From assembly GCA_015490805.1 (NCBI GenBank), contig WFXC01000033.1, positions 1 through 64,000 on the forward strand: a stretch of DNA of 64,000 nt, in the 5' to 3' direction. How positions within the stretch are numbered: position 1 is the first letter of the stretch; the number at the start of each line of letters is the position of its first letter. Shown here in pieces: positions 1 through 64,000 of this stretch. The translations under genes and the position numbers were made by a program. The notes under the pieces are model-generated. The model made no database searches, was not told the origin of the DNA, and was given only the letters and a program-made list of their open reading frames with translations. This DNA is from Candidatus Kapaibacterium sp. (GTDB taxonomy: Bacteria; Bacteroidota; Ignavibacteria; Kapaibacteriales; WFXC01).

Positions 1-62
1 ATGCAGCATGCCCCAAATGCAGCATGCCCCAAATGCAGCATGCCCCAAATGCAGCATGCCCC
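1..62. repeat. 16-bp tandem repeat, about 3.9 copies
   Basis: The unit ATGCAGCATGCCCCAA is repeated exactly at 1-16, 17-32 and 33-48, with a 14-base partial copy at 49-62. The array touches the window edge, so the total copy number is unknown. The open frame through it is a by-product of the repeat. Confidence 0.9.
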
Positions 63-200
63 GTTCCGGCACGTCCGTGTTGCGTATCCTCGCATCATCA
101 GCGCTCCGGTTTCAGCACGCATCAAATATACCAATTTCTCCGGGAACAACCAAACAATGAGCAGAGGTGAGAAGGAACTTTCAGATGGTATGGCGAGGGT

Positions 201-659
201 GCACACCTCCGTGTGTCTGGGAGCGCACACTTTAGTGTGCATTTCTTGCCGACTAAAGTCGGCGCTCCCAGTGGGTTGCGACTGGGGAGCGCACGCTTCC
301 GCGTGCAGTCTCCCTCACCCTGACCCACTCCCTGCGGGAGAGGGCATTTCTGCATCTGTAGGAGCAATCCGGCTGGTCCCCATCACTCGCACCCGTAGGG
401 GCGCCCTGTTGGTCGTCCCTACACATTTACGCCAGTGCCTCCTTTTATCTTTTGCCGACGAAAGTCGGCGCTCCCGGTCCGCTGGGAGCGCACACTTCAG
501 TGTGCATCCTTCACCCTTTGCCGACTAAAGTCGGCGCTCCCAGTCGGCGCAATCCTGCTGGTCGCCCCTACACATTTATGCCAGTACCTCCTTTTATCTT
601 TTGCCGGCTAAAGCCGGCGCTCCCAGTGGGGTTTGCCGGGAGCGCACACTTTAGTGTGC
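201..659. repeat. Cluster of nine REP-like 16-bp palindromes
   Basis: Two alternating palindrome types occur in a non-coding stretch. Type A (GCCGACT-AA-AGTCGGC) lies at 248-263 and 520-535, with variants at 454-469 (GAAA loop) and 603-618 (GCCGGCT-AA-AGCCGGC). Type B (GCACACT-TT-AGTGTGC) lies at 225-240 and 644-659, with variants at 201-216, 291-306 and 490-505. Type A copies are followed by GCGCTCCC and most type B copies are preceded by GGGAGC, so the flanks are themselves complementary. Variants such as GCCGGCT/AGCCGGC and GCACGC/GCGTGC change both arms together. No transposase is adjacent. The rest of 1-863 holds no convincing gene. Confidence 0.85.
406..477. repeat. 72-bp direct repeat, copy 1 (copy 2 at 555-626)
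   Basis: Positions 406-477 and 555-626 align over 72 bases without gaps. Both share the core CCTACACATTTA, then CCTCCTTTTATCTTTTGCCG, and both end in a type A palindrome plus GCGCTCCC. The copies start 149 bp apart. This shows that a unit larger than one palindrome was duplicated. Confidence 0.8.
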
Positions 660-795
660 CGTTTTCATTCCTTGCTTGACGAAAGCGGCGTTTCCAGTCC
701 GCCAGGAGAATGTACGCTGATGGCATCGGAGGGATTATTAAGGGTGGCTGTAACCTGCCGCTTTTCTACCGGAAGTGGACGTCGAGGTGGGTAGA

Positions 796-829
796 AAATA
801 AAAAAGCCCGGCAGGCGACTGCCCACCGG
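796..829 (-). terminator. Rho-independent terminator of groES-groEL
   Basis: Read on the minus strand, a 9-bp stem (CCGGUGGGC pairing with GCCUGCCGG, including two G-U pairs) closes an AGUC loop and is followed by GCTTTTTTATTTT. It lies about 35 bp beyond the groEL stop codon. Confidence 0.88.
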
Positions 830-863
830 ACTCCCCGACGTCCGTTTCACAATTCCAGGAGCC

Positions 864-2516
<1,653 letters not shown>

Positions 2517-2566
2517 TTAACATTCTTTTTTTGTTCTCAATCAGTTTGGGTTGGGAAATCAAAAAC

Positions 2567-2869
2567 TTAAGATCCTTGCCCATTTTGAACGATGGCAAAA
2601 ATGTCGCTCTCACGCATAATGAGATATTCTTCACCGTCGATGGTCACTTCCGTACCCGAATATTTCCCGTAAATCACCTTGTCCCCAACTTTGACCTGCA
2701 AGGGAATGACTTTTCCATCTTCGGTTAGTTTGCCTGTCCCGACGGCAATGACTTCACCTTGCTGAGGACGCTCCTTCGCCGTGTCCGGAAGAATAATACC
2801 ACCCTTGGTCACTTCTTCCGGCTCCGATGGCTTCACAATGACCCGGTCGTGCAATGGCTGGAGTTTCAT
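2567..2869 (-). CDS. groES: Co-chaperonin GroES (Hsp10), 100 aa
   Basis: The heptameric lid of the GroEL chamber. The sequence starts [14 protein letters not shown] and contains the mobile loop (about residues 17-34, [17 protein letters not shown]) and the [14 protein letters not shown] core. These are typical of the family, and so is the length. It is the first gene of the heat-shock operon. Its start codon is 57 bp downstream of the CIRCE inverted repeat, which predicts repression by HrcA and heat induction; hrcA itself is not in this window. Confidence 0.98.
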
Positions 2870-2926
2870 CGATCACCCCTTTCTTTGGTTCAACTTCTCC
2901 TACTCACTTTCCATCTCACTGAATTG

Positions 2927-2953
2927 TTAGCACTCACTGCTGGTGAGTGCTAA
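2927..2953 (-). promoter_or_regulatory. CIRCE operator (HrcA-binding site)
   Basis: A perfect inverted repeat TTAGCACTC-N9-GAGTGCTAA, identical to the CIRCE consensus. It lies upstream of groES in the position expected for the leader of a groESL transcript. Confidence 0.97.
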
Positions 2954-2998
2954 CAGGAGGCTATTAACGATCAGGCCTTGCAGCATATTGTATGTGCG

Positions 2999-3089
2999 TT
3001 CTACTACGCGCTGGAATGGGTGGGTTTACCTACGCAAGTGTGCAAGCGAGGATCAAGAGGTACATTCTGCTACGTGCTGGAATGGGCGG
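2999..3089. repeat. 25-bp direct repeat (22/25) across the end of a glycosyltransferase gene
   Basis: Copies lie at 2999-3023 and 3065-3089, each with the core GCTGGAATGGG. The second copy contains the stop codon (3070-3072) and last codons of the minus-strand glycosyltransferase. The first copy lies just beyond it, as if the 3' end of the gene had been partly duplicated. Confidence 0.7.
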
Positions 3090-4413
3090 TGCGGTTCGCA
3101 GCCACAACCGTATCCAGTACCTGAGCGAACCGGTGCGTTAGATGATAGCGGCTGTACCGCTGCACCGCTTCTGTCCGGATTCGGGCGATCTGTTCCGACA
3201 TCCTTCCGGTTTCCCACGCGCGATACAGCATCGCAAGAGCATCGGCTAACTGGTCAATTTGATCCGGCGCAATGATCTGTCCTGCCTGCGTTTCCTCCAG
3301 AATCGCTCCAACTTCGCTGTCTGGCGGACCAATAGCAACGATCGGGCGATGAACAGCTAAATATTCGAACAACTTGCCGGGCACAATGTCGCGGGAATGG
3401 GGGGAATCGTCTACGATGAGCAAAAGTGCATCCGCAGATTGCAATCGCTGAACACTTTCACGGAACGGAACATACGGCTCTATTGCTACTGACACCGGGG
3501 CGCGCTGGAGTTTGCGGCGCACATCCTCACCAACTCGCCCCACGATGTGGAGTCGAAACCGCTTCGGATCGACTTTTCCCTGCTGCACCAACTGCTCCAG
3601 CGCTTGCAGCAGCGGCTGGGGATCTCGCCTGCCATAGAGCGATCCTGCATACCGCAACGTAAAAACGGGATTTGGTTGATACGGCACAGGATGCGAAATC
3701 TCTGGATGAAATCCGTTGGGAATCACCACGAATTTTTCCTCTGGAATTTCCGGATACTTCTGCCGAAAATCCCGAACGATGCCCTTCCAGGCACACTCGA
3801 CCACGTCGGCATTTTGAAGCACCGCTTTTTCCAGCCGCCGTTCGATCCACGCTGGCAATCCCCATCGCTGCGCTGCGGACAAAAAGCCAGTCCAGGGATC
3901 TCGAAATCCGGCGACCCACGGAATACCACTCCGGCGCTTGATCGATAACCCAATAACAGCCGTTGTGTACGGCGGTGCCGAGGTATAGAGTGCCTCAATG
4001 CGATAGCGGCGTAGCAATTGCAATGCTGCTCGCCGGGCAAAGGGAAACCAGCCAATGCGGGCATCGGGAATAAACAGCGTTTCTCGAACCTTCTGAATAA
4101 GCCACGACCGCCAGTTTTGTCGCTCCGACGATTTTTGCAACACATTCACATCGACGGGGGCATTCGGGGGCAATCCCTGCAGTCGACGATACAGCCGATA
4201 GGGTTCGATGATTTTGGTCCGAACGACTGGCACATCTGCCGGGATTTCTGCGAGCAGCGTCTCATCCCGCGCCGGGAAATCCCCGTTTTCCACCGTCAAC
4301 ACCACTGGCTGCCAGCCGAAGTCAGGGAGATACTTCACATAGTGCAAGACCCGTTGCACCCCCGGTCCTCCAGACGGCGGAAAGTAATACGCTATGATCA
4401 ACACCTGCTTCAC
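3070..4413 (-). CDS. Glycosyltransferase, GT4-like (GT-B fold), 447 aa
   Basis: A probable cytoplasmic or membrane-associated sugar transferase for cell-surface polysaccharide or glycan synthesis; donor and acceptor cannot be told. The N-terminus (VLIIAYYFPPSGGPGVQRVLHYVKYLPDFGW) is the typical opening of family 4 enzymes, with the glycine-rich donor loop near residues 13-18. The C-terminal half contains FTLRYAGSLYGRRDP and an acidic region ending PGKLFEYLAVHRPIVAIG, the usual nucleotide-sugar site (K-x-F/Y-E-Y-x-A). No other polysaccharide gene is adjacent. A second GT4-type enzyme is at 42758-43978, and the two are not close in sequence. The start is an ATG, and the gene is not coupled to its neighbours. 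Confidence 0.85.
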   Translation of the reverse strand: MKQVLIIAYYFPPSGGPGVQRVLHYVKYLPDFGWQPVVLTVENGDFPARDETLLAEIPADVPVVRTKIIEPYRLYRRLQGLPPNAPVDVNVLQKSSERQNWRSWLIQKVRETLFIPDARIGWFPFARRAALQLLRRYRIEALYTSAPPYTTAVIGLSIKRRSGIPWVAGFRDPWTGFLSAAQRWGLPAWIERRLEKAVLQNADVVECAWKGIVRDFRQKYPEIPEEKFVVIPNGFHPEISHPVPYQPNPVFTLRYAGSLYGRRDPQPLLQALEQLVQQGKVDPKRFRLHIVGRVGEDVRRKLQRAPVSVAIEPYVPFRESVQRLQSADALLLIVDDSPHSRDIVPGKLFEYLAVHRPIVAIGPPDSEVGAILEETQAGQIIAPDQIDQLADALAMLYRAWETGRMSEQIARIRTEAVQRYSRYHLTHRFAQVLDTVVAANRTAHSST

Positions 4414-4653
4414 CGTTTTTCCACTGCCTTCTCACCAAATACCAGGCAGTGCAGTGACCGTCTCCCGTTCTGCTTATTGTACCCTTTTTCCAAAATCTCA
4501 CAATATCGCACTTTGTCCTGAAAGTCAGGGAAGAAAAACAACAAGCCTATCAGAAATCTTCGCGATGCCAGAACCTTCCGACGTTTCTTCTCCTCCACCG
4601 GTCAGGTAAGATGCTTAAGCTCGAAGGAATTCCGTATGCTAACTGGTACTCCG

Positions 4654-5928
4654 CTATGGGACCAGAGAATACCGCAGTAAATAGAGCAAATTGCCACGCT
4701 TTGCCAGAACCTCGACGCTCTGCGCATACCAGTTGTACACAATGGAAGAAAACCGGTCGTACTGATAACTGAGCACTGTCTGCCGACTTTTGAGTGAATG
4801 CACGTAAAAATTGGGTCCGTACACATACGCAAACATTTGCGATTGGGGCAGGAACAGAAACGATTGGAGCTGGGAAGATGCCCGAAGCTGTAAGGACAAT
4901 CGCTCGCCATTCACCATCAAATCGCACAGTTGCCGACATTCCAGGCAATAGTATCCGCTGCCATCATAGAGCATTTGCAGTTTTGTATGCTGCCGACGCA
5001 CGGGATAACGCGTGCCATCCAGCAGAAAATAGTGCTGATTCCTCCACTGGACCAGCGCACCATAGGCAGCCGCTGATGGGTGGAGTTTCACATCTTCCAC
5101 CTTATCCCATCCCTGCGTTTGCTGCAACTGCCCATCTGGCGCAAGTTTGGCAATGTACGAAAGCTGGTACCGCTTGTAGAAAATGACAGCTACGTTCCGA
5201 TCGCGATTGAGCTGAATGGAAAACACCGTGTCAATACTGCTGAGCAGCGGCTCCGACCCCAGGTACACTGCCCACCAATCGCCATTGCGACCAGCAAACA
5301 GCGGGAGAGAATCCTGCCACCATCGAAGATGCTGAATTTGATCAAAAGGACCAAAGGTGCGATCTCCCATCAACACCGAGAATTGATTTCCTTCGGAAAC
5401 GCGACACAGAAAGCGGGTCAGAGAGCGATCCTGGACGATAGATCCTTCAAACGTCTGAGGCAGCGGCACTGTTTCCTTCTGCTTCCATTCTCCATCAGCA
5501 AATTGAAACCGGACCAGCTCCTGTTGTCCGCCAATATACCCAACGACGCTGGCAGTCAGCCCATCGTCAGCAAATTGCAGATCATACGCAATGGTATACG
5601 CCAACTCCAGCGTTTGTCCATCCAGCAGCACCGACACCGTATTTTGAAAATAGGTCACCGTTCCCCAATGCAGCCCATCGGGTGAAAAAACGGGGCGCAT
5701 AATATACTCTGCTTCAGCAGACTTGTACCCATTCACATAAAGCCGCATATACCGCTCATAGGGCTGGGTCAAAATCCACCAATTCGAGGTTGAATCCAAA
5801 CCGAATCGCAAAACCGTCTCCTCCCCTCCAAATACCTGGCGTTCCTCCATTCCCTGCGCATATAGCCACGGTGGGATCACAAGGAATATCAGGAGGAAAC
5901 TCCCTACGCTCCCGATTACAGATCGCAT
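4654..5928 (-). CDS. Exported protein of unknown function, beta-rich, 424 aa
   Basis: Family not recognised. An upstream in-frame start at 6000 exists, but the start at 5928 gives a clean signal peptide (MRSVIGSVGSFLLIFLVIPP, cleavage near LYAQG), so I use it. The mature protein is rich in Trp, Tyr, Gln and Ser. It repeats short segments of the kind F-S-P-D-G-L-H-W-G and Y-x-V-x-L-D-G-x-T, separated by 40-60 residues, which suggests a beta-propeller (WD40/PD40-like). It sits between a glycosyltransferase and sucC on the same strand, with no overlap. It lacks a T9SS tail and a lipobox. A periplasmic location is inferred. Confidence 0.6.
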   Translation of the reverse strand: MRSVIGSVGSFLLIFLVIPPWLYAQGMEERQVFGGEETVLRFGLDSTSNWWILTQPYERYMRLYVNGYKSAEAEYIMRPVFSPDGLHWGTVTYFQNTVSVLLDGQTLELAYTIAYDLQFADDGLTASVVGYIGGQQELVRFQFADGEWKQKETVPLPQTFEGSIVQDRSLTRFLCRVSEGNQFSVLMGDRTFGPFDQIQHLRWWQDSLPLFAGRNGDWWAVYLGSEPLLSSIDTVFSIQLNRDRNVAVIFYKRYQLSYIAKLAPDGQLQQTQGWDKVEDVKLHPSAAAYGALVQWRNQHYFLLDGTRYPVRRQHTKLQMLYDGSGYYCLECRQLCDLMVNGERLSLQLRASSQLQSFLFLPQSQMFAYVYGPNFYVHSLKSRQTVLSYQYDRFSSIVYNWYAQSVEVLAKRGNLLYLLRYSLVP

Positions 5929-6086
5929 TCCGATCTCATTGTATTCAGACTCGCCACTTCCAGAACCAATCTCTTGCCAGCTCGGCACCGAGCCTGACAC
6001 TCCTCAGTGCACATTCACTCAAAGCCTTCTCTCTCCACCGCACCTCGATGCCGCTTTACTTCTCTCTCGTGCTAAAAAGGAATCCC

Positions 6087-7340
6087 TTACGCCACAGCTT
6101 CAGCCTGTCGAATCGCCTCCGTTACTTTTTCTGCTGCTTCTTTAAAGGTCTTTGCTACCGTAAACCGGAGTCCGGCATTTTCCAGAATACGCCGTCCCTC
6201 TTCAGCATTGGTTCCTTCCAGTCGCACAATCACCGGGACTGTGACTTCCACCTGCTGCAACGCCTGCACAATGCCCTGAGCAACGCGATCGCAGCGGACG
6301 ATACCACCGAAAATGTTGATCAGCACCGCCTTCACGTTGGGATCACTCATCATAATGCGGAAGCCATTGGCAATCCGTTCAACATTCGCGCCTCCACCCA
6401 CATCTAAAAAGTTTGCAGGCTCACCGCCGGCTAATTTAATCAGATCCATCGTTGCCATTGCCAGTCCAGCACCATTGACCATACAGCCGACATTCCCATC
6501 CAGCCGAATGTAGTTCAATCCATATTTCGCTGCCTCCACTTCCAGCGGATCTTCTTCGGCAATGTCTCGCAACTGCTGATAGTCCGAATGTCGGTACAGC
6601 GCGTTATCATCAAAATTCATCTTGGCATCTAACGCCAGCAACTGTCCATCGTGGGTGGTTACCAGCGGGTTGATCTCCAGCAGGCTACAATCCAGCTCTT
6701 CATAGGCTTTTGCCAGATTCAGCGCCAACCTCACAAACTGCTTGAGCAGATTGCCGGAAAATCCCAATCGAAAGCCCAGCCGGCGTGCCTGAAACGGAAA
6801 GAGGCCATAAGCAGGATGAATGGCTTCTTTAAAAATTTTCTCCGGATGTTCCCTTGCCACTTCTTCAATTTCCACTCCTCCCTCTGAGGATGCCATCATC
6901 ACATTCTGCCCGCGTTTCCGATCCAGCGTAATACCCAGATAGTATTCTCGATCCAGAGCAACTCCCTGCTCGATCAGCAACTTATGGATCACCTTGCCCT
7001 CTTTCCCCGTCTGGACCGTCACCAGCTTGTTGCCCAGAATTACTTTCGCCAGTCGGTATGCTTTATCGGCGATATTTCCTCCAGATACGACCATCACTCC
7101 CCGCACCTGCTTTCCTTCGTATTCAACCGGCTGTCCCGTTTCCCGGTCGACCACTATTCCCTTGCCCCGCCCTCCGGCGTGCACCTGCACCTTCAGCACA
7201 ATCGTGTCAATCCCATTGAGCACAAATTCCCGGTAGGTAATCGCTCCTGCCTCTTCCGCGGAAAACACGACTCGACCAAACGGCACCGGAATCTGAAAAC
7301 GCGACAGCAGCTCTTTAGCCTGATACTCGTGAATCTTCAT
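6087..7340 (-). CDS. sucC: Succinyl-CoA ligase, ADP/GDP-forming, beta subunit, 417 aa
   Basis: The beta subunit of succinyl-CoA synthetase (TCA cycle), which converts succinyl-CoA, ADP (or GDP) and phosphate to succinate, CoA and ATP (or GTP) with SucD. The ATP-grasp N-terminus starts MKIHEYQAKELLSRF and continues with LKVQVHAGGRGKG (lysine and glycine loop). The C-terminal half has the conserved SLLEINPLVTTHDG, ALDAKMNFDDNALYRH, NGAGLAMATMD and NIFGGIVRCDRVA motifs. The ATG at 7340 is preferred over an in-frame GTG at 7346 because AGGGAG is then at the right distance. SucD is not adjacent. About 20-30 residues longer than most family members, with the extra length spread through the protein. 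Confidence 0.96.
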   Translation of the reverse strand: MKIHEYQAKELLSRFQIPVPFGRVVFSAEEAGAITYREFVLNGIDTIVLKVQVHAGGRGKGIVVDRETGQPVEYEGKQVRGVMVVSGGNIADKAYRLAKVILGNKLVTVQTGKEGKVIHKLLIEQGVALDREYYLGITLDRKRGQNVMMASSEGGVEIEEVAREHPEKIFKEAIHPAYGLFPFQARRLGFRLGFSGNLLKQFVRLALNLAKAYEELDCSLLEINPLVTTHDGQLLALDAKMNFDDNALYRHSDYQQLRDIAEEDPLEVEAAKYGLNYIRLDGNVGCMVNGAGLAMATMDLIKLAGGEPANFLDVGGGANVERIANGFRIMMSDPNVKAVLINIFGGIVRCDRVAQGIVQALQQVEVTVPVIVRLEGTNAEEGRRILENAGLRFTVAKTFKEAAEKVTEAIRQAEAVA

Positions 7341-7364
7341 TCTCACTCCCTCTCAAATTTTTTG

Positions 7365-7372
7365 TAACTTTG
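7365..7372 (+). promoter_or_regulatory. Possible -7 element (TAACTTTG) upstream of phnD
   Basis: An exact match to the Bacteroidota -7 consensus TAnnTTTG, 68 bp before the phnD start. No TTG lies at the usual -33 distance, so support is partial. Confidence 0.35.
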
Positions 7373-7439
7373 CGTTTCGGATACTGTAAGCGAATTGCAA
7401 ATTAACGAAATTATGGCGAGTTACCGGGAACGATAAGAA

Positions 7440-8366
7440 GTGCGATACGCAAAATTCTACATTCCGCTGCTGGTGTTGATTCTGCTCAAACTCTCTTTCC
7501 AGCCATTGTTTGAATCGCAAGAGCTGGGGTCTGCTGCCAATCCCATCAAGATTGCGCTCACGCCATCGGTCGACGCACAAAAAATCACGCTCAGTGCTGA
7601 CGAACTGGTTAACTTCCTGGAACAGTACACCGGTTATCACTTCACCTATATGGTACCTGCCAGCTATATCGCCGTCGTTGAAGCACTGGGAAGTGGCAAA
7701 GCCGATGTTGCCATTATGAACACCTTCAGCTATTTGTTAGCGCACGAGAAATACGGCGCACGGGCGGTTCTGAAAGTTGTCCGCCGCTACGGAGAAACAA
7801 CCTACAAAGGGCAATTCATTACGCGCGTTGATTCCGGTATCGATTCACTCCAGGACATTGCTGGCAAACGCATCGCTTACGTCGATCCTGCTTCAACCTC
7901 AGGGTACCTGCTCCCCAAAGCAATGCTGGATTCCTTAGGGATCAAACCCGCCGAAGAAGTTTTTGCAATGAAGCACGATAACGTTGTTACAATGGTGTAT
8001 CAGGGACAGGTCGACGTCGGCGCTACGTATTACTCCCCGCCGGATACTGCGACTGGAGAATATCTGGACGCACGCGCGCGTGTGAAGCAGCAGTTCCCCG
8101 ACGTGTTTGAAAAAATCAAGATCATCGGGTTCACTCAGGATATTCCAAACGATCCGGTCGTAGTGCGCAAAGATTTACCAGAAGAAATGGTGCGCAAAAT
8201 TGTCGAAGGATTGCTGGCTTTCCAGTCAACGCCGGAAGGGCGGAAAGCACTGTACGAGATTTACAGCGTGGAAGGCTTTGCACCCGCTACCGATGCAGAC
8301 TACGATGTGCTCCGGAACATTCTTCGTAAACAGGGAATATCGCTGGAGAAATTGGTGAAGAAATAA
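7440..8366 (+). CDS. phnD: Phosphonate/phosphite-type ABC transporter, substrate-binding protein, 308 aa
   Basis: Periplasmic solute-binding component of a PhnCDE-type importer. The first 20 residues form a hydrophobic segment (YIPLLVLILLKLSF), either a signal peptide or a membrane anchor; no lipobox cysteine is seen. The body matches the PhnD/PtxB family: IKIALTPSVDAQKI, ALGSGKADVAIMNTFSYL, a YVDPASTSGYLLPKAML oxyanion-binding stretch, and GQVDVGATYYSPPD. The start is GTG at 7440, the first codon giving a full signal segment. It is followed after 2 bp by the ATPase and then the permease, so it is almost certainly the first gene of a three-gene operon. Ligand (phosphonate, phosphite or another oxyanion) cannot be told from sequence. 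Confidence 0.88.
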   Translation: MRYAKFYIPLLVLILLKLSFQPLFESQELGSAANPIKIALTPSVDAQKITLSADELVNFLEQYTGYHFTYMVPASYIAVVEALGSGKADVAIMNTFSYLLAHEKYGARAVLKVVRRYGETTYKGQFITRVDSGIDSLQDIAGKRIAYVDPASTSGYLLPKAMLDSLGIKPAEEVFAMKHDNVVTMVYQGQVDVGATYYSPPDTATGEYLDARARVKQQFPDVFEKIKIIGFTQDIPNDPVVVRKDLPEEMVRKIVEGLLAFQSTPEGRKALYEIYSVEGFAPATDADYDVLRNILRKQGISLEKLVKK

Positions 8367-8368
8367 CG

Positions 8369-9133
8369 ATGGCACTGATCGAACTGCGAAAACTGAACAA
8401 AATCTACCCCAATGGAGTCCACGCACTGGTCGACGTTGATTTGACGGTACAGGAAGGCGAATTCCTTGTCGTGATCGGCCTGAGCGGTTCTGGCAAATCC
8501 ACCTTACTGCGGTGTATCAACCGCCTAATTGAACCCACTTCCGGACAGATTTTATACCGTGGGCAGGACGTTACGCACATTCAGGGAAAAGAGCTTCGGC
8601 AGTACCGCAAGAAAATCGGGATGATCTTTCAGCAATTCAACCTCATCAAGCGCCGGACCGTGCTCCTCAATGTCCTGACTGGCGCTCTGGGCTCTTTACC
8701 CGTACTCCCGTCGATTCTGGAGCGATTTCCGGACAACCTGCGACAGGAGGCGATGGAAAAGCTGCGCATTGTGGGACTGGAAGACAAGTGGAACGTTCGG
8801 GTCGATGCCCTCAGCGGCGGTCAGCAGCAGCGGGTTGCCATCGCCCGTTCCCTGATGCAACACCCCGAAGTGCTCTTAGCCGATGAGCCCGTTGCCAGTC
8901 TGGACCCGGCAACTTCCCACTCTGTGATGAAATACCTGAAACAGCTCAATACCGACTATGGGATGACCATCATCTGCAACCTGCACTTCCTGAGCCTGGT
9001 CCGTACCTATGGCACACGCGTCGTAGCCCTGAAACAGGGCAAATTGATCTTCCGGGGCAAGCCGGAAGAAATCACCCAGGAATGGTTCAAAGAAATCTAT
9101 GGAGAAGAAGCAGAAGAAGTGGAAATAGCATGA
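8369..9133 (+). CDS. phnC: Phosphonate-type ABC transporter, ATP-binding protein, 254 aa
   Basis: The energising ATPase of the importer encoded with phnD and phnE. All ABC motifs are present: Walker A GLSGSGKST (about residues 36-44), Q-loop IFQQFN, signature LSGGQQQRVAIARS, Walker B VLLADEPVASLD, and the switch histidine in ICNLHFLS. The KRRTVLLNVLTGALG segment after the Q-loop is typical of PhnC. It starts 2 bp after the phnD stop. The C-terminus is acidic (GEEAEEVEIA). Confidence 0.94.
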   Translation: MALIELRKLNKIYPNGVHALVDVDLTVQEGEFLVVIGLSGSGKSTLLRCINRLIEPTSGQILYRGQDVTHIQGKELRQYRKKIGMIFQQFNLIKRRTVLLNVLTGALGSLPVLPSILERFPDNLRQEAMEKLRIVGLEDKWNVRVDALSGGQQQRVAIARSLMQHPEVLLADEPVASLDPATSHSVMKYLKQLNTDYGMTIICNLHFLSLVRTYGTRVVALKQGKLIFRGKPEEITQEWFKEIYGEEAEEVEIA

Positions 9134-9142
9134 CACGGCTGA

Positions 9143-10183
9143 ATGGGCACTGAAACAAAATCGCAAACGACAACGGCACAGAAATTCCAGGCACTGATCC
9201 TGGACATTTTCTTCGGCATCTACTTTGTCGTTACCCTGCACCGCGTTTTTTACTACCAGGTGCTCCTCTCGCTGCGCAAGTTGCCACCGGTCACTGTGGA
9301 GATTGTGCTGCTCTATATTGGGATCGGCACTATTCTGGGATTGGCTCTCTTTTTCCTCAACGCTTCGCCGGGCAAACTCATTTTCCGACAGTTGCCGGAT
9401 GTACCGTGGAAAAAAGCGGTAGCGGAACATTTTCTGTGGATTATCGGCGTGCTGACAATTGCTACCGGGTGGGTTGTGACCAGAGTCTCTATTCTCGATT
9501 TCTTTTCTCAGGAAGGTCTGGCGGGAGCAAAACGGATCTTTTCTGCCCTGCTATCCCCTGAATGGTCTATTCTGCCTCAGGCACTGCTGGCAATTGTGGA
9601 AACGATTTATCTGGCACTGATGGCAACGCTCTTTGCCCTCCCGGTTGCTTTCATCCTGAGTTTTTTCACTGCCCGCAACCTGATGCGTCAAAGTCCTATT
9701 ACGCTGGGCATCTACACCGTCCTGCGGGTGTTGGTAAACTTTACCCGCTCGATCGAACCGCTGATCTGGGCAATCATTTTCACCGTATGGGTTGGTATCG
9801 GTCCCTTTGCTGGAACACTAGCGCTAATGGTTCACACCATCGCCTCTCTTACAAAGCTATACTCAGAGCAAATTGAAAATGTGGACCCTGGGCCCATCGA
9901 AGCAATTGAAGCAACCGGCGCCCACCCAATGCAGGTCATCTGGTTCGCCGTCGTACCCCAAATTGTGCTTCCTTTCCTGAGCTTTACCATCTATCGATGG
10001 GACATCAACGTTCGGATGGCAACGATCATCGGACTGGTCGGCGGTGGTGGAATCGGAACGCTCCTGATGCAATATCAGGGGCTGGCGCAATGGCACGAAG
10101 TTGGACTGCTGGTGCTTATCATCGCAATCGTCGTCTGGATTATGGACTACCTCTCTGCTCGAATTCGGGAAGCACTGGTGTAA
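9143..10183 (+). CDS. phnE: Phosphonate-type ABC transporter, permease, with extra N-terminal membrane segments, 346 aa
   Basis: Inner-membrane channel of the PhnCDE importer. The C-terminal ~230 residues are a standard PhnE permease: ALLAIVETIYLALMATLFALP, ARNLMRQSP, RSIEPLIWAIIFTVWVGIGPFAG and the coupling helix EAIEATGAHPMQVIWFAVVPQ, then GLVGGGGIGTLL. The N-terminal ~110 residues are additional and carry two or three more predicted membrane helices (LDIFFGIYFVVTLH, IVLLYIGIGTILGLALFF, LWIIGVLTIATGWVV). The start is fixed by an in-frame stop codon immediately upstream of ATG 9143. It is 9 bp from phnC. Confidence 0.9.
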   Translation: MGTETKSQTTTAQKFQALILDIFFGIYFVVTLHRVFYYQVLLSLRKLPPVTVEIVLLYIGIGTILGLALFFLNASPGKLIFRQLPDVPWKKAVAEHFLWIIGVLTIATGWVVTRVSILDFFSQEGLAGAKRIFSALLSPEWSILPQALLAIVETIYLALMATLFALPVAFILSFFTARNLMRQSPITLGIYTVLRVLVNFTRSIEPLIWAIIFTVWVGIGPFAGTLALMVHTIASLTKLYSEQIENVDPGPIEAIEATGAHPMQVIWFAVVPQIVLPFLSFTIYRWDINVRMATIIGLVGGGGIGTLLMQYQGLAQWHEVGLLVLIIAIVVWIMDYLSARIREALV

Positions 10184-10358
10184 ACCGGGAAGCACGTACA
10201 TAAATCGACATCTTAAAAACCGTAGCGGCTGGTTCTTATCAGGAAGTCCTGGTTGAACTGAACCCTGACTGTTCATTTCCTTCCCGGAAACGCTCATTAA
10301 ACGTTTGAGACCAGAATTGGCTCTAAAGGGACACTGTTGCAGAAATTGGGGCATTCCG

Positions 10359-12041
10359 ATGGCACGGCAAATGCATCGACGTTCTTTTCTCCGAACGCTC
10401 ACATCGCTTCCCTTTGATCAGCATCCTGCGCTGCAAAAAGCGTTTACTCCCCAACCGTTGAACCTGACAACAGGATTGGAGCCGTACCAGCCCAATAGCA
10501 AACTCTCTGCGGAGGATGCTCGGCACCTTCTGCGGCGTACCTGCTTTTCACCCACGCCAGCAGAACTGGAAACGGCGACGAAAATGACGCCTGCAGAGGC
10601 AGTCGACCATTTACTTCGTCCTTTGCCATCCCCTCCAATTCCTGAGTGGTACGATACCGATCCCCTCTCTCCCAGCGAGCTCCGCCGACTCACCGAGGAA
10701 GAACGGCGTGCCTATCGCCAGCAGCAATTCCAACAAATCTTTGAGCTAATCCGGTGGTGGTACGACCTGATGATTGCCACCGATTTTTCACTGCGAGAGA
10801 AAATGGTCTTTTTCTTCCACAACCATTTCACCTCTGGATTTGTTGAAGTGAAAGTACCTCATTATATGCTCACGCAAAATATGCTCTTTCGAGAATATGC
10901 ATTCGGGAACCTCAAAGAGCTTACGGAAAAAATTGTTTACGATCCGGCAATGCTGGTGTATCTGAACGGCAATGTGAACACTCTGCGCCGACCCAATGAA
11001 AACTTTGGTCGTGAATTGCTGGAACTGTTTACGATGGGCGAAGGGAACTACACCGAGTGGGATATTGTCGAAGTTTCCCGCGTTTGCACTGGATGGTTTA
11101 ACACGTTCCGCAAACCCTACTACGATTTCGATCCTTTTCCGAAAAACCCGCGACTTCGCCGCCACGACTATCTGTCGAAATCCATATTTGGTGAGATCAT
11201 CGATCCTCAGGTCAATGATGATATGAGCACTGCGGAAATTCGAGAGCGCGGGATGGCGGAAATTCCACAACTGATCGATCTGATTTTTCGACAGCAATTT
11301 GACGAATCACGAGGCTACGACGCCAGCCATCCCTACTATGGTAAATCCGTCGCAGCCGTTTTCTTCGCAGCAAAACTCTACCGAACCTTCGTATACGAGA
11401 TCGTAGACCCCACGATCGTTGCTGCTTTAGCAGACTTGCTGGTTGAAAACAACTTCCAGCTAAAACCCGTGTTAAAAACTCTCCTGCAAAGTGCTCATTT
11501 CTTCGATCCCCAGTTGCGGGGAGCGCAGATCAAAAGTCCTCTGGATTTTACCGTCGGATTGCTCCGAATGTACCCTTTCGTGGAACTCTACAGAAACAAC
11601 CAGCGCACCTGGAATTCCATCTTACGCTCTGTTACTAGCGTCAACACGATTCTGGGACTCCGGCTGTTGCAACCTCCCGATGTATCAGGGTGGCCCGGAC
11701 ATCGGGACTGGCTGAACACGTTTACCTATCCTTACCGCAATGCGGTCTCGGACCTTGCTATTCAAACCCTGCTGCAACAATCCCCCCTGGTGCTCTATCA
11801 ATTTGCTCAGCAATTTCCCTCTTTCCAGAGCAATGTCCGCACCTTTGTCTCAGAAGCAACTTCCTATCTGCTGGCATTTCCTCCGCTTGAAAGCGAATTT
11901 GACAACCTGGTCGAAACACTCTTAGATGGAGCGCCAGAATATGAATGGAGCGACATTGCGCAAAATGCGCAAACAGTGATTCCCCGACTTCGGGCTTTCT
12001 TCCAGGCAACGATGAAACTACCGCAATTTCAATTGACGTAA
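10359..12041 (+). CDS. DUF1800 family protein, 560 aa
   Basis: A member of the DUF1800 family, whose biochemical function is unknown; these proteins are nearly always encoded beside a DUF1501 protein, as here (28 bp apart). The ATG at 10359 gives MARQMHRRSFLRTL, a twin-arginine-like N-terminus, although no long hydrophobic core follows; an in-frame upstream start at 10305 is less likely. Family features visible are ARHLLRRTCFSPTPAE near the N-terminus, EKMVFFFHNHFTSG, NVNTLRRPNENFGRELLELFTMGEGNYTE, and the C-terminal QPPDVSGWPGHRDWLN. The two genes form an operon. No T9SS tail is seen on this one. Confidence 0.85.
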   Translation: MARQMHRRSFLRTLTSLPFDQHPALQKAFTPQPLNLTTGLEPYQPNSKLSAEDARHLLRRTCFSPTPAELETATKMTPAEAVDHLLRPLPSPPIPEWYDTDPLSPSELRRLTEEERRAYRQQQFQQIFELIRWWYDLMIATDFSLREKMVFFFHNHFTSGFVEVKVPHYMLTQNMLFREYAFGNLKELTEKIVYDPAMLVYLNGNVNTLRRPNENFGRELLELFTMGEGNYTEWDIVEVSRVCTGWFNTFRKPYYDFDPFPKNPRLRRHDYLSKSIFGEIIDPQVNDDMSTAEIRERGMAEIPQLIDLIFRQQFDESRGYDASHPYYGKSVAAVFFAAKLYRTFVYEIVDPTIVAALADLLVENNFQLKPVLKTLLQSAHFFDPQLRGAQIKSPLDFTVGLLRMYPFVELYRNNQRTWNSILRSVTSVNTILGLRLLQPPDVSGWPGHRDWLNTFTYPYRNAVSDLAIQTLLQQSPLVLYQFAQQFPSFQSNVRTFVSEATSYLLAFPPLESEFDNLVETLLDGAPEYEWSDIAQNAQTVIPRLRAFFQATMKLPQFQLT

Positions 12042-12069
12042 TCAAGTTCCACAAAAAGGATAGATTCAG

Positions 12070-13638
12070 ATGAAACGCCGGTCATTCCTCAAAGCAATGG
12101 GTGTGACCCTTGCCAGCCTTCCCATCATCGGTAATCGCCCCTTAGCTGCGCTATCTTCTGCACCGACTTTTGACAACCTGCGGCGACTAACAGCCGGAAC
12201 GGATAAAATTTTTGTGCTAGTCCAGCTTCGTGGTGGCAACGACGGGCTGAATACCTTAGTACCCAAAGAGAATCCGTTGTACTATGAACGACGCCCCACT
12301 ATCGCCATTCCCAAGGAAAATACTTTACCCCTGACCGACACCTTAGGATGGCATCCCTCTTGCGAAGGACTCCGAATTCTGTTCGATGAAGGACGCTTAG
12401 CGATTGTCCAGGGGGTCACGTATCCCAATCCGAATCGATCCCATTTCCGGGGAACAGACATCTGGATTACAGCAACTGATGCAAATGTCTTTGAGAGTAC
12501 CGGCTGGGTTGGACGGTATCTGGAGCTGACGCACCCCGAATATCCCGACACCTTGCCCACTGATCCGTTAGCCATTGAGATCGGCGGATTCTCCTCTCGC
12601 ATTTTCCAGACTTCCAAAGGGAATGTAGCCGTTACCTTCAGCGACCCTGAAGAATTCTACCAGCTGGTCGGTGAATCTCCTACTCCTGCTTTTCCTCCAG
12701 CACCGGATACACCGGCAGGCAAAGAACTGGAATTTGTACGCACGATCGCAACCGCCTCGAACATTTACAGCAAACGGGTCAAGGAAGCAGCGGACAAAGG
12801 ACACAACGCTGTCGAGTATCCGGAAGACAATGACTTAGCCCAGAGCTTGAAAATTGTTGCCCGCTTGATTGCCGGCGGATTGCAAACTCCCATTTATCTG
12901 GTGTCTATCCGGGGCAATGCTTTCGATACGCACGCCAATCAAGGCGGTGTTGAGGGCGAGCACGCTGCGCTGCTTGCCGAAGTTTCATCGGCACTGCGCC
13001 TCTTTCTGGACGATCTTCGATCGCTGGGACTGGAAGACCGGGTTGCCGGAATGACGTTCTCTGAATTTGGGCGACGCGTTCAGGAAAACGGCAGTCTGGG
13101 AACTGATCACGGCACCGCTGCGCCGCTCTTTGTCTTCGGCGGGAGTGTCAACGGTGGAATGATTTTCGGAGAAGATCCGGATCTGGAAAATCTGGACAAT
13201 CGGGGCGACCTTCTGATGCAGTACGACTACCGACAGGTCTACAGCTCCGTCCTTGCACAGTGGTTCCAGGCACCGGAGACGCAAATTGAACAAATCCTGT
13301 TTCGCGACTTTACGGAACTACCACTCTTTAAGATCACTGGCGTTACAAATGAATCTTCGCCTTCTCCTACCACTGTGCCATTGCAGTTGCTCCAGATGTT
13401 TCCCGCGCCCGCTAATGGATCTGTCACCCTGCGGTACCGCGTGCAGCAACCCGGCTCTCTTGCTATTGCTGTCTATAACCTCAAAGGGCAGCATATTCTG
13501 ACCCTGCTGCAACAGTTTGCAGCTACCGGGGAATATCAACGAACATTTGACACAACGCCGCTCCGCTCTGGAACCTATATCCTCCAGCTTCAACTGGATC
13601 GTTATCAAACCTATCACCGGCTGGACATTGTCCATTAA
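12070..13638 (+). CDS. DUF1501 family protein with twin-arginine signal and T9SS sorting domain, 522 aa
   Basis: DUF1501 proteins belong to the alkaline-phosphatase/sulfatase-like superfamily; the specific activity is not known. The N-terminus MKRRSFLKAMGVTLASLP is a Tat-type signal (RRSFLK followed by a hydrophobic stretch). Family landmarks are VLVQLRGGNDGLNTLVP (residues ~40-56), HPSCEGLRILFDEGRLAIVQGV, FDTHANQGG and FSEFGRRVQENGSLGTDHGTAAP. The last ~80 residues are a separate domain with the T9SS type A pattern: QMFPAPANGSVTLRYRV, then VYNLKGQHI, then LRSGTYILQL and a basic/aromatic end. It is encoded with the DUF1800 protein. Surface secretion is inferred. Confidence 0.88.
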   Translation: MKRRSFLKAMGVTLASLPIIGNRPLAALSSAPTFDNLRRLTAGTDKIFVLVQLRGGNDGLNTLVPKENPLYYERRPTIAIPKENTLPLTDTLGWHPSCEGLRILFDEGRLAIVQGVTYPNPNRSHFRGTDIWITATDANVFESTGWVGRYLELTHPEYPDTLPTDPLAIEIGGFSSRIFQTSKGNVAVTFSDPEEFYQLVGESPTPAFPPAPDTPAGKELEFVRTIATASNIYSKRVKEAADKGHNAVEYPEDNDLAQSLKIVARLIAGGLQTPIYLVSIRGNAFDTHANQGGVEGEHAALLAEVSSALRLFLDDLRSLGLEDRVAGMTFSEFGRRVQENGSLGTDHGTAAPLFVFGGSVNGGMIFGEDPDLENLDNRGDLLMQYDYRQVYSSVLAQWFQAPETQIEQILFRDFTELPLFKITGVTNESSPSPTTVPLQLLQMFPAPANGSVTLRYRVQQPGSLAIAVYNLKGQHILTLLQQFAATGEYQRTFDTTPLRSGTYILQLQLDRYQTYHRLDIVH

Positions 13639-13946
13639 CAAAGCAGTGCTTCCGTTCGCAGCATCCTGAATCTCGAAACCCGAAATCAGCGCAAGTGCTA
13701 TCTTCAGGCTTTGGAAGTGCGCCTGCTGGAAACAGGGGGCACTTCCACTTCCCCTTTGCAGGGGACCTCAAGAGGCTCTAAGACACCCCGTGATTCTGGT
13801 CACCATATCGGCACTCTGGACTCTTCCCCCTCGACTTAAAGTTTCACCTTGCGGTCGCCGATACCACCAATGAACAAACTAAAAGTCCGATCGCTGGCGT
13901 CAAATAGGATACCAGCGATGTACAATGAGCAGCAGGGGCAATACAA
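13639..13946. other. Intergenic region with a strong hairpin
   Basis: 308 bp between DUF1501 and motB. A hairpin at 13713-13746 pairs GGAAGTGC with GCACTTCC and, after a small internal loop, CCTG with CAGG. A smaller CCCC/GGGG hairpin follows at 13751-13764. Neither has a T-tract, so the pair could be a factor-dependent terminator or another structured element. No gene is supported on either strand. Confidence 0.55.
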
Positions 13947-14729
13947 ATGAGTCATAAACCGCAATTTTCTGAAATGCGAGATCCGAACAATCCGGATCGG
14001 TATCTGGTGACCTATGCCGATCTGATCACTCTTCTCTTGGGATTGTTCGTGATTCTGTACGCCACCGCTCAGGTCGATGTTGGCAAATATCGGGAATTTG
14101 CTGCTGCATTGGGTCAATACTTTAAAGCAACACCTGATAGCACGTTGATCGGCGGCGGCGCTATCCTCCCCGCAGCAAAGCGAACTCTACCACAACCCAT
14201 TTTGCCAACAGCAGAACGCCGTTCGCTGGATCAAATTTCTCAGGAGTTAGAAAAAACGTTTCAGCAGCAGATCCAGAGCAACCTGATTGAACTGGAACGC
14301 ACTCCCTCACAGGTTCGTCTCCGCCTGCGGGATAAACTCCTTTTCGAGTCTGGCAAAGCCGATCTCCAGGTTACAGCCGCAGCGGTATTGGACTCCTTAG
14401 CTACCATCTTAGCAGGTCTACAAAAACAGATCATCGTTGAAGGACACACGGACAATGTACCGATTTCCACCTTTCGGTACCCCTCCAACTGGCATCTTTC
14501 GGTCGATCGCGCCCTGACGGTTGCCTACTACCTGATGCAACGGGGAGTGCCAGAGCGTTTCCTGACCGTTTGCGGCTATGCGGATCAACGACCTATTGCT
14601 TCGAACGCAACACCGGAGGGACGAGCCCGGAACCGGCGAGTCGAAATTGTCATCGAGGAACCAGAAGCCAACATTCCAACAACCGAAGGATATATTCGCA
14701 GCAGTATCACAAACAAACCCGCTTCGTAA
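13947..14729 (+). CDS. motB: Flagellar motor stator protein MotB, 260 aa
   Basis: Peptidoglycan-anchored stator component that couples ion flow to flagellar rotation. Residues 19-45 (YLVTYADLITLLLGLFVILY) are the single membrane helix. Asp25 occupies the position of the essential ion-binding aspartate. The C-terminal ~130 residues form an OmpA-like peptidoglycan-binding domain with VEGHTDNVPI, NWHLSVDRA and NRRVEIVIEE. MotA is not adjacent. The gene is followed directly by fliW and csrA, which confirms a flagellar context. A plain OmpA-family protein is excluded by the YAD-containing N-terminal helix. Confidence 0.9.
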   Translation: MSHKPQFSEMRDPNNPDRYLVTYADLITLLLGLFVILYATAQVDVGKYREFAAALGQYFKATPDSTLIGGGAILPAAKRTLPQPILPTAERRSLDQISQELEKTFQQQIQSNLIELERTPSQVRLRLRDKLLFESGKADLQVTAAAVLDSLATILAGLQKQIIVEGHTDNVPISTFRYPSNWHLSVDRALTVAYYLMQRGVPERFLTVCGYADQRPIASNATPEGRARNRRVEIVIEEPEANIPTTEGYIRSSITNKPAS

Positions 14730-15173
14730 ATGCAGCAGCAAGCAATTATGGAACAGCAATCACAACCATCGGACGTTATCACACTCCAGACTGCTCAATT
14801 TGGGACGTTGCAGATTCAACCCCATCACATTTTCCACTTTCCTCAGGGGATTATTGGGTTCGAGCATCTCACACGTTTTGTCTTAATCAGCGATGAGAAA
14901 ACACAGCCAATCAAATGGCTGCTTGCTGTTGATGATCCTACCGTTGGTTTTCCTGTTGTCAACGTTTTGCTAGTACGTCCCGATTATCCTCTCGTTCGGA
15001 AGCTTAATTCTCGAAAAAGTGTTATATTAACAATTCTAACGCTGGGTAAAGACAAAAACATAACGGCAAACTTGCGGGCGCCGATTATTTTAGACATTGA
15101 ACAACAAGAGGGAAAGCAGATTGTCTTAACCTCTGACGAGTTTTCGTTTGAATACGTTGTGCTGCAGCAATAA
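14730..15173 (+). CDS. fliW: Flagellar assembly factor FliW, 147 aa
   Basis: FliW binds flagellin and the RNA-binding protein CsrA, linking filament assembly to translation of flagellin. Recognisable features are TAQFGTLQIQPHHIFHFPQGIIGFEHLTRFVL (the FPxGIxGFE family signature), IKWLLAVDDPTVGFPVVNVLL, and VILTILTLGKDKNITANLRAPIILD. The ATG at 14730 directly follows the motB stop codon (TAAATG). An internal ATG at 14748 is an alternative that would remove six residues. csrA follows 15 bp downstream, the usual FliW-CsrA arrangement. Confidence 0.95.
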   Translation: MQQQAIMEQQSQPSDVITLQTAQFGTLQIQPHHIFHFPQGIIGFEHLTRFVLISDEKTQPIKWLLAVDDPTVGFPVVNVLLVRPDYPLVRKLNSRKSVILTILTLGKDKNITANLRAPIILDIEQQEGKQIVLTSDEFSFEYVVLQQ

Positions 15174-15188
15174 AGTCTTAGCATACGA

Positions 15189-15461
15189 ATGTTAGTCTTA
15201 ACACGCAAAGTTGGCGAAGAAATCATTATCGGACATTCTATTCGAGTGTCCATTCTGAGTTGCGACCGGGGCTACGTAAAGATTGGCATTGAAGCACCCC
15301 GCACTGTACCAGTGTACCGCAAAGAGATCTACGACCGCATTATGGAATACAATAAAAAAGCGGCACAAATCGAAATACAAAAGCTACGGGAAGTGCTGCA
15401 AAGCAACTCCCTGAAAGTAAACCGGCTGCATCAACAAGGATCAAAAAAATCTTCGACGTAA
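15189..15461 (+). CDS. csrA: Translational regulator CsrA, 90 aa
   Basis: Small dimeric RNA-binding protein that blocks translation at GGA-containing leaders, here presumably of flagellin under FliW control. Residues 1-48 are a standard CsrA core: MLVLTRKVGEEIIIG, then VKIGIEAPRTVPVYRKEIYDRI. The ~30-residue C-terminal extension beyond the core is longer than in E. coli (61 aa in total); in other bacteria such an extension contacts FliW. The stop codon overlaps the start of the next gene by one base (TAATG), so translation is probably coupled. Confidence 0.96.
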   Translation: MLVLTRKVGEEIIIGHSIRVSILSCDRGYVKIGIEAPRTVPVYRKEIYDRIMEYNKKAAQIEIQKLREVLQSNSLKVNRLHQQGSKKSST

Positions 15462-16093
15462 TGGAATCTGCAACGCAACAACAATTTCCCATCTTAGTAG
15501 TGGATGATGATATCTGGATCCAGCGGATTTTGTCCAAAGTATTGAGTCACTTTGGATTTTATCCGCTGACCGCTTCCAATGGTTTTGATGGTGTGGCTTT
15601 AGCCATTGAACATCAACCAATGGCGATTTTCCTGGATCTTATGATGCCAGAACTATCAGGGCACTTAGTGCTGAAGCTACTCAAGCGTATCAAACTAACG
15701 CGTGATATTCCGGTCCTGGTGGTGACTGCACTTTCCGACACCGAAAATCTGAGTTTGGCAATTAAAGAGGGAGCTATTGGCTTTGTGAGCAAACCCTTTA
15801 CCCGGGCGACGATTTACGACAAATTGCTATCCATTTTTGGTTCTGAAACCTTAGAAGTCATCGCCAAACAAACCAAACTGCCACCGGCGCAGGAAACCAC
15901 TGTTGACACAACAACATCCCAGCCTTCCTTTACCTCTTCTCCTGAATCATCAGTTTCAGCAACACCGCCGGAACAACCACCGGCATATTCACAAACTGTT
16001 GTTGAGCGGTACAAAGAAGAAGAAGCACCTCCGGAAGAAGAACAACTGGAAATTATCCGCAAGATCTTAGAGCAACATCGCGGAACGCAATAA
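15461..16093 (+). CDS. Single-domain response regulator with low-complexity tail, 210 aa
   Basis: Receiver-domain protein, likely acting in chemotaxis or another phosphorelay because it lies in a flagellar operon. Residues ~9-128 form the receiver: acidic cluster VVDDD, phospho-acceptor Asp59 in FLDLMMPELSG, Thr in VVTALSD, and Lys in FVSKPFT. The remaining ~80 residues are rich in Pro, Ser, Thr and Glu (PPEQPP, EEEAPPEEEQ) and end in a short predicted helix. No DNA-binding output domain is present. It overlaps csrA by one base. Its stop codon abuts the stop codon of pstA on the other strand without any spacer. Confidence 0.85.
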   Translation: MESATQQQFPILVVDDDIWIQRILSKVLSHFGFYPLTASNGFDGVALAIEHQPMAIFLDLMMPELSGHLVLKLLKRIKLTRDIPVLVVTALSDTENLSLAIKEGAIGFVSKPFTRATIYDKLLSIFGSETLEVIAKQTKLPPAQETTVDTTTSQPSFTSSPESSVSATPPEQPPAYSQTVVERYKEEEAPPEEEQLEIIRKILEQHRGTQ

Positions 16094-16951
16094 TTACCAC
16101 CGTACTTTGCGTTGCGAACGATAGCGCAAGAAAATAGCAATTCCGTTCAGTCCCAACACCAAAACCAGAAGCACGATAATAGCAGCAGCAGCATTAATCA
16201 CAAAGCCGTGCTGCGGGCGGGATACCCAGTTAAAGATCTGAATCGGCAGCACGGTAAATTCATCCATTGGCGACCGGGGAATAAAAGGAACATACGTTAA
16301 CGCTCCAACAACGATCAGGGGTGCAGCTTCACCGATGGCACGTGCCAGGGCTAAAATAATACCCGTCAAGATATTGCCAAAAGCAGCAGGCAGCACCTGT
16401 TTCCAGATCGTCTGCCACTTCGTCGCACCCAACGCATACGCTGCTTCTCGAATCGAGGACGGAACAGCACGCAACGCTTCACGTGCTACTACAATGACCA
16501 CTGGAAGTACCAGCAATGCTAAGGTCAAACTACCAGCGATCAAACTCTGTCCCATTTGTAGTGTCCGTACGAAAATTTCCAATCCCAGAATTCCATAGAT
16601 GATGGAAGGAACACCTGCCAAGTTTGCAATGTTGATTTCCAGCACATTTGCCAGCCACGACTTTTTCGCATATTCTTCCAGATAGATGGCGGCACTCACT
16701 CCCAGCGGAATGGCAAAGAAAGCAGTACCCAGAAAGATCCAGAGACTTCCGACAATAGCCGGATAAATGCCTGCTTTCTCTGGAAACCTCGATGGAAAAG
16801 AAGTGAGAAAGTCCCACGAAAGTCGAGCAATGCCTAACTTGAAAATGCTCACAATGAGTGCAACAAGAAACAACAACCCAATGAACGCCGCCGCCAGCCC
16901 AAGCATTCCCACCAGCCGGTCAAGGAGATATGCCCGCCACCGCTTACTCAT
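16094..16951 (-). CDS. pstA: Phosphate ABC transporter permease PstA, 285 aa
   Basis: Inner-membrane subunit of the high-affinity phosphate importer. Features: [35 protein letters not shown], the [22 protein letters not shown] coupling loop, and [19 protein letters not shown]. The ATG at 16951 overlaps the 3' end of pstC by 8 bp; an in-frame TTG at 16978 is less likely. It is the last gene of a pstS-pstC-pstA run; pstB and phoU do not follow, since the next gene is convergent. Confidence 0.95.
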
Positions 16952-17825
16952 ATTGCTGTCGAAAGCGCCGGTTGACAAAAAAGCTAATCGTGCTCAAAAC
17001 CACCGTGAAAAGAAATAAAACCATCCCGGCAGCGAAAATAGTTCGATACTCCAGCGATCCGTGCGGGACATCCCCCAGGCTCACCTGCACAATGTATGTT
17101 GTCACCGTTTCAATCGGCACCAGCGGATTGAGCGTTAATCGAGGCTGTTGCCCAGCAGCAATCGCTACAATCATCGTTTCTCCAATTGCCCGTGCCAGTG
17201 CCAGCACCACTGAAGCAAGGATACCCGACGAAGCCGCAGGAATCAGCACCCGAAAGAGTGTCTGCACCCTGGTCGCTCCCATCCCATACGCTGCTTCCCG
17301 CAGTGATCGCGGAACTGCGTGGAGCGCATCTTCACTTAATGATGAAATGAAAGGAATGATCATAATTCCCATTACAATGCCGGGCGACAAAGCATTAAAA
17401 CCTGCCAATCCCGGAATGATCTGTTGAAGAGCCGGAGTCACAAACACCAGCGCAAAATATCCGTAAACAACCGTTGGAATTGCCGAGAGCAGTTCCAGAA
17501 TCGGCTTGACAATACTCCGCAACCGCGGCGAAGCATACTCATTCAAAAAAATCGCAGTCAACAACCCAATAGGCAGCGCAACGGCAATCGCAATGGCAGT
17601 CGTTAGAAAAGTCCCACTTAAAAGCGGCAAGATACCAAAATGCTTCTGCGCAAATAACGGGGTCCACTGGGTATCCGTCAAAAACTCCCAGATGGAAACC
17701 TCCCGAAAAAATTGTATCGTCTCTGTAATCAACACAGCAACGATGCCGATCGTGGTGGCAATGGTCAGTACTGCCGACAGCCGCAGCCCACTTTCGACAG
17801 TTCGTTCTATAAAGCGCCGCAACAT
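16944..17825 (-). CDS. pstC: Phosphate ABC transporter permease PstC, 293 aa
   Basis: Partner permease of PstA. Visible family segments are [21 protein letters not shown] near the N-terminus, [51 protein letters not shown], the [22 protein letters not shown] coupling loop and [20 protein letters not shown]. About six membrane helices. It starts 2 bp after the pstS stop codon and overlaps pstA, so the three are one transcription unit. Confidence 0.96.
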
Positions 17826-17827
17826 CG

Positions 17828-18853
17828 CTACGGTTGTTCTGCTTGCTCCAACAATGCTTCAACCCGAACCCCTACCTGTGAGCCGTGTGCGCCGAAGATC
17901 GAGCCGGTGATTCGCTGCTGAAAACGCTGTTTGACCAGTTGATAGGCTTTTTCAGACAAAGGAACGTATCCCACATCAGGGGCTAAGGCTGGCATATGCT
18001 CGATATAGAAATTGACAAATTGCTCAACGGCTGACCGATCTGCCGACTGGCGATTGACGTAAATGAACAAAGGTCGAGACAGCGGTTGATAGGTCCCGTC
18101 ACGAACCGTTTCTGGTGATGGCATAATAGGACCAGCACCATTTTGATCATTGCCATCGTCGATCGGTACAATCTTAACCCGATCTTTATTGTTCAATGCA
18201 TAGGCTAAACCAACAAACGCCAGGGCATAACGATCGCTGGCAACTCCCTGGATAATCACATTGTCATCCTCACTGGAGGTATAGTCTCCCCGACTGGCGT
18301 GTTCTTTGCCAACAATGGCTTTGGTGAAGTAATCGTACGTTCCAGATTCCACTCCCGGTCCATACAGGTGCAACTCTTCGTGGGGCCACTCAGGGCGAAT
18401 CTGATCCCAGTAGAGAATCTTTCCCTGCGCTTCCGGCGACCAGATTTTACGGAGCTCCTCGACGGTGAAGTAGTCGACCCAATCATTCTGCGGATTGACC
18501 AGCACACACATTGCATCGTAGGCTATCGGTAATTCGATGTACGCAATGCCATTAGTGCGGCACAAAGAATCCTCAATTGCCCGAATAGGGCGAGAAGCAT
18601 CATTGATATCCGTCTCGCCTCTGACAAATTTCTTAAATCCTCCCCCGGTGCCCGACACACCAATAAGCACGTGGATATCCGGTGCGACCTGACGAAATTC
18701 CTCTGCCACTGCTTCCGAAAGTGGATAGACCGTACTGGATCCATCAATGCGAATCACCGCACGCTGAGATTCTGCTGACTGTTGCGACTGCTTCCCGCAG
18801 CTACTCAGCAATACCATCAGAAAAACGCCGAAGAGGAAAAATCCATACCGCAT
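17828..18853 (-). CDS. pstS: Phosphate ABC transporter substrate-binding lipoprotein PstS, 341 aa
   Basis: Captures phosphate outside the inner membrane and delivers it to PstCA. The start at 18853 gives [20 protein letters not shown], a lipoprotein signal with lipobox LSSC; a longer in-frame extension to 18976 has no signal and is rejected. Phosphate-binding family motifs are [46 protein letters not shown] and [16 protein letters not shown]. It is the first gene of the operon, with a well-matched promoter at 18998-19027 and a 5' leader of roughly 140 nt. No Pho box was recognised. Confidence 0.95.
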
Positions 18854-19267
18854 CACGATGCTCCATTTATGAACATAAACGCCTGGGAACAAAGAGGGAA
18901 GGTGCTGCGGCAACACCGCAGTATGCCCCGGAGTATCGCCATCTCCACAGTGCAGCATCATACCGCTGGCAGGCATTTTATGGATTCAAAAAGATCGCAA
19001 ATATAGGGAAAACGCTCCACTTGGCAATCACCATCCTTCTCGCTCTGTTCTCCTGGATTATCATCGGTTTTCTCAGAACCCTGAGGCACCAAGTATTGCA
19101 AAGCTCCATCGTCGTGTGGACCGATCAGAACCTGTATTTCTTATTTTCCTTCACAAAGTCTCCTTTGCCTTAGCCAGCAAAGCCAATTCTCCTGACAGTT
19201 ATGCGTTACCTTATTATTTTCCAGCTTTCAGCGAGGCAGAAATTGTAGAACAGCAGATACAGACTCA
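18854..19267. other. Divergent intergenic region pstS / ileS
   Basis: 414 bp. It contains the pstS promoter (18998-19027, minus strand). On the ileS side it is AT-rich with no element I can define. Short open frames crossing it have no coding character. Confidence 0.6.
18998..19027 (-). promoter_or_regulatory. Bacteroidota-type promoter of pstS (TTG-N19-TATATTTG)
   Basis: On the minus strand, TTG at 19027-19025 is followed by 19 bases and then TATATTTG (19005-18998), an exact TAnnTTTG match at the spacing seen in this phylum. It lies 145 bp upstream of the pstS start. Confidence 0.62.
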
Positions 19268-22200
19268 ATGCGCTTTGAGCCGTTACCTGATAAGCTGTCC
19301 TATCCAGAAATCGAAAAAGAAATTCTCCGCTGGTGGGAAGAGCAGCAAATTTTCCAAAAATCCTTAGAACAGCGGCAGGGAGCCCCACGATTTGTTTTCT
19401 ATGAAGGTCCGCCAACCGTTAATGGACAGCCGGGGATCCACCACTTAATGGCGCGCACCCTGAAAGACCTGGTGTGCCGATATAAAACGATGCGCGGCTT
19501 CTATGTCTATCGCAAAGCAGGATGGGACACCCACGGACTTCCTATCGAAATAGCAGTCGAAAAAAAATTAGGACTGACCTACAAAAAGCAGATCGAAGAG
19601 TACGGAATCGACCGATTTAACGCGGAATGTAAAAAGCTGGTAGAATATTACATCGAAACTGACCAGGGATGGCGGGCTTTGACCCAGCGAATGGGCTATT
19701 GGATTGACTTAGACAATGCTTACATCACCTGTTCCAATGAGTACATTGAATCACTGTGGTGGGCAATTAAAGAGTTCCACAAAAAGGGACTGATTTACAA
19801 AGACTTCAAAATTGTCCCTATTTCCCCAACGATCGAAACGCCGCTCAGTTCCCACGAATTAGCGCTGGGTTACAAAGAAGTTCGGGATCCCAGTGTGTTT
19901 ATCAAAGTAGCGGTGACTGAGCCAGTTCAGCCAGAGCTGCACAATGCATTTCTCTTAGTGTGGACGACTACCCCGTGGACACTTATCGGCAATGCAGCAA
20001 TCGCCGTCGGTCCTGACATCGACTATGTCCTGGTACGCAACCGACGAACAATTAAAGAAAAAGGAAAAGATCCCATTACGGTGGAAGAGCATCTCCTGTT
20101 AGCAGAGGCACGGCTGGAAGTCCTGGACGGTGATTATGAGATTCTTCACCGGTACAAAGGAACCGATCTGGTTGGAACGCGCTACGAACAGATTTTTCCC
20201 TACGAGAAAATCGATCTTGCGGCGCACCCCAATGCCCTTTCCGTGCTTCCAGCAGATTTCGTGTCGACAGAAGAAGGAACCGGACTGGTCCATATTGCTC
20301 CTGCTTTTGGCGCAGACGATTTTGAACTGGGCAAAAAATACAACCTTCCTCTGTTGCAGCCGGTTCTACCCAACGGGCGATTCAAGGATTATGTCACAGA
20401 GTTTGCCGGCAGACCGGTCAAAACGTTTCAATATGCCGATGGCCATATTGAAGAAGGAACGGATAAAGACCTGGTGCGAATGCTCAAGCGGATGGGCAAA
20501 CTTTATAAAGCCTCCTTCGACTATCTCCATACCTACCCCCATTGCTGGCGTACTGGAAACCCCATCATTTACTATGCCCAGGACTCGTGGTTTATTAACT
20601 CCCCCGCCTACCGGGACCGGATGGTGGAACTCAATCAGCACATTCGATGGCAACCACCGGAAATTGGCTCCGGTCGTTTTGGCAACTGGCTCGCAGAAGC
20701 AAAGGAATGGGCACTATCACGCACTCGCTACTGGGGAACTCCCCTGCCGATCTGGATTAGCGAGGATGGTGAGGACATTATCGTCATTGGCTCGATTGAA
20801 GAATTGATGGAAGGATGGTACGAAGAGCCTGATGGGACGCGGGTTCCAATGAGTGCAAAGAAAGAAGAAATTGACCTCCACCGTCCATTTGTCGACCGCA
20901 TTATCTTTGAACGCAACGGGAAAATTTATCGTCGGGTTCCGGAAATCATTGATGTCTGGTTTGATTCTGGTGCGATGCCTTTTGCGCAGTTCCACTATCC
21001 TTTTGAAAATCGCGACCTCTTTCGTGAAAACTTCCCCGCTGACTTTATTGCGGAAGGCGTGGACCAAACTCGTGGATGGTTCTACACACTCCATAACATT
21101 GCAACAGCACTTTTCGACCAGTCGGCTTATAAAAGCGTAATCGTCAATGAGCTGATCCTGGATAAACACGGCGTCAAGATGTCAAAGTCTCGCGGCAACG
21201 TCGTCGATCCTTTCCAGGTAATGGAAGAATTCGGTGCTGACGCTGTCCGCTGGTACTTTATGGTCAACAACCCGCCGTGGAAACCGACGCTGTTTAACAG
21301 CGAGGATATCCGCCGGACGGTACTTTCCGACTTCTTCCGTGCACTCACCAATACCTATGCTTTCTTTGCGCTCTATGCAAATATTGACGACTTTGATCCC
21401 ACTACCCCTCCAATTCCTGTAGATCGGCGACCAGAGATCGACCGATGGATTCTCTCCCGTCTCCACTCACTGCTCAAAGCGTATGGCGAATTGATGGATG
21501 CGTACGAAGTTACTCGAATTGCACGAATGATCCAGCATTTTACCATCGATGATCTCTCCAACTGGTACGTACGGCGGAACCGACGTCGATTCTGGAAAGG
21601 AGACAAGGATGAGGATAAACTAGCAGCGTACCAGACCCTGCATACCCTTTTGCTCACCCTGAGTATGCTGATCGCCCCCTTTGCCCCATTTCTCGCTGAA
21701 TACCTGTACCGGAAACTCCGAACGGACGACCTGCCCGAATCTGTCCACCTCTGCCTGCTCCCTTCTCCGGATTCTTCGCTAATTGATGAACTCTTAGAGC
21801 AGCAGATGCGGCGTGCTCAAATCATTGCTTCATTGGGGAGAGCGCTGCGCGAAAAAGCCAAAATCCGGGTGCGGCAACCGCTGCGCCGCATTCTGGTCGC
21901 TGTGCGTTCAGAGGAAGAAAAACGTCAGATTCAGCACGTTGAAGATCTGATCAAGGAAGAGTTGAACATCAAGCGCATTGAATACATCTCCGACGATTCC
22001 CCGGTTGTCCAGCGTGAAATCAAGCCGAACTATGCAACCTTAGGAAAACGCTTTCGGAAACTCACCAACGCCGTCGCCAACGCTATCCGCCAGTTGAGCG
22101 ATGATCAGCTCAGAATCTTAGAAGATGAGGGCAAACTGGAACTTACCGTCAACGAAACCACCGTGGAAATTTACCCCGAAGATGTGCAGGTGTATTACAA

Positions 22201-22558
22201 AGACATTGAAGGGTGGATGGTCGCTGCTGAACAGGGAATAGTGGTCGCATTAGATACAACCATCGATGAGCAATTGCGGCAAGAAGGATTTGCGCGCGAA
22301 CTGATCAATCGTATCCAGAACCTTCGCAAAACCTCAGGGTTCAACGTAACAGACCGCATTGTACTGCGGTATAATGCTCCGGAATCCATACGAAGCATTA
22401 TCGAAGCGCAACGTTCAACCATTGCCCAGGAAGTCTTAGCTCACCGTATCCTCTTCGATCCCCAGATTACGGATGGAACTGAGATTACCATTGATAACCT
22501 TACACTTTCCGTAAAACTTGAACGTATTCTGCCAGAATCAGAGACAACGGAAGGGTAA
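19268..22558 (+). CDS. ileS: Isoleucyl-tRNA synthetase, type 2-like with GIHH signature, 1096 aa
   Basis: Charges tRNA-Ile with isoleucine. The class I signature normally written HIGH appears as GIHH (residues 56-59, after GPPTVNGQP). The KMSKS loop is intact at residues 637-641. Between them lies the editing (CP1) domain (about 190-400: LVWTTTPWTLIGNAAIAVGPD, then VSTEEGTGLVHIAPAFGADD, with the editing aspartate). A tRNA-binding anticodon domain follows (IDRWILSRLHSLLKAYGE), then a long C-terminal region. At 1096 aa it is clearly longer than the ~940-aa type 1 enzymes and fits type 2, the form usual in this phylum. The dksA-like gene follows 5 bp later and is likely co-transcribed. Confidence 0.96.
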   Translation: MRFEPLPDKLSYPEIEKEILRWWEEQQIFQKSLEQRQGAPRFVFYEGPPTVNGQPGIHHLMARTLKDLVCRYKTMRGFYVYRKAGWDTHGLPIEIAVEKKLGLTYKKQIEEYGIDRFNAECKKLVEYYIETDQGWRALTQRMGYWIDLDNAYITCSNEYIESLWWAIKEFHKKGLIYKDFKIVPISPTIETPLSSHELALGYKEVRDPSVFIKVAVTEPVQPELHNAFLLVWTTTPWTLIGNAAIAVGPDIDYVLVRNRRTIKEKGKDPITVEEHLLLAEARLEVLDGDYEILHRYKGTDLVGTRYEQIFPYEKIDLAAHPNALSVLPADFVSTEEGTGLVHIAPAFGADDFELGKKYNLPLLQPVLPNGRFKDYVTEFAGRPVKTFQYADGHIEEGTDKDLVRMLKRMGKLYKASFDYLHTYPHCWRTGNPIIYYAQDSWFINSPAYRDRMVELNQHIRWQPPEIGSGRFGNWLAEAKEWALSRTRYWGTPLPIWISEDGEDIIVIGSIEELMEGWYEEPDGTRVPMSAKKEEIDLHRPFVDRIIFERNGKIYRRVPEIIDVWFDSGAMPFAQFHYPFENRDLFRENFPADFIAEGVDQTRGWFYTLHNIATALFDQSAYKSVIVNELILDKHGVKMSKSRGNVVDPFQVMEEFGADAVRWYFMVNNPPWKPTLFNSEDIRRTVLSDFFRALTNTYAFFALYANIDDFDPTTPPIPVDRRPEIDRWILSRLHSLLKAYGELMDAYEVTRIARMIQHFTIDDLSNWYVRRNRRRFWKGDKDEDKLAAYQTLHTLLLTLSMLIAPFAPFLAEYLYRKLRTDDLPESVHLCLLPSPDSSLIDELLEQQMRRAQIIASLGRALREKAKIRVRQPLRRILVAVRSEEEKRQIQHVEDLIKEELNIKRIEYISDDSPVVQREIKPNYATLGKRFRKLTNAVANAIRQLSDDQLRILEDEGKLELTVNETTVEIYPEDVQVYYKDIEGWMVAAEQGIVVALDTTIDEQLRQEGFARELINRIQNLRKTSGFNVTDRIVLRYNAPESIRSIIEAQRSTIAQEVLAHRILFDPQITDGTEITIDNLTLSVKLERILPESETTEG

Positions 22559-22563
22559 AGCAA

Positions 22564-23262
22564 ATGGCAACGAAAAAGAAGACAACAGCAGCGTCCAGCA
22601 GCAAGAGTACGAAAGCAAGCAAGAGTAAAGCAACGAAAACAACAAAGAAAAGCAAGCAAACAGCGAGTACAAAGTCCAGCACACAGAAAAAGAAGAAAAC
22701 AGCTACAAAAAAACCGCAAACAAGTAGATCCCAAAAGACAACAAAGAAAAGTAGCAGCAAAAAAACAGCAACGCAGAAGAAAGTTACAAAAAGCTCTAAA
22801 AGCACAACTGCTACAAAGAAAACCCAAAAACCACTGCGATACTCTGACAAAGAGTTAGAGATGTTTCGCAAACACATTGAGAAAATTCGAGCCCAGACAC
22901 TGGAAGAATTCCATATGCTGAAGGAACGATTAGAAGATATGAACAGCGACGAAATGGTTCCTGAAACTGCTGCTTATTCTGTTCATATGGCAGAAGAAGG
23001 CACGAACGCTCAGGAAAAAGAAAAGCTTTTCACCCAACTTCAACGACTCAGCGATTATCTGAAAAAATTAGACGAAGCACTGGAACGCATCAAAAATAAA
23101 ACGTATGGCATTTGTCGCGTCTGCGGTATCCTTATCGCAAAGGAACGGCTGCTTGCTGTTCCCATCACAACGCTCTCAGCTTCCTATAAAATTCATAAGA
23201 AGTGTCCCCCTGATGGGGTTGATCGGATCCATCCTCCCGAAGAACTGGAAGAACCAAAGTGA
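22564..23262 (+). CDS. TraR/DksA-like protein with long lysine-rich N-terminal tail, 232 aa
   Basis: Residues ~1-95 are almost entirely Lys, Ser, Thr and Ala (repeated KTTKK, KSSSKK, TATKK), like histone H1 or the tails of bacterial nucleoid proteins. Residues ~96-225 are a DksA/TraR-type coiled coil (DKELEMFRKHIEKIRAQTLEEFHMLKERL) followed by the zinc-finger region. Only the first CxxC pair (GICRVCG) is kept; the second pair is replaced by SASY, with an HxxC (HKKC) five residues later. Zinc binding is therefore uncertain. DksA family proteins act on RNA polymerase in the stringent response; a DNA- or polymerase-binding role is inferred. It follows ileS closely. Confidence 0.82.
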   Translation: MATKKKTTAASSSKSTKASKSKATKTTKKSKQTASTKSSTQKKKKTATKKPQTSRSQKTTKKSSSKKTATQKKVTKSSKSTTATKKTQKPLRYSDKELEMFRKHIEKIRAQTLEEFHMLKERLEDMNSDEMVPETAAYSVHMAEEGTNAQEKEKLFTQLQRLSDYLKKLDEALERIKNKTYGICRVCGILIAKERLLAVPITTLSASYKIHKKCPPDGVDRIHPPEELEEPK

Positions 23263-23528
23263 AACTAAGATCCGTGGAAAGCATTTTCACATGATTTCTT
23301 CTACGAACGGGAATGGCCTTTCTGTACATCGCCGAATTCCCGACAGCTTCAGCGATTGCGACGAAAGAGTATCAACTGATTCTGGTAATCCCTCTTATGT
23401 ACTCATCTGACCCCATAATCGCTTCGGGAACTCCACCAGTAACAGAAACGCTGTAACACTTTCCTGCGCATAGCATTATTACAGTTGTGCTTGACAAAAG
23501 GGAGTTTCACTAAATCAAGAGGCAAACT

Positions 23529-24431
23529 ATGAAACGCTTTGTATCCTGGCTTTTTGTTTTCAGTGTGATTGGTATCCTAATCTCTGCTACATCCTGTGAC
23601 TCTCGTGCTCCTATTTCTGTCGATTTTAATCCTCTTGATAGCATTGATCATCGTCGTGATAGTACAGGCTCTGGAGGATCCGGAGGAAATGATTCAACGA
23701 TCTGTTTCGAACGCGATATCCTTCCAATCTTCCTTGCCAACTGCGCAATGAGTGGCTGCCACGACGCCCAGAGCCACGAAGACGGATATATCTTAACCAG
23801 CTACGAAACCATTACCGCTAAAGGAATCGTTCCATATGAACCCAACCGAAGCGAAATTTACAAAGTTCTTATCGGTCAAGGGGAAAACACTATTGGCGTT
23901 TCCCCGTGGCTTACACTTCGCCGCGACGACGATGAAGAAGACGACGAAGACGATGATGGATATGACGACGAGTACGACGACGATGGCGATGATGAAGGTG
24001 ATGATGATTACCGAATGCCCCCTCCTCCATATCCACCACTGTCCCAAGACAAAATTGATTTGATTTATCGATGGATTGCTGAAGGAGCTCAAAATACCCA
24101 ATGTGATTCCACTGGTGGAGACAGCAGTGGTGATGATTGCGATACACTGAACATGAGTTATGCTCAAGACATTCAACCGATCCTTTCTACTAACTGCGTG
24201 GGTTGCCATTCCTCCAGCGCACCGTCAGGTGGTATCGTACTGGATAACTACAACAGTGTCAAGAGTGTTGCCAGCAGTGGACGTCTCTATGGAAGCGTTG
24301 CTCATTTAGCAGGATATAAGCCTATGCCTCCTGAGGAACAATTGGACAATTGTTCGATTCTCAAAATCAAAGCCTGGATCGACCAAGGAACACCTCCAAT
24401 GTCATTTCATTTTGTCCACGATCCAGAATAA
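23529..24431 (+). CDS. Exported c-type cytochrome-like protein with polyacidic linker, 300 aa
   Basis: The N-terminus (MKRFVSWLFVFSVIGILI, then SATSCDS) looks like a lipoprotein signal. Two haem-binding-type segments are present. Near residue 75 there is CAMSGCH, a C-x4-CH variant common in Bacteroidota proteins of this type. Near residue 223 there is a canonical CVGCH. Between them (about residues 135-160) is a run of ~25 residues that are mostly Asp and Glu with a few Tyr and Gly. The motif ILPIFLANC and its repeat IQPILSTNC mark the two domains as duplicates. A periplasmic or surface electron-transfer role is inferred; the partner is unknown. It is preceded by a 266-bp gap and followed by a strong terminator. 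Confidence 0.75.
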   Translation: MKRFVSWLFVFSVIGILISATSCDSRAPISVDFNPLDSIDHRRDSTGSGGSGGNDSTICFERDILPIFLANCAMSGCHDAQSHEDGYILTSYETITAKGIVPYEPNRSEIYKVLIGQGENTIGVSPWLTLRRDDDEEDDEDDDGYDDEYDDDGDDEGDDDYRMPPPPYPPLSQDKIDLIYRWIAEGAQNTQCDSTGGDSSGDDCDTLNMSYAQDIQPILSTNCVGCHSSSAPSGGIVLDNYNSVKSVASSGRLYGSVAHLAGYKPMPPEEQLDNCSILKIKAWIDQGTPPMSFHFVHDPE

Positions 24432-24477
24432 CGCTCTTGTGGACATCTGTGCCCTGTACCTCCGGAATTTCAAGAAA

Positions 24478-24508
24478 AGCGGTGGAAGTGTTTTCCACCG
24501 CTTTTTTT
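24478..24508 (+). terminator. Rho-independent terminator, probably bidirectional
   Basis: A perfect 10-bp stem AGCGGTGGAA / TTCCACCGCT with a 5-base loop is followed by seven T residues. It ends the cytochrome-like gene. On the other strand the stem is followed by TTTTC, and the convergent TonB receptor gene ends 36 bp away, so it may serve both. Confidence 0.9.
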
Positions 24509-24543
24509 GTCTTAGGAAATCGTAAAGATTCACTTCCAAAAAT

Positions 24544-26763
24544 TTACTGCATAGACATTTGCACCCTTCCCCGAACAGTCACGTAAACGTTCCGACCAGG
24601 CGCGGGAAGATCGTTCCAATCAGAAAACCGATGATACTGCTGATCGAAAACATTCGCAACGCCCAAAGCGACGTACATTTCTCGTAACATTTGCCAGCCT
24701 GCCTCCACATCCCATACCATATAACCAGGATCCGGGGTCTCCCCTGCCCACCGAGCAACTTGCCTGTTTGCTACAGCCATTTCTCCCTGTACTTCAATCC
24801 ACCAGGGCTTAGGCTGATAGCGCACAACTGTTCGCAATGTCCACGGAGACATTGCAGGCAATGGCAGTCCATCGCTCCGCTGTCCTGTTTCTGCCTTGAG
24901 AATGCAACCAGTAGTGAGCCCTGACAGCACCTCAAACCAACCTGCAAGACTCAAGCCCAGGTTCCACGCTGTTCCTGCATTCCTATACTGTTTCACACCC
25001 TTGGATCCGATCGTCATTGGCGGTATATCAATTCGGGATGCAGCAACGTATTGCATAAACCAGTTTCCATAGATCATAGCGACCACTGTTCCATTTTTTC
25101 GAGCATAGGAAACGTGTGCGTTCAGATACCACCGCTGCTCTGGTTGCAATCGGGGATTCCCAAGATAATCATATCCATCTTGTGACTGGAACAGATAAAA
25201 GCCGTACAACTCGCTTTGATGCAATAGGCGTTGCTGATAGAGCAGTTGCAATGAAGTCTCTACAGCTTCGAGAATTTTACCCTCCAGAGCAATGCCTCCG
25301 CTCCAGGCATACTGGAAACGCTCTGGCGAAAAATCCCCGACCAATCCCTGCAACACTGCGATTTCATCCGCTCGTTGCAACCGGGTTTGTGCCACTGAAA
25401 TTTCTACGTGGGGAATGAACGTTCCCCAGCTAGCAATGGGCACGTAGGATTGTCCCACCACACTCCAGACAGAACGCGACATCTCGGGCCACGTTGGCAT
25501 CCACATCGGCGTTGCATCCGGGGCATACATTACCATTTCAGCGTGCACGTATTCTGACCGGTACTCGGTCGCAACCTTTGTCGGGATTCCGGCGATGGTT
25601 GAATGGAGGGTCAATTTACCACCAAGCACCCGGGTATGTCCCGGCATATCCATATGAACAGGCACTTGGCGCTTCCAATCATCCATATAATGATCGACCC
25701 GGCTGCCAAAGACCTGGAAAACTGCTTCCCGCAACCAGGTCTGGTGGACAGGCTTGTACTGCAAAGCGAGATTTCCCAATCGCAATCGGTCGTACCGGGT
25801 ATCCATTGGCAACGCTGCAAATCCAATATCATAACCGTCATCCCCGATGAAAACGCCGGACAGTCTGAACTGAGGACTCAGTTGTGCAATACCGTGAATG
25901 CGGTAATTCCACTTGCGGAATCCTGAGGGATCGATCAATTCTCCCCCACCGGCGCGATAATTCGCCGCCCGGCGATAGGTTCCATCAACAATGAAACCCA
26001 GTGTCGGCGACTGATATTGCGACCGAACGTACGCTCGCACCTCGCGATTGACACTCCCATACGACAGTTGCCCTGTCCACATCGTCTGCTTCGGTCCCAT
26101 CCGTGGAGAATCTGGAATGAAATGGACCATAGCAAATTCCCCTCCAGACTGTGCAAACTGCACAGCAACATTTTGAAGCGCCTCTGGCTCAACATACGTA
26201 TTGGCTGGATCCATATGATCCGTACAGGCTGGTAACACCGGTACATCCGCAATGCGGAATTCATACCGCTTCATTCCCATTCCCTGAACCAGCGGTTCAC
26301 CTGCCATTGCAGCTCGCCGCTGAATGGAAATCTGTGGCAGAAATGCCAGATATTGATCAATAGACCGAGGACTCAAACGAAGCAGGTTTTGCTCGTACTG
26401 CTCGCGGGCTGAGCGGTAGCTGCTGATTACTATGTTTTGCAATAACAGCGGTTGACTCACCAGAGACACTGACACCCAAAGCGTATCTCCAGTGACCGTC
26501 ACCTGCGATTGCCACGGACGGTATCCCAGTTTCCGCACAGCAAGCAAGAGTTGCGGTCGCCGGGGCGTGTAACGAACTATTAGCTTTCCATGGCTATCCG
26601 TCACCCCAACCGCAATAGAATCAACGGAACAAATGGCGCCGGGAACCGGTCGTTGTGTCTCAACGTCCTGAACCTGCCACACAATGGAAATTTGCTGAGC
26701 CGATGTTGTAACTGATAGTACCACACTGAACACCGTTATTATCATCCCCACCTTTTGCATCAT
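24544..26763 (-). CDS. TonB-dependent outer-membrane receptor, OprC/NosA-like (copper), 739 aa
   Basis: Outer-membrane active-uptake receptor. After the signal peptide (VGMIITVFSVVLSVTTSAQQ) comes a carboxypeptidase-like regulatory domain (~residues 25-110), a plug, and a 22-strand-type barrel. The plug contains PACTDHMDPANTYVEPEAL, resembling the HMxPPxxYIxP segment of OprC/NosA copper receptors. The start at 26763 is chosen because GGAGGG lies just upstream; an in-frame ATG at 26778 would place the RBS inside the gene. It is downstream of a Met-rich YtkA-like lipoprotein (63-78 bp) and near the nos cluster, both of which support copper as substrate. The function is inferred, and other metal ligands are possible. 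Confidence 0.72.
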   Translation of the reverse strand: MMQKVGMIITVFSVVLSVTTSAQQISIVWQVQDVETQRPVPGAICSVDSIAVGVTDSHGKLIVRYTPRRPQLLLAVRKLGYRPWQSQVTVTGDTLWVSVSLVSQPLLLQNIVISSYRSAREQYEQNLLRLSPRSIDQYLAFLPQISIQRRAAMAGEPLVQGMGMKRYEFRIADVPVLPACTDHMDPANTYVEPEALQNVAVQFAQSGGEFAMVHFIPDSPRMGPKQTMWTGQLSYGSVNREVRAYVRSQYQSPTLGFIVDGTYRRAANYRAGGGELIDPSGFRKWNYRIHGIAQLSPQFRLSGVFIGDDGYDIGFAALPMDTRYDRLRLGNLALQYKPVHQTWLREAVFQVFGSRVDHYMDDWKRQVPVHMDMPGHTRVLGGKLTLHSTIAGIPTKVATEYRSEYVHAEMVMYAPDATPMWMPTWPEMSRSVWSVVGQSYVPIASWGTFIPHVEISVAQTRLQRADEIAVLQGLVGDFSPERFQYAWSGGIALEGKILEAVETSLQLLYQQRLLHQSELYGFYLFQSQDGYDYLGNPRLQPEQRWYLNAHVSYARKNGTVVAMIYGNWFMQYVAASRIDIPPMTIGSKGVKQYRNAGTAWNLGLSLAGWFEVLSGLTTGCILKAETGQRSDGLPLPAMSPWTLRTVVRYQPKPWWIEVQGEMAVANRQVARWAGETPDPGYMVWDVEAGWQMLREMYVALGVANVFDQQYHRFSDWNDLPAPGRNVYVTVRGRVQMSMQ

Positions 26764-26841
26764 CCTTTCCCTCCGCATTTGAAACTATCTGCCTTCTCCC
26801 GAGAACTGCCCTGCCAGGTACCGAGAGGGCAGCCTTAACTT

Positions 26842-27651
26842 TTAAAAGGTCACAGGAAAATCGACTTTGCCAATGTGAACGCCATCCCGATAAAATGCCG
26901 TGTGAATCACCCAATCGCCGGTCATTGTAAAGTTGACCTTGCCCTGATACCGACCCTTCCGGATATGGACCGGATTCTGATTATTCGGCGATCCATGGCC
27001 CATCGAAGGCATCTCTGGCTCAATCTCAATGGATAAATCCGTAACAGGCTCAAAACGGTGCATCACCTTCCGATACACAAACAGATCGAAATCATTCAAT
27101 CCTACCTCTGGATTGGATATATGTAATGCAGCGATAATTTTCGCACTGTCCAGGGCAGAAATAAAAGCTTTGACCCGTTCGGCATAATACACTTCTATCG
27201 GTAAAGTCAGGTCCAGCGTATCCTGTCCAATGGTTCCAGTGAGATGGACTGTCCAATCGCCCATTTTATCGCCGCCCGGACTGTAAGTCGCCATTACCCA
27301 TACGAGGTGCACCTGATACCCCTGGAGCTGAGCATCCCAGAATAGCGTATCGATGGGGGTGGAATGCGACATTCCACCTTGCATCGCCATTTCAGGCTCA
27401 AACTGCAAATTCGAAACCTGAACATATTGCCCGTTGTGCTTGACCGTGATTAACAATTCCGCATATCCAGCACGCAATGTATCGTGAGCATAGATGGCTA
27501 CCTCACCCCACGCTGTCTGCTGGCGAGCCACCACCAGCGAAAAAGATTGCCCCTGGTCATTCTGATCATCCGGTGTTGTGGGATTAGAGGTCTCGCACCC
27601 ACTCTGGATCAACAACACAAAGATTGCCAGGAGGAAAATCGTATATTTCAT
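26842..27651 (-). CDS. Lipoprotein with two YtkA/FixH-like domains, methionine-rich, 269 aa
   Basis: The N-terminus MKYTIFLLAIFVLLIQSGC is a lipoprotein signal (lipobox QSGC). The body seems to contain two similar beta-sandwich halves. Each has a copper-site-like stretch: FEPEMAMQGGMSHSTPID in the first and IEIEPEMPSMGHGSPNN in the second, followed by GDWTVHLTG and GDWVIHTAF respectively. The E-x-M...M-x-H pattern is typical of YtkA-like domains found with copper oxidases and copper trafficking. It precedes the TonB receptor on the same strand. I infer a periplasmic or surface copper-binding role, passing metal between the receptor and the nos machinery. Confidence 0.7.
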   Translation of the reverse strand: MKYTIFLLAIFVLLIQSGCETSNPTTPDDQNDQGQSFSLVVARQQTAWGEVAIYAHDTLRAGYAELLITVKHNGQYVQVSNLQFEPEMAMQGGMSHSTPIDTLFWDAQLQGYQVHLVWVMATYSPGGDKMGDWTVHLTGTIGQDTLDLTLPIEVYYAERVKAFISALDSAKIIAALHISNPEVGLNDFDLFVYRKVMHRFEPVTDLSIEIEPEMPSMGHGSPNNQNPVHIRKGRYQGKVNFTMTGDWVIHTAFYRDGVHIGKVDFPVTF

Positions 27652-27740
27652 TGTTGGTTTCTCCAGATTTTGTGGAACTTTCTCTTACCATTTTAGAATT
27701 TTTGAGAATCCTCATCGTTAAGAATTCTGCTGCTACCGGC

Positions 27741-27868
27741 ACTTCAGGACAGAACACTGCTCCGCCCTGAAGTCCTGCATACTTACCTTCAGGCTCCCTT
27801 CTTCCAGCGCATCATTGCGCTGCCGCACTTTGTCAGTGCACTATAAAGGGCAGCACCCAAATGCTGCT
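27741..27868 (-). ncRNA. Candidate structured leader: four consecutive hairpins
   Basis: A 128-bp non-coding stretch lies 90-217 nt upstream of the YtkA-like gene, on its strand. Stems are GCAGCA/TGCTGC (27850-27867), GCACT/AGTGC (27825-27839), CAGCGCA/TGCGCTG (27805-27822, 4-base loop) and ACTTCAGG/CCTGAAGT (27741-27773, 17-base loop). None is followed by a T-tract. It could be a cis-regulatory RNA of the copper genes, the 3' end of the nos transcript, or a set of chance or remnant palindromes. Confidence 0.35.
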
Positions 27869-27909
27869 GAGAGTATCAGTGGATAATTTTGCTCTGGCAG
27901 TGAGTCTTT

Positions 27910-28284
27910 TTAGAAATTTGGAGGATGGTCAATTCCCGGGGGGTGTCCCTCAAGGAGGGCATATATTTCGGCAAACAACATCGCTACCACTATCTGCACA
28001 AGCGGTTGGAACGCCTTCAACCTTTCCACTATAGCGATGATCTGCTCCAGATTCTGGAGGAAATGGACAACGGTTCTCGACTGCGTATCCACAGGATCTG
28101 GCGGCTGCGTAATTTTCCGCACAAAACATTTGCCGTGGCAACTGGGATCCTTAACAGTATTTACACAATAGGTCCGGGCAATCTGATCTTCCCACACCCA
28201 ATAGGCAACCCATCCCAACGATGGCGCCAGTAAATACACCGCTACATTCACTAAGATAGCACTATGGAGCAAGCGGCGTCCCAT
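27910..28284 (-). CDS. Small membrane protein with CHGKC-type Cys/His motif, nos-associated, 124 aa
   Basis: Length and topology: a short hydrophobic helix at about 9-32 and a second at about 92-110. Between them lies the motif YCVNTVKDPSCHGKCFV, with Cys40, Cys49, His50 and Cys53. Similar small Bacteroidota proteins with C-x(8)-C-x-G-K-C segments occur near copper and TonB genes, which suggests metal binding at the outer face of the membrane (family knowledge plus inference). The start codon directly follows the nosY stop (TAAATG), so it is the last gene of the nos operon. The opposite-strand frame over the same region lacks coding character. Confidence 0.65.
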   Translation of the reverse strand: MGRRLLHSAILVNVAVYLLAPSLGWVAYWVWEDQIARTYCVNTVKDPSCHGKCFVRKITQPPDPVDTQSRTVVHFLQNLEQIIAIVERLKAFQPLVQIVVAMLFAEIYALLEGHPPGIDHPPNF

Positions 28285-29073
28285 TTAAAAATCCCGATGG
28301 GCAAATCGTTTCAATCCCACAAAAACAGGAATGCTGACCCACAACAACAAGGCGCCTAAAGCCAGACTGATGCCCAATGATGTTCCGAAAAATTCCCGAA
28401 ATACCGCCCCTGTATACCCCATCAATGCAGACACATCCAGTTGGAGCAACAAAGCAACCCGTCCCAGATCCACAGGATTCAAAAACATTGCAGCAATGAG
28501 CGGTTGTTCCAGTGGATAATCCCGAAAAACCGTTGCTAAGTAAAGCACCACTGCATCATAGACAACGGTGAGCGCCAGCCACAGCAGCAATGCAAGGCTC
28601 ATCCCCACCGTCCGCTCTTCAGCGAAAATAGCAAACATCATCCCCAGCGACAAAAAGATCAGGATCAGCGCTGTTCCGACAATAAACAACGTTCCAAAAG
28701 CGCCGGCATAGCCTGCCCAACTACCAAAGACAAGGAAGGGTAAAAGCACGCCCAGAACAAAAGACGCGACAAATGGGGCTACAATACCCAACCACATCCC
28801 TCCATACAGCTCTGATCGGTAGATCGGTTGAGTCAACATCAACTCAATAAAGGAAGTGGCATTATACACATAAAACACCCCAAACAGCACGCTAAGGAGA
28901 GGAAGGAATATCAATGTGACGTTGAGCAAACTGACCAAAACCTTTGCCTCATTCTCTCCAAAATAAAACAATACAGCGGTCAGGAAGAAGAACAACGCAA
29001 AGACGACAAATACCCACCGAGTTCGCAAAACATTGAAAAATTGATATTTGGCAATTTTCAACGTATTGCTCAT
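28285..29073 (-). CDS. nosY: NosY-like ABC transporter permease, 262 aa
   Basis: Integral membrane partner of the NosF ATPase. The NosDFY complex is needed to build the copper-sulfide centre of nitrous oxide reductase. Six membrane helices are visible (VFVVFALFFFLTAVLFYF; LLNVTLIFLPLLSVLFGVFYVY; and later ones). The N-terminal LKIAKYQFFNVLRTRWV segment and MLTQPIYRSELYGGMWLGI are typical of NosY. It overlaps nosF by 4 bp. Length is normal (~270). Confidence 0.92.
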   Translation of the reverse strand: MSNTLKIAKYQFFNVLRTRWVFVVFALFFFLTAVLFYFGENEAKVLVSLLNVTLIFLPLLSVLFGVFYVYNATSFIELMLTQPIYRSELYGGMWLGIVAPFVASFVLGVLLPFLVFGSWAGYAGAFGTLFIVGTALILIFLSLGMMFAIFAEERTVGMSLALLLWLALTVVYDAVVLYLATVFRDYPLEQPLIAAMFLNPVDLGRVALLLQLDVSALMGYTGAVFREFFGTSLGISLALGALLLWVSIPVFVGLKRFAHRDF

Positions 29074-29786
29074 CCTTCTACGCCGCTATATTGCAACACT
29101 TCAGCAATTGCTTCTTCCAGATTTTTCGTCCCGGTACGATCGATCAACACTTGTTTTGCTTCCTTGAACAATAATTTCCCATCCAGCAAGAAAATCACAT
29201 CGTCGGCTAAAGCAGCAATCTCCGGTAGAATATGAGAAGTAAAAATGATTGTTTTACCCTGTTGTTTTTCTTTTTGGATTTTCTTCTTCAAAATCAAACT
29301 AGCAACTGGATCCAGCCCCACCGTCGGTTCATCCAGCACATAAATTTGCGGTTGAAATAAGAACGCCAGATAGGCATTCAGCTTCTGGCGCGTTCCCCCG
29401 GACAATTCCTTGCTCTTTTTTGTTAATTCCCGGTCCAGGTGAAATTGCTCGAACAACTCTTCATCGTAATGCGTCACATCGGAGCGAATATCTTTCATCA
29501 TTCGGATGATCTCCCCAACAGTAAGATGCTCCGGGAACTGAGCAATTTGGGGCATATACCCTATTTGTTGCCGATACTCTGGATGTGCATTCACCCGATG
29601 ATCGGCAAGAAGAATATCGCCTGAATCGGGATGGACCAATCCCAGTAAGCATTTCAACAATGTCGTCTTCCCCGATCCATTGGGTCCCAAAATTGCTGTA
29701 ATCCGTCCCGCCTCAATTGAGACCGTGATATCTTTTAATGCGTGAAGCTGTCCATAGCGCTTCGATATGTTGAGAAACTGGATCAT
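29070..29786 (-). CDS. nosF: NosF ABC transporter ATP-binding protein, 238 aa
   Basis: Cytoplasmic ATPase of the NosDFY complex. Motifs: Walker A ILGPNGSGKTT (about residues 33-43), signature LSGGTRQKLNAYLAF, Walker B IYVLDEPTVGLDP and the H-switch FTSHILPE. Without context it could be any gliding/multidrug-type ATPase; the neighbours nosD and nosY decide the assignment. Its start codon abuts the nosD stop codon, and it overlaps nosY. Confidence 0.93.
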   Translation of the reverse strand: MIQFLNISKRYGQLHALKDITVSIEAGRITAILGPNGSGKTTLLKCLLGLVHPDSGDILLADHRVNAHPEYRQQIGYMPQIAQFPEHLTVGEIIRMMKDIRSDVTHYDEELFEQFHLDRELTKKSKELSGGTRQKLNAYLAFLFQPQIYVLDEPTVGLDPVASLILKKKIQKEKQQGKTIIFTSHILPEIAALADDVIFLLDGKLLFKEAKQVLIDRTGTKNLEEAIAEVLQYSGVEG

Positions 29787-31037
29787 TCAGAACACCACTT
29801 TCTGCAACAATGGATACCGGTCCACTAATGTTTCAGGAGTTAAGACGGGGAATACTTGCTCAGCGATTTCAAGCAGATCGATCAAGAAACCGCGAAGCAA
29901 AATAAGTAATGGGGGATTTTGCTGCACCAGCAATGAAAATAGGCGGACTGGATGATATGGAACATCTCCGATACCATCCCCATCTAAGTCATATCCCTTG
30001 TACTGATCCCAGAAATTATATGCAAAACGATTAAAATTCTGCCGGCTATTGGTACTGACATCAAAGCTATTGCCGATAAACGAATTGTGGTGGATGTACA
30101 AACCTTCCGAATTTGCCATCACGATCATTGCCCACCCATTTTGCTGGAAGAGATTACTGTCAATTTCAATCCGGGAAGATCCCTCACTATGAATCCCTAC
30201 AGTATTGCGAATAAATCGATTAAAGCGAATGCGACTATCGGAAATTTCTTTCAACAGCAATCCATACGACGAAGGTCCCCAATTATACGCAAAAACATTC
30301 CGTTCCATCAAGACTCGCCGGGTATACATTACAGCAACACCAGCACCGTTTCGCCGGAAGGTATTCCACCGGTACTGGCAGGAATCGGAAAACATAAAGT
30401 GTAATCCATATCGCAGGTTTTGTTCACTGAGATTGTGTTCAATAAGAGAACTTTGCACAAACTCAAAATAAATTCCATCCCGATGTCCTCGGATACGATT
30501 ATTCCGAATGATCATTCCCTTGCAATACCATAGGTGAATTCCATTGCCAGAAACCGCTTCTCGCACACTATGCGCAATCAGCGTGTTGTTCTGAATGATA
30601 CAGAAAGCCGACTCTGCGGCATAGATTCCGAAGAAGTTATCCAGCAAAATGCAAGAATCCACAACACAATGTTGCACCTTCTCCAGCCGAATGGCAGCAT
30701 TGTCCTGCATAAAACTCACCCCAGCACGCTGTACCACGATCTTTCGGATCACCACAGAGTCGGCTTCAACGACAAACACTTCTGTTTGCCCTGCGCCATC
30801 GACCACAGGATTACCTTGCCCAACGATCGTCAATCGCTTCTTTACGTGAATAGGACCTTCAGCGTAATGACCAGCCGTAATGAGGATCGTATCTCCGGCT
30901 GCCGCCGCTGCGATAGCAGCTTTGATACTGGAATACTCTTCACCTACCACTAGCCGGGCAGCCTGTGCACTTTCTGGCGCTAACGCGATCAACAATGCTA
31001 TGGAAAAAAGCCATCTCACCGTTGTTCCAACTTCCAT
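29787..31037 (-). CDS. nosD: NosD copper-site maturation protein, parallel beta-helix, 416 aa
   Basis: Periplasmic protein required for assembly of the CuZ centre of NosZ. The start at 31037 gives MEVGTTVRWLFSIALLIALA and a cleavage site after AQA; an in-frame start at 31070 adds 11 residues and no signal. The body is a run of ~24-residue right-handed beta-helix turns (I-x-N-N-x-I-x-x-H-x-x-G-I). The pattern IRNNRIRGHRDGIYFEFVQSS, followed by GLHFMFSDSCQYRWN, matches the NosD family. It overlaps the end of nosL by 22 bp. Confidence 0.93.
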   Translation of the reverse strand: MEVGTTVRWLFSIALLIALAPESAQAARLVVGEEYSSIKAAIAAAAAGDTILITAGHYAEGPIHVKKRLTIVGQGNPVVDGAGQTEVFVVEADSVVIRKIVVQRAGVSFMQDNAAIRLEKVQHCVVDSCILLDNFFGIYAAESAFCIIQNNTLIAHSVREAVSGNGIHLWYCKGMIIRNNRIRGHRDGIYFEFVQSSLIEHNLSEQNLRYGLHFMFSDSCQYRWNTFRRNGAGVAVMYTRRVLMERNVFAYNWGPSSYGLLLKEISDSRIRFNRFIRNTVGIHSEGSSRIEIDSNLFQQNGWAMIVMANSEGLYIHHNSFIGNSFDVSTNSRQNFNRFAYNFWDQYKGYDLDGDGIGDVPYHPVRLFSLLVQQNPPLLILLRGFLIDLLEIAEQVFPVLTPETLVDRYPLLQKVVF

Positions 31038-31492
31038 TGTTCTGCGACCAATGCAACGACCTGGGGCCACTGGAGAATTTCCCCATCATATTGTTTTTGC
31101 AGTCGCAATGCCTGTGCTTCTGTCGATACCGCCAACAGCGACATTCCCATTGGACTTCGAATCTGCGGCGAATGGAGATAAAATGCACTTTCTGCTGGAA
31201 CAAACTTATCAAGTTCCTCAAAATCCACTACCCACATTGATTGGATCTGATCTTTTGGAATTTTGTTGGTATAAACAAACGCCGCCAGACATTCAATCGC
31301 ATCAAAAGGATAAATTTTCCCTTTTGTGGTAATGAGCTCAGCCCCAAACTTGGGATCACTCACCACCATTGAACAATAGGCACATTGCTCCTGTCCCAAC
31401 TGGAGCGGGCGGGGCTTATGAGCACCACAGCCAGCGAAAAGCAATGCCAAAATCACCAAGCTAAAACCATATAGCCTGAGTGCCCGCATCAT
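31016..31492 (-). CDS. nosL: NosL copper chaperone lipoprotein, 158 aa
   Basis: Outer- or inner-membrane-anchored Cu(I) chaperone that delivers copper to NosZ through NosDFY. The start at 31492 gives MMRALRLYGFSLVILALLFAGC, a lipoprotein signal with lipobox FAGC; a longer frame to 31603 runs back into the upstream gene and is rejected. The copper motif EQCAYCSMVVSDPKFGAEL follows directly, with the family signature CxYCxM, and FDAIECLAAFV and the C-terminal SPMGMSLLAV segment complete the NosL domain. It lies 4 bp after the preceding membrane protein. Confidence 0.93.
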   Translation of the reverse strand: MMRALRLYGFSLVILALLFAGCGAHKPRPLQLGQEQCAYCSMVVSDPKFGAELITTKGKIYPFDAIECLAAFVYTNKIPKDQIQSMWVVDFEELDKFVPAESAFYLHSPQIRSPMGMSLLAVSTEAQALRLQKQYDGEILQWPQVVALVAEQWKLEQR

Positions 31493-31496
31493 TGTC

Positions 31497-32180
31497 TCAC
31501 GCCACTTTCGCTGTCGCTGCTGAACGCTGCGTTGGAAAATTCCGGGATATCCCTGCCGTTGCCGCTGCACGCTTTCGATCGATAAGCAATGCGAGCACCC
31601 CAAGGAGTATACCAGCGATGATCAGATAAGTACCCCAATATGGCAGCGACGTAGCAGTAATATTGAGCAATTGTTTGGTGCCAAGCAGTGGCGGCTGGTA
31701 ACTCATTCCCGGAATCTTGATGGGGGCGTTCGGATTCAAATTATGTCCGTAATCATACTCCCATTTCCAGAAATCGTAGATACCTAAAATCGCAGCAACC
31801 AGCGTCAAACCGATCCAGGTTGCTACCAACTTTCGATTGCCAACAATTGCCGCTATGAGTCCCAGCACAACTAATGCCACAACAATCCAGGGCATAATAT
31901 CAAATTCCGGAATTGCATGAGGATCAATTTTATCCATCCCGATATAGTGATTCAACGTGTTGATATTTTCCAGATCGTTCGGCTTTTCCCCCGTAATATG
32001 ATTGACCCAGATATACATCCCCAATCCTTCAGGGTACTGCGGGGCATCCAGGCTGATTTTCCAGATGGGCAATATGAATACTCCAAGGTATAACAATGCT
32101 CCAACAGCAACCAGAATTCGGCTTCCTATTCCCATTTTTTGTTGTCCTGCCATCGCTCTGTCCTTTCTTTCCATCCACAT
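31497..32180 (-). CDS. Nos-cluster membrane protein of unknown function, 227 aa
   Basis: Four to five membrane helices are predicted (ILVAVGALLYLGVFILPIW, IMPWIVVALVVLGLIAAIVG, WIGLTLVAAILGIYDFW, WGTYLIIAGILLGVLALLI). A long loop contains YPEGLGMYIWVNHITGEKPNDLENINTLNHYIGM, rich in His and Asn. Similar membrane proteins sit between nosZ and nosL in clade II nos clusters of Bacteroidota, and their role is not established. The C-terminus is basic and Ala/Thr-rich. The start at 32180 may be 27 bp too early; ATG 32153 (MAGQQKMGIG) is an alternative. It is in the middle of the operon, so a part in NosZ maturation or electron supply is inferred. Confidence 0.72.
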   Translation of the reverse strand: MWMERKDRAMAGQQKMGIGSRILVAVGALLYLGVFILPIWKISLDAPQYPEGLGMYIWVNHITGEKPNDLENINTLNHYIGMDKIDPHAIPEFDIMPWIVVALVVLGLIAAIVGNRKLVATWIGLTLVAAILGIYDFWKWEYDYGHNLNPNAPIKIPGMSYQPPLLGTKQLLNITATSLPYWGTYLIIAGILLGVLALLIDRKRAAATAGISRNFPTQRSAATAKVA

Positions 32181-32237
32181 TCATACTCTCAGAAACAAAG
32201 GGGGTGCCGCAGCAGGCGACACCCCAAATTTACGAGC

Positions 32238-34214
32238 TTACTGCCCTGACTCGCCTTCCTTATAGGTCCCATACGAAATCTTGACACTGGCATTCCGCGG
32301 CGAGACCCGGATATATCCCTGCATTTCCTGGTGTAATGCAGAGCAGAAATCGGTACAATAGAACGGATAGACACCCGGTTTCTTTGGCTCCCACACCAGA
32401 GTCTTCGTTTGCCCTGGCATTACCAATATCTCCGCATTATTTGCTCCGATGATTGCAAATCCGTGTGGGATATCCCAATCCTGTTCCAGATTAGTCACGT
32501 GGAAATACACTTTATCGCCTACTTTGACTCCCTCGATATTATCAGGAGTAAAGTGGCTGCGGATAGCGGTCATATAAATATGGACTTCGTTTCCCTGCCG
32601 CTCAACACGGGCTTCCTTCTCACTCTTTGCCGCATATGGGTGTTGATTTTCTTCCAGCTTAAAAATCTTTGCGGATCTTTTCATTAGGATTTCCGCTGGA
32701 ATCGCCTGAGCATAATGAGGTTCACCCAGTGTTGGAAAGTCCAACAGCAGCTTCATCTTATCTCCACTAATGTCAATCAACTGTGCTGCGTGGCACAGCT
32801 CCGGTCCGGTAGGTAGATAGCGGTCTTTCGTAATTTTGTTTAATGCGATAACATATTTTCCCCAGGGCTTCCTACTATCACCACCAGGGATGCACAGATG
32901 ACCAACTGAGTAATAAACTGGGATACGGTCCACGACTTCCCAGGTTCCCAGTTTCCACTTCACAATTTCAGAAGAAATAAACGCGGTTGTATAAGCGTAT
33001 CCCTTCCCATCAAACTCAGTGTGCAGGGGTCCCAGTCCTGGATTTTCTACTTCACCCGCGATTATCGCTTCATACTTCAAAACAGGAATACCATCAACCT
33101 CTCCTTCGAACTCCTGATTCTCAATCGCCTTCAGCATCTTAGAAAAGGAGTGCACAGGAATCACGGTCGCTAACTTTCCACCGGCGACAATGTACTCGCC
33201 ACTCGGATCCACGTCAACACCGTGTGGTGACTTTGGCGTGGGTAGGTAATAAATCAGTCCCGGGCAGTCCTTGGGATACAGAACCTTAACTTTGGTTCGC
33301 TTATGCGCTGTTGCTGTATGTGTCTTATCATCATACTCGTTGTTGTAGTATACAACCTCTTCCTCTACATACTTACCCTGCTTGAGGTACTCTTCTGCTT
33401 TCTTCCAATTCACTGCTGCAATAAAGTCTTTGTCTTTCCGCGAGGCGTTGATCTCCAGCAAGGAATACGCCTGCTCGGTATTATAGGACGTGAAGAAAAC
33501 CCATCCGTGAGACGGTCCCTTTCCAGCATGCGCCAGGTCATAATCATATCCCGGTACTCGAATCTGGAATGCCAAATCCATATCACCCGTTTCTGGATCA
33601 ACGGAAATAAAGCTGATAGTAGCCCCAAAGTGCTTTTTGTACTCAGAAATCGGAACATCACGCTGGGGAATTGGCACTGCAAAACGGGTCGATGCAACCA
33701 CGTACTCTGTGTTCTGTGTTACAAACGGTGAAGCATGATTTCCTGCTGAATTCGGCAACTCAATAATTTCCACAGTTTCAAAAGTCCGGAGATCGATTCG
33801 AGCGACCCGCGGCGTATTGTTAGCATTGATGAAAAGCCACCGTCCATCTGGCACCCCATCGGTCTGAGAAAGTTCCGGGTGGTGCGAATCATCCCAGGGA
33901 ACAAATCCGTGAGAAGTCATCAACATCGGTTTGGTTTCTTCGGAATAACCATACCCATTCTCCGGATATTGCGAAAATACTGGGATGATCTTGAACAACC
34001 GACCGGAAGGCAATCCATGAACAGCAACTTGTCCACTAAACCCTCCTGACATAAACGCATAAAATTCATCGTATTGGCCAGGCGGCACATAGACCCGCGA
34101 AGCGACGTCACTGGAACTCTTCGTTACTTGCTGCTGCTGTGAACAATAGCTAAGTCCACCAACCAGCGCGATGATAACGCCCAAACCCATCAGGATGCGG
34201 AAGGAACGTTTCAT
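32238..34214 (-). CDS. nosZ: Nitrous oxide reductase, Sec-dependent (clade II), 658 aa
   Basis: Periplasmic or membrane-attached copper enzyme that reduces N2O to N2, the last step of denitrification. The signal peptide (MKRSFRILMGLGVIIALVGG) lacks a twin arginine motif, as in clade II; the cysteine after LSY is not a standard lipobox. The N-terminal beta-propeller holds CuZ histidines in DSHHPELSQTDG, NHASPF, SPHGVDVDPSGEYI, GPLHTEFDG, GHLCIPGG, CHAAQ and EPHYAQ. The C-terminal cupredoxin domain holds the CuA ligands Cys620, Cys624, His628 and Met631 (CTDFCSALHQEM). All expected ligands are present, so the enzyme looks active. Confidence 0.97.
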   Translation of the reverse strand: MKRSFRILMGLGVIIALVGGLSYCSQQQQVTKSSSDVASRVYVPPGQYDEFYAFMSGGFSGQVAVHGLPSGRLFKIIPVFSQYPENGYGYSEETKPMLMTSHGFVPWDDSHHPELSQTDGVPDGRWLFINANNTPRVARIDLRTFETVEIIELPNSAGNHASPFVTQNTEYVVASTRFAVPIPQRDVPISEYKKHFGATISFISVDPETGDMDLAFQIRVPGYDYDLAHAGKGPSHGWVFFTSYNTEQAYSLLEINASRKDKDFIAAVNWKKAEEYLKQGKYVEEEVVYYNNEYDDKTHTATAHKRTKVKVLYPKDCPGLIYYLPTPKSPHGVDVDPSGEYIVAGGKLATVIPVHSFSKMLKAIENQEFEGEVDGIPVLKYEAIIAGEVENPGLGPLHTEFDGKGYAYTTAFISSEIVKWKLGTWEVVDRIPVYYSVGHLCIPGGDSRKPWGKYVIALNKITKDRYLPTGPELCHAAQLIDISGDKMKLLLDFPTLGEPHYAQAIPAEILMKRSAKIFKLEENQHPYAAKSEKEARVERQGNEVHIYMTAIRSHFTPDNIEGVKVGDKVYFHVTNLEQDWDIPHGFAIIGANNAEILVMPGQTKTLVWEPKKPGVYPFYCTDFCSALHQEMQGYIRVSPRNASVKISYGTYKEGESGQ

Positions 34215-34272
34215 TGGGACACCCCATTGAACTTGTTAAACATACAATCCATTTCCCCCGGCAACGGGGCTT

Positions 34273-34794
34273 TTATTTTTTCTGTTGATGTACCCATCGT
34301 AAATACTCTAGAACAGCCCGTGCATCTTCAACACTAAGATTCTGGAATGTCATAACTGTAAGATACTCTGCTAACAACTTCTTGGCTACCGGATGCCGCT
34401 TGATCATCTCATCTGGATTCAGCATCATATTCATTACAAACTCCGGAGTTCGGTGCTCCAGCACATCTCGCAGTGGTGGTCCGACTCGCCGACTATCCAA
34501 CTCGTGGCACGCACTGCACTTCATCTCAAAAATTTTCTTTCCTTTTTCTACTAGTTTAGGATCAATCTCTCCCAAGGTAAGCTTTTCTCTAATAGGACCA
34601 ATACCGTGCTTCAATTCAAACTCGGACAATCCCTCTGAATTTGCTGCATCTGATAGGTCACTCTTTTGTGCGCCTTGCTGTACCATCTGAGATTTCGCTC
34701 CTCGCTCTCCTGCTGGCGTAGCATCGTTACTACATCCGCTCCACCAAAGCCCTCCAAGAAGCAACAGAACAATAAACACAACAAATCGACTCAT
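34273..34794 (-). CDS. Lipoprotein cytochrome c, probable electron donor to NosZ, 173 aa
   Basis: Monohaem c-type cytochrome anchored by a lipid. The start at 34794 gives MSRFVVFIVLLLLGGLWWSGC (lipobox WSGC). The ATG overlaps the stop codon of the preceding rrf2 gene by one base (TGATG), which supports this start and translational coupling. The haem site is CSACH in the segment KGKKIFEMKCSACHELDSR. The Met ligand is likely in LTVMTFQNLS. Between the anchor and the haem is a ~55-residue Gln/Ser/Ala-rich linker. Clade II nos clusters commonly carry a cytochrome c upstream of nosZ, so donation to CuA is inferred. Confidence 0.87.
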   Translation of the reverse strand: MSRFVVFIVLLLLGGLWWSGCSNDATPAGERGAKSQMVQQGAQKSDLSDAANSEGLSEFELKHGIGPIREKLTLGEIDPKLVEKGKKIFEMKCSACHELDSRRVGPPLRDVLEHRTPEFVMNMMLNPDEMIKRHPVAKKLLAEYLTVMTFQNLSVEDARAVLEYLRWVHQQKK

Positions 34795-35234
34795 CAGATA
34801 TTCTCCTCTTTTGTTTGAACTGCTCCACGTTTCCATTGTTTCGCTATCTCTGCAATACTTGTTTTTTGAAACAACCTAATCAGTTGCTCGCGAATCTTCA
34901 AATACCGCTTGTGAAATGTGCATCTCTCAAACTCTTCACACTGCGGTAATCCCAGAATGCACTCTACAAACCGCTTATCACCCTCAAAAGCCTGAATAAT
35001 ATCGTAAAGAGAAATCTGCGTCGGCGGTTTCCGAAAACGCATACCGCCCTTAATCCCGCGAGAAGTATCTACGATCCCGCTGCGTACCAGGCGCTTCACA
35101 ATTTTCGAAAGAAAATATACCGGTAATCCCAGCTCTGCCCCGATTTTACGGACTGGAAAGTATTGACTATTCTGCTTCTGACTTGCCATATATGCCAGCA
35201 TCTGAATAGCATACAGCGTTGCTTTTGAGAACAT
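34794..35234 (-). CDS. Rrf2-family transcriptional regulator with three cluster-type cysteines, 146 aa
   Basis: Winged-helix regulator of the IscR/NsrR family, first gene of the nos operon. Residues 1-60 form the DNA-binding domain (MFSKATLYAIQMLAYMA, then VRKIGAELGLPVYFLSKIVKRLVRSGIV). Cys92, Cys99 and Cys105 (ECILGLPQCEEFERC) match in position the three iron-sulfur cluster cysteines of IscR and NsrR. It probably senses NO, oxygen or iron-sulfur status and controls its own operon; the palindrome at 35257-35274 overlapping its -7 box is a good candidate operator. It could be NsrR-like, but an NO-specific assignment is not possible from sequence. Confidence 0.87.
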   Translation of the reverse strand: MFSKATLYAIQMLAYMASQKQNSQYFPVRKIGAELGLPVYFLSKIVKRLVRSGIVDTSRGIKGGMRFRKPPTQISLYDIIQAFEGDKRFVECILGLPQCEEFERCTFHKRYLKIREQLIRLFQKTSIAEIAKQWKRGAVQTKEENI

Positions 35235-35256
35235 TTTATCCTCTTCATTTGATTAA

Positions 35257-35274
35257 CTTAATTGCAAATTTAAG
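35257..35274 (-). promoter_or_regulatory. Palindromic candidate operator overlapping the rrf2 -7 box
   Basis: CTTAATTGCAAATTTAAG has inverted arms CTTAA / TTAAG. It covers the -7 element TAAATTTG (35272-35265, minus strand), so a bound protein would block transcription of the nos operon. Confidence 0.5.
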
Positions 35275-35295
35275 AATTAAAACTATTAAATACAA
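35265..35295 (-). promoter_or_regulatory. Bacteroidota-type promoter of the rrf2-nos operon (TTG-N20-TAAATTTG)
   Basis: On the minus strand, TTG (35295-35293), 20 bases, and TAAATTTG (35272-35265), an exact TAnnTTTG match. It ends 31 bp upstream of the rrf2 start codon. Confidence 0.68.
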
Positions 35296-35344
35296 GTTTT
35301 AAATCCGTAAATGAACAGTTTTTCATTGTTTTGTCATATCATTT

Positions 35345-35375
35345 TTTGATCTTTTGATCTAATTCTATATATTTG
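35345..35375 (+). promoter_or_regulatory. Bacteroidota-type promoter of the SQR-like gene (TTTG-N19-TATATTTG)
   Basis: TTTG at 35345-35348, 19 bases, then TATATTTG at 35368-35375, matching both the -33 and -7 consensus elements. The start codon is 46 bp downstream. A direct repeat TTTTGATC lies in the -33/spacer region. Confidence 0.75.
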
Positions 35376-35420
35376 TAATTGAGTTTATCGATTCTTGTAA
35401 CTCAAACGGGAGTTGGAAAA

Positions 35421-36578
35421 ATGGCAGCAAAAATTTTGATCCTGGGTGGTGGAAGCGGTGGATTAGTTGCCGCTAACGCTTTAGCACGGACATTAAATGG
35501 ATCTGGTGAAATTACTTTGATCGACCGAAATCCCTATCACGAGTTTATGCCCAGCTACCCCTGGGTTGCTTTTGGATTTAAAGAGCCTGACCAAATTCGG
35601 CGCCCCCTTAAGCTCTTAGAGAAAAAAGGTGTTCGGGTCGTCCAGGATACCATTACTGAAATTTTACCATCGCAACAGACAGTCAAAACGGAAAATGACA
35701 GCTTCGATTATGATTTTCTCATCGTCTCTCTGGGTGCAACCATTGACGAAAACGCTATAGAAAACTTTGCAACAGAAGCCTACCACCCCTGGACACTACA
35801 GGGTGCTTTGCGGCTACGAGAAGCGATCCATAACTTCAAAGGTGGAGACGTCGTTGTTGGTATCGCAGGACAATATTACCGATGTCCGCCTGCACCGTTT
35901 GAAATTGCGGGACAACTGGACTTTTTGCTGAAAGCCAAACGCCTGCGTGATCAATCAACTATTACCATCTTCCACTTAACTCCCGGTCCCTTATCCAATA
36001 TGGGTCCAGCGATTAGCCGGGTTATCGCTGAAATTCTCCAGAGCAAAGGGGTTCGCTTCGAAGGGTCATTTGAATTAGATCGCATTGACAAAGACAGCAA
36101 AAAGGTCATAGCAAAAGATGGTCGTGAACTCCACTATGACCTCTTAATTATGACCCCTTTCCACAAAGTGAATCCTGTGGTAGCCAAAAGTGAACTGTCG
36201 GGACCAAAGTTCCCACTGATTGACCCCAAGACGTTTCGTTCCCAGAAATTTGATAATGTTTTCATCATTGGCGATGTCGTCAACCCATTGATCAATCTTC
36301 CTCCTGCTGGAGTCGTGGTTCACTTTCAGGCAGAATTCGTCGCTGACCAAATTACTGCTGAAATCAAAGGTGGATATGTCGGCGAAAGCTTCTCTCCAGT
36401 GGCAATGTGCATTATGGACTTTGGGGACGACGCAGTATTGCCAATGTGTGAATTCTCCAAGACCTACATTGACCTTTCTGGGCCACCCAGTTGCGGAGTA
36501 CTGGGACGCGGGAAGGAAATTCGCCTAGTCAAAGCAGGATTTGAAGCGCTCTGGTTCTCATTATACCTTACTCGATAA
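35421..36578 (+). CDS. Sulfide:quinone oxidoreductase-like FAD-dependent oxidoreductase, 385 aa
   Basis: Membrane-associated flavoprotein that oxidises sulfide and passes electrons to the quinone pool. The start at 35421 follows a GGAGTTGG ribosome-binding site; a further upstream in-frame start has none. FAD motif ILGGGSGGLVAANAL (residues ~6-20), YHEFMPSYPWVAFG (typical of SQR and related NDH-2-like enzymes), the redox cysteine in YYRCPPAPFEIAG, and a second FAD-binding segment FIIGDVVNPLINLPPAG. Two further Cys (MCIMDF, MCEFSK) lie in the C-terminal third, as in SQR. DUF1641 follows, the common partner. Exact SQR type is not assigned. Confidence 0.82.
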   Translation: MAAKILILGGGSGGLVAANALARTLNGSGEITLIDRNPYHEFMPSYPWVAFGFKEPDQIRRPLKLLEKKGVRVVQDTITEILPSQQTVKTENDSFDYDFLIVSLGATIDENAIENFATEAYHPWTLQGALRLREAIHNFKGGDVVVGIAGQYYRCPPAPFEIAGQLDFLLKAKRLRDQSTITIFHLTPGPLSNMGPAISRVIAEILQSKGVRFEGSFELDRIDKDSKKVIAKDGRELHYDLLIMTPFHKVNPVVAKSELSGPKFPLIDPKTFRSQKFDNVFIIGDVVNPLINLPPAGVVVHFQAEFVADQITAEIKGGYVGESFSPVAMCIMDFGDDAVLPMCEFSKTYIDLSGPPSCGVLGRGKEIRLVKAGFEALWFSLYLTR

Positions 36579-36611
36579 CCAAGGTTGTTTCACTAAGGAA
36601 AGGATAGCCTC

Positions 36612-37103
36612 ATGACAACGAACAATCTCAACGAACACGACGAAGCATTACAACGCGTGATCGATGTTGCCCACGCCTTGCACAAAAACGGCGTTCTGGA
36701 TTTTCTGGAGCAAATTTCCCATCTGACGCCAGAACTGCTGTCCTATCTCACAGATCCCCGCATCCTTAAAATTGGAGCAAACATCTCTTTTTTGCTCCAT
36801 TTGCTGGAGCTCTTAGATCCTACGATGATCACGGTGATGTTCGACAACTTCAACAAAGCACTCTCCCAGAATCTCACGCCGGAGGTCTTTAAAAATCCTC
36901 CACGCGTCGGGCTCAGCGGACTGATCCGAATGTTAGGTGACCCGGACGTCCAGCGGGCTTTGGGCTTCATTTTTCTGCTTCTCAAATCCTTTGGCCAATC
37001 CATTCAGCAGTCTGGCAAGGAACTGACATCCTTAATGGAACAAATGGAAAAACAATTCAAGCTCTTTAAAGAACAACGCAAAGCTCTGGGATTAGAGGTA
37101 TAA
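36612..37103 (+). CDS. DUF1641 family protein, partner of SQR-like enzyme, 163 aa
   Basis: Proteins with DUF1641 are short, helical and usually encoded next to sulfide:quinone oxidoreductase-type genes; the function is unknown. Family features seen are a C-terminal VGLSGLIRMLGDPDVQRALGFIFLLLKSFGQSIQ block and the preceding ILKIGANISFLLHLLELLDP helix. Predicted all-alpha with two amphipathic, partly hydrophobic helices that could attach to the membrane surface. It is 33 bp after the SQR-like gene with a GGAAAGGATAG-type ribosome-binding site, so the two are an operon. Confidence 0.85.
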   Translation: MTTNNLNEHDEALQRVIDVAHALHKNGVLDFLEQISHLTPELLSYLTDPRILKIGANISFLLHLLELLDPTMITVMFDNFNKALSQNLTPEVFKNPPRVGLSGLIRMLGDPDVQRALGFIFLLLKSFGQSIQQSGKELTSLMEQMEKQFKLFKEQRKALGLEV

Positions 37104-37334
37104 CTGCCTGATCGAAACGCATTGGGAAGAGGTAATTCCCTTTCCGCTGTTTCTTCAAGTCTCAGAGAGGAAGGTGTGCATCCTCTACAGGAAGTAAGAT
37201 CTTCTACCGTGACAACTCTTTTTACCACCTCCAACTGAACTCACCGGTGTTCTTCTGAAGCGCAACCTTTTCTTCTGGTCGCACGTTATAGTGAACAACA
37301 ATAGGAGTTGAGAACTTCAAGAAAGGGTTGCGCA

Positions 37335-39782
37335 ATGAAAAGAGTCTACAGTTTCTTCGCAGCAGTCGTGTATAGCCTCACTATCGTCTCTCTAACTGCT
37401 CAACCATTCCTCCCTCGCCAGGAACAATGGTTTTTACCTATCGGCGAATCCGTTTTCCGCTATGGTTTCGGTGGCTGGCAGAATCCAGCGGTAATTGCCA
37501 TACATCCTGGTTTTGAACTCTTAGGTTCGCTAAGCTACGAATCCGGAGATTCCCGATTCCGCCAATGGGGGCTGAGTATTATTACAGCCAATACCAGCTT
37601 TACAAAAATTCAAACTCGTTACGACTCCGTCCTTATCAGTGATTACGCTGTGAGTTCGGCTGTTGGCAACCAAACACTTGCTGCAGGACTGAGCTATCGC
37701 TGGTCCAGCGGAAGCGCGACTCTTCGTTCCCCCTACAAAGCAGTGACGGCTGGATTACTTCTTCGACCGATTCCCGAACTCTCTACAGGCATTGCTTATA
37801 CCCAGGCACTCAATGCCAATACAGGCAGCGGGAACATTGAAATTGCCATTCGTCCCTTTGCAGATCCAACCCTGGCACTATTCAGCAACTACACCCTGAA
37901 CACCAACCAGCGATTGCGCGACGGTTATTGGCAGATTGGTTTGATCACTGAACCCCTGGATGGTTTTCGTTTCTTTGGATCCTGGAATACACATCAGCAA
38001 TTCCAAGTAGGCATTCAGCTTAGCATTACCAACGGCCTCGGCATTCAGACAACCATTACCACTGACCAACAATTCCGTCATCAGGTCAGCACTGCCGGAT
38101 TCCGCCTGGGTGGATACGACCGCAATCTCCGCTCCTGGCTATTTCCTCCTGCCTATGTTTACACCTTAGACATCCCCAAAACAATTGCATACCAAACACC
38201 TCAACTGTTGAGTAAGGCAACACCGTGGCGTCCATTTCTGACCCGAATTGAAAAAGCAGCAGCAGATCCAACGATTCGTGCAATTGCTTTGAATTTATCC
38301 ACACTCCAATTGAACCATGCAATGGCGTGGGAATTACGGCAGGCGCTTCAGCACTTTCGGGATCGCAACAAGAAGGTCTTCGTTTACATCACCAACGCTT
38401 CTTTCCCTCATCTCCTCGTTGCAGCCGTTGCCGATGTTGTTGCAATGGATCCCTATGGCTTCATTGGGATTCCGGGATACGTGGCAGGACATACGTACTA
38501 CAAAGAACTGCTTGACTCCTTAGGACTCCGCATCGAAGAGTTCCGCTTATTCAAATACAAATCAGCGCTGGAACCTCTGGCACGCTCTTCAATGTCTGAA
38601 GGCGAGAAGGAGCAACTCCGCACCCTGATTCAGGATTGGTATCGTACTACTTTAGAAACCTTAGCAAAAGACTCTCATCTTTCCCAACGCCAGGTCGATT
38701 CACTCATCGATAATGTCGCATTCTTCAACGCCCAACAAGCCTATGAAATTGGATTGGTAGATACAATTGCACGGTACGACGTGCTGGATTCTTTGGCACA
38801 GCAGCAATTTCCCGAAGCAACGAAAATATCACACTATAACAGCACACTGGTGGAATTGCAAAATCGGGATAAGCGGTGGCAGAATCCTGCAAAAATTGCC
38901 GTCATCTACGCCATTGGCATCTGTGCTATGGATGAGGGAATCAAAGCCCGGAGTTTAGTCAAAGATGTGGAAGCGGCGGTAAGCGACGAATCGGTGAAGG
39001 CCATTGTGCTGCGTGTCGATTCTCCCGGTGGCGATCCCTTAGCCTCCGACTACATTGCAACCGCTCTGAAAAAGGCAAAAGGCAAAAAACCGGTGATCAT
39101 TTCGCAGGGATACGTCGCTGCCTCCGGCGGCTACTGGCTTTCAATGTATGGCGATACCATCATTTCAACCCCCTATACCATCACTGGATCCATTGGGGTA
39201 ATCGGCGGATGGATGTATGATGTGGGACTGAGCAAGAAACTTCATCTCCATCTGGACTTCGTCCAGCAGGGCAAACACGGAGACTTAGGCTTCGGCTACA
39301 CCTTGCCGTTGCCAATCATTGGCAACATTACGATCCCCCATCGTCCGCTTTCTGCGGATGAAAAACAGCGCGCTTTTAAAGAAATCCGCCAGTTGTACCA
39401 GCGATTTCTGGACAATGTTGCGGATGGGCGTGACACAACAGCGGATTATATCCACACCATCGCCCAGGGTCGCGTCTGGAGTGGTGTTCGAGCTCAGCAG
39501 ATTGGGCTGGTGGACGTCTTAGGATCCCTTACCGATGCCATCCGGGTTGCTAAAAAGCGGGCAGGATTAAGCGACGATATCCCCGTCCAGATCGTCGAAT
39601 ACCCCCAACCACCTTTGTTCGATATCGCCAGCTTCGCTCCCACTCCACGGCTTACTCAGACCTCGTTGGGTTTTGCTGATTATCTGCGCTTTCGACTTCA
39701 ACATCAGGGGAAACCGCTCCTTTTGCTCCCGCTGGAGTATCTCGATTCGGTTATGCTAGAACTGTTGCGATATCATCCATAA
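37335..39782 (+). CDS. SppA-type peptidase (S49) fused to N-terminal beta-rich region, 815 aa
   Basis: Signal-peptide peptidase A homologue with two tandem S49 domains: the first (about 290-520) holds the catalytic Lys409 in FKYKSALEPLARSSMSEGEK; the second (about 540-760) holds Ser597 in VAASGGYW. Both catalytic residues are intact. Ahead of them, residues ~25-280 form a separate region rich in beta-strand-like segments (Y-x-W-x-x-G-x-A-T-L-R; GYWQIGLITEPL; QFQVGIQLSI), like an outer-membrane or surface beta-barrel, after a signal peptide (MKRVYSFFAAVVYSLTIVSL). E. coli SppA is 618 aa and lacks this part. The start at 37335 (ATG, GAAAGGG upstream) is preferred over TTG 37308. Confidence 0.85.
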   Translation: MKRVYSFFAAVVYSLTIVSLTAQPFLPRQEQWFLPIGESVFRYGFGGWQNPAVIAIHPGFELLGSLSYESGDSRFRQWGLSIITANTSFTKIQTRYDSVLISDYAVSSAVGNQTLAAGLSYRWSSGSATLRSPYKAVTAGLLLRPIPELSTGIAYTQALNANTGSGNIEIAIRPFADPTLALFSNYTLNTNQRLRDGYWQIGLITEPLDGFRFFGSWNTHQQFQVGIQLSITNGLGIQTTITTDQQFRHQVSTAGFRLGGYDRNLRSWLFPPAYVYTLDIPKTIAYQTPQLLSKATPWRPFLTRIEKAAADPTIRAIALNLSTLQLNHAMAWELRQALQHFRDRNKKVFVYITNASFPHLLVAAVADVVAMDPYGFIGIPGYVAGHTYYKELLDSLGLRIEEFRLFKYKSALEPLARSSMSEGEKEQLRTLIQDWYRTTLETLAKDSHLSQRQVDSLIDNVAFFNAQQAYEIGLVDTIARYDVLDSLAQQQFPEATKISHYNSTLVELQNRDKRWQNPAKIAVIYAIGICAMDEGIKARSLVKDVEAAVSDESVKAIVLRVDSPGGDPLASDYIATALKKAKGKKPVIISQGYVAASGGYWLSMYGDTIISTPYTITGSIGVIGGWMYDVGLSKKLHLHLDFVQQGKHGDLGFGYTLPLPIIGNITIPHRPLSADEKQRAFKEIRQLYQRFLDNVADGRDTTADYIHTIAQGRVWSGVRAQQIGLVDVLGSLTDAIRVAKKRAGLSDDIPVQIVEYPQPPLFDIASFAPTPRLTQTSLGFADYLRFRLQHQGKPLLLLPLEYLDSVMLELLRYHP

Positions 39783-39855
39783 TTTCGTGCAAAGCTGCTG
39801 GCTGTACTTTGATGATTCACTGGTGAACAGGAGCAATAAGTTCAGTACTGCTGAA

Positions 39856-42693
39856 TTAGCGAACGATCCAGACAACTTTTCTTACTGCGCCGACGCGCAG
39901 TATATAGGCACCGGGCGGTATTCTTTCTACGTCTAACAGATACCGTCCTTTCGTTGCATGCACCGTATACTTAGTAGTCGGAACAACCTGTCCTTGCAAG
40001 GACCAGAGTTCGATAGGGACGCGAGGCTCAGCGTGTTCAACAACCAGCCACCGGGCTGTAGGAATCGGGTATATTCGTATTCTGGACTGTTGCTGTTCAG
40101 CGACAGTTGAGACTGCCTGAATGCGGATATCATCCAGATACCATCCCTCATCATTCCCAATGACCCCTGCTTTGAAGCGAAACCGGACAAACAGCAGGGA
40201 ATCCTGAGCTGTGGGAGGTACAACGACCAGCGTTTCTTCTTTCCAATCGCTGGCATCCATCACACCGTCTTTCCAGGCAGGATAATCTTCCCGGTTCGTT
40301 CCCAGTAGCTTTTCCCACCGCTCCAGTGAATTCCACGCAATTTCAACAAATCCGGTATCGGTGTGATGAATCAATGCTGCATGCCAAAACCGAATCTGGA
40401 CACCCTCTCCCGACCGAACTTGAACAGGAAACAGAATGAGCGTATCCTTTGCACGGCGCTCATACCGCTGTCCCGGCGATTCTGTCAAAGCAAGCGGAGG
40501 CGAGTGGGCAAACTCTCCACTGCGCTCCCATCCAGCGTTGAAATACTTGGGGAGATCCGCATCAAAGCTTTCATTCAGTGTGGAAACCGGGGTACCGACA
40601 AACAGCAGCATTCGGGGCGTTGGATCACTCACATTGGGCGGATCCATAGCATCCGCCACAGCCGCCGCATAGGTATAGAATCCCGGCTGGGACACAGTAT
40701 CTCGAATGCGGATCGCTGAGCCTGTATCCGTCGGAGCTACAGGAATCGTTTTGAGCAACTCCCCATCGCGATACAGCCAAACGGCTGCCAAATTGGCTAA
40801 TGGTGTCTGCAAATCTGCGCGCCGAGTTGGAAGACGAACTTCAAACTCTACGATCTCAGAGCCAGACACAACAAGCTGCATAGTTGGCGGTGCCGGCTGT
40901 CGGGCGCCGCCGGGATAGCCAATGGTATGCACTGATTTGCTGGTATCCTCCCCAGCAACAACCTGGAGCTCATACAAGACGGTATCAAAAGGAACTAAGC
41001 CCGTATCTAGATACTGAGGCTGTGATCCCGGAAGAACAGCAATGATCTCCGATCGACGCCTGAGTACATACTGGATCTCCTCTTCTGAGAGTGGCTGTCC
41101 AAACACGCGGGAGCGGACCGTGTCCCACGACAACAGCAAAGCTGTTGGATTTTGCGGCAACACTGTAGCAATGAGAGTATCAGGCGATGCTGGAGATCGA
41201 ACGTTCACAATAGCAGTGTACACATCATTATCCAGCACACTGGCCACTGTGTGGCGCATATCGACCCAAGAAGGATATATTTTCCCATCATAAAAGGCAC
41301 ATCCACTATAATCTCCAGCAAAAGAATTGCCTTGAAAAGGATTACGGCGAATATCAGATCCAATATCTGCAACGCGACGATCAATCCAAGTCAATCCTCC
41401 GTCAGTCGATACGCTCACATAGGTATAGGTCAAAATATTATTTGGATCATCGCGGCTGTCCAGATACATAATTGCCAGATATCCGGTCACCGGGTCCTGA
41501 CTCATCCAGGGCCAAAACTGATCATTCGTTGCATCGGAGTGCACGACGATGGGCGTTGACCAGGTTTGGCCACCATCAGTCGAGCGAGAAAAATACACGG
41601 AAGGAATCGAGTCAGCAGCCCAACACAGATACAAATACCCATTCCGTTCGCCCGGCAATGTATCGCATACCAGCACTGGATATGTTTCTGCTCGCACCTT
41701 TCCTTTCACCGTGTGTCGTACTCCTTCCGGGATCTCCCGTGCCGTACCTAATGGCTGATAGCGAATGATAATTCGTGGCTCTGAAAAGCTCCGTCCTCCA
41801 TCGGTGGATTTCGCAAACCCAATGCCGTGTTCCGGGCCATAATTCCACACCACATACACTTCTCCATTTGGGCCTGTTGCTGCCAGCGGGAAGCTCTGTC
41901 CAAACGTTGTATCCTCTGAAGAATGCGGAAGTCGATGACTCACCGGTACAGGCGTAGACCAGGTTAATCCCCCATCTGTTGAGCGTGCCAATACAATCTG
42001 CGTCGAAGAATCCCGCGCAATGACCCGCTTCCACGGGATATAAGCGGTAAGCCGATACGGTGAAGTGGAACAGTTGTCAACAGTGATGTAGTATTTGTCC
42101 TCGAAGGCGGAATCCGGTGTTTGGGGACCCGTATGGAGAATCACGGGAATGTGCGCCTGCCAGGTTTGCCCGTTGTCGGTCGTAATCGCAACGAATACCC
42201 CATTTTCACCCGTCCGGGGTTGCGAGACATTAAAGCCACCATAACACAGATAGCCTCTACCGGTTGCATCAAATGCCACGGAAGGATCATTACTGGAAAC
42301 CCAGTTCGGAAAAGGCTTACCCAGATTTTTGTTGATCCACGTTCGTCCCCCATCGGTCGAAATATAGACCCAAGTTGAAGAATTTCGCCGATAATCCACG
42401 GCAGATGCGATCAGGACCGAAGGATTCACAGGATTCACGGCAATGGAGGACTCGTTCTGTACCGGCACTGGATCATTTTCCGGCGACACGATGAGATTCA
42501 CATTGTGAAAATACGATGGGAGAGGATTTTCCTGCAGTGGAATCTGAAAAGGGATTGTCTCTGTCACAGCCGGCTCTGGATGTGCCCAGCGTGTCCACCG
42601 CTCCTGCCAGAGCGTATCGACTTCAGCAATCGCTCCTAATGTCATCCAGCCATTGACCCAAATAGACCAAACGAAAACATATCGGCTCTTCAT
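39856..42693 (-). CDS. Secreted Asp-box (BNR) repeat protein with T9SS sorting domain, 945 aa
   Basis: Large exported protein with a sialidase-like beta-propeller. Asp-box motifs (S-x-D-G-G-x-x-W) occur at ISTDGGRTWINK, ITTDNGQTWQAH, RSTDGGLTWSTP, KSTDGGRSFSEP, RSTDGGQTWSTP and VSTDGGLTWIDR. Sialidase catalytic residues were not identified, so enzyme activity is not claimed. A middle region contains Fn3-like segments and a jellyroll-like stretch (GVQIRFWHAALIHH, GWYLDDIRI). The last ~75 residues are a T9SS sorting domain (RIYPIPTARWLVVEH, WSLQGQVV, IPPGAYILRV). Start 42693 (MKSRYVFVWS) is preferred because it heads the signal peptide. Confidence 0.83.
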   Translation of the reverse strand: MKSRYVFVWSIWVNGWMTLGAIAEVDTLWQERWTRWAHPEPAVTETIPFQIPLQENPLPSYFHNVNLIVSPENDPVPVQNESSIAVNPVNPSVLIASAVDYRRNSSTWVYISTDGGRTWINKNLGKPFPNWVSSNDPSVAFDATGRGYLCYGGFNVSQPRTGENGVFVAITTDNGQTWQAHIPVILHTGPQTPDSAFEDKYYITVDNCSTSPYRLTAYIPWKRVIARDSSTQIVLARSTDGGLTWSTPVPVSHRLPHSSEDTTFGQSFPLAATGPNGEVYVVWNYGPEHGIGFAKSTDGGRSFSEPRIIIRYQPLGTAREIPEGVRHTVKGKVRAETYPVLVCDTLPGERNGYLYLCWAADSIPSVYFSRSTDGGQTWSTPIVVHSDATNDQFWPWMSQDPVTGYLAIMYLDSRDDPNNILTYTYVSVSTDGGLTWIDRRVADIGSDIRRNPFQGNSFAGDYSGCAFYDGKIYPSWVDMRHTVASVLDNDVYTAIVNVRSPASPDTLIATVLPQNPTALLLSWDTVRSRVFGQPLSEEEIQYVLRRRSEIIAVLPGSQPQYLDTGLVPFDTVLYELQVVAGEDTSKSVHTIGYPGGARQPAPPTMQLVVSGSEIVEFEVRLPTRRADLQTPLANLAAVWLYRDGELLKTIPVAPTDTGSAIRIRDTVSQPGFYTYAAAVADAMDPPNVSDPTPRMLLFVGTPVSTLNESFDADLPKYFNAGWERSGEFAHSPPLALTESPGQRYERRAKDTLILFPVQVRSGEGVQIRFWHAALIHHTDTGFVEIAWNSLERWEKLLGTNREDYPAWKDGVMDASDWKEETLVVVPPTAQDSLLFVRFRFKAGVIGNDEGWYLDDIRIQAVSTVAEQQQSRIRIYPIPTARWLVVEHAEPRVPIELWSLQGQVVPTTKYTVHATKGRYLLDVERIPPGAYILRVGAVRKVVWIVR

Positions 42694-42757
42694 CCGAACC
42701 TCTCTACTTTGCAACACCTATGAGATTCAAAATTACAAAAAGTAGAACACAACAGGA

Positions 42758-43978
42758 CTACCTTAGAACCCTTTGTTGTTCGGCTCCATCTCCAACAACG
42801 TGATCGTTTCCCCCCATTATTTCTTCATACAGAGTTCGGATTTTTTGAGCAACGGCTTCCCCAGAAAACAGGTGGAGAGCACGGCGATATCCTCTCTCAG
42901 CTATTTCGTTACGGCGCTGGGAATTCTCAATAAGAGAGCGCAACTGCTGAGCCAATGCTTCGCTATCATTTTCGGGAAAAACCAGACCAGCATCTCCAAT
43001 GACAACGGGAATTTCCCCCGACGACGATCCGATAACAGCCGTACGGCACGCCATTGCTTCAATGAGCACCCGACCAAATTGCTCTTTACCTTCTTGCGTT
43101 GTTCGGGATGGCAACACCAGCACATCCAGTGCATTCATAATCTCAGGGATACGTTCAGGGGGAACGACGCCGAAAAACCGGATCCGGTGTGTCAGCCCTG
43201 CTTCTTCAACCATCTGCCGCAGCCATTGTTCATCCCGACCGCTCCCTACAAGCACTGCCTGCCACGGCAATGAACGAAGCATCGCCAGTGCCCGAATCAG
43301 CAAATCAACACCTTTCAAAGACCACAATCGCCCGACATATCCAATTGTGACAGTGGCTGGATCGCCCAGCAGCTCTGCTTTGAGTGCCCGCCGCCGCTCC
43401 GGTGAGTAAGGAAAAAATTGCTTCGTATCAATAGCGTGGTGAGGCAAATAGGTAATTGGTCCCACATACCCTAAGGCTCGAAAAATAGCTTCTCCTTCAC
43501 GAGTGCCCGTACACAAATGATCAATGCGCCGGAGAGTCCACTGCGTCAGCCGTGGATACAAATATCGTTGAATCTGCCATCGGCGCCAGAGCTGGTAGTA
43601 ATCGGGCAAATTCCGCCACGATACCAGCAGGATTTTTGGACGTTTCGGAAACTGTCGAACGATGCTAATGGCTTGCAGGGTCACCAGGCTTTCCGGTTCC
43701 TCGTGCAAATGTAAAATGTCTGGCTGCAAATGCCAGAGTACGGGATAAAGGCGTTTATAGAAATGCAGATTTTGTCGGCCGCTTTTTCCAAAAACCACGG
43801 GCAATGGCACCACCTGATAGCTCCCATCACCTCGATATGCCGTTATGAGGTGTCCTGCTTCCTTATACTGCTCCGGGGTAATCAGGATAAAATCAATGCC
43901 GGGAGATTGTGCCAGCGGTGCAAAAAACGTGTGATAGGTAGGAACCACGGCGGAGTGTGAAATGTAAACGATGCGCAT
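42758..43978 (-). CDS. Glycosyltransferase, GT4-like, 406 aa
   Basis: GT-B fold sugar transferase, probably for glycan or lipid-linked oligosaccharide synthesis. The N-terminal donor/acceptor half starts MRIVYISHSAVVPTYHTFFAPLAQ and includes ILHLHEEPESLVTLQAI. The C-terminal half has ATVTIGYVGRLWSLKGVDLLIRALAML (nucleotide-sugar binding G-R-L-x-x-x-K-G), DVLVLPSRTTQEGKEQFGRVLIEAMACRTAVIGSSSGEIPVVI (E-x-F-G-x-x-x-x-E-A-M-A motif), and a C-terminal helix. The catalytic-type acidic pair is intact. It is divergent from the NtrC-type regulator at 44110 with a 131-bp spacer. Substrate unknown. Confidence 0.87.
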   Translation of the reverse strand: MRIVYISHSAVVPTYHTFFAPLAQSPGIDFILITPEQYKEAGHLITAYRGDGSYQVVPLPVVFGKSGRQNLHFYKRLYPVLWHLQPDILHLHEEPESLVTLQAISIVRQFPKRPKILLVSWRNLPDYYQLWRRWQIQRYLYPRLTQWTLRRIDHLCTGTREGEAIFRALGYVGPITYLPHHAIDTKQFFPYSPERRRALKAELLGDPATVTIGYVGRLWSLKGVDLLIRALAMLRSLPWQAVLVGSGRDEQWLRQMVEEAGLTHRIRFFGVVPPERIPEIMNALDVLVLPSRTTQEGKEQFGRVLIEAMACRTAVIGSSSGEIPVVIGDAGLVFPENDSEALAQQLRSLIENSQRRNEIAERGYRRALHLFSGEAVAQKIRTLYEEIMGGNDHVVGDGAEQQRVLR

Positions 43979-44050
43979 ATGAACCTTTACAGCCTTCCTT
44001 CCGCATTGTTGCTCGCCAGTGACGCCGGTTGATCCCCGGATATTTTACTG

Positions 44051-44080
44051 TTGTTGCCAGTATGTTCGTTTCTATATTCT
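44051..44080 (+). promoter_or_regulatory. Possible promoter of the NtrC-type regulator (TTG-N19-TATATTCT)
   Basis: TTG at 44051-44053, 19 bases, then TATATTCT at 44073-44080, which matches six of eight positions of TATATTTG. It lies 30 bp before the start codon. Confidence 0.4.
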
Positions 44081-44109
44081 ACAAATGTCGCACGAAAGGA
44101 TCACACCTG

Positions 44110-45564
44110 ATGTACATTCTAATAGCCGACGACGAAATCGAGTTCTGTGACACCATTGCGACCCTTTTGCGATCGGAAGGCTGGGAGACAACGATTGCTA
44201 CCTCTCCTCCCGAAGTCTTACAAACCATCACAACAGAGGGAGACCACATTCACGCTGTCTTACTGGACTTAGATTTTCGCCATCCTGAAATGAACGGGTT
44301 GGACATTCTGCAAAAGATTCGGAGATCCTATCCGACACTGCCGGTGCTCATTCTGACTGGTGCTGGGACTATCGACACTGCCGTCCAGGCAACGCGCCTG
44401 GGAGCAATGGCATTTCTTCAGAAAAGCGAGCTTACTCCGGAAAAGATCCGCAAGGAGCTGTACGAGATCGCAGAAAAAGTACGGCAGGAAAATGCGGAGA
44501 TCCTCCGGCAATTAGCAGCATTCGGTGTTGTGGGGCGCTCTCAGGCAATGCAAGATGTTGCTCGGATTATCTACCTGTTCGCTCAAACGGATCTTAACAT
44601 TTTGATCACCGGAGAAACGGGAACCGGTAAGGGACTGATTGCCAGAGCCATTCACGAACTCAGCCCTCGCCGTAAACATCCATTTGTACATATTGATCTG
44701 CCGAATATTCCGCGAGACCTTTTTCAGAGCGAGTTGTTTGGACACAAAAAGGGTGCTTTCACTGGGGCAGATCGGGACAAGCAGGGGCTGTTCCACAAAG
44801 CAGACAAGGGGACTATTTTTCTGGACGAAATTGGAGACTTAGATCCCGAACGACAAGCAGGGTTGTTAATTCCCATCGAGCAGAAGCGAATTCACCGTCT
44901 GGGAGACACAAACTGGATCGACATAGATGTCCGGTTCATCGCAGCAACCGACAAAGATCTGGAAGCAGCGATCCAGCGAGGAGAATTTCGCAGTCAGCTT
45001 TATTATCGTTTGAATGAAGCCCGGATTCACCTGCCACCGCTTCGGGAACGTCCGGAGGATATTCGCCCGATCGTAGAGTACTATGTGCAACAGTTCAACC
45101 GACAGAGAAACCAGGAGAAATTTTTTGAACCTGCGGCACTGGAACTTCTGGAGCAGCAACCGTGGCAGGGCAATGTTCGGGAGCTGGTTCAATTCGTCAA
45201 GCGCTGTTATGAAATCTTCGAAGGACCTGCTATTCGCCTCTCAGATGTTGCCTTGCTACTGCGCCAGCAGAGCTTACTGAGTAGTTCATCTCCCCCTACT
45301 CCGCAACCGTCGCCACAGCCGGGAACCTCCACTCCCACACCTTCTCCGCAAGTGCCATCCGAACCAGAGCCGGACAGCACGTTATCAGACACGGTACAAT
45401 CGGTGATAAAGGAAAAGCTGGAAAAGTTACTGGAAAAGCACCGTGGGAACATCACAAAAACGGCGCGCGCTTTAGGGGTCAGTCGGGAAACTGTCTACCA
45501 GTATCTTCGCAAATACAACATTGATCCCAACCGATATCGAAAAGGCAATAACAAACACTCATAA
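44110..45564 (+). CDS. Sigma-54-dependent response regulator, NtrC family, 484 aa
   Basis: Three-domain regulator. Receiver (residues 1-120): acidic pair ADDE, phospho-acceptor Asp53 in LLDLDFRHPEMNG. AAA+ sigma-54 activation domain (~140-370): Walker A GETGTGKG, GAFTGAD loop that contacts sigma-54, Walker B FLDEIGDLD, and RPEDIRPIVEYY. C-terminal Fis-type helix-turn-helix (TKTARALGVSRETVYQYLRKYNI). A ~45-residue Ser/Pro-rich linker separates AAA+ and HTH. The start at 44110 fits MYILIADDE; upstream in-frame starts would add a non-homologous leader. No sensor kinase is adjacent. Followed by an LptF/G-type gene 24 bp later; an operon is possible but functionally unexplained. Confidence 0.94.
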   Translation: MYILIADDEIEFCDTIATLLRSEGWETTIATSPPEVLQTITTEGDHIHAVLLDLDFRHPEMNGLDILQKIRRSYPTLPVLILTGAGTIDTAVQATRLGAMAFLQKSELTPEKIRKELYEIAEKVRQENAEILRQLAAFGVVGRSQAMQDVARIIYLFAQTDLNILITGETGTGKGLIARAIHELSPRRKHPFVHIDLPNIPRDLFQSELFGHKKGAFTGADRDKQGLFHKADKGTIFLDEIGDLDPERQAGLLIPIEQKRIHRLGDTNWIDIDVRFIAATDKDLEAAIQRGEFRSQLYYRLNEARIHLPPLRERPEDIRPIVEYYVQQFNRQRNQEKFFEPAALELLEQQPWQGNVRELVQFVKRCYEIFEGPAIRLSDVALLLRQQSLLSSSSPPTPQPSPQPGTSTPTPSPQVPSEPEPDSTLSDTVQSVIKEKLEKLLEKHRGNITKTARALGVSRETVYQYLRKYNIDPNRYRKGNNKHS

Positions 45565-45588
45565 AGCTATAGCAGCAGCAAAGCAAAT

Positions 45589-46908
45589 ATGCGTATTTTA
45601 AGCCGCTATGTCCTCCGGCTCCTATTGCCGCCGTTCCTTCTGGGCGCTGCGACGGTTGTCTTTTTGTTCCTGTTGCAGTTCCTAATGAAATACATCGATC
45701 AGCTGGTTGGAAAAGGACTCACTACCTGGATCATTGCACAGCTCATCGCACTGAACTTAGCCTGGATGATCGTTTTGGCTGTTCCGATGGGCGTCTTAGT
45801 AGCAACATTGATGGTCTATGGCAATCTGGGCGCTACGCACGAACTGACCGCCGTCAAAGCCGCCGGTGGCAGCCCCTGGCACTTGCTCCGCGCTCCCTTC
45901 ATCATTTCGATCTTTCTGGCTTTAGCGCTCTTTTGGTTCAATGACCGAGTCCTACCAGATGCAAATCACCGCGCCAAAGTTCTGCTGTATGACATCCAGC
46001 GAAAAAAGCCAACATTTGCCCTCACCCCCGGTCAGTTCTACCAGGGCATTGAAGGCTACAGTATTTTAGCCCGCAGCATCGATTCTGTCACCAACTGGCT
46101 CTACGGAGTAACGATTTATGAAAATCGGTTTCCGGGGCAATCCGCAGTGCTTTCTGCCGACAGTGCCCTGGCACAATTTACCGGAGATTTTCGATACATT
46201 GTCTTGCAGCTTTACAATGGTGAAATCCATCAATATCACCGTTCTGCGTCTCACCGAATCCGCAAAATTGTTTTTGCCCAGCACAAAGTCTACCTCGATG
46301 CTTCGGGATTTCTCTTTTCACAGACCGACGAAGAGCGATTTGTCCGGGGCGACCGCGAACTCAGCATTGCGGCGATGGAGCAGATCGTACAAGCAGCAAT
46401 GGAAGAACACCGCAAAGCGATGCAAAAGTTTCTGACAGCCATCGATCAGCATCTGGACTACCTGTTGCTGGGAATACCGCCGGCTGATACGCTGGATTCC
46501 GGTGTTCGCAAGCCAGTAGTGCAGCAAATCGATCGAGATCTCAACCAGCTCCAGTTACAAATTCTGAGTCCTGCAAGCCAGGCTCACGCTGCAGTTCTCC
46601 GAGCAAACCGCTATCGAGTCGAAATCCAGAAAAAGTATGCCATTCCTGCCGCCTGCATTGTCTTTGCCCTTATTGGTGGCTCCTTAGGAATGCTGACCCG
46701 CCGTGGCAATTTCGGTATCAGCGCTGCTATTAGTCTGGGATTCTACATCCTCTATTGGGCATTGCTCATTGGCGGAGAAAAATTAGCGGATCGGGGGATC
46801 ATTCCCCCGTGGATTGGAATGTGGAGTGCGAATATACTGATCGGCATTGGCGGTATTGCCACGCTCTGGCGGGTGATGAATGAACACTGGAAATTTCGCT
46901 CAGGATAG
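45589..46908 (+). CDS. LptF/LptG-family permease (YjgP/YjgQ), 439 aa
   Basis: Inner-membrane component of the lipopolysaccharide export machinery (LptBFG). Family features: N-terminal ILSRYVLRLLLPPFLLG, AVPMGVLVATLMVYGNLGATHELTAVKAAGGSPWHLLRAP (coupling helix for LptB), a periplasmic jellyroll region between helices 3 and 4, and a C-terminal set of three helices (IPAACIVFALIGGSLGMLTRRGNFGISAAISLGFYILYW). Whether it is F or G cannot be told. The ~190-residue region between ~160 and ~350 contains an inserted helical stretch (EQIVQAAMEEHRKAMQKF). Confidence 0.9.
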   Translation: MRILSRYVLRLLLPPFLLGAATVVFLFLLQFLMKYIDQLVGKGLTTWIIAQLIALNLAWMIVLAVPMGVLVATLMVYGNLGATHELTAVKAAGGSPWHLLRAPFIISIFLALALFWFNDRVLPDANHRAKVLLYDIQRKKPTFALTPGQFYQGIEGYSILARSIDSVTNWLYGVTIYENRFPGQSAVLSADSALAQFTGDFRYIVLQLYNGEIHQYHRSASHRIRKIVFAQHKVYLDASGFLFSQTDEERFVRGDRELSIAAMEQIVQAAMEEHRKAMQKFLTAIDQHLDYLLLGIPPADTLDSGVRKPVVQQIDRDLNQLQLQILSPASQAHAAVLRANRYRVEIQKKYAIPAACIVFALIGGSLGMLTRRGNFGISAAISLGFYILYWALLIGGEKLADRGIIPPWIGMWSANILIGIGGIATLWRVMNEHWKFRSG

Positions 46909-46930
46909 AGATTTTTTGTCCAGCACTTCT

Positions 46931-46938
46931 TAAATTTG
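46931..46938 (+). promoter_or_regulatory. Possible -7 element (TAAATTTG) upstream of the 46981 gene
   Basis: An exact TAnnTTTG match 43 bp upstream of the start codon. A TTTG occurs only 12 bases before it, too close for a normal -33 element, so only the -7 half is supported. Confidence 0.35.
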
Positions 46939-46980
46939 CAATCAGCATAGAGGTTTTGTCGAACAAAAATTGAGGCTCCT

Positions 46981-48834
46981 ATGCGCTCGATTTCCATCTT
47001 TTTCCTGATCTTTGGATTTCTTAGTATCGCCCACTCTCAGCAATGGTACGAACCGGTTGTTCCTGGAGAAACACAACCATCTGTAGCCCTTGCTCCTGCA
47101 CCTATATCGCCGTTACAGCTACAATACGCTATTTTCGATTCCTTAGTCAACGCCTATTCCTATTTTAGTTGGCGGCAGCAGCCCCTATGGTACGATCCTG
47201 ATGCCGATTTTCTGGTGACCATCAAACGTGGTGACCTCAACGGCAACGAAATCTATTATCGCTACTCCGGCGACCGGGGAGAAAGCTGGGTACCGCCGAT
47301 AGGACCAATCCAACTATCCAGCAGCGACATTCCTCGATACCCCAGTATTGCCGCAACGATTTTGTCAGACGGAGCTATCAGCGACACCATTTTTGTTTAC
47401 TTCTTCCCCATTGTGCTGAACAATTCTTGGGGATCTATTCAATCTGGAATGGCAGTTGGATCTGTGTTCTCAACTCAGCAAGTGAATGGAATCACCGCTG
47501 ACAATGGGCAAACTTACCCCATCGGTACCTCATCGAAATTACGCATCCTCGGTGATGGTGAAATGGCTTTGATTGTCGTTCAACTTTTCCCACCTCAGGG
47601 AGCTCCAACCAGTGAAAACAATGCTCTAGGCGCAATTCTATTTGACATCTTCAACGAAGAAGTTACCGCTTTTATCCCACCACAATGGGCGTCAACAGTC
47701 TTTCTGGATCCCGGCAACCCCAACTCTCGAACTTCCACCATTGTCAACGTTGACACAGACCCTGATGGCAATCTGTATTTCGGCGCTTTTGGTGTCTTTG
47801 CCAACGCTTCGGTTCTCAGGGCAGTGCCTGCGGTCTCCAAATCCACTGACGGTGGAGAAACCTGGAGCGACTTCGATACGTTTCCCTGGTCCGTGCTGGA
47901 AGAGTATCTACTGGAAGAGGGCGCTGAGCCCGATAGCTCGTTTATTTCTTTCGGACCAAAAGACTTTACTGTCACTGGCACAGACCAGTACACCTTCATT
48001 GTCCAGTGCTTTGAAGTGAATGCAAACAAGCGACAAAGTGGTCAGCCAGAACTCCGGCGCCTGCTGGAAATCAGCAAGGAGAATGGCGAATGGAAAGTGC
48101 GAACGGTAGCAGATATTTCTGGCTTCGTTATCGCATACGAGGACACCGATTTCAATCAAACCGGTAGTGAGGTCCAGGTCGCCCGAACCCCGGATGGATC
48201 AACGATTATGGCAAAATGGCTCGACTTTGTCGGTTACATTTCTCAGGATGACTTCGACGGAGATGGAAATGCGCCGGACACTGTGTTTACAACCGATGTT
48301 TTTGTCGCCTTCCGATCGGCAAATGCTACGACCTGGTCAGATCCGATCAATGTCACTCAGTCTTTGCTGCTGGATCGCATTACCCATATTGCGCCATTGT
48401 TACCGCCGGATCTCCAGAACATTCCTCTGCTCAACGTTATCTCCGTACCGGGACCAAACGAAACAACGCCGGAAGCGCAAGCCATTACGGCGCAGCGGCA
48501 ATTACTCCGCAAGCAATGGGTCACCATCACCCATTTTGCTCTGAATCCGACATCCGTTCCTGCAACCACGCCAGCACCATCACAACTGGATCTTCACGCT
48601 ACAATCCGAGCTGACCAGCGGCTGTGGATTTCCGTCCGGATGCCGCAGCCAGCCTCTGTGACGCTTGATCTCTACAGCCTGACCGGACAGCATATTGCCC
48701 GCGTCTTTGATGGAAACGTCGCCGGCTATCGTGAACTGATGTACAACGTGCAATCGCTACCGCCAGGCGCCTATCTCCTGCGACTGCAAACGAATGGACA
48801 AACAGAAGCAGCTAAAGTCGTTGTGAAGTACTGA
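46981..48834 (+). CDS. Secreted T9SS cargo protein of unknown function, 617 aa
   Basis: Exported protein with signal peptide MRSISIFFLIFGFLSIAHS. The body has sialidase-type Asp-box-like fragments (YRYSGDRGESWVPP, SKSTDGGETWSDF), so a beta-propeller is likely; no catalytic residues were identified. The last ~75 residues are a T9SS sorting domain (WISVRMPQPASVTLDLYSLTGQHIARVFDG, LPPGAYLLRLQTNGQTEAAKVVVKY), ending in the usual basic-Tyr form. It shares the Asp-box plus sorting-domain plan with the protein at 39856-42693 on the other strand. Terminated by the hairpin at 48910-48960. Confidence 0.8.
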   Translation: MRSISIFFLIFGFLSIAHSQQWYEPVVPGETQPSVALAPAPISPLQLQYAIFDSLVNAYSYFSWRQQPLWYDPDADFLVTIKRGDLNGNEIYYRYSGDRGESWVPPIGPIQLSSSDIPRYPSIAATILSDGAISDTIFVYFFPIVLNNSWGSIQSGMAVGSVFSTQQVNGITADNGQTYPIGTSSKLRILGDGEMALIVVQLFPPQGAPTSENNALGAILFDIFNEEVTAFIPPQWASTVFLDPGNPNSRTSTIVNVDTDPDGNLYFGAFGVFANASVLRAVPAVSKSTDGGETWSDFDTFPWSVLEEYLLEEGAEPDSSFISFGPKDFTVTGTDQYTFIVQCFEVNANKRQSGQPELRRLLEISKENGEWKVRTVADISGFVIAYEDTDFNQTGSEVQVARTPDGSTIMAKWLDFVGYISQDDFDGDGNAPDTVFTTDVFVAFRSANATTWSDPINVTQSLLLDRITHIAPLLPPDLQNIPLLNVISVPGPNETTPEAQAITAQRQLLRKQWVTITHFALNPTSVPATTPAPSQLDLHATIRADQRLWISVRMPQPASVTLDLYSLTGQHIARVFDGNVAGYRELMYNVQSLPPGAYLLRLQTNGQTEAAKVVVKY

Positions 48835-48909
48835 CAAATCAAAAGCAGCGAACACCGCTTTTCTTTGTGCAGGGGCATCTTAGCCTCGCACTTATTGGTA
48901 AAGCTCTCA

Positions 48910-48960
48910 CCCGGACATTGCTCAGTACGGTCGTTTCTACTGAGGATGTCCGGGTTTTTT
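48910..48960 (+). terminator. Rho-independent terminator with long stem
   Basis: CCCGGACAT pairs with ATGTCCGGG over 9 bp, extended inside by CTCAGTA / TACTGAG, and is followed by six T residues. It lies 76 bp after the T9SS cargo gene. Confidence 0.92.
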
Positions 48961-48996
48961 CGATACTCGCCTTCAGGAGAAGTGTCTTCCGTCAGG

Positions 48997-49557
48997 CTAC
49001 TGCTGTCGCTTTTTGTGGCGATCCGGTAGAATCACTTCTTCAAACCAGCGTCGAGCATATACTGCAAATGAAAAGATCAGCAGTGCAGAACTTAAGGAGA
49101 GAAAAGCATTAACGATCACTGGTTTGGATTGCAGCACCATTAGCACCAGGGTTGCAGCAACCGAGGTAACGGCTGCTCTGCCAACTGGCAATGACTGCAA
49201 CACCACTCCTTTGCGATACTTTGCATAGAGTCCACCCAGAAGAATCAATCCATCCCGGATCACAATAATTCCCAGATACCAGCCGGGCACAACGCCCTGA
49301 AAATAGAGCGTTAGCACTACAGCGGCAACAAAAATTTTGTCCACCAGCGGATCCAGAATTTTCCCCCATTCACTCTGCTGATGGAATTTCCGGGCAATCC
49401 AGCCATCCAGAAGATCCGAGACATAGGCAGCGACGCCCAGCGCAACCGCTACCTCCGGATAATGATTGAGCAACGCCCAGAGCGTCGGGAACAACAGCAC
49501 GAATCGCACGAGCGTCAACATATTGGGTATGGTCAGCAGCTTTTCTGCTTTTGCCAT
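48997..49557 (-). CDS. CDP-alcohol phosphatidyltransferase, PgsA-like, 186 aa
   Basis: Membrane enzyme that transfers a phosphatidyl group from CDP-diacylglycerol to an alcohol, probably glycerol-3-phosphate (phosphatidylglycerophosphate synthase). The CDP-alcohol motif D-x2-D-G-x2-A-R-x8-G-x3-D-x3-D is visible as DLLDGWIARKFHQQSEWGKILDPLVDK, split over residues ~47-73. Five or so membrane helices are predicted. The start at 49557 (MAKAEKLLTIPNMLTLVRF) is the common family beginning; a longer frame to 49665 overlaps the next gene and is rejected. It is the last gene of a likely operon with the SSS transporter, panC and gcdH, with gaps of 7, 6 and 16 bp. Confidence 0.87.
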   Translation of the reverse strand: MAKAEKLLTIPNMLTLVRFVLLFPTLWALLNHYPEVAVALGVAAYVSDLLDGWIARKFHQQSEWGKILDPLVDKIFVAAVVLTLYFQGVVPGWYLGIIVIRDGLILLGGLYAKYRKGVVLQSLPVGRAAVTSVAATLVLMVLQSKPVIVNAFLSLSSALLIFSFAVYARRWFEEVILPDRHKKRQQ

Positions 49558-49564
49558 CCTGCTT

Positions 49565-50971
49565 TCATCCTTTCCACTGACTCCACAACCATTGATACCC
49601 CAGCGTACACACTGCGGCGAACAAACCAACGAGCATCGGTTCAATGTCGTGCACAATAGGGACATTCTCCCCCATACTCTTCTGCAATCCGATCCACACC
49701 GATGCGGCTACCGATCCCATCAGCATCACGCGTTTTGCAACATCCGGCGAGATTGAGCGCTCTGGCACATAGCTCAGTAAGAGGGGCAACAGCAATCCCG
49801 ATACCGCAATGGAAGCGCTGTAGTAGATGAGCTGTACAATAGAGGGCAAGAGTAAGGCAAAGGCGATACAAAAAGCAGCAATAACACCTAAAGCAGCGCG
49901 GGTCAGCGCCACTTCCGAGATCTGCCACCGAAGTTTCCGGAGTAATGCCGGTAGAATATCATAGCTCAGGGTCATCGCACTAATAAAGCCATAGCTGTCC
50001 AGTGTGGACATAATCGTTGCCAGCAATGCCACGATAAAGAAACCTTTCAGGGCGACTGGCAACACAGTATCTGCCAGGACAGGATAACTCAGAAGCGGAT
50101 CCGAAAGGTTCGGGAAATACGCGCGGGCATACAATCCGCAGGACAACGTCATCAGATCGAACAGGAACCAGAACACCACGGCAATGCGAATCCCTTTTCT
50201 GGCAATCTCTGGGCGGCGCACCGCTGCACATCGTTGATGGAATCCGGGATCAACGAAGGTTTGCAAAGCGATAATGTACCACACCAGCAGAAACTGCCAC
50301 GAGTACGGACCCGGCAAATGCGTATGGGTTTCCGGCAATAACTGCCACATTGCGGCTGGCGATCCAAAGTGATCGAAGGTAAAAATAGTGAGCAGAACGA
50401 ACCCTGCATACATCAGCAGGAACTGCACGACATCCGTCCACACGCCGGCGCGAAATCCCCCGGTTACCAGATACCCCATAGAAAAAAGCGTTCCGATGAC
50501 AATTGCCACCCACCGTGGTAAATCGGCAAACACAGAGATCAGGAGCCCAAAGGAAAGCGCATACGAAACAGGTAATGTTAAAACAACGATGAGTACCGCC
50601 CCAATCAACGCAGCGGTGTTCCCATAGTGGCGTCGCAACTGCTCCGGAATCGTTCGTGCTGGCTGCTGCCGGATCGGCACTGCCATCACCGAAGCATACA
50701 GCAGCGCAACGATGTAATAGGGAAGAGCAAAAGCGAACCATTCGGCAATGCCAGCATTATATACAAACTCTCCCACCCCCAAGATCGCCCCATACCACGT
50801 TGCAACTAAGGTAGCCACAAAAAGCGGGAGAGTCAAAGAGCGTCCAGCCAGCAAAAAATCCTCTACTTCATCAGCAGCCTTTCTCCGACGCCGGGCTGTC
50901 AGGATTGCGATGAATCCCAGAGCTGCAAAATAGAGAAAGATCCAGCCATAATCAACCCATTGCAGCCTCAT
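49565..50971 (-). CDS. Sodium:solute symporter family protein, 468 aa
   Basis: Secondary transporter of the SSS (SLC5-like) family with about 13 membrane helices. Signature segments: DYGWIFLYFAALGFIAIL, DFLLAGRSLTLPLFVATLVATWYGAILGVGEFVYNAG, GFRAGVWTDVVQFLLMYAGF, VDPGFHQRCAAVRRPEIARKGI, and FFIVALLATIMSTLDSYGFISAMTLSYDIL (the S-T-x-D sodium-site helix). The gene lies 6 bp after panC, so uptake of pantothenate or a precursor is conceivable; PanF is in the same family. The substrate is not fixed by the sequence. Confidence 0.85.
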   Translation of the reverse strand: MRLQWVDYGWIFLYFAALGFIAILTARRRRKAADEVEDFLLAGRSLTLPLFVATLVATWYGAILGVGEFVYNAGIAEWFAFALPYYIVALLYASVMAVPIRQQPARTIPEQLRRHYGNTAALIGAVLIVVLTLPVSYALSFGLLISVFADLPRWVAIVIGTLFSMGYLVTGGFRAGVWTDVVQFLLMYAGFVLLTIFTFDHFGSPAAMWQLLPETHTHLPGPYSWQFLLVWYIIALQTFVDPGFHQRCAAVRRPEIARKGIRIAVVFWFLFDLMTLSCGLYARAYFPNLSDPLLSYPVLADTVLPVALKGFFIVALLATIMSTLDSYGFISAMTLSYDILPALLRKLRWQISEVALTRAALGVIAAFCIAFALLLPSIVQLIYYSASIAVSGLLLPLLLSYVPERSISPDVAKRVMLMGSVAASVWIGLQKSMGENVPIVHDIEPMLVGLFAAVCTLGYQWLWSQWKG

Positions 50972-50977
50972 CGGCAG

Positions 50978-51844
50978 CTATGGATTCGGCACCTGAACCA
51001 GAAGATTATCAATGAGGCGAGCGGAGGGCAAACGGGCAGCTACTAATAGGACTACGCGTGCACCCGGCGAGAATGCTTCCGGTTGCTCCAGCGTCTCCGC
51101 CAATGCCGCCGCTGCATAGTCAATGCGCAGCTCCGGAACGGCTGAGAGTACCTCCTGCATCCGTGCTTCAATGACTGACCGTCGTCGTTCACCCTGCAGT
51201 ATCACTGACTGTCCAGCTTGCAATGCCCGGTACAATGACAATGCTTTCTGCCGCTCCTCTGCGGACAGGTAGACATTGCGAGAGCTGAGCGCCAATCCAT
51301 CGGGCTCTCGCACGGTGGGCACCATTACCACTTCGATGGGAAAATTCAAGTCGCGTACTAACTGCCGAATCACCAGAAGCTGTTGATAATCTTTTTGCCC
51401 AAAATACGCTCGATCGGGCTGAACGATGTTGAACAATTTACTCACGACCGTAACAACGCCATCGAAATGCGTGGGTCGAAAAGCACCCTCAAACTTTTCG
51501 GTAATTCCACGAATGGACACCGTCGTTGCAAATCCCTCTGGATACATTTCTTCGACCGAAGGTGCAAACAGCACGTGGCTGCCTGCCTGCTCAGCTACCT
51601 GCAGATCCCGTTGCAGATCACGCGGATACCGTTCAAAATCCTCGGTTGGCGCAAACTGCGTTGGATTCACAAAATCCGAGGTCACAACGTATTCACATTC
51701 CTGCGCCGCCAGCCGAATCAAAGCGGCGTGCCCTTCGTGCAAATAGCCCATCGTCGGCACGAAGCCTATTCGCTTTCCCGCCGTTCGCTGCGCCTGCACC
51801 TGCTGCCGCAACTCCGCAATTGTCCGGGCAAGAACGATTGCCAT
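50978..51844 (-). CDS. panC: Pantothenate synthetase, 288 aa
   Basis: Condenses pantoate and beta-alanine with ATP to pantothenate, a step to coenzyme A. Family landmarks: GFVPTMGYLHEGHAALIRLAA with HxGH nucleotide motif, FVNPTQFAP, GAFRPTHFDGVVTVVSKLFNIVQPDRAYFGQKDYQQL, and REPDGLALSSRNVYLSAEER (KMSKS-like region). Normal length. It is in an operon with gcdH upstream and a sodium:solute symporter downstream; panB and panD are not in the window. Confidence 0.97.
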   Translation of the reverse strand: MAIVLARTIAELRQQVQAQRTAGKRIGFVPTMGYLHEGHAALIRLAAQECEYVVTSDFVNPTQFAPTEDFERYPRDLQRDLQVAEQAGSHVLFAPSVEEMYPEGFATTVSIRGITEKFEGAFRPTHFDGVVTVVSKLFNIVQPDRAYFGQKDYQQLLVIRQLVRDLNFPIEVVMVPTVREPDGLALSSRNVYLSAEERQKALSLYRALQAGQSVILQGERRRSVIEARMQEVLSAVPELRIDYAAAALAETLEQPEAFSPGARVVLLVAARLPSARLIDNLLVQVPNP

Positions 51845-51860
51845 CCACTCCGACGCTCAA

Positions 51861-53027
51861 TTAACAATGAAAAGCCTGAATACCGGTGATGTCTTCACCC
51901 AGAATCAGCGTATGAATATCGTGTGTTCCCTCATACGTTTTGACTGTTTCCAGATTCGCCATATGCCGCATCACCGGATACTCGTTGATAATGCCGTTTG
52001 CGCCAAGGATATCGCGAGCCAGCCGGGCACATTCCAGCGCCACTGCGACATTGTTGCGCTTGGCAAAGGAAACCTGTTGATACCGGCTCTTGCCGCTATC
52101 CTTAAGTTGCGCCAGGCGGTAATTAACCAACTGCGCTTTAGTAATTTCGGTGAGCATCCACACCAGTTTGTTTTGCACCAACTGAAACGACGCGATCGGG
52201 CGATCAAATTGAATGCGCGTTTTCGCATACTCCAATGCCACCTCATAACATTCCATCGCAGCCCCCACAGCACCCCAGGCAATCCCATAGCGCGCCTGTG
52301 TCAGACAGGACAGCGGTCCTCGCAATCCTTTGACCTGCAGAATGCTATCCTCTGGCACAAAACAATCCTGAAAAATCAACTCCGAGGTTACCGACGCCCG
52401 CAGCGAATGCTTTCCCTTCATTTCCTGTGTCGTAAACCCCGGCGTTCCTTTCTCAACCAGAAATCCGTGCACCACCCCATCGAGCTTCGCCCAGACGACA
52501 GCAACATCGGCGATCGATCCGTTGGTAATCCACATTTTTGCTCCGTTCAACACGTATCCCCCATCAACCTTAGTCGCTGTTGTTTTCATCCCGCCGGGAT
52601 TGGAACCGTAGTCCGGTTCTGTCAAGCCGAAACACCCAATGGCTTTGCCTGTTGCCAGCTTTGGAATCCACTTCTGCTTTTGTTCTTCAGTCCCGTAGGT
52701 CAAAATGGGATAAATCACCAGAGAATTTTGCACGGAGCAAAAGGAGCGTACGCCGGAATCTCCGCGTTCCAATTCCTGCATCGCAATGCCATACAACAAA
52801 TAACTGGCACCACTTCCTCCATACTCCGGCGGCGCCGTGATTCCCAGCAATCCCAGGTCTGCCAGTTTCGGCACCAGCTCCATCGGGAACGTTCCTGCCA
52901 TATAGTGATCTTCGATGATTGGCTTGACCTCCTGCTCCACAAAATCCCGCACCGTCTGGCGCAACAATAATGCGTCTTCGCTCAGCAGTTCGTCGATTTG
53001 AAAATAGTCAACACCGTGAAAAGCCAT
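51861..53027 (-). CDS. gcdH: Acyl-CoA dehydrogenase, glutaryl-CoA dehydrogenase-like, 388 aa
   Basis: FAD-dependent dehydrogenase; the best match among subfamilies is glutaryl-CoA dehydrogenase (glutaryl-CoA to crotonyl-CoA plus CO2; lysine and tryptophan breakdown). Features: RGDSGVRSFCSVQNSLVIYPI, FGLTEPDYGSNPGGMKTTA (FAD loop), LTQARYGIAWGAVGAAMECYEVAL, and ANLETVKTYEGTHDIHTLILGEDITGIQAF, where the Glu of YEGTHDIH is the catalytic base. Normal length for the family. The neighbours panC and a symporter do not inform on the substrate. Confidence 0.88.
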   Translation of the reverse strand: MAFHGVDYFQIDELLSEDALLLRQTVRDFVEQEVKPIIEDHYMAGTFPMELVPKLADLGLLGITAPPEYGGSGASYLLYGIAMQELERGDSGVRSFCSVQNSLVIYPILTYGTEEQKQKWIPKLATGKAIGCFGLTEPDYGSNPGGMKTTATKVDGGYVLNGAKMWITNGSIADVAVVWAKLDGVVHGFLVEKGTPGFTTQEMKGKHSLRASVTSELIFQDCFVPEDSILQVKGLRGPLSCLTQARYGIAWGAVGAAMECYEVALEYAKTRIQFDRPIASFQLVQNKLVWMLTEITKAQLVNYRLAQLKDSGKSRYQQVSFAKRNNVAVALECARLARDILGANGIINEYPVMRHMANLETVKTYEGTHDIHTLILGEDITGIQAFHC

Positions 53028-53262
53028 TTGATAATCCCTTTATTCCTTTCTGAACCCTTTGTGCAAACTGCAAATTTAGGCAATTTCTCCGGGACAATGA
53101 CCGGGCTGCGTCTCTTAGGTTCAACCGCAGTGGCTTGATTTGCGCTTCAGCAGCGTTTAGTCCGGCTATTGTCACCAGCTTCGCATCGGGCATAGGACTG
53201 CTTTCTCTCTGGAACGAGGACTACGATAAAATGTCGGGACGGCTGTGCTGTATCGGGCCACA

Positions 53263-53284
53263 GGAATGCTCCCTCCAGCATTCC
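53263..53284 (-). other. Hairpin just after the methyltransferase gene
   Basis: GGAATGCT pairs with AGCATTCC around a 6-base loop, 4 bp beyond the stop codon of the minus-strand gene at 53288. No T-tract follows on the minus strand, so classical termination is not shown. Confidence 0.5.
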
Positions 53285-53287
53285 CTT

Positions 53288-56200
53288 CTACCGTCTGCTC
53301 CGTGCCCGCTGCAATCGATCCCATACCAACTGGCACACCGTCCGGTATACAGCACTGCGTTCTTCGGCACTCAATTCCAGGGCATCAAACAGGATCTGAT
53401 CGAAAACCAGGCGATCCAGGAGGGGATCGGGATCCTGGCGAGCAATCGGAACCGATGACCGCGGATCAATTCCACATTCGACAAACACCGACTGCACCTT
53501 TCGAGCTCGCAGTGGAAGCGAAGAAAGCCGTGCTGGAGCATCTTCGAGCAGCACAATCCACGTATGTCGATATTCTTGCGGATCCACTTTCAGCAACCCT
53601 CCTCCCATCGAACTCCGTCCCAGTAGCTCCAGAAAGAGCCATCCAACAGGATGATTCAGCGTCCAGAAAATCGACCATTGCACAATGGGATCACTGGTGT
53701 GGATTTCGACAAAACTATTGCTCACCATCGCTTTCGCAGTATTTGCTGCGCACCAAAAGCGATCCCCATAGCCACACGGGGCGATCAATGGCGCTGCCGG
53801 ACGTGGAGGCAAATACCACCATCGTTGTTTTGCCCGAAGTGTGCGGCTGTGCGGAACGACAGTCTCTGTGCCATACTGCACGTATCGCGCAACGCTGGCA
53901 TCCTGCCAGTGAACAACATCTTTCGGCAGGAGCAGCAGTGCACGATCCACGGCTGCATCATTCAGTTCCAGCGTTGCCCTGCCCCGCGTCTTCATCACCG
54001 CCGGCTGCAAATACTGCTGTTCGATCTGAAATGCTGCAACCGTCCGGGGATGGACGAAGAAGAAATTATTTGCTCCTGTAGCATACCCTTCCCGGACTTC
54101 TGCCATTGTTCCCAGCGGATGGAGTTTCTTCCGTGCTTTGGTCCAGAGGTCAAAGAAAATCTTCGGCGCTTTTAAATACCAGCTTCCCCACTTCCCTGCC
54201 GTGTACCCCGAAGATTCCGACTGTCCACCGGTTGTTAACAACGCTTCAACCGTAACAGAGCGCACCCGCACCTCCTCCCATTCCGCCGCTTGCGTAATCA
54301 TTTGAAAGTCCCTCCACATTCTTCCTGACATTGCCGTGGCAAAGGAATGCCGGAAAGAGAGGAACTGGATGGAGTGCTCCAGTGGCACAGCCGGCTGCGG
54401 TGCTCCGGCAATAGTAATGACCGTATTGACCTCCGCCTGCTGAAAGGATCGCTTCGTTTTACTTTCCAGCACCCAGTACAGCGGTGCTGCCCGGAGGAAA
54501 AATTCCTGAAGGTGCGTCCCATACTGCGTGTTGAGCCACGAATTTGCACAAATAAACGCTAAGACTCCCCGATCGTTCAACAGCCGCAAAGCCCGCAGAT
54601 AAAAGTACGTGTAGAGATCCGACCGTCCGTTGAGCTTCCGCTGCGTTAGAGACTGCTTCTGGCGTTCACCGAAAAACGCTGGAAAATCCAGTGCTGCAAC
54701 CTGCGCCAACGCTCGACGGTACTCCATCGCTGAAAGCTGACTGGCGGGATCACCAATGCGCTCCCGCCGCAGATACGGAGGATTTCCGATGACAATGTCA
54801 AAACCGCCGCGACCGAAAAAAACCTCTGCAAATGCGATACTCCACACAAACGGTTTATCGAGCTCCCTGTTCTCCAGATGCTGTACAACCCGGCGCAGTG
54901 TTTCCACTTGCAATCGCCTTTCCTCTACATCAATGCCATTTGCACAAACTGGCCGCCCCGCTGGTTCTTGCCAGTGCCGAACTACGCTCTTCACCGTTTG
55001 CACTGCTGCATCGATGACCTCTTTCTCGCTGCGGCAGCGATGCTCAAAAAATGCCCGCTTTTTCTGTTCCAGCGTTTGGCAATACTTCGCAACGGACGCT
55101 CCCCCAGCATCTTTCCAGACAGGTAGTACGTGCTTTCCCAACCGCTGCACCAGAGCATCCGCCCTTTGCACAACGAAGCGCAAATCCGGCAAAAGTGGCT
55201 CTGCCGTGGTTTGCACAGTATCCGGTAACGCTGGGAAAAGGAACAACCAGAGTCGCAACTGGCAAATCCAGACCGCCCACGGGTCAACATCTACGCCATA
55301 CAGTGAGCTTCCCAGAACGTGCCTCTTCCACGCGCCAATCGTAAACTTTTTCCGATCAGTGGCAACGGCTGGATAGGTGTACAGTCGGTGCAGCAACCGT
55401 ACCAGCAACTGCCCCATTCCAACCAGAAAGGTGCCAGCTCCAACCGCTGGATCGCAAATGGTGATCCGTTCCAGCAACTTTCTGACCCGCCACACCTGAT
55501 CAGCGTCCAGCACCGCAGCATCCTCCTCAAAAACAAGCGTGCACAGGCGCTCGCGTGCTACGGTGCTATTTCGTTCCAGCCACTTCAGCACAGCCAGGCG
55601 GCACATTAGATCCCGCTCTTCCAGCGGCGTGTAGACAGCCGTTCGATGTTCTGCAACGTCGCGTTCGCACACCATTTCCAGAAAGCCGGGCGTAATTGCC
55701 AGGGTACGATCTTTGGCTTCATCTTCTTCCAGTTCGAATTCGTACCGGGAAAGAAAAGTCACAAAATCCACCACCGCTGCATCGGGCAACCACAGTCCCC
55801 GATCATCCAGCGACGGAAAGCGCTGAAAGAGATGAGGATGCAAATAGGGCGTTGAGTGTACAAGGGTCACCATTGCTGCTGGTAGTTTTTCGCCAGCTTC
55901 CACTATTTGCTTCGATGGAGGGCGATTGAATGTCTGAAAAAACAACGGTTCAAACCAATCTCGATACAGCCGGGCTGTCTGTCCCGTCCCCTGATATGCA
56001 GCAACGAGTGTACGCAGAAAGTTCCGATCTCCACCGAACCATCCCTTCCGCTGCACAAATCCCAGAAACAGCGTTCGGAGAGTGAACAGCAACGCAAAGC
56101 GGCGGCGGATCTCCACATCGGCGGATCCTTGCACAGACTGTGTCAAGCGATCCAGTTGCCGCTGCCATTGCTGATAAAAACGGCGGAGCATCACCTGACT

Positions 56201-56683
56201 GGAGAATGCCTCTACTATTCCGGCGAGGCGGGAAAAATCTGCTGACTGAAACTGTTGCTGGAAGATCCCATACGGTGCCGTGGGATTCAGTACAAATGTT
56301 GCCCGTTCAAAAATCCTTCCCCATCTTGTATGCTGAGCGGTCACCAGTGAAAGCCGAACGCTGCCAGCCGTGTCATAGAATGCCATCAACACTGCTTCAG
56401 CGTCCGATTCGCGAACAAGGCGTCTGGCAACCTCGAATTGCTCCTGCCGGCTGCGCTCGCAGTGTAAATCGGTGGTAGCAGCCGCTGCAACCAGCACTGG
56501 AGCGGTATCAGTGCAATGAATCCTCCCTACTTGCTCCACTGTTTGCACATATTCCAGATCTGTTGGAAGGGACGTCACCCGCTGCCGCTGCGTTTCCCAT
56601 CCCTGGCAGAGCGCTTGAAGCACCTGCCGAAAGCGATCGACCGAAAAATCGGTCACTAAAGCCTCCAGATGACTTCCTTTCAT
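53288..56683 (-). CDS. Eco57I-like DNA methyltransferase, solitary, 1131 aa
   Basis: SAM-dependent N6-adenine-type methyltransferase of the Eco57I/type IIG class. Motif I is CDPAVGAGTFLVG (about residues 413-425). The catalytic motif is DIVIGNPPYLRRE (NPPY; about residue 640). A C-terminal target-recognition-like region follows (TMAEVREGYATGANNFFFVH; about residues 850-1100). The N-terminal ~380 residues contain no PD-(D/E)xK nuclease motif that I can identify; they begin with a segment around VGRIHCTDTAPVLVAAAATT and a helical region (RFALLFTLRTLFLGFVQRKGWFGG). It is flanked by housekeeping genes, with no restriction, BREX or helicase gene nearby. It may be an orphan methylase or part of a system split elsewhere. 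Confidence 0.82.
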   Translation of the reverse strand: MKGSHLEALVTDFSVDRFRQVLQALCQGWETQRQRVTSLPTDLEYVQTVEQVGRIHCTDTAPVLVAAAATTDLHCERSRQEQFEVARRLVRESDAEAVLMAFYDTAGSVRLSLVTAQHTRWGRIFERATFVLNPTAPYGIFQQQFQSADFSRLAGIVEAFSSQVMLRRFYQQWQRQLDRLTQSVQGSADVEIRRRFALLFTLRTLFLGFVQRKGWFGGDRNFLRTLVAAYQGTGQTARLYRDWFEPLFFQTFNRPPSKQIVEAGEKLPAAMVTLVHSTPYLHPHLFQRFPSLDDRGLWLPDAAVVDFVTFLSRYEFELEEDEAKDRTLAITPGFLEMVCERDVAEHRTAVYTPLEERDLMCRLAVLKWLERNSTVARERLCTLVFEEDAAVLDADQVWRVRKLLERITICDPAVGAGTFLVGMGQLLVRLLHRLYTYPAVATDRKKFTIGAWKRHVLGSSLYGVDVDPWAVWICQLRLWLFLFPALPDTVQTTAEPLLPDLRFVVQRADALVQRLGKHVLPVWKDAGGASVAKYCQTLEQKKRAFFEHRCRSEKEVIDAAVQTVKSVVRHWQEPAGRPVCANGIDVEERRLQVETLRRVVQHLENRELDKPFVWSIAFAEVFFGRGGFDIVIGNPPYLRRERIGDPASQLSAMEYRRALAQVAALDFPAFFGERQKQSLTQRKLNGRSDLYTYFYLRALRLLNDRGVLAFICANSWLNTQYGTHLQEFFLRAAPLYWVLESKTKRSFQQAEVNTVITIAGAPQPAVPLEHSIQFLSFRHSFATAMSGRMWRDFQMITQAAEWEEVRVRSVTVEALLTTGGQSESSGYTAGKWGSWYLKAPKIFFDLWTKARKKLHPLGTMAEVREGYATGANNFFFVHPRTVAAFQIEQQYLQPAVMKTRGRATLELNDAAVDRALLLLPKDVVHWQDASVARYVQYGTETVVPHSRTLRAKQRWWYLPPRPAAPLIAPCGYGDRFWCAANTAKAMVSNSFVEIHTSDPIVQWSIFWTLNHPVGWLFLELLGRSSMGGGLLKVDPQEYRHTWIVLLEDAPARLSSLPLRARKVQSVFVECGIDPRSSVPIARQDPDPLLDRLVFDQILFDALELSAEERSAVYRTVCQLVWDRLQRARSRR

Positions 56684-56880
56684 TTGCCGCTCAATAATTT
56701 CGCCCGCTGAATTTCAACGCTGCCTATCGTCAGACTGCACCGAACCAGTCCTCTGAGAACAACGACGCCTTTCTGTGCTCGCACGCGATCCACAGCTCAC
56801 CAGCAGCTGCTGACGCAACGGTACTGCTACCGTTCACATTGCACATCCTATCTGGGATCGCAACGTGTGCTGTTTCTGGT

Positions 56881-57777
56881 TCAATCAAACTGTCGGACGG
56901 AAAACGCCTCCCCCGTCGCCGCTCTAAGGGTATTGGTCAGCAACATTGCGATGGTCATTGGCCCAACGCCACCGGGCACTGGCGTAATCGCCGCAGCCTT
57001 CGGCGCCACACTGTCAAAATCTACATCGCCGACCAACCGGTATCCCTTTGGAGCTGATGGATCTTCGATGCGGTTAATGCCAACATCGATAACCACCACT
57101 CCTTCCCGAACGTAGTCACCGGTAATAAGCTGCGGTCTTCCGGCTGCGACGATCAGGATATCAGCGCTGCGGGTATACTGTGCCAGATCCTGAGTAGCGG
57201 TATGACAGATCGTCACGGTCGCATTTGCGTACGCAGACTTTTGATACAACAGGTTTGCGATCGGCTTGCCAACGATGTTGCTGCGTCCCAGCACGACTGC
57301 GTGTTTCCCCACCGTTGAAATGTTATACCGTCGCAAAATTTCGATAATCCCCGCCGGTGTACACGGGACAAAGCCGGGCAATCCTTCCACCAATCGCCCC
57401 ATATTTTCCGGATGAAATCCATCCACATCTTTACGCGGGTCAATTGCCAGCAAGACCGCCTGCTCATCAATGTGCGCGGGCAGCGGCAACTGTACTAAAA
57501 TCCCGTGGATTCGGGGATCAGCATTCCACCGGGCAATGAGCTCCAGTACTTCCTCCTGTGTTGTTTCAGCAGGACGTTTCTCAACAATGGAAAAAATGCC
57601 AACTTCCGCACACGCTTTAGCTTTCGAGCGCACATAGACCTGCGACGCAGGATTATCTCCAACCAGCAGCAGTGCCAGCCCCGGCGTAATCCCGCTGGAT
57701 TTCAGCTCCGCTACCTTCTCTTTGAGCTCTGTACGAATTGTTCTGGCTAACTGCTTGCCGTCCAGAATCTCCGCCAT
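56881..57777 (-). CDS. folD: Bifunctional methylene-THF dehydrogenase/cyclohydrolase FolD, 298 aa
   Basis: Interconverts 5,10-methylene-, 5,10-methenyl- and 10-formyl-tetrahydrofolate in one-carbon metabolism. Landmarks: PGLALLLVGDNPASQVYVRSKAKAC (active-site Lys in VYVRSKAKAC), GILVQLPLPAHI, DPRKDVDGFHPENMGRL, PCTPAGIIEIL, VGKHAVVLGRSNIVGKPIANLL (NADP site), and PGGVGPMTIAMLL. Normal length. The start at 57777 is typical (MAEILDGKQLA); the in-frame ATGs at 57783 and 57786 lie in the overlap with the upstream gene. It is the last gene of a likely four-gene run. Confidence 0.97.
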   Translation of the reverse strand: MAEILDGKQLARTIRTELKEKVAELKSSGITPGLALLLVGDNPASQVYVRSKAKACAEVGIFSIVEKRPAETTQEEVLELIARWNADPRIHGILVQLPLPAHIDEQAVLLAIDPRKDVDGFHPENMGRLVEGLPGFVPCTPAGIIEILRRYNISTVGKHAVVLGRSNIVGKPIANLLYQKSAYANATVTICHTATQDLAQYTRSADILIVAAGRPQLITGDYVREGVVVIDVGINRIEDPSAPKGYRLVGDVDFDSVAPKAAAITPVPGGVGPMTIAMLLTNTLRAATGEAFSVRQFD

Positions 57778-57782
57778 CGCCA

Positions 57783-58736
57783 TCACCTTTCTTTTGTTAC
57801 AACCTCTGCGACCGGATCATTGTCCGGTGCTGTCACATCAAAGTCGGCAGCAACGGGACAATGATCAGAAAGTTTTTCCAGCACTTCAGGATCGTACTGT
57901 GCATAAATATCGATCATTCGAGCACTCCCCTTGCGATACCGTTTCCGGGCACTGGGTGAAACCAGGATGTGATCAATGGACCCTTTACGGCGATACTTGC
58001 AACTTTTCAAGTTGAACGTCACAAAGCGCAGCACTGTATCCTGAACAATCGGCTGCAATGTTCGATCCTTTCGGCTCTGCGGCGAGGCATTGAAATCTCC
58101 CACCACGATCAGATCCATTTCATCTCCCTGCTCGAGCACCTCGTGCGCCCACTCCACAATTTTCCGGGCTTGCTGCTGCCGAATTTTCCGACTCAGCCGT
58201 CGTTTCGCCGGTGTTCGCTCCCAGCGGGAAGAGGACTTCAGGTGAACAATCATCATCAGCCAATCGAAATTGCCGGAGCGGCAGCGCACCAGCAATCCCG
58301 GTCGATCCCGCTCAGGACGAATTGCCAGCGGAAGATATACCGCAACAAATCGCACGTCAACAGAAGCAGGGCGATAGATCACTGCCAGATTCTGCTGTCC
58401 CCGGTGTGTGCCAACAAATCCTTCGTAACCCGGCAAATACTTCAGCAAACTGTCTAAGGCTGCCTGATTCTCCACTTCCTGCAATCCCAGCACATCAAAT
58501 TCCGCCTGCCGAATCACCTCAGCAATGCGCTGGTAGTCCTGACTGGTTCGATCGATCCGATCGCGCTGCCCATCGCCCAGCCACTCGATATTAAACGTGC
58601 CAATCCGCACAAAATCCCTGTGAACCGCTGCTGTATCAGCCTGTGGTATACGGCCTGGCGTCCCCGACCGCTGCCTGCCACACTGTACAAAAACAACAGC
58701 GATCAGCACCACTGCAAGCACAGATCTGTACCTCAT
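57783..58736 (-). CDS. Exported endonuclease/exonuclease/phosphatase (EEP) family protein, 317 aa
   Basis: Metal-dependent hydrolase fold used by DNase I-like nucleases, phosphatases and sphingomyelinases; substrate not assigned. The N-terminus MRYRSVLAVVLIAVVFVQC is a lipoprotein-like signal (FVQC is not a standard lipobox). EEP motifs: IGTFNIEWLGDG (Asn), VLGLQEVENQAAL (metal Glu), MMIVHLKSSSRW (His), LIVVGDFNASPQSRKD (Asp/Asn), and KGSIDHILVS (Asp-His); LSDHCPVAADFD ends the domain. All catalytic-type residues are present. It overlaps the TPR gene by 4 bp upstream. Confidence 0.86.
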   Translation of the reverse strand: MRYRSVLAVVLIAVVFVQCGRQRSGTPGRIPQADTAAVHRDFVRIGTFNIEWLGDGQRDRIDRTSQDYQRIAEVIRQAEFDVLGLQEVENQAALDSLLKYLPGYEGFVGTHRGQQNLAVIYRPASVDVRFVAVYLPLAIRPERDRPGLLVRCRSGNFDWLMMIVHLKSSSRWERTPAKRRLSRKIRQQQARKIVEWAHEVLEQGDEMDLIVVGDFNASPQSRKDRTLQPIVQDTVLRFVTFNLKSCKYRRKGSIDHILVSPSARKRYRKGSARMIDIYAQYDPEVLEKLSDHCPVAADFDVTAPDNDPVAEVVTKER

Positions 58737-59911
58737 CCGGCTCCCTCCAGATTTTTCAACCGACGCTTTGCACGGCTATAGGAAGACCGAAACTCTGGCA
58801 GTTCCAGAACCTGTTTGTACCATTGCACCGCTTCTTTCTTTTTCCCCAACCGCATATACGCATCTCCCAGCTTGAGCGCTGTTTCAACCCAGAATCCCGA
58901 CGGCTCATCGTCATCGATAACCCGACTAAATTCCAGACTTTTGCGCAAATATTTGATCGCCATTTCATACTCACCCCGCAGGAGCAAAGCATAACCGATG
59001 TAGTACGTTGCCTCTCGCACCAGGTAGCTATCGCAACCATAGTGCCCAGCCATACACTCCAGCAAAACCTTCCGCCACTGCTGCTCCATTTCCTTTCGCT
59101 TGCCAAGGCGCACCAGTGCGCGCCCCAGATACTTGCGAACAAACAGATTCTCTGGATAGAGTGCCAGTAGTTCTCGAGCCAGCTTTTCTGTCCGCTCTGG
59201 AGCGTTTTCAAATTGGTAGTAGATTTGCAGCAACAGCATCTTGGCTTCTATCCGAACATATCGGGCATGCTGCGCCACATATTCCAGCTCCTGCAGTCCT
59301 CCTTCTCGACTACCGGGTGGCAAAAAGGTCATCAAAGGCTTCAGTAAAGGATATTTTTCCGGAAAAACGGCGGCAAAGTAGTGGTAAATCGCAATGCCCA
59401 GCAGAATGTCTGAGTTCCCTGGCGCCAGCTTCCACAGCTTACTGATAATGTCAAACCCTGCTTTCCCATCGATCAGGGCTTGAATCCACTGTTCTCGAAT
59501 CACGTAGTATCGTCCCCGATACCCACGAGCGGCGCCGGCAAAGAACAGCCCAACGATGTCATAAGGATTTTTTTCGAGCAAACGGTCAGTAATTTCCAGC
59601 GTGCGCTCGACCTTTTCCAGAAATCGCTCGTCGTAGCGATGCACCCGCTGGTGGAGATAAATGCGCCACCAGTCCACCAGAGCATCCAGGAAATAGCCTA
59701 CAGGATGATCCGGGAACTGTTCCTGAAGAACAACTGCAAGGTGAGCTGCGGAATCAAACCGCTGATGGTAGATATGCTCCAGGGTAATTTGTGCCAAGGA
59801 ATCCGCCTGCCGGGTCAACAAAACCCACTGTCCCCATAATGGCGTAACAATCAGCAACCACGCCCATCCCCACTGACAAAGCCTGAAGCACCAGCGTCTA
59901 TGCAACTTCAT
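58733..59911 (-). CDS. Tetratricopeptide-repeat protein, exported, 392 aa
   Basis: A signal peptide or N-terminal anchor is seen at residues ~12-28 (CQWGWAWLLIVTPLWG). The rest is alpha-helical: several TPR units are visible, the clearest near the C-terminus (YYIGYALLLRGEYEMAIKYLRKSLEFS, then ALKLGDAYMRLGKKKEAVQWYKQVLEL). The middle has NPYDIVGLFFAGAARGYRGRYYV, which resembles the region found in periplasmic TPR proteins of Bacteroidota. Likely a scaffold for protein interactions in the periplasm. It overlaps the downstream EEP gene by 4 bp (58733-58736), so they are co-transcribed. Confidence 0.8.
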   Translation of the reverse strand: MKLHRRWCFRLCQWGWAWLLIVTPLWGQWVLLTRQADSLAQITLEHIYHQRFDSAAHLAVVLQEQFPDHPVGYFLDALVDWWRIYLHQRVHRYDERFLEKVERTLEITDRLLEKNPYDIVGLFFAGAARGYRGRYYVIREQWIQALIDGKAGFDIISKLWKLAPGNSDILLGIAIYHYFAAVFPEKYPLLKPLMTFLPPGSREGGLQELEYVAQHARYVRIEAKMLLLQIYYQFENAPERTEKLARELLALYPENLFVRKYLGRALVRLGKRKEMEQQWRKVLLECMAGHYGCDSYLVREATYYIGYALLLRGEYEMAIKYLRKSLEFSRVIDDDEPSGFWVETALKLGDAYMRLGKKKEAVQWYKQVLELPEFRSSYSRAKRRLKNLEGAG

Positions 59912-59926
59912 CGTCAGCGTGCCATC

Positions 59927-60160
59927 TCATTCATAAGGCGAAGACGCCGTTCCGTTCTGTTTCGCCTCCAGATCTCCTGTATCCTGCTGGTGCTGGCGCA
60001 AATACTGCTGGATTCGCTCTGCCATTTTTGCTTCTACCTCTTCGTGGGATGATCCCTTCACCATTATCCGTAGTTGTGGACAATACGCAGCGTATTGGGT
60101 TGGTCCCCAGCGGCGCACTAAAATTTCAAAATCTTCAGGCTTTATTGGGTGATGCTCCAT
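59927..60160 (-). CDS. HicB-like small protein, 77 aa
   Basis: Short protein with the HicB-type ferredoxin-like half-RNase H fold pattern: FEILVRRWGPTQYAAYCPQLRIMVKGSSHEEVEAKMAERIQQYL, where the strand-turn-strand and the following helix are recognisable. The start at 60160 fits this family; an upstream in-frame start at 60256 would add a long unrelated leader. A HicA toxin gene is not next to it, and no antitoxin-type DNA-binding tail is present. It is the first gene of the TPR-EEP-folD run, 15 bp before the TPR gene. Toxin-antitoxin function is not supported by the context. Confidence 0.62.
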   Translation of the reverse strand: MEHHPIKPEDFEILVRRWGPTQYAAYCPQLRIMVKGSSHEEVEAKMAERIQQYLRQHQQDTGDLEAKQNGTASSPYE

Positions 60161-60516
60161 TGCTCTGTATGCCCTTATTCTGCAACCTAAAAGCTGAAAG
60201 ACGGACGCTGTTATCCCGTAGTGAACAACCGGTAAGGCTCGGAGATCCGTCCGCACTTCCAGAACCTGTATGATGTTGGATCGATCATCACCTGCGTCCT
60301 AATCGCGATGCGAGAGACCTCTCCTCCTGTACCTCCATCGTGTGGATCCGCTTGCACTATCAATGTACCGTCGCGCCCATTCCATCCGAATGAAAAACCA
60401 CCTGATATGTTTTCTGTGCTGCCGGCAATGTTATTGCTATTCTGGCACTGCTTACTTTTCCCATTCGTCGCTTTTTCGTAATTTCGTGATAGGCGACAAG
60501 AGCTGGTGCGGAAAGA
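60161..60516. other. Divergent intergenic region HicB-like / membrane protein
   Basis: 356 bp. A weak -7-like TAATTTCG (60479-60486) lies before the plus-strand gene. No hairpin, RNA gene or convincing open frame was seen; two short frames crossing it lack ribosome-binding sites and coding character. Confidence 0.5.
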
Positions 60517-61506
60517 ATGAATCGAATAGTATCCGATCCTTCAACACCCTCACCCAAAGAGACAGCCGTCATTGATCTCTACGTCGGGCTCACCGATCAC
60601 TCCGGGATTCAGATTCTGCTGTTCACCCTTGCTGTTCTCCTTGGCGGCTGGTTCTGCTTTCACTTTCTCCTGCTTCCTGCCCTCCACTGGTTTTTTCACC
60701 AGACCTTAGAAGCAACGATTGTTTACGGCGACTCCCTCTGGAGCCGCTACACGAATTGGGAAGTCATTCTGGAGCAAGAAGGAGGAGGGGAAACGCATTA
60801 CTTTTTCAACCCGCTCCTCAGCTTCCTGCCCTTCATTGTTCTGGTGGGCTTCGCTATTGCCTTTTTTGTTACAACACTCCTGCCCCCGAAAATCGGCTTT
60901 ATGCGGCAGAAAATTCGTCGGGAAGTGATCAATATGCTGGATCGCATTGTGCGAGTGCTGGGTCTTCACCATCAGGACAATGCCCATACTGCCCTGGAGC
61001 AGCAACTGCTGCAAATGGATCTTCGCTCCCTCCACGCTTTTGCCGTCCACAATGGCATCCCGTTCAACGATCTGGAAGATTTGCAAAAAGCACTGCGGTG
61101 GGAACATCAACCCGTGTGGAAAAAAGTTCTTCGGATTAACGATGCCATCCGCCTGTATATGCGATCGTATTTTACGGTCGAATACGGCAACCAGATGCTG
61201 GGGTTTGTCTACATTGGAGCAGCCGTTTTGATCATTCTCATCGGGCTCCGCGGACTGAAATTTATTCCACCCACCAAACCCTCGGTCATTATTTTTGCTC
61301 TCTTCCTGGAATTTGTCCTCCTGCTGCTTTATGCGATCACTGTGATCTACACTCGCAGTGAAGACGAAGAGCGAAGCTGGGGAACGACTCCCGAACCTTC
61401 CCGAAATACTGCCCAACTGCCGGAATCCGAGGCTGAGCAGATGCGTTCGCAAGCCCGGCAATTGTTAGAAACCTTCCTGTTAAACTCATCCCGACGACAG
61501 CAATGA
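60517..61506 (+). CDS. Membrane protein of unknown function, operon partner of a STAND-like ATPase, 329 aa
   Basis: Family not recognised. Four membrane helices are predicted: about 32-58 (IQILLFTLAVLLGGWFCFHF), 98-122 (LLSFLPFIVLVGFAIAFFV), 228-248 (GFVYIGAAVLIILIGLRGL) and 256-278 (PSVIIFALFLEFVLLLLYAI). The ~100 residues between helices 2 and 3 are mixed charged and helical, and probably cytoplasmic (RREVINMLDRIVRVLGLHHQ). The C-terminal ~45 residues are polar. Its stop overlaps the start of the ATPase gene by 4 bp, so the two are translationally coupled and presumably work together. Confidence 0.7.
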   Translation: MNRIVSDPSTPSPKETAVIDLYVGLTDHSGIQILLFTLAVLLGGWFCFHFLLLPALHWFFHQTLEATIVYGDSLWSRYTNWEVILEQEGGGETHYFFNPLLSFLPFIVLVGFAIAFFVTTLLPPKIGFMRQKIRREVINMLDRIVRVLGLHHQDNAHTALEQQLLQMDLRSLHAFAVHNGIPFNDLEDLQKALRWEHQPVWKKVLRINDAIRLYMRSYFTVEYGNQMLGFVYIGAAVLIILIGLRGLKFIPPTKPSVIIFALFLEFVLLLLYAITVIYTRSEDEERSWGTTPEPSRNTAQLPESEAEQMRSQARQLLETFLLNSSRRQQ

Positions 61507-63515
61507 GTGCTCCGGTGTTCCCACAGGTCTTTGCTGGACGGACAACGCTGCTTCAGCAGCTTGCAACCTCCGTCGCTTCGCTCTCTTCGAATCCTTCTCC
61601 CCGCCTTGTTCTTCTTGCCGGCATCCCTGGCATTGGCAAATCCACCATTCTGCAACAATTTGCCAGGCAACACGCAGAAAACACGGCGATAACGATCCTC
61701 TCTGCGGCTGCCATTCCCCCGTCTATTGGTGGTATTGCCCCGTCGCAACTCCGCCCTTTTGGGCTGCTCCAATCGCTGGTCGAGGCACTGCAGACGGTGC
61801 AACAGAAAAAAGCGAAGAAAAAACTCTGGATCAACATCGGGCTGACCCTACTGACAACCCTCCCTTTTGCCGGTGACCTGGTTTATGCCATCAAAGAGAT
61901 CTCACGGGATATGCGGGAGTATAAAAAAGAAGCAGAAGCAACGCCGACAGCAGAAAAACTTCAGGAGGAATACTGTGCCCTTTTTCAAAAAGTTGCATCG
62001 GAAGTTCCCCTGGTGATGCTCTTAGACAACCTGTCGTGGAGCGATGCAGAGTCCATCCAGACGCTGCAACAATTGCTCAGCACACCCTCACTTCCCCTGC
62101 TGGTTGTTGCTGCCTACCAGCCGGATCAGGGGGAGGTCAAGATGATCGAAACGTTACGGAATGCGGTACTGGCTGCTACCGTAATAGAAGTTGAGGCGAT
62201 GACGGAAGCGGAGATTCAGGAATGGCTGGACAAAATTTTCCCTGATGCTTCCATCGATCCAGCGGTTGTCCCCTGGCTCCAGACCCATACCGGCGGCATT
62301 CCCATCATCATCGAAGAATACCTGCGAATGGTATGGATTGCCCATCACGGCGCGCCGCAGTCCCTGACCGTAGCCGACTTTGAACGCTATGGGGCAACGC
62401 CTTCAGTCGCAGCACACCTCCACCGCCTGCTTGCCGAGTTACCAGAAGAAGACCAGCACCTTCTCCAGCTTTGTAGCGCTGAGGGCAAAGAAGCCACTGT
62501 TTTCTTGCAATCGCAGTTGCTCCAAACAGACCTTCTCACGACCGTACGCCGTCTCAAAAGAATTCAGAGACGCACCGGCATTCTCCGCAGCCGCGGCGTA
62601 GAACGCCGCTATGGCGTCCAGACGACCGTGTTTGCCTTCACCCACCCTCTCTACCACAAATTGCTTTTTGAGAGCCTGGAATACGAAGAACGTCAGGCTA
62701 TTTACTCCCACATCGAATCGATTCTCCGCTCCCGGCTGGAGCAGTGCACAACAGCGGCGGAGCGAATGGAAATTCTTCCTCATCTCTGGCAATATACTGC
62801 CAGCGGTAGTGGGGACAATGCTTCGACGCTGCTCACATCACTGGCTGAAGACATTACAGCACAGGGTGGTAGCTTCACAATGGCAAAACTCATCGAACAG
62901 GCGGACGCCAGCGGCGTTGCGTTGCCATCCCTGATGACCGCCGACACCCTTCCCGATCCTGCAGCGGTGGCGCCAGAGCAATGGTCTTTGCTGGTCCAGT
63001 CGATCGCTTCTGATCCAGCCAGACTGAAAACACTCTGCCTTCGATTGCTCCATACCCGTGATATGGAGCATCTTCAAACGCTGGTGGACACCCTGCGCAA
63101 CCTGCCAGCTTTACCAGAAGATTCGACAGCATTGCTGACCCTATGCGAATTGCACACTGCCGAGCAGCTTACTCCAGATGATTTCGTGGTGGGTGAACAG
63201 CAACTCCAGAATACGGCTGATCCAGAAATCCAACTCCTGTTAGTAGCAACGCTGATTCAGCGAGGAATGGAAGATTCTCAGTTGCACGACCACATTGAGC
63301 CGCTGCTGAAATTCGCAGCAGAAAAAGCGCGCCACCTTGCCCTGCCGTATCAACTGCTGGCTCTTTTGTTGATCGCTCAATGGTACTTCGTCACCGGCAA
63401 TCCTCAGTTTCAATCCTACTGGGATCAGGCGCTCCAATTGGGCCATTTTCTGCAACTTCCCAGAACACTTTTAGAAAACGCAGTGTTTCAAAACAATAGA
63501 GGAGCAGCAGTATGA
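61503..63515 (+). CDS. STAND/AAA-type ATPase of unknown function, 670 aa
   Basis: NTPase of the AAA_16/STAND class. Walker A GIPGIGKST is at residues 40-48. Walker B is at residue ~175 (VPLVMLLDNLSWSDAES). A sensor-like TGGIPIIIEEYLRM follows at ~260. Between Walker A and B is a short hydrophobic stretch (about 103-122, LWINIGLTLLTTLPFAGDLV). The C-terminal ~300 residues are helical, with ALPYQLLALLLIAQWYFVTG near the end, and look like a TPR/HEAT-type superhelix. No effector domain (protease, nuclease, cyclase) is visible. It overlaps the membrane protein upstream and dapA downstream by 4 bp each, and a regulatory or assembly role is inferred. Confidence 0.75.
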   Translation: MSAPVFPQVFAGRTTLLQQLATSVASLSSNPSPRLVLLAGIPGIGKSTILQQFARQHAENTAITILSAAAIPPSIGGIAPSQLRPFGLLQSLVEALQTVQQKKAKKKLWINIGLTLLTTLPFAGDLVYAIKEISRDMREYKKEAEATPTAEKLQEEYCALFQKVASEVPLVMLLDNLSWSDAESIQTLQQLLSTPSLPLLVVAAYQPDQGEVKMIETLRNAVLAATVIEVEAMTEAEIQEWLDKIFPDASIDPAVVPWLQTHTGGIPIIIEEYLRMVWIAHHGAPQSLTVADFERYGATPSVAAHLHRLLAELPEEDQHLLQLCSAEGKEATVFLQSQLLQTDLLTTVRRLKRIQRRTGILRSRGVERRYGVQTTVFAFTHPLYHKLLFESLEYEERQAIYSHIESILRSRLEQCTTAAERMEILPHLWQYTASGSGDNASTLLTSLAEDITAQGGSFTMAKLIEQADASGVALPSLMTADTLPDPAAVAPEQWSLLVQSIASDPARLKTLCLRLLHTRDMEHLQTLVDTLRNLPALPEDSTALLTLCELHTAEQLTPDDFVVGEQQLQNTADPEIQLLLVATLIQRGMEDSQLHDHIEPLLKFAAEKARHLALPYQLLALLLIAQWYFVTGNPQFQSYWDQALQLGHFLQLPRTLLENAVFQNNRGAAV

Positions 63516-64000
63516 GCAAACCGTTTGTATTCTTTGGAACTGCAACAGCGCTGGTTACGCCGTTTACTGCCGATGGCGCTGTCGATTTTGAGGCGCTGGA
63601 TCGCCTGCTGGATTACCAGCTGGAAGGTGGAATCGATGGGTTAGTACCAACGGGATCGACGGGTGAAAGTGCAACCCTGTCAGTGAAAGAAAAACTCCGC
63701 ATTTTCGAGCACGTGCTGCAGAAAGTCAACGGCAGAGTACCGGTGATTGCCGGGACAGGGTCAAACAACACACAGGCAACCATCGAACTGACAAAGGAAG
63801 CAGCTCGACTGGGCGTCAACGCAGCACTGATCGTTTGCCCTTATTACAATAAGCCGACGCAGGAAGGCATTATTGCTCACTACACAGCCATTGCGGAAGC
63901 AGTGGATCTGCCGATTATTCTCTACAACGTTCCGGGACGCACCGCTGTGAATATGACCGCTGAGACGCAGCTCCGGCTGGCAGAAGAGTGTGAGAACATC
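63512..64000 (+). CDS. dapA: 4-hydroxy-tetrahydrodipicolinate synthase DapA, N-terminal 163 aa (cut by window edge)
   Basis: Catalyses the first committed step of lysine and diaminopimelate biosynthesis: pyruvate plus aspartate semialdehyde. The visible part starts MSKPFVFFGTATALVTPF and includes GLVPTGSTGESATLS (pyruvate loop), GTGSNNTQATIELTKEA, and VCPYYNKPTQEGIIAHY with the active-site Tyr. The last visible residues are ILYNVPGRTAVNM; the Schiff-base Lys lies just beyond the window. The ATG overlaps the stop codon of the ATPase (ATGA), so the gene is in the same operon. Confidence 0.96.
   Translation, partial: MSKPFVFFGTATALVTPFTADGAVDFEALDRLLDYQLEGGIDGLVPTGSTGESATLSVKEKLRIFEHVLQKVNGRVPVIAGTGSNNTQATIELTKEAARLGVNAALIVCPYYNKPTQEGIIAHYTAIAEAVDLPIILYNVPGRTAVNMTAETQLRLAEECENI

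Follow-up and report, generated by a model that had tools for sequence, protein, structure and literature searches.

Precedents for copper-responsive leader proteins are CruR (DUF2946, PF11162) of the B. pertussis cruR-bfrG/crtA-bp2921 system (PMC9426467) and CutF of the R. capsulatus cutFOG system (PMC9973294). In CutF, the proline tail alone is not a strong stall sequence, and the published list of CutF-like proteins contains many Bacteroidota proteins as well as nos-linked cases (PMC9973294). Rapid degradation of CutF after export has been reported. A survey of RAPP/RGPP arrest-peptide uORFs found no copper-related members in Bacteroidota (PMC12992588). With regard to copper delivery, NosA of P. 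stutzeri has been linked to N2O reductase (PMC8610252), and Bacillus YtkA proteins (CtaK) have been implicated in CuA assembly (PMC13344008).

Gene content of the locus

The window, the whole stretch of 64,000 nucleotides that was analysed, comprises positions 1-64,000 of contig WFXC01000033.1 from a Candidatus Kapaibacterium MAG. The following features were assigned on its minus strand:

24544..26778, minus strand: OprC/NosA-like TonB-dependent receptor, 744 aa, predicted to import copper
26842..27651, minus strand: two-domain YtkA lipoprotein, 269 aa, predicted to bind copper and to act as partner of the receptor
27652..27909, minus strand: structured 258-nt leader from the CHGKC stop to the lipoprotein start (fold z = -3.3)
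27869..27928, minus strand: C-rich, G-poor (rut-like) stretch covering the CHGKC gene end and the leader start (C-minus-G scan)
27910..28284, minus strand: CHGKC gene, 124 aa, for a leader protein predicted to sense copper and to arrest its own translation (family alignments, neighbours)
28285..29073, minus strand: nosY, ABC permease (PF12679; position and family-wide synteny)
29070..29786, minus strand: nosF, ABC ATPase (PF00005)
29787..31070, minus strand: nosD (TIGR04247, 421 bits, above cut-off)
31016..31492, minus strand: nosL (PF05573, E = 7e-13)
31497..32180, minus strand: multi-TM protein between nosZ and nosL (position)
32238..34214, minus strand: nosZ, clade II (Sec-dependent) N2O reductase (TIGR04246, 979 bits)
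34273..34836, minus strand: cytochrome c lipoprotein, conserved nos cluster member (synteny)
34794..35234, minus strand: Rrf2-type regulator, cluster head (assigned by eye from the ORF sequence)

The three ORFs that the initial annotation had placed immediately downstream of nosDFY were all located there. After nosY, the order on the same strand is the 124-aa CHGKC protein, the two-domain YtkA lipoprotein and the OprC-like TonB receptor. The CHGKC ORF begins at the base immediately following the nosY stop codon (TAA-ATG), and the same junction was observed in two congeners. The three-gene order was found again in genomes sharing 22-30% protein identity, and chance was excluded as its origin because of this recurrence. 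A sigma-70-type promoter scan of the region gave fewer matches than were obtained in shuffles.

Homologues of the Rrf2-type regulator likewise head related nos clusters. The ATG at 31492 is the likely start of nosL; the listed ORF opens at a TTG further upstream. The multi-TM protein gave no family match in Pfam and NCBIfam searches and is, by its position, presumably NosB-like. In the relatives L087 and L166, this protein and NosL form one fused protein.

The receptor-lipoprotein pair

Comparison of the receptor with the OprC crystal structure 6fok gave a phmmer E-value of 5e-10. Residues C185 and M189 (CxxxM) together with H363 and M365 (HxM) align with C143, M147, H323 and M325 of OprC; all four copper ligands are kept, and the site is conserved in the receptor family. 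The CxxxM-HxM motif was present in 26 of 26 copper-type receptors, compared to 0 of 17 receptors of other classes. The structure match and the ligands bear out the OprC/NosA-like character first ascribed to the protein. Its TIGR01778 score of 75 bits lies under the 472-bit equivalog cut-off, and as judged from its sequence the receptor is OprC-like and not a TIGR01778 equivalog. A plasmid search with the receptor as query gave no match.

The lipoprotein matched PF13115 in two stretches, with 56.3 bits against a gathering score of 25.9 (E = 5e-15). Methionine and histidine residues are conserved in both domains in the family alignments (M88, M90 and H96; M214, M217, H219 and M243). The AF2 model (pLDDT 87.8) consists of two beta domains, one of which resembles CrdA of H. 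pylori (9ll2) with a TM of 0.65. Judging by its family and its linkage to nos, the lipoprotein could deliver copper to CuA in the manner of CtaK.

Several Bacteroidota families carry the pair inside nos clusters or next to them, in a number of different arrangements. The order nosL-YtkA2-TonB-nosD, where YtkA2 is the double-YtkA lipoprotein, occurs in seven genomes of family f2; the pair lies downstream of nosY in f1, f3 and f25, and in f33 and f35 it lies in divergent orientation to the nosZ operon. Literature searches turned up no earlier description of a YtkA2-receptor pair within nos clusters. Co-occurrence analysis, as suggested at the outset for the lipoprotein family, showed that YtkA2 and nosZ occur together more often than expected (odds ratio 3.5, p = 6.5e-5); 12 of the 29 genomes having both carry YtkA2 within 10 kb of nosZ.

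YtkA2 lies immediately before a copper receptor gene in almost all loci examined, with or without nos. This would also fit a surface-exposed protein that captures copper for the receptor, in the way of HmuY or SusD, without taking part directly in NosZ maturation. In several members the lipid cysteine is followed by acidic residues, and such residues can signal surface export in Bacteroidota. Surface capture, a reading of the lipoprotein alone that does not conflict with a leader function for CHGKC, is considered possible, but its probability falls short of even: YtkA2 is enriched in nosZ genomes and repeatedly situated between nosL and nosD, and CtaK, the CuA assembly factor, is a member of its family. 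It is unlikely that the pair is a general copper uptake set serving all cuproenzymes, which came to lie beside nos by chance or through shared regulation. Stand-alone copies free of nos do occur in three genomes without a nosZ match (G009, G017 and G024), but attachment to nos in several distinct arrangements and families, and the number of copies close to nosZ, argue against this.

The CHGKC protein and its mRNA

No Pfam or NCBIfam family was matched by the CHGKC protein. A scan of the contig collection returned two congeners only, and the wider family was collected by whole-genome profile searches. At the level of the order, 37 of 119 genomes contained a homologue; at that of the phylum, 162 of 396 did. 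Five residues only, C, C, C, P and P, are invariant across 44 diverse family sequences. Because homologues are widespread and share these five residues, the ORF is, on sequence conservation, judged to be a true gene.

A hydrophobic N-terminal segment (residues 9-27) is followed by the cysteine motif C-x8-C-x-G-K-C, in which C40, C49 and C53 are invariant (codons 28126-28167), and by a Pro-Pro two residues from the C-terminal end (codons 27919-27924). A Pro-Pro at most 15 residues from the end was found in 64 of 66 family members, compared to 4 of 362 other annotated proteins, and was absent from the last 15 residues in the remaining 2. The distance from the third cysteine to Pro-Pro is fixed at 67.6 +/- 3.1 residues; the segment between them is conserved in length and hardly in sequence. 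The proline motif of the family is [PIV]F[HRQP]PP, and neither RAPP nor RGPP was found in any member. In the AF2 model (pTM 0.38), a confident fold is limited to the N-terminal helices.

At the mRNA level, positions 27869-27928 have the highest C-minus-G value among 60-nt stretches of the 10.3-kb nos-to-receptor strand. Across 65 genes of the family, the gene ends had the same C-over-G bias (p = 8e-30), which held up against a synonymous-codon control (p = 1e-6). A rho gene is present. The 258-nt leader is strongly structured (z = -3.3 was obtained for 27630-27930), has a mean column identity of 88% among three congeners and contains segments able to pair in two mutually exclusive ways. A conserved RNA switch was considered for the leader on account of these segments, but almost no covariation was seen among the three close sequences. 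In the predicted fold, the ribosome-binding region of the lipoprotein gene is outside strong hairpins.

nosZ was found in 53 of 162 CHGKC-positive and in 77 of 234 CHGKC-negative genomes of the phylum (odds ratio 0.99, p = 1), which ruled out a nos-specific factor. Within the order the association is weak (p = 0.12; p = 0.05 when two genomes with contigs that break off ahead of nosZ are treated as nos-positive). The initial proposal that CHGKC is a candidate for an undescribed part of N2O reductase assembly is not supported, as the family is equally frequent in genomes without nosZ. Family members head copper-receptor, MbnP/MbnH and TonB/PepSY genes. All 39 members that precede copper-type genes retain the cysteine motif, and all 7 that precede PqqU-like receptors lack it (p = 2e-8); binding of iron or nickel, raised as an alternative, is not favoured, since the cysteines track copper-type genes. 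However, another 15 cysteine-bearing members precede siderophore-type receptors, several with PepSY partners. In some f2-family clusters the lipoprotein and receptor genes occur without a CHGKC gene, so this putative sensor is optional in nos-attached pairs.

We interpret CHGKC as a variant, found in Bacteroidota, of the nascent-chain regulators that sense copper, in this case located in a nos operon, because its conserved features match the CruR and CutF leaders and not a folded carrier. The relay proposed in the initial annotation, in which all three proteins pass copper and CHGKC is a membrane-anchored periplasmic carrier with three cysteines, survives in the receptor and the double-YtkA protein as a copper-type pair recurring with nos, and not in CHGKC as a link. 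Conserved cysteines behind a hydrophobic segment and recurrent copper-protein neighbours would suit a carrier, but such a role is improbable: it leaves the near-terminal Pro-Pro and the C-rich mRNA end unexplained, and agrees poorly with a length-conserved segment, with a model lacking a confident fold past the first helices and with the nos-attached pairs without CHGKC. Cysteine-less relatives, moreover, keep the Pro-Pro and the place before a receptor gene. Least probable, by a little, is a CutF-like mode in which the leader protein is exported or translated more slowly with copper, thereby opening a hairpin that hides the next start site; the family fits the published rule set and the leader is strongly structured, but copper activation makes little sense because the downstream genes are uptake genes, and the leader is long, with no strong hairpin at the lipoprotein ribosome-binding region.

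Observations counted against the leader reading were the lack of profile similarity to DUF2946/CruR, a proline motif that is never RAPP or RGPP and whose own arrest strength is only putative, the near absence of leader covariation, a possible promoter inside the leader, the presence of CxGKC not tracking nosZ, nos-attached pairs without CxGKC, and the 2 members without a near-terminal Pro-Pro.

Proposed function and comparison with known systems

The locus is probably a copper-supply extension of the clade II nos operon, with CHGKC as a copper-sensing leader outside the supply chain. The receptor would bring copper across the outer membrane, and the lipoprotein, as a Met/His carrier, would receive or present it and hand it on toward NosL/NosD, possibly to the CuA site of NosZ. 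The nascent CHGKC chain would be inserted through its hydrophobic segment during synthesis. With about 68 residues between the third cysteine and Pro-Pro, the cysteines would have left the ribosome tunnel, and probably have passed the translocon as well, once the ribosome is at the prolines. At low copper, the ribosome would pause at HPP and mask the C-rich stretch, and RNA polymerase could continue past nosY through the genes for the lipoprotein and the receptor, which would then be co-transcribed with nos. Copper on the three cysteines would relieve the pause, leading to Rho termination in the leader and shutting off copper import. A wider reading is favoured only slightly over its negation: nascent-chain copper regulators unrelated to CruR in sequence, with their own sensor C-xn-C-x-G-K-C and arrest motif [PIV]F[HRQP]PP, may control copper import across Bacteroidota, and here, inside the nos operon, would place N2O reductase synthesis and copper acquisition on a single transcript under the control of periplasmic copper. 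Members without cysteines would act likewise for another cargo.

N2O is a greenhouse gas and N2O reductase is copper-demanding, and communities short of copper emit N2O. The repeatedly nos-attached receptor-lipoprotein pair is a concrete candidate for copper supply and CuA loading in clade II. If CHGKC is a copper-sensing leader, a large uncharacterised family, present in 162 of the 396 Bacteroidota genomes sampled, would be explained, ribosome-based copper control would reach a phylum in which surveys based on RAPP had detected none, and copper supply and N2O respiration would be connected by a direct switch.

The Kapaibacterium receptor shares the CxxxM-HxM copper site with OprC/NosA, but is distant from them and has a weak carboxypeptidase-regulatory-like N-terminus and a partner lipoprotein. 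Like YtkA/CtaK of Bacillus and CrdA of H. pylori, the lipoprotein has the YtkA domain PF13115, a Met-rich motif and a predicted fold resembling that of CrdA; unlike these, it carries tandem YtkA domains on a single lipoprotein and adjoins an OprC-like receptor and nos.

CHGKC resembles CruR in lying ahead of a TonB receptor (and PepSY) as the leading gene, and in its putative export signal, putative cysteine metal motif, near-terminal Pro-Pro, conserved Cys-to-PP spacing, C-over-G rut-like region and long leader (PMC9426467). It differs in having three cysteines (CxnCxGKC) where CruR has CXXC, [PIV]F[HRQP]PP instead of RAPP, a Cys-to-PP distance of about 68 instead of 45, and a position after nosY within an operon. 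DUF2946-like proteins of the same order have a spacing of 45-47, and hhalign gave a probability of 0.3% for a relation to them; an assignment of CHGKC to DUF2946/CruR was ruled out by this value, by the motif and spacing, and by Pfam, where PF11162 was not matched. Compared by the published rules for CutF-like proteins, CHGKC has 124 aa (<150), an N-terminal hydrophobic segment, Pro-Pro in the last 15 residues and a same-strand gene 258 nt away (<1000) (PMC9973294), whereas CutF itself acts positively on a copper oxidase. With the RAPP/RGPP uORFs, the family shares small, in its own case putatively exported, proteins with a C-terminal Pro-Pro before TonB, PepSY or copper genes (PMC12992588), but it carries neither motif.

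The genes around nosY

In the window, on a contig of a Candidatus Kapaibacterium metagenome-assembled genome (2.67 Mb, 97% complete), the minus strand carried, in this order, genes for an Rrf2-type regulator, a cytochrome c lipoprotein, nosZ, a multi-TM protein, nosL, nosD, nosF, nosY and the first three of the following features.

27910-28284, minus strand, CHGKC gene (small three-cysteine protein, 124 residues)
26842-27651, minus strand, lipoprotein with two YtkA domains (YtkA2, PF13115)
24544-26778, minus strand, OprC-like TonB receptor
32238-34214, minus strand, nosZ
31497-32180, minus strand, multi-TM protein between nosZ and nosL
23529-24431, plus strand, lipoprotein convergent to the receptor gene, containing a long linker rich in Asp and two stretches that resemble PSCyt1 (planctomycete cytochrome c)

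The set nosY, CHGKC gene, lipoprotein and receptor is real. The ATG of the CHGKC gene abutted the TAA stop of nosY (TAA-ATG), as in two congeners, and a gap of 258 nt separated it from the lipoprotein gene. nosZ was of clade II (TIGR04246, 979 bits); in the congener G001 it was broken into two overlapping frames (locus L002, 2058-4047), probably by an assembly error. By pattern matching, 31 of 47 clade II NosZ proteins of the order, from the window and related loci, had a lipobox-like N-terminus and none a Tat-like one, and the N2O reductase of the order may be a membrane-anchored lipoprotein. The multi-TM protein was without a family. Its fusion with NosL into one protein in several relatives (L087, 5494-6618; L166, 12411-13412) suggests that the two cooperate directly in delivering copper.

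The receptor and the lipoprotein

OprC entries were the sole matches of the receptor in the PDB (phmmer, E = 5e-10). The copper site of OprC is CxxxM-HxM (PMC8610252); C185/M189 of the receptor aligned with C143/M147 of OprC, and H363/M365 with H323/M325. With 75 bits against the equivalog model TIGR01778 (cut-off 472), the receptor is by sequence OprC-like and not an OprC equivalog. Receptors of the family fell into four classes. Both copper motifs were found in 26/26 receptors of the two copper-type classes, and in 0/17 of the siderophore-type (PepSY_TM neighbours) and PqqU-like classes.

Family alignments showed conserved Met/His in each YtkA domain of the lipoprotein. Its AlphaFold model was confident (pLDDT 87.8), with two beta domains. 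Structure matches were mostly generic Ig-like folds of low TM-score; H. pylori CrdA was the lone copper protein among the top ones (TM 0.65 over one domain) and also the best, though non-significant, sequence match (E = 0.42). NosZ contains a CuA centre. Bacillus YtkA (CtaK) has been implicated in the assembly of such a centre (PMC13344008), and by analogy the lipoprotein could serve the CuA site of NosZ.

The lipoprotein family was present in 22 of the 119 genomes of the order, in 13 of them within or adjoining the nos cluster. Seven genomes of family f2 (L156-L162, some loci ending at a contig edge) had the almost gapless order Rrf2-cytC-nosZ-membrane protein-nosL-YtkA2-receptor-nosD-nosF-nosY. 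In genomes G014 and G058 a CxGKC gene preceded the pair, likewise between nosL and nosD. In families f1 and f3 (G004) the set lay downstream of nosY. In G111 nosF and nosY flanked a CxGKC gene and a receptor gene of the second class, the trio was divergent from cytC-nosZ in G142, and in family f35 (L185-L187) the pair was divergent or convergent relative to the nos cluster. Because these arrangements differ, they argue for repeated attachment of the pair to nos. Across the 396 genomes of the phylum, YtkA2 was found in 49, nosZ in 130 and both in 29 (odds ratio 3.5, p = 6.5e-5, uncorrected for kinship), within 10 kb of each other in 12 of the 29. The copper-supply role that the initial annotation proposed for the receptor and the lipoprotein is thus well supported, since the OprC copper ligands are kept and the pair recurs in or beside nos clusters.

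The CHGKC family

The CHGKC protein had been proposed as a further part of this copper relay towards NosL/NosD. Relatives were found in 37/119 order genomes with a first profile and in 162/396 phylum genomes with an extended one. Presence in the phylum was independent of nosZ (53 genomes shared, odds ratio 0.99, p = 1); the family is equally common without nosZ, and its role as a nos factor was given up. Physical linkage of CxGKC genes to nos exceeded chance within the order. They lay inside nos or at most about 15 kb from nos genes in G000-G002, G034, G058, G111, G016, G036 and G042, and were also linked in G004 and G014, whose contigs stop before nosZ.

Pfam and NCBIfam had no entry for the family. 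Of the residues in 44 diverse members, C40, C49, C53, P121 and P122 alone were invariant, with G51 nearly so; the usual C-terminal motif was [PIV]F[HRQP]PP. A Pro-Pro in the last 15 residues, mostly 2-4 residues before the stop, occurred in 64/66 non-redundant members, compared to 4/362 other annotated proteins and 63/1351 uncurated ORFs of similar length. The third cysteine stood 67.6 +/- 3.1 residues (61-74, n = 58) before Pro-Pro, with scarcely conserved sequence between them. The predicted structure was poor beyond the N-terminal helices (pTM 0.38).

Scored by the nearest recognised gene downstream, 39 neighbours were copper-type (YtkA2, copper-type receptor or MbnP), 15 were siderophore-type receptors (several with PepSY) and 7 PqqU-like receptors. 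All members before copper-type and siderophore-type genes had the cysteines, and none before PqqU-like receptors (copper-type vs PqqU-like, Fisher p = 2e-8). What stays constant is thus the near-terminal Pro-Pro together with the gene position, and presence of the cysteines follows metal-type cargo. The cysteine-less relatives (L019, L096, L098, L107, L114, L116, L118), with the same C-terminal Pro-Pro, might act as sensing leaders for a different cargo. CxGKC genes also headed MbnP-MbnH (kynurenine copper-site) clusters (L018, L021, L093, L101, L168), some with an added outer-membrane-like protein containing ICGCG; the set adjoined nosZ in L018 and joined YtkA2 and a copper receptor in L093.

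The mRNA was C-rich and G-poor at the end of the CHGKC gene, and 27869-27928 had the highest C-minus-G of all 60-nt stretches of the 10.3-kb strand. For 65 family genes the C-over-G z at the gene end was 1.8, compared with -0.2 for the controls (p = 8e-30). Pro and other codons accounted for some of the difference, but an excess persisted under synonymous-codon control (p = 1e-6), and C-over-G was also raised in the 60 nt past the stop (p = 2e-4). A rho gene was present. On these features, a copper-responsive leader, and not a carrier, is the most probable reading of the CHGKC protein, which would then be the Bacteroidota version of an already described type.

At low copper, the ribosome would pause at HPP and shield the rut-like stretch (a candidate Rho loading site), and transcription would continue past nosY through the genes for the lipoprotein and the receptor. 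Copper bound by the three cysteines would relieve the pause and bring about termination. The leader RNA was structured (z = -3.3); three close sequences showed almost no covariation that would mark a conserved RNA switch in it.

Comparison with known copper leaders

Bordetella pertussis CruR (DUF2946) is a leader protein ahead of a TonB receptor gene, in which copper sensed by CXXC relieves arrest at the C-terminal RAPP and Rho terminates; the Cys-PP spacing is important, and the gene contains the rut site in a part where C exceeds G (PMC9426467). Repression by copper is proposed for the CHGKC leader because the cargo consists of import genes and by the CruR precedent. A profile comparison found no relationship between DUF2946 and the CHGKC family, and membership was rejected. 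Genuine DUF2946-like RAPP proteins occurred separately in the order, with a spacing of 45-47 residues, ahead of other receptor genes. Those with CXXC and RAPP followed by other TonB receptor genes (L176, L177, L178, L181) are, by sequence, CruR-like leaders in Bacteroidota. A survey of RAPP/RGPP leaders listed none that were copper-related in Bacteroidota (PMC12992588), which would be explained by the absence of RAPP and RGPP from the CHGKC family.

Rhodobacter CutF senses copper during export (PMC9973294). A sensor beyond tunnel and translocon fits the 68-residue spacing of the CHGKC family, and periplasmic copper would therefore be sensed, as by CutF. A rule-based survey gave 5,334 CutF-like proteins, many from Bacteroidota; nearly 60% of those with gaps < 10 nt lay ahead of nosZ or NosR genes (PMC9973294). 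The CHGKC family fits most of the rules for CutF-like proteins and may already be in the published list, unnamed. By the features examined computationally, it would work like CruR and CutF.
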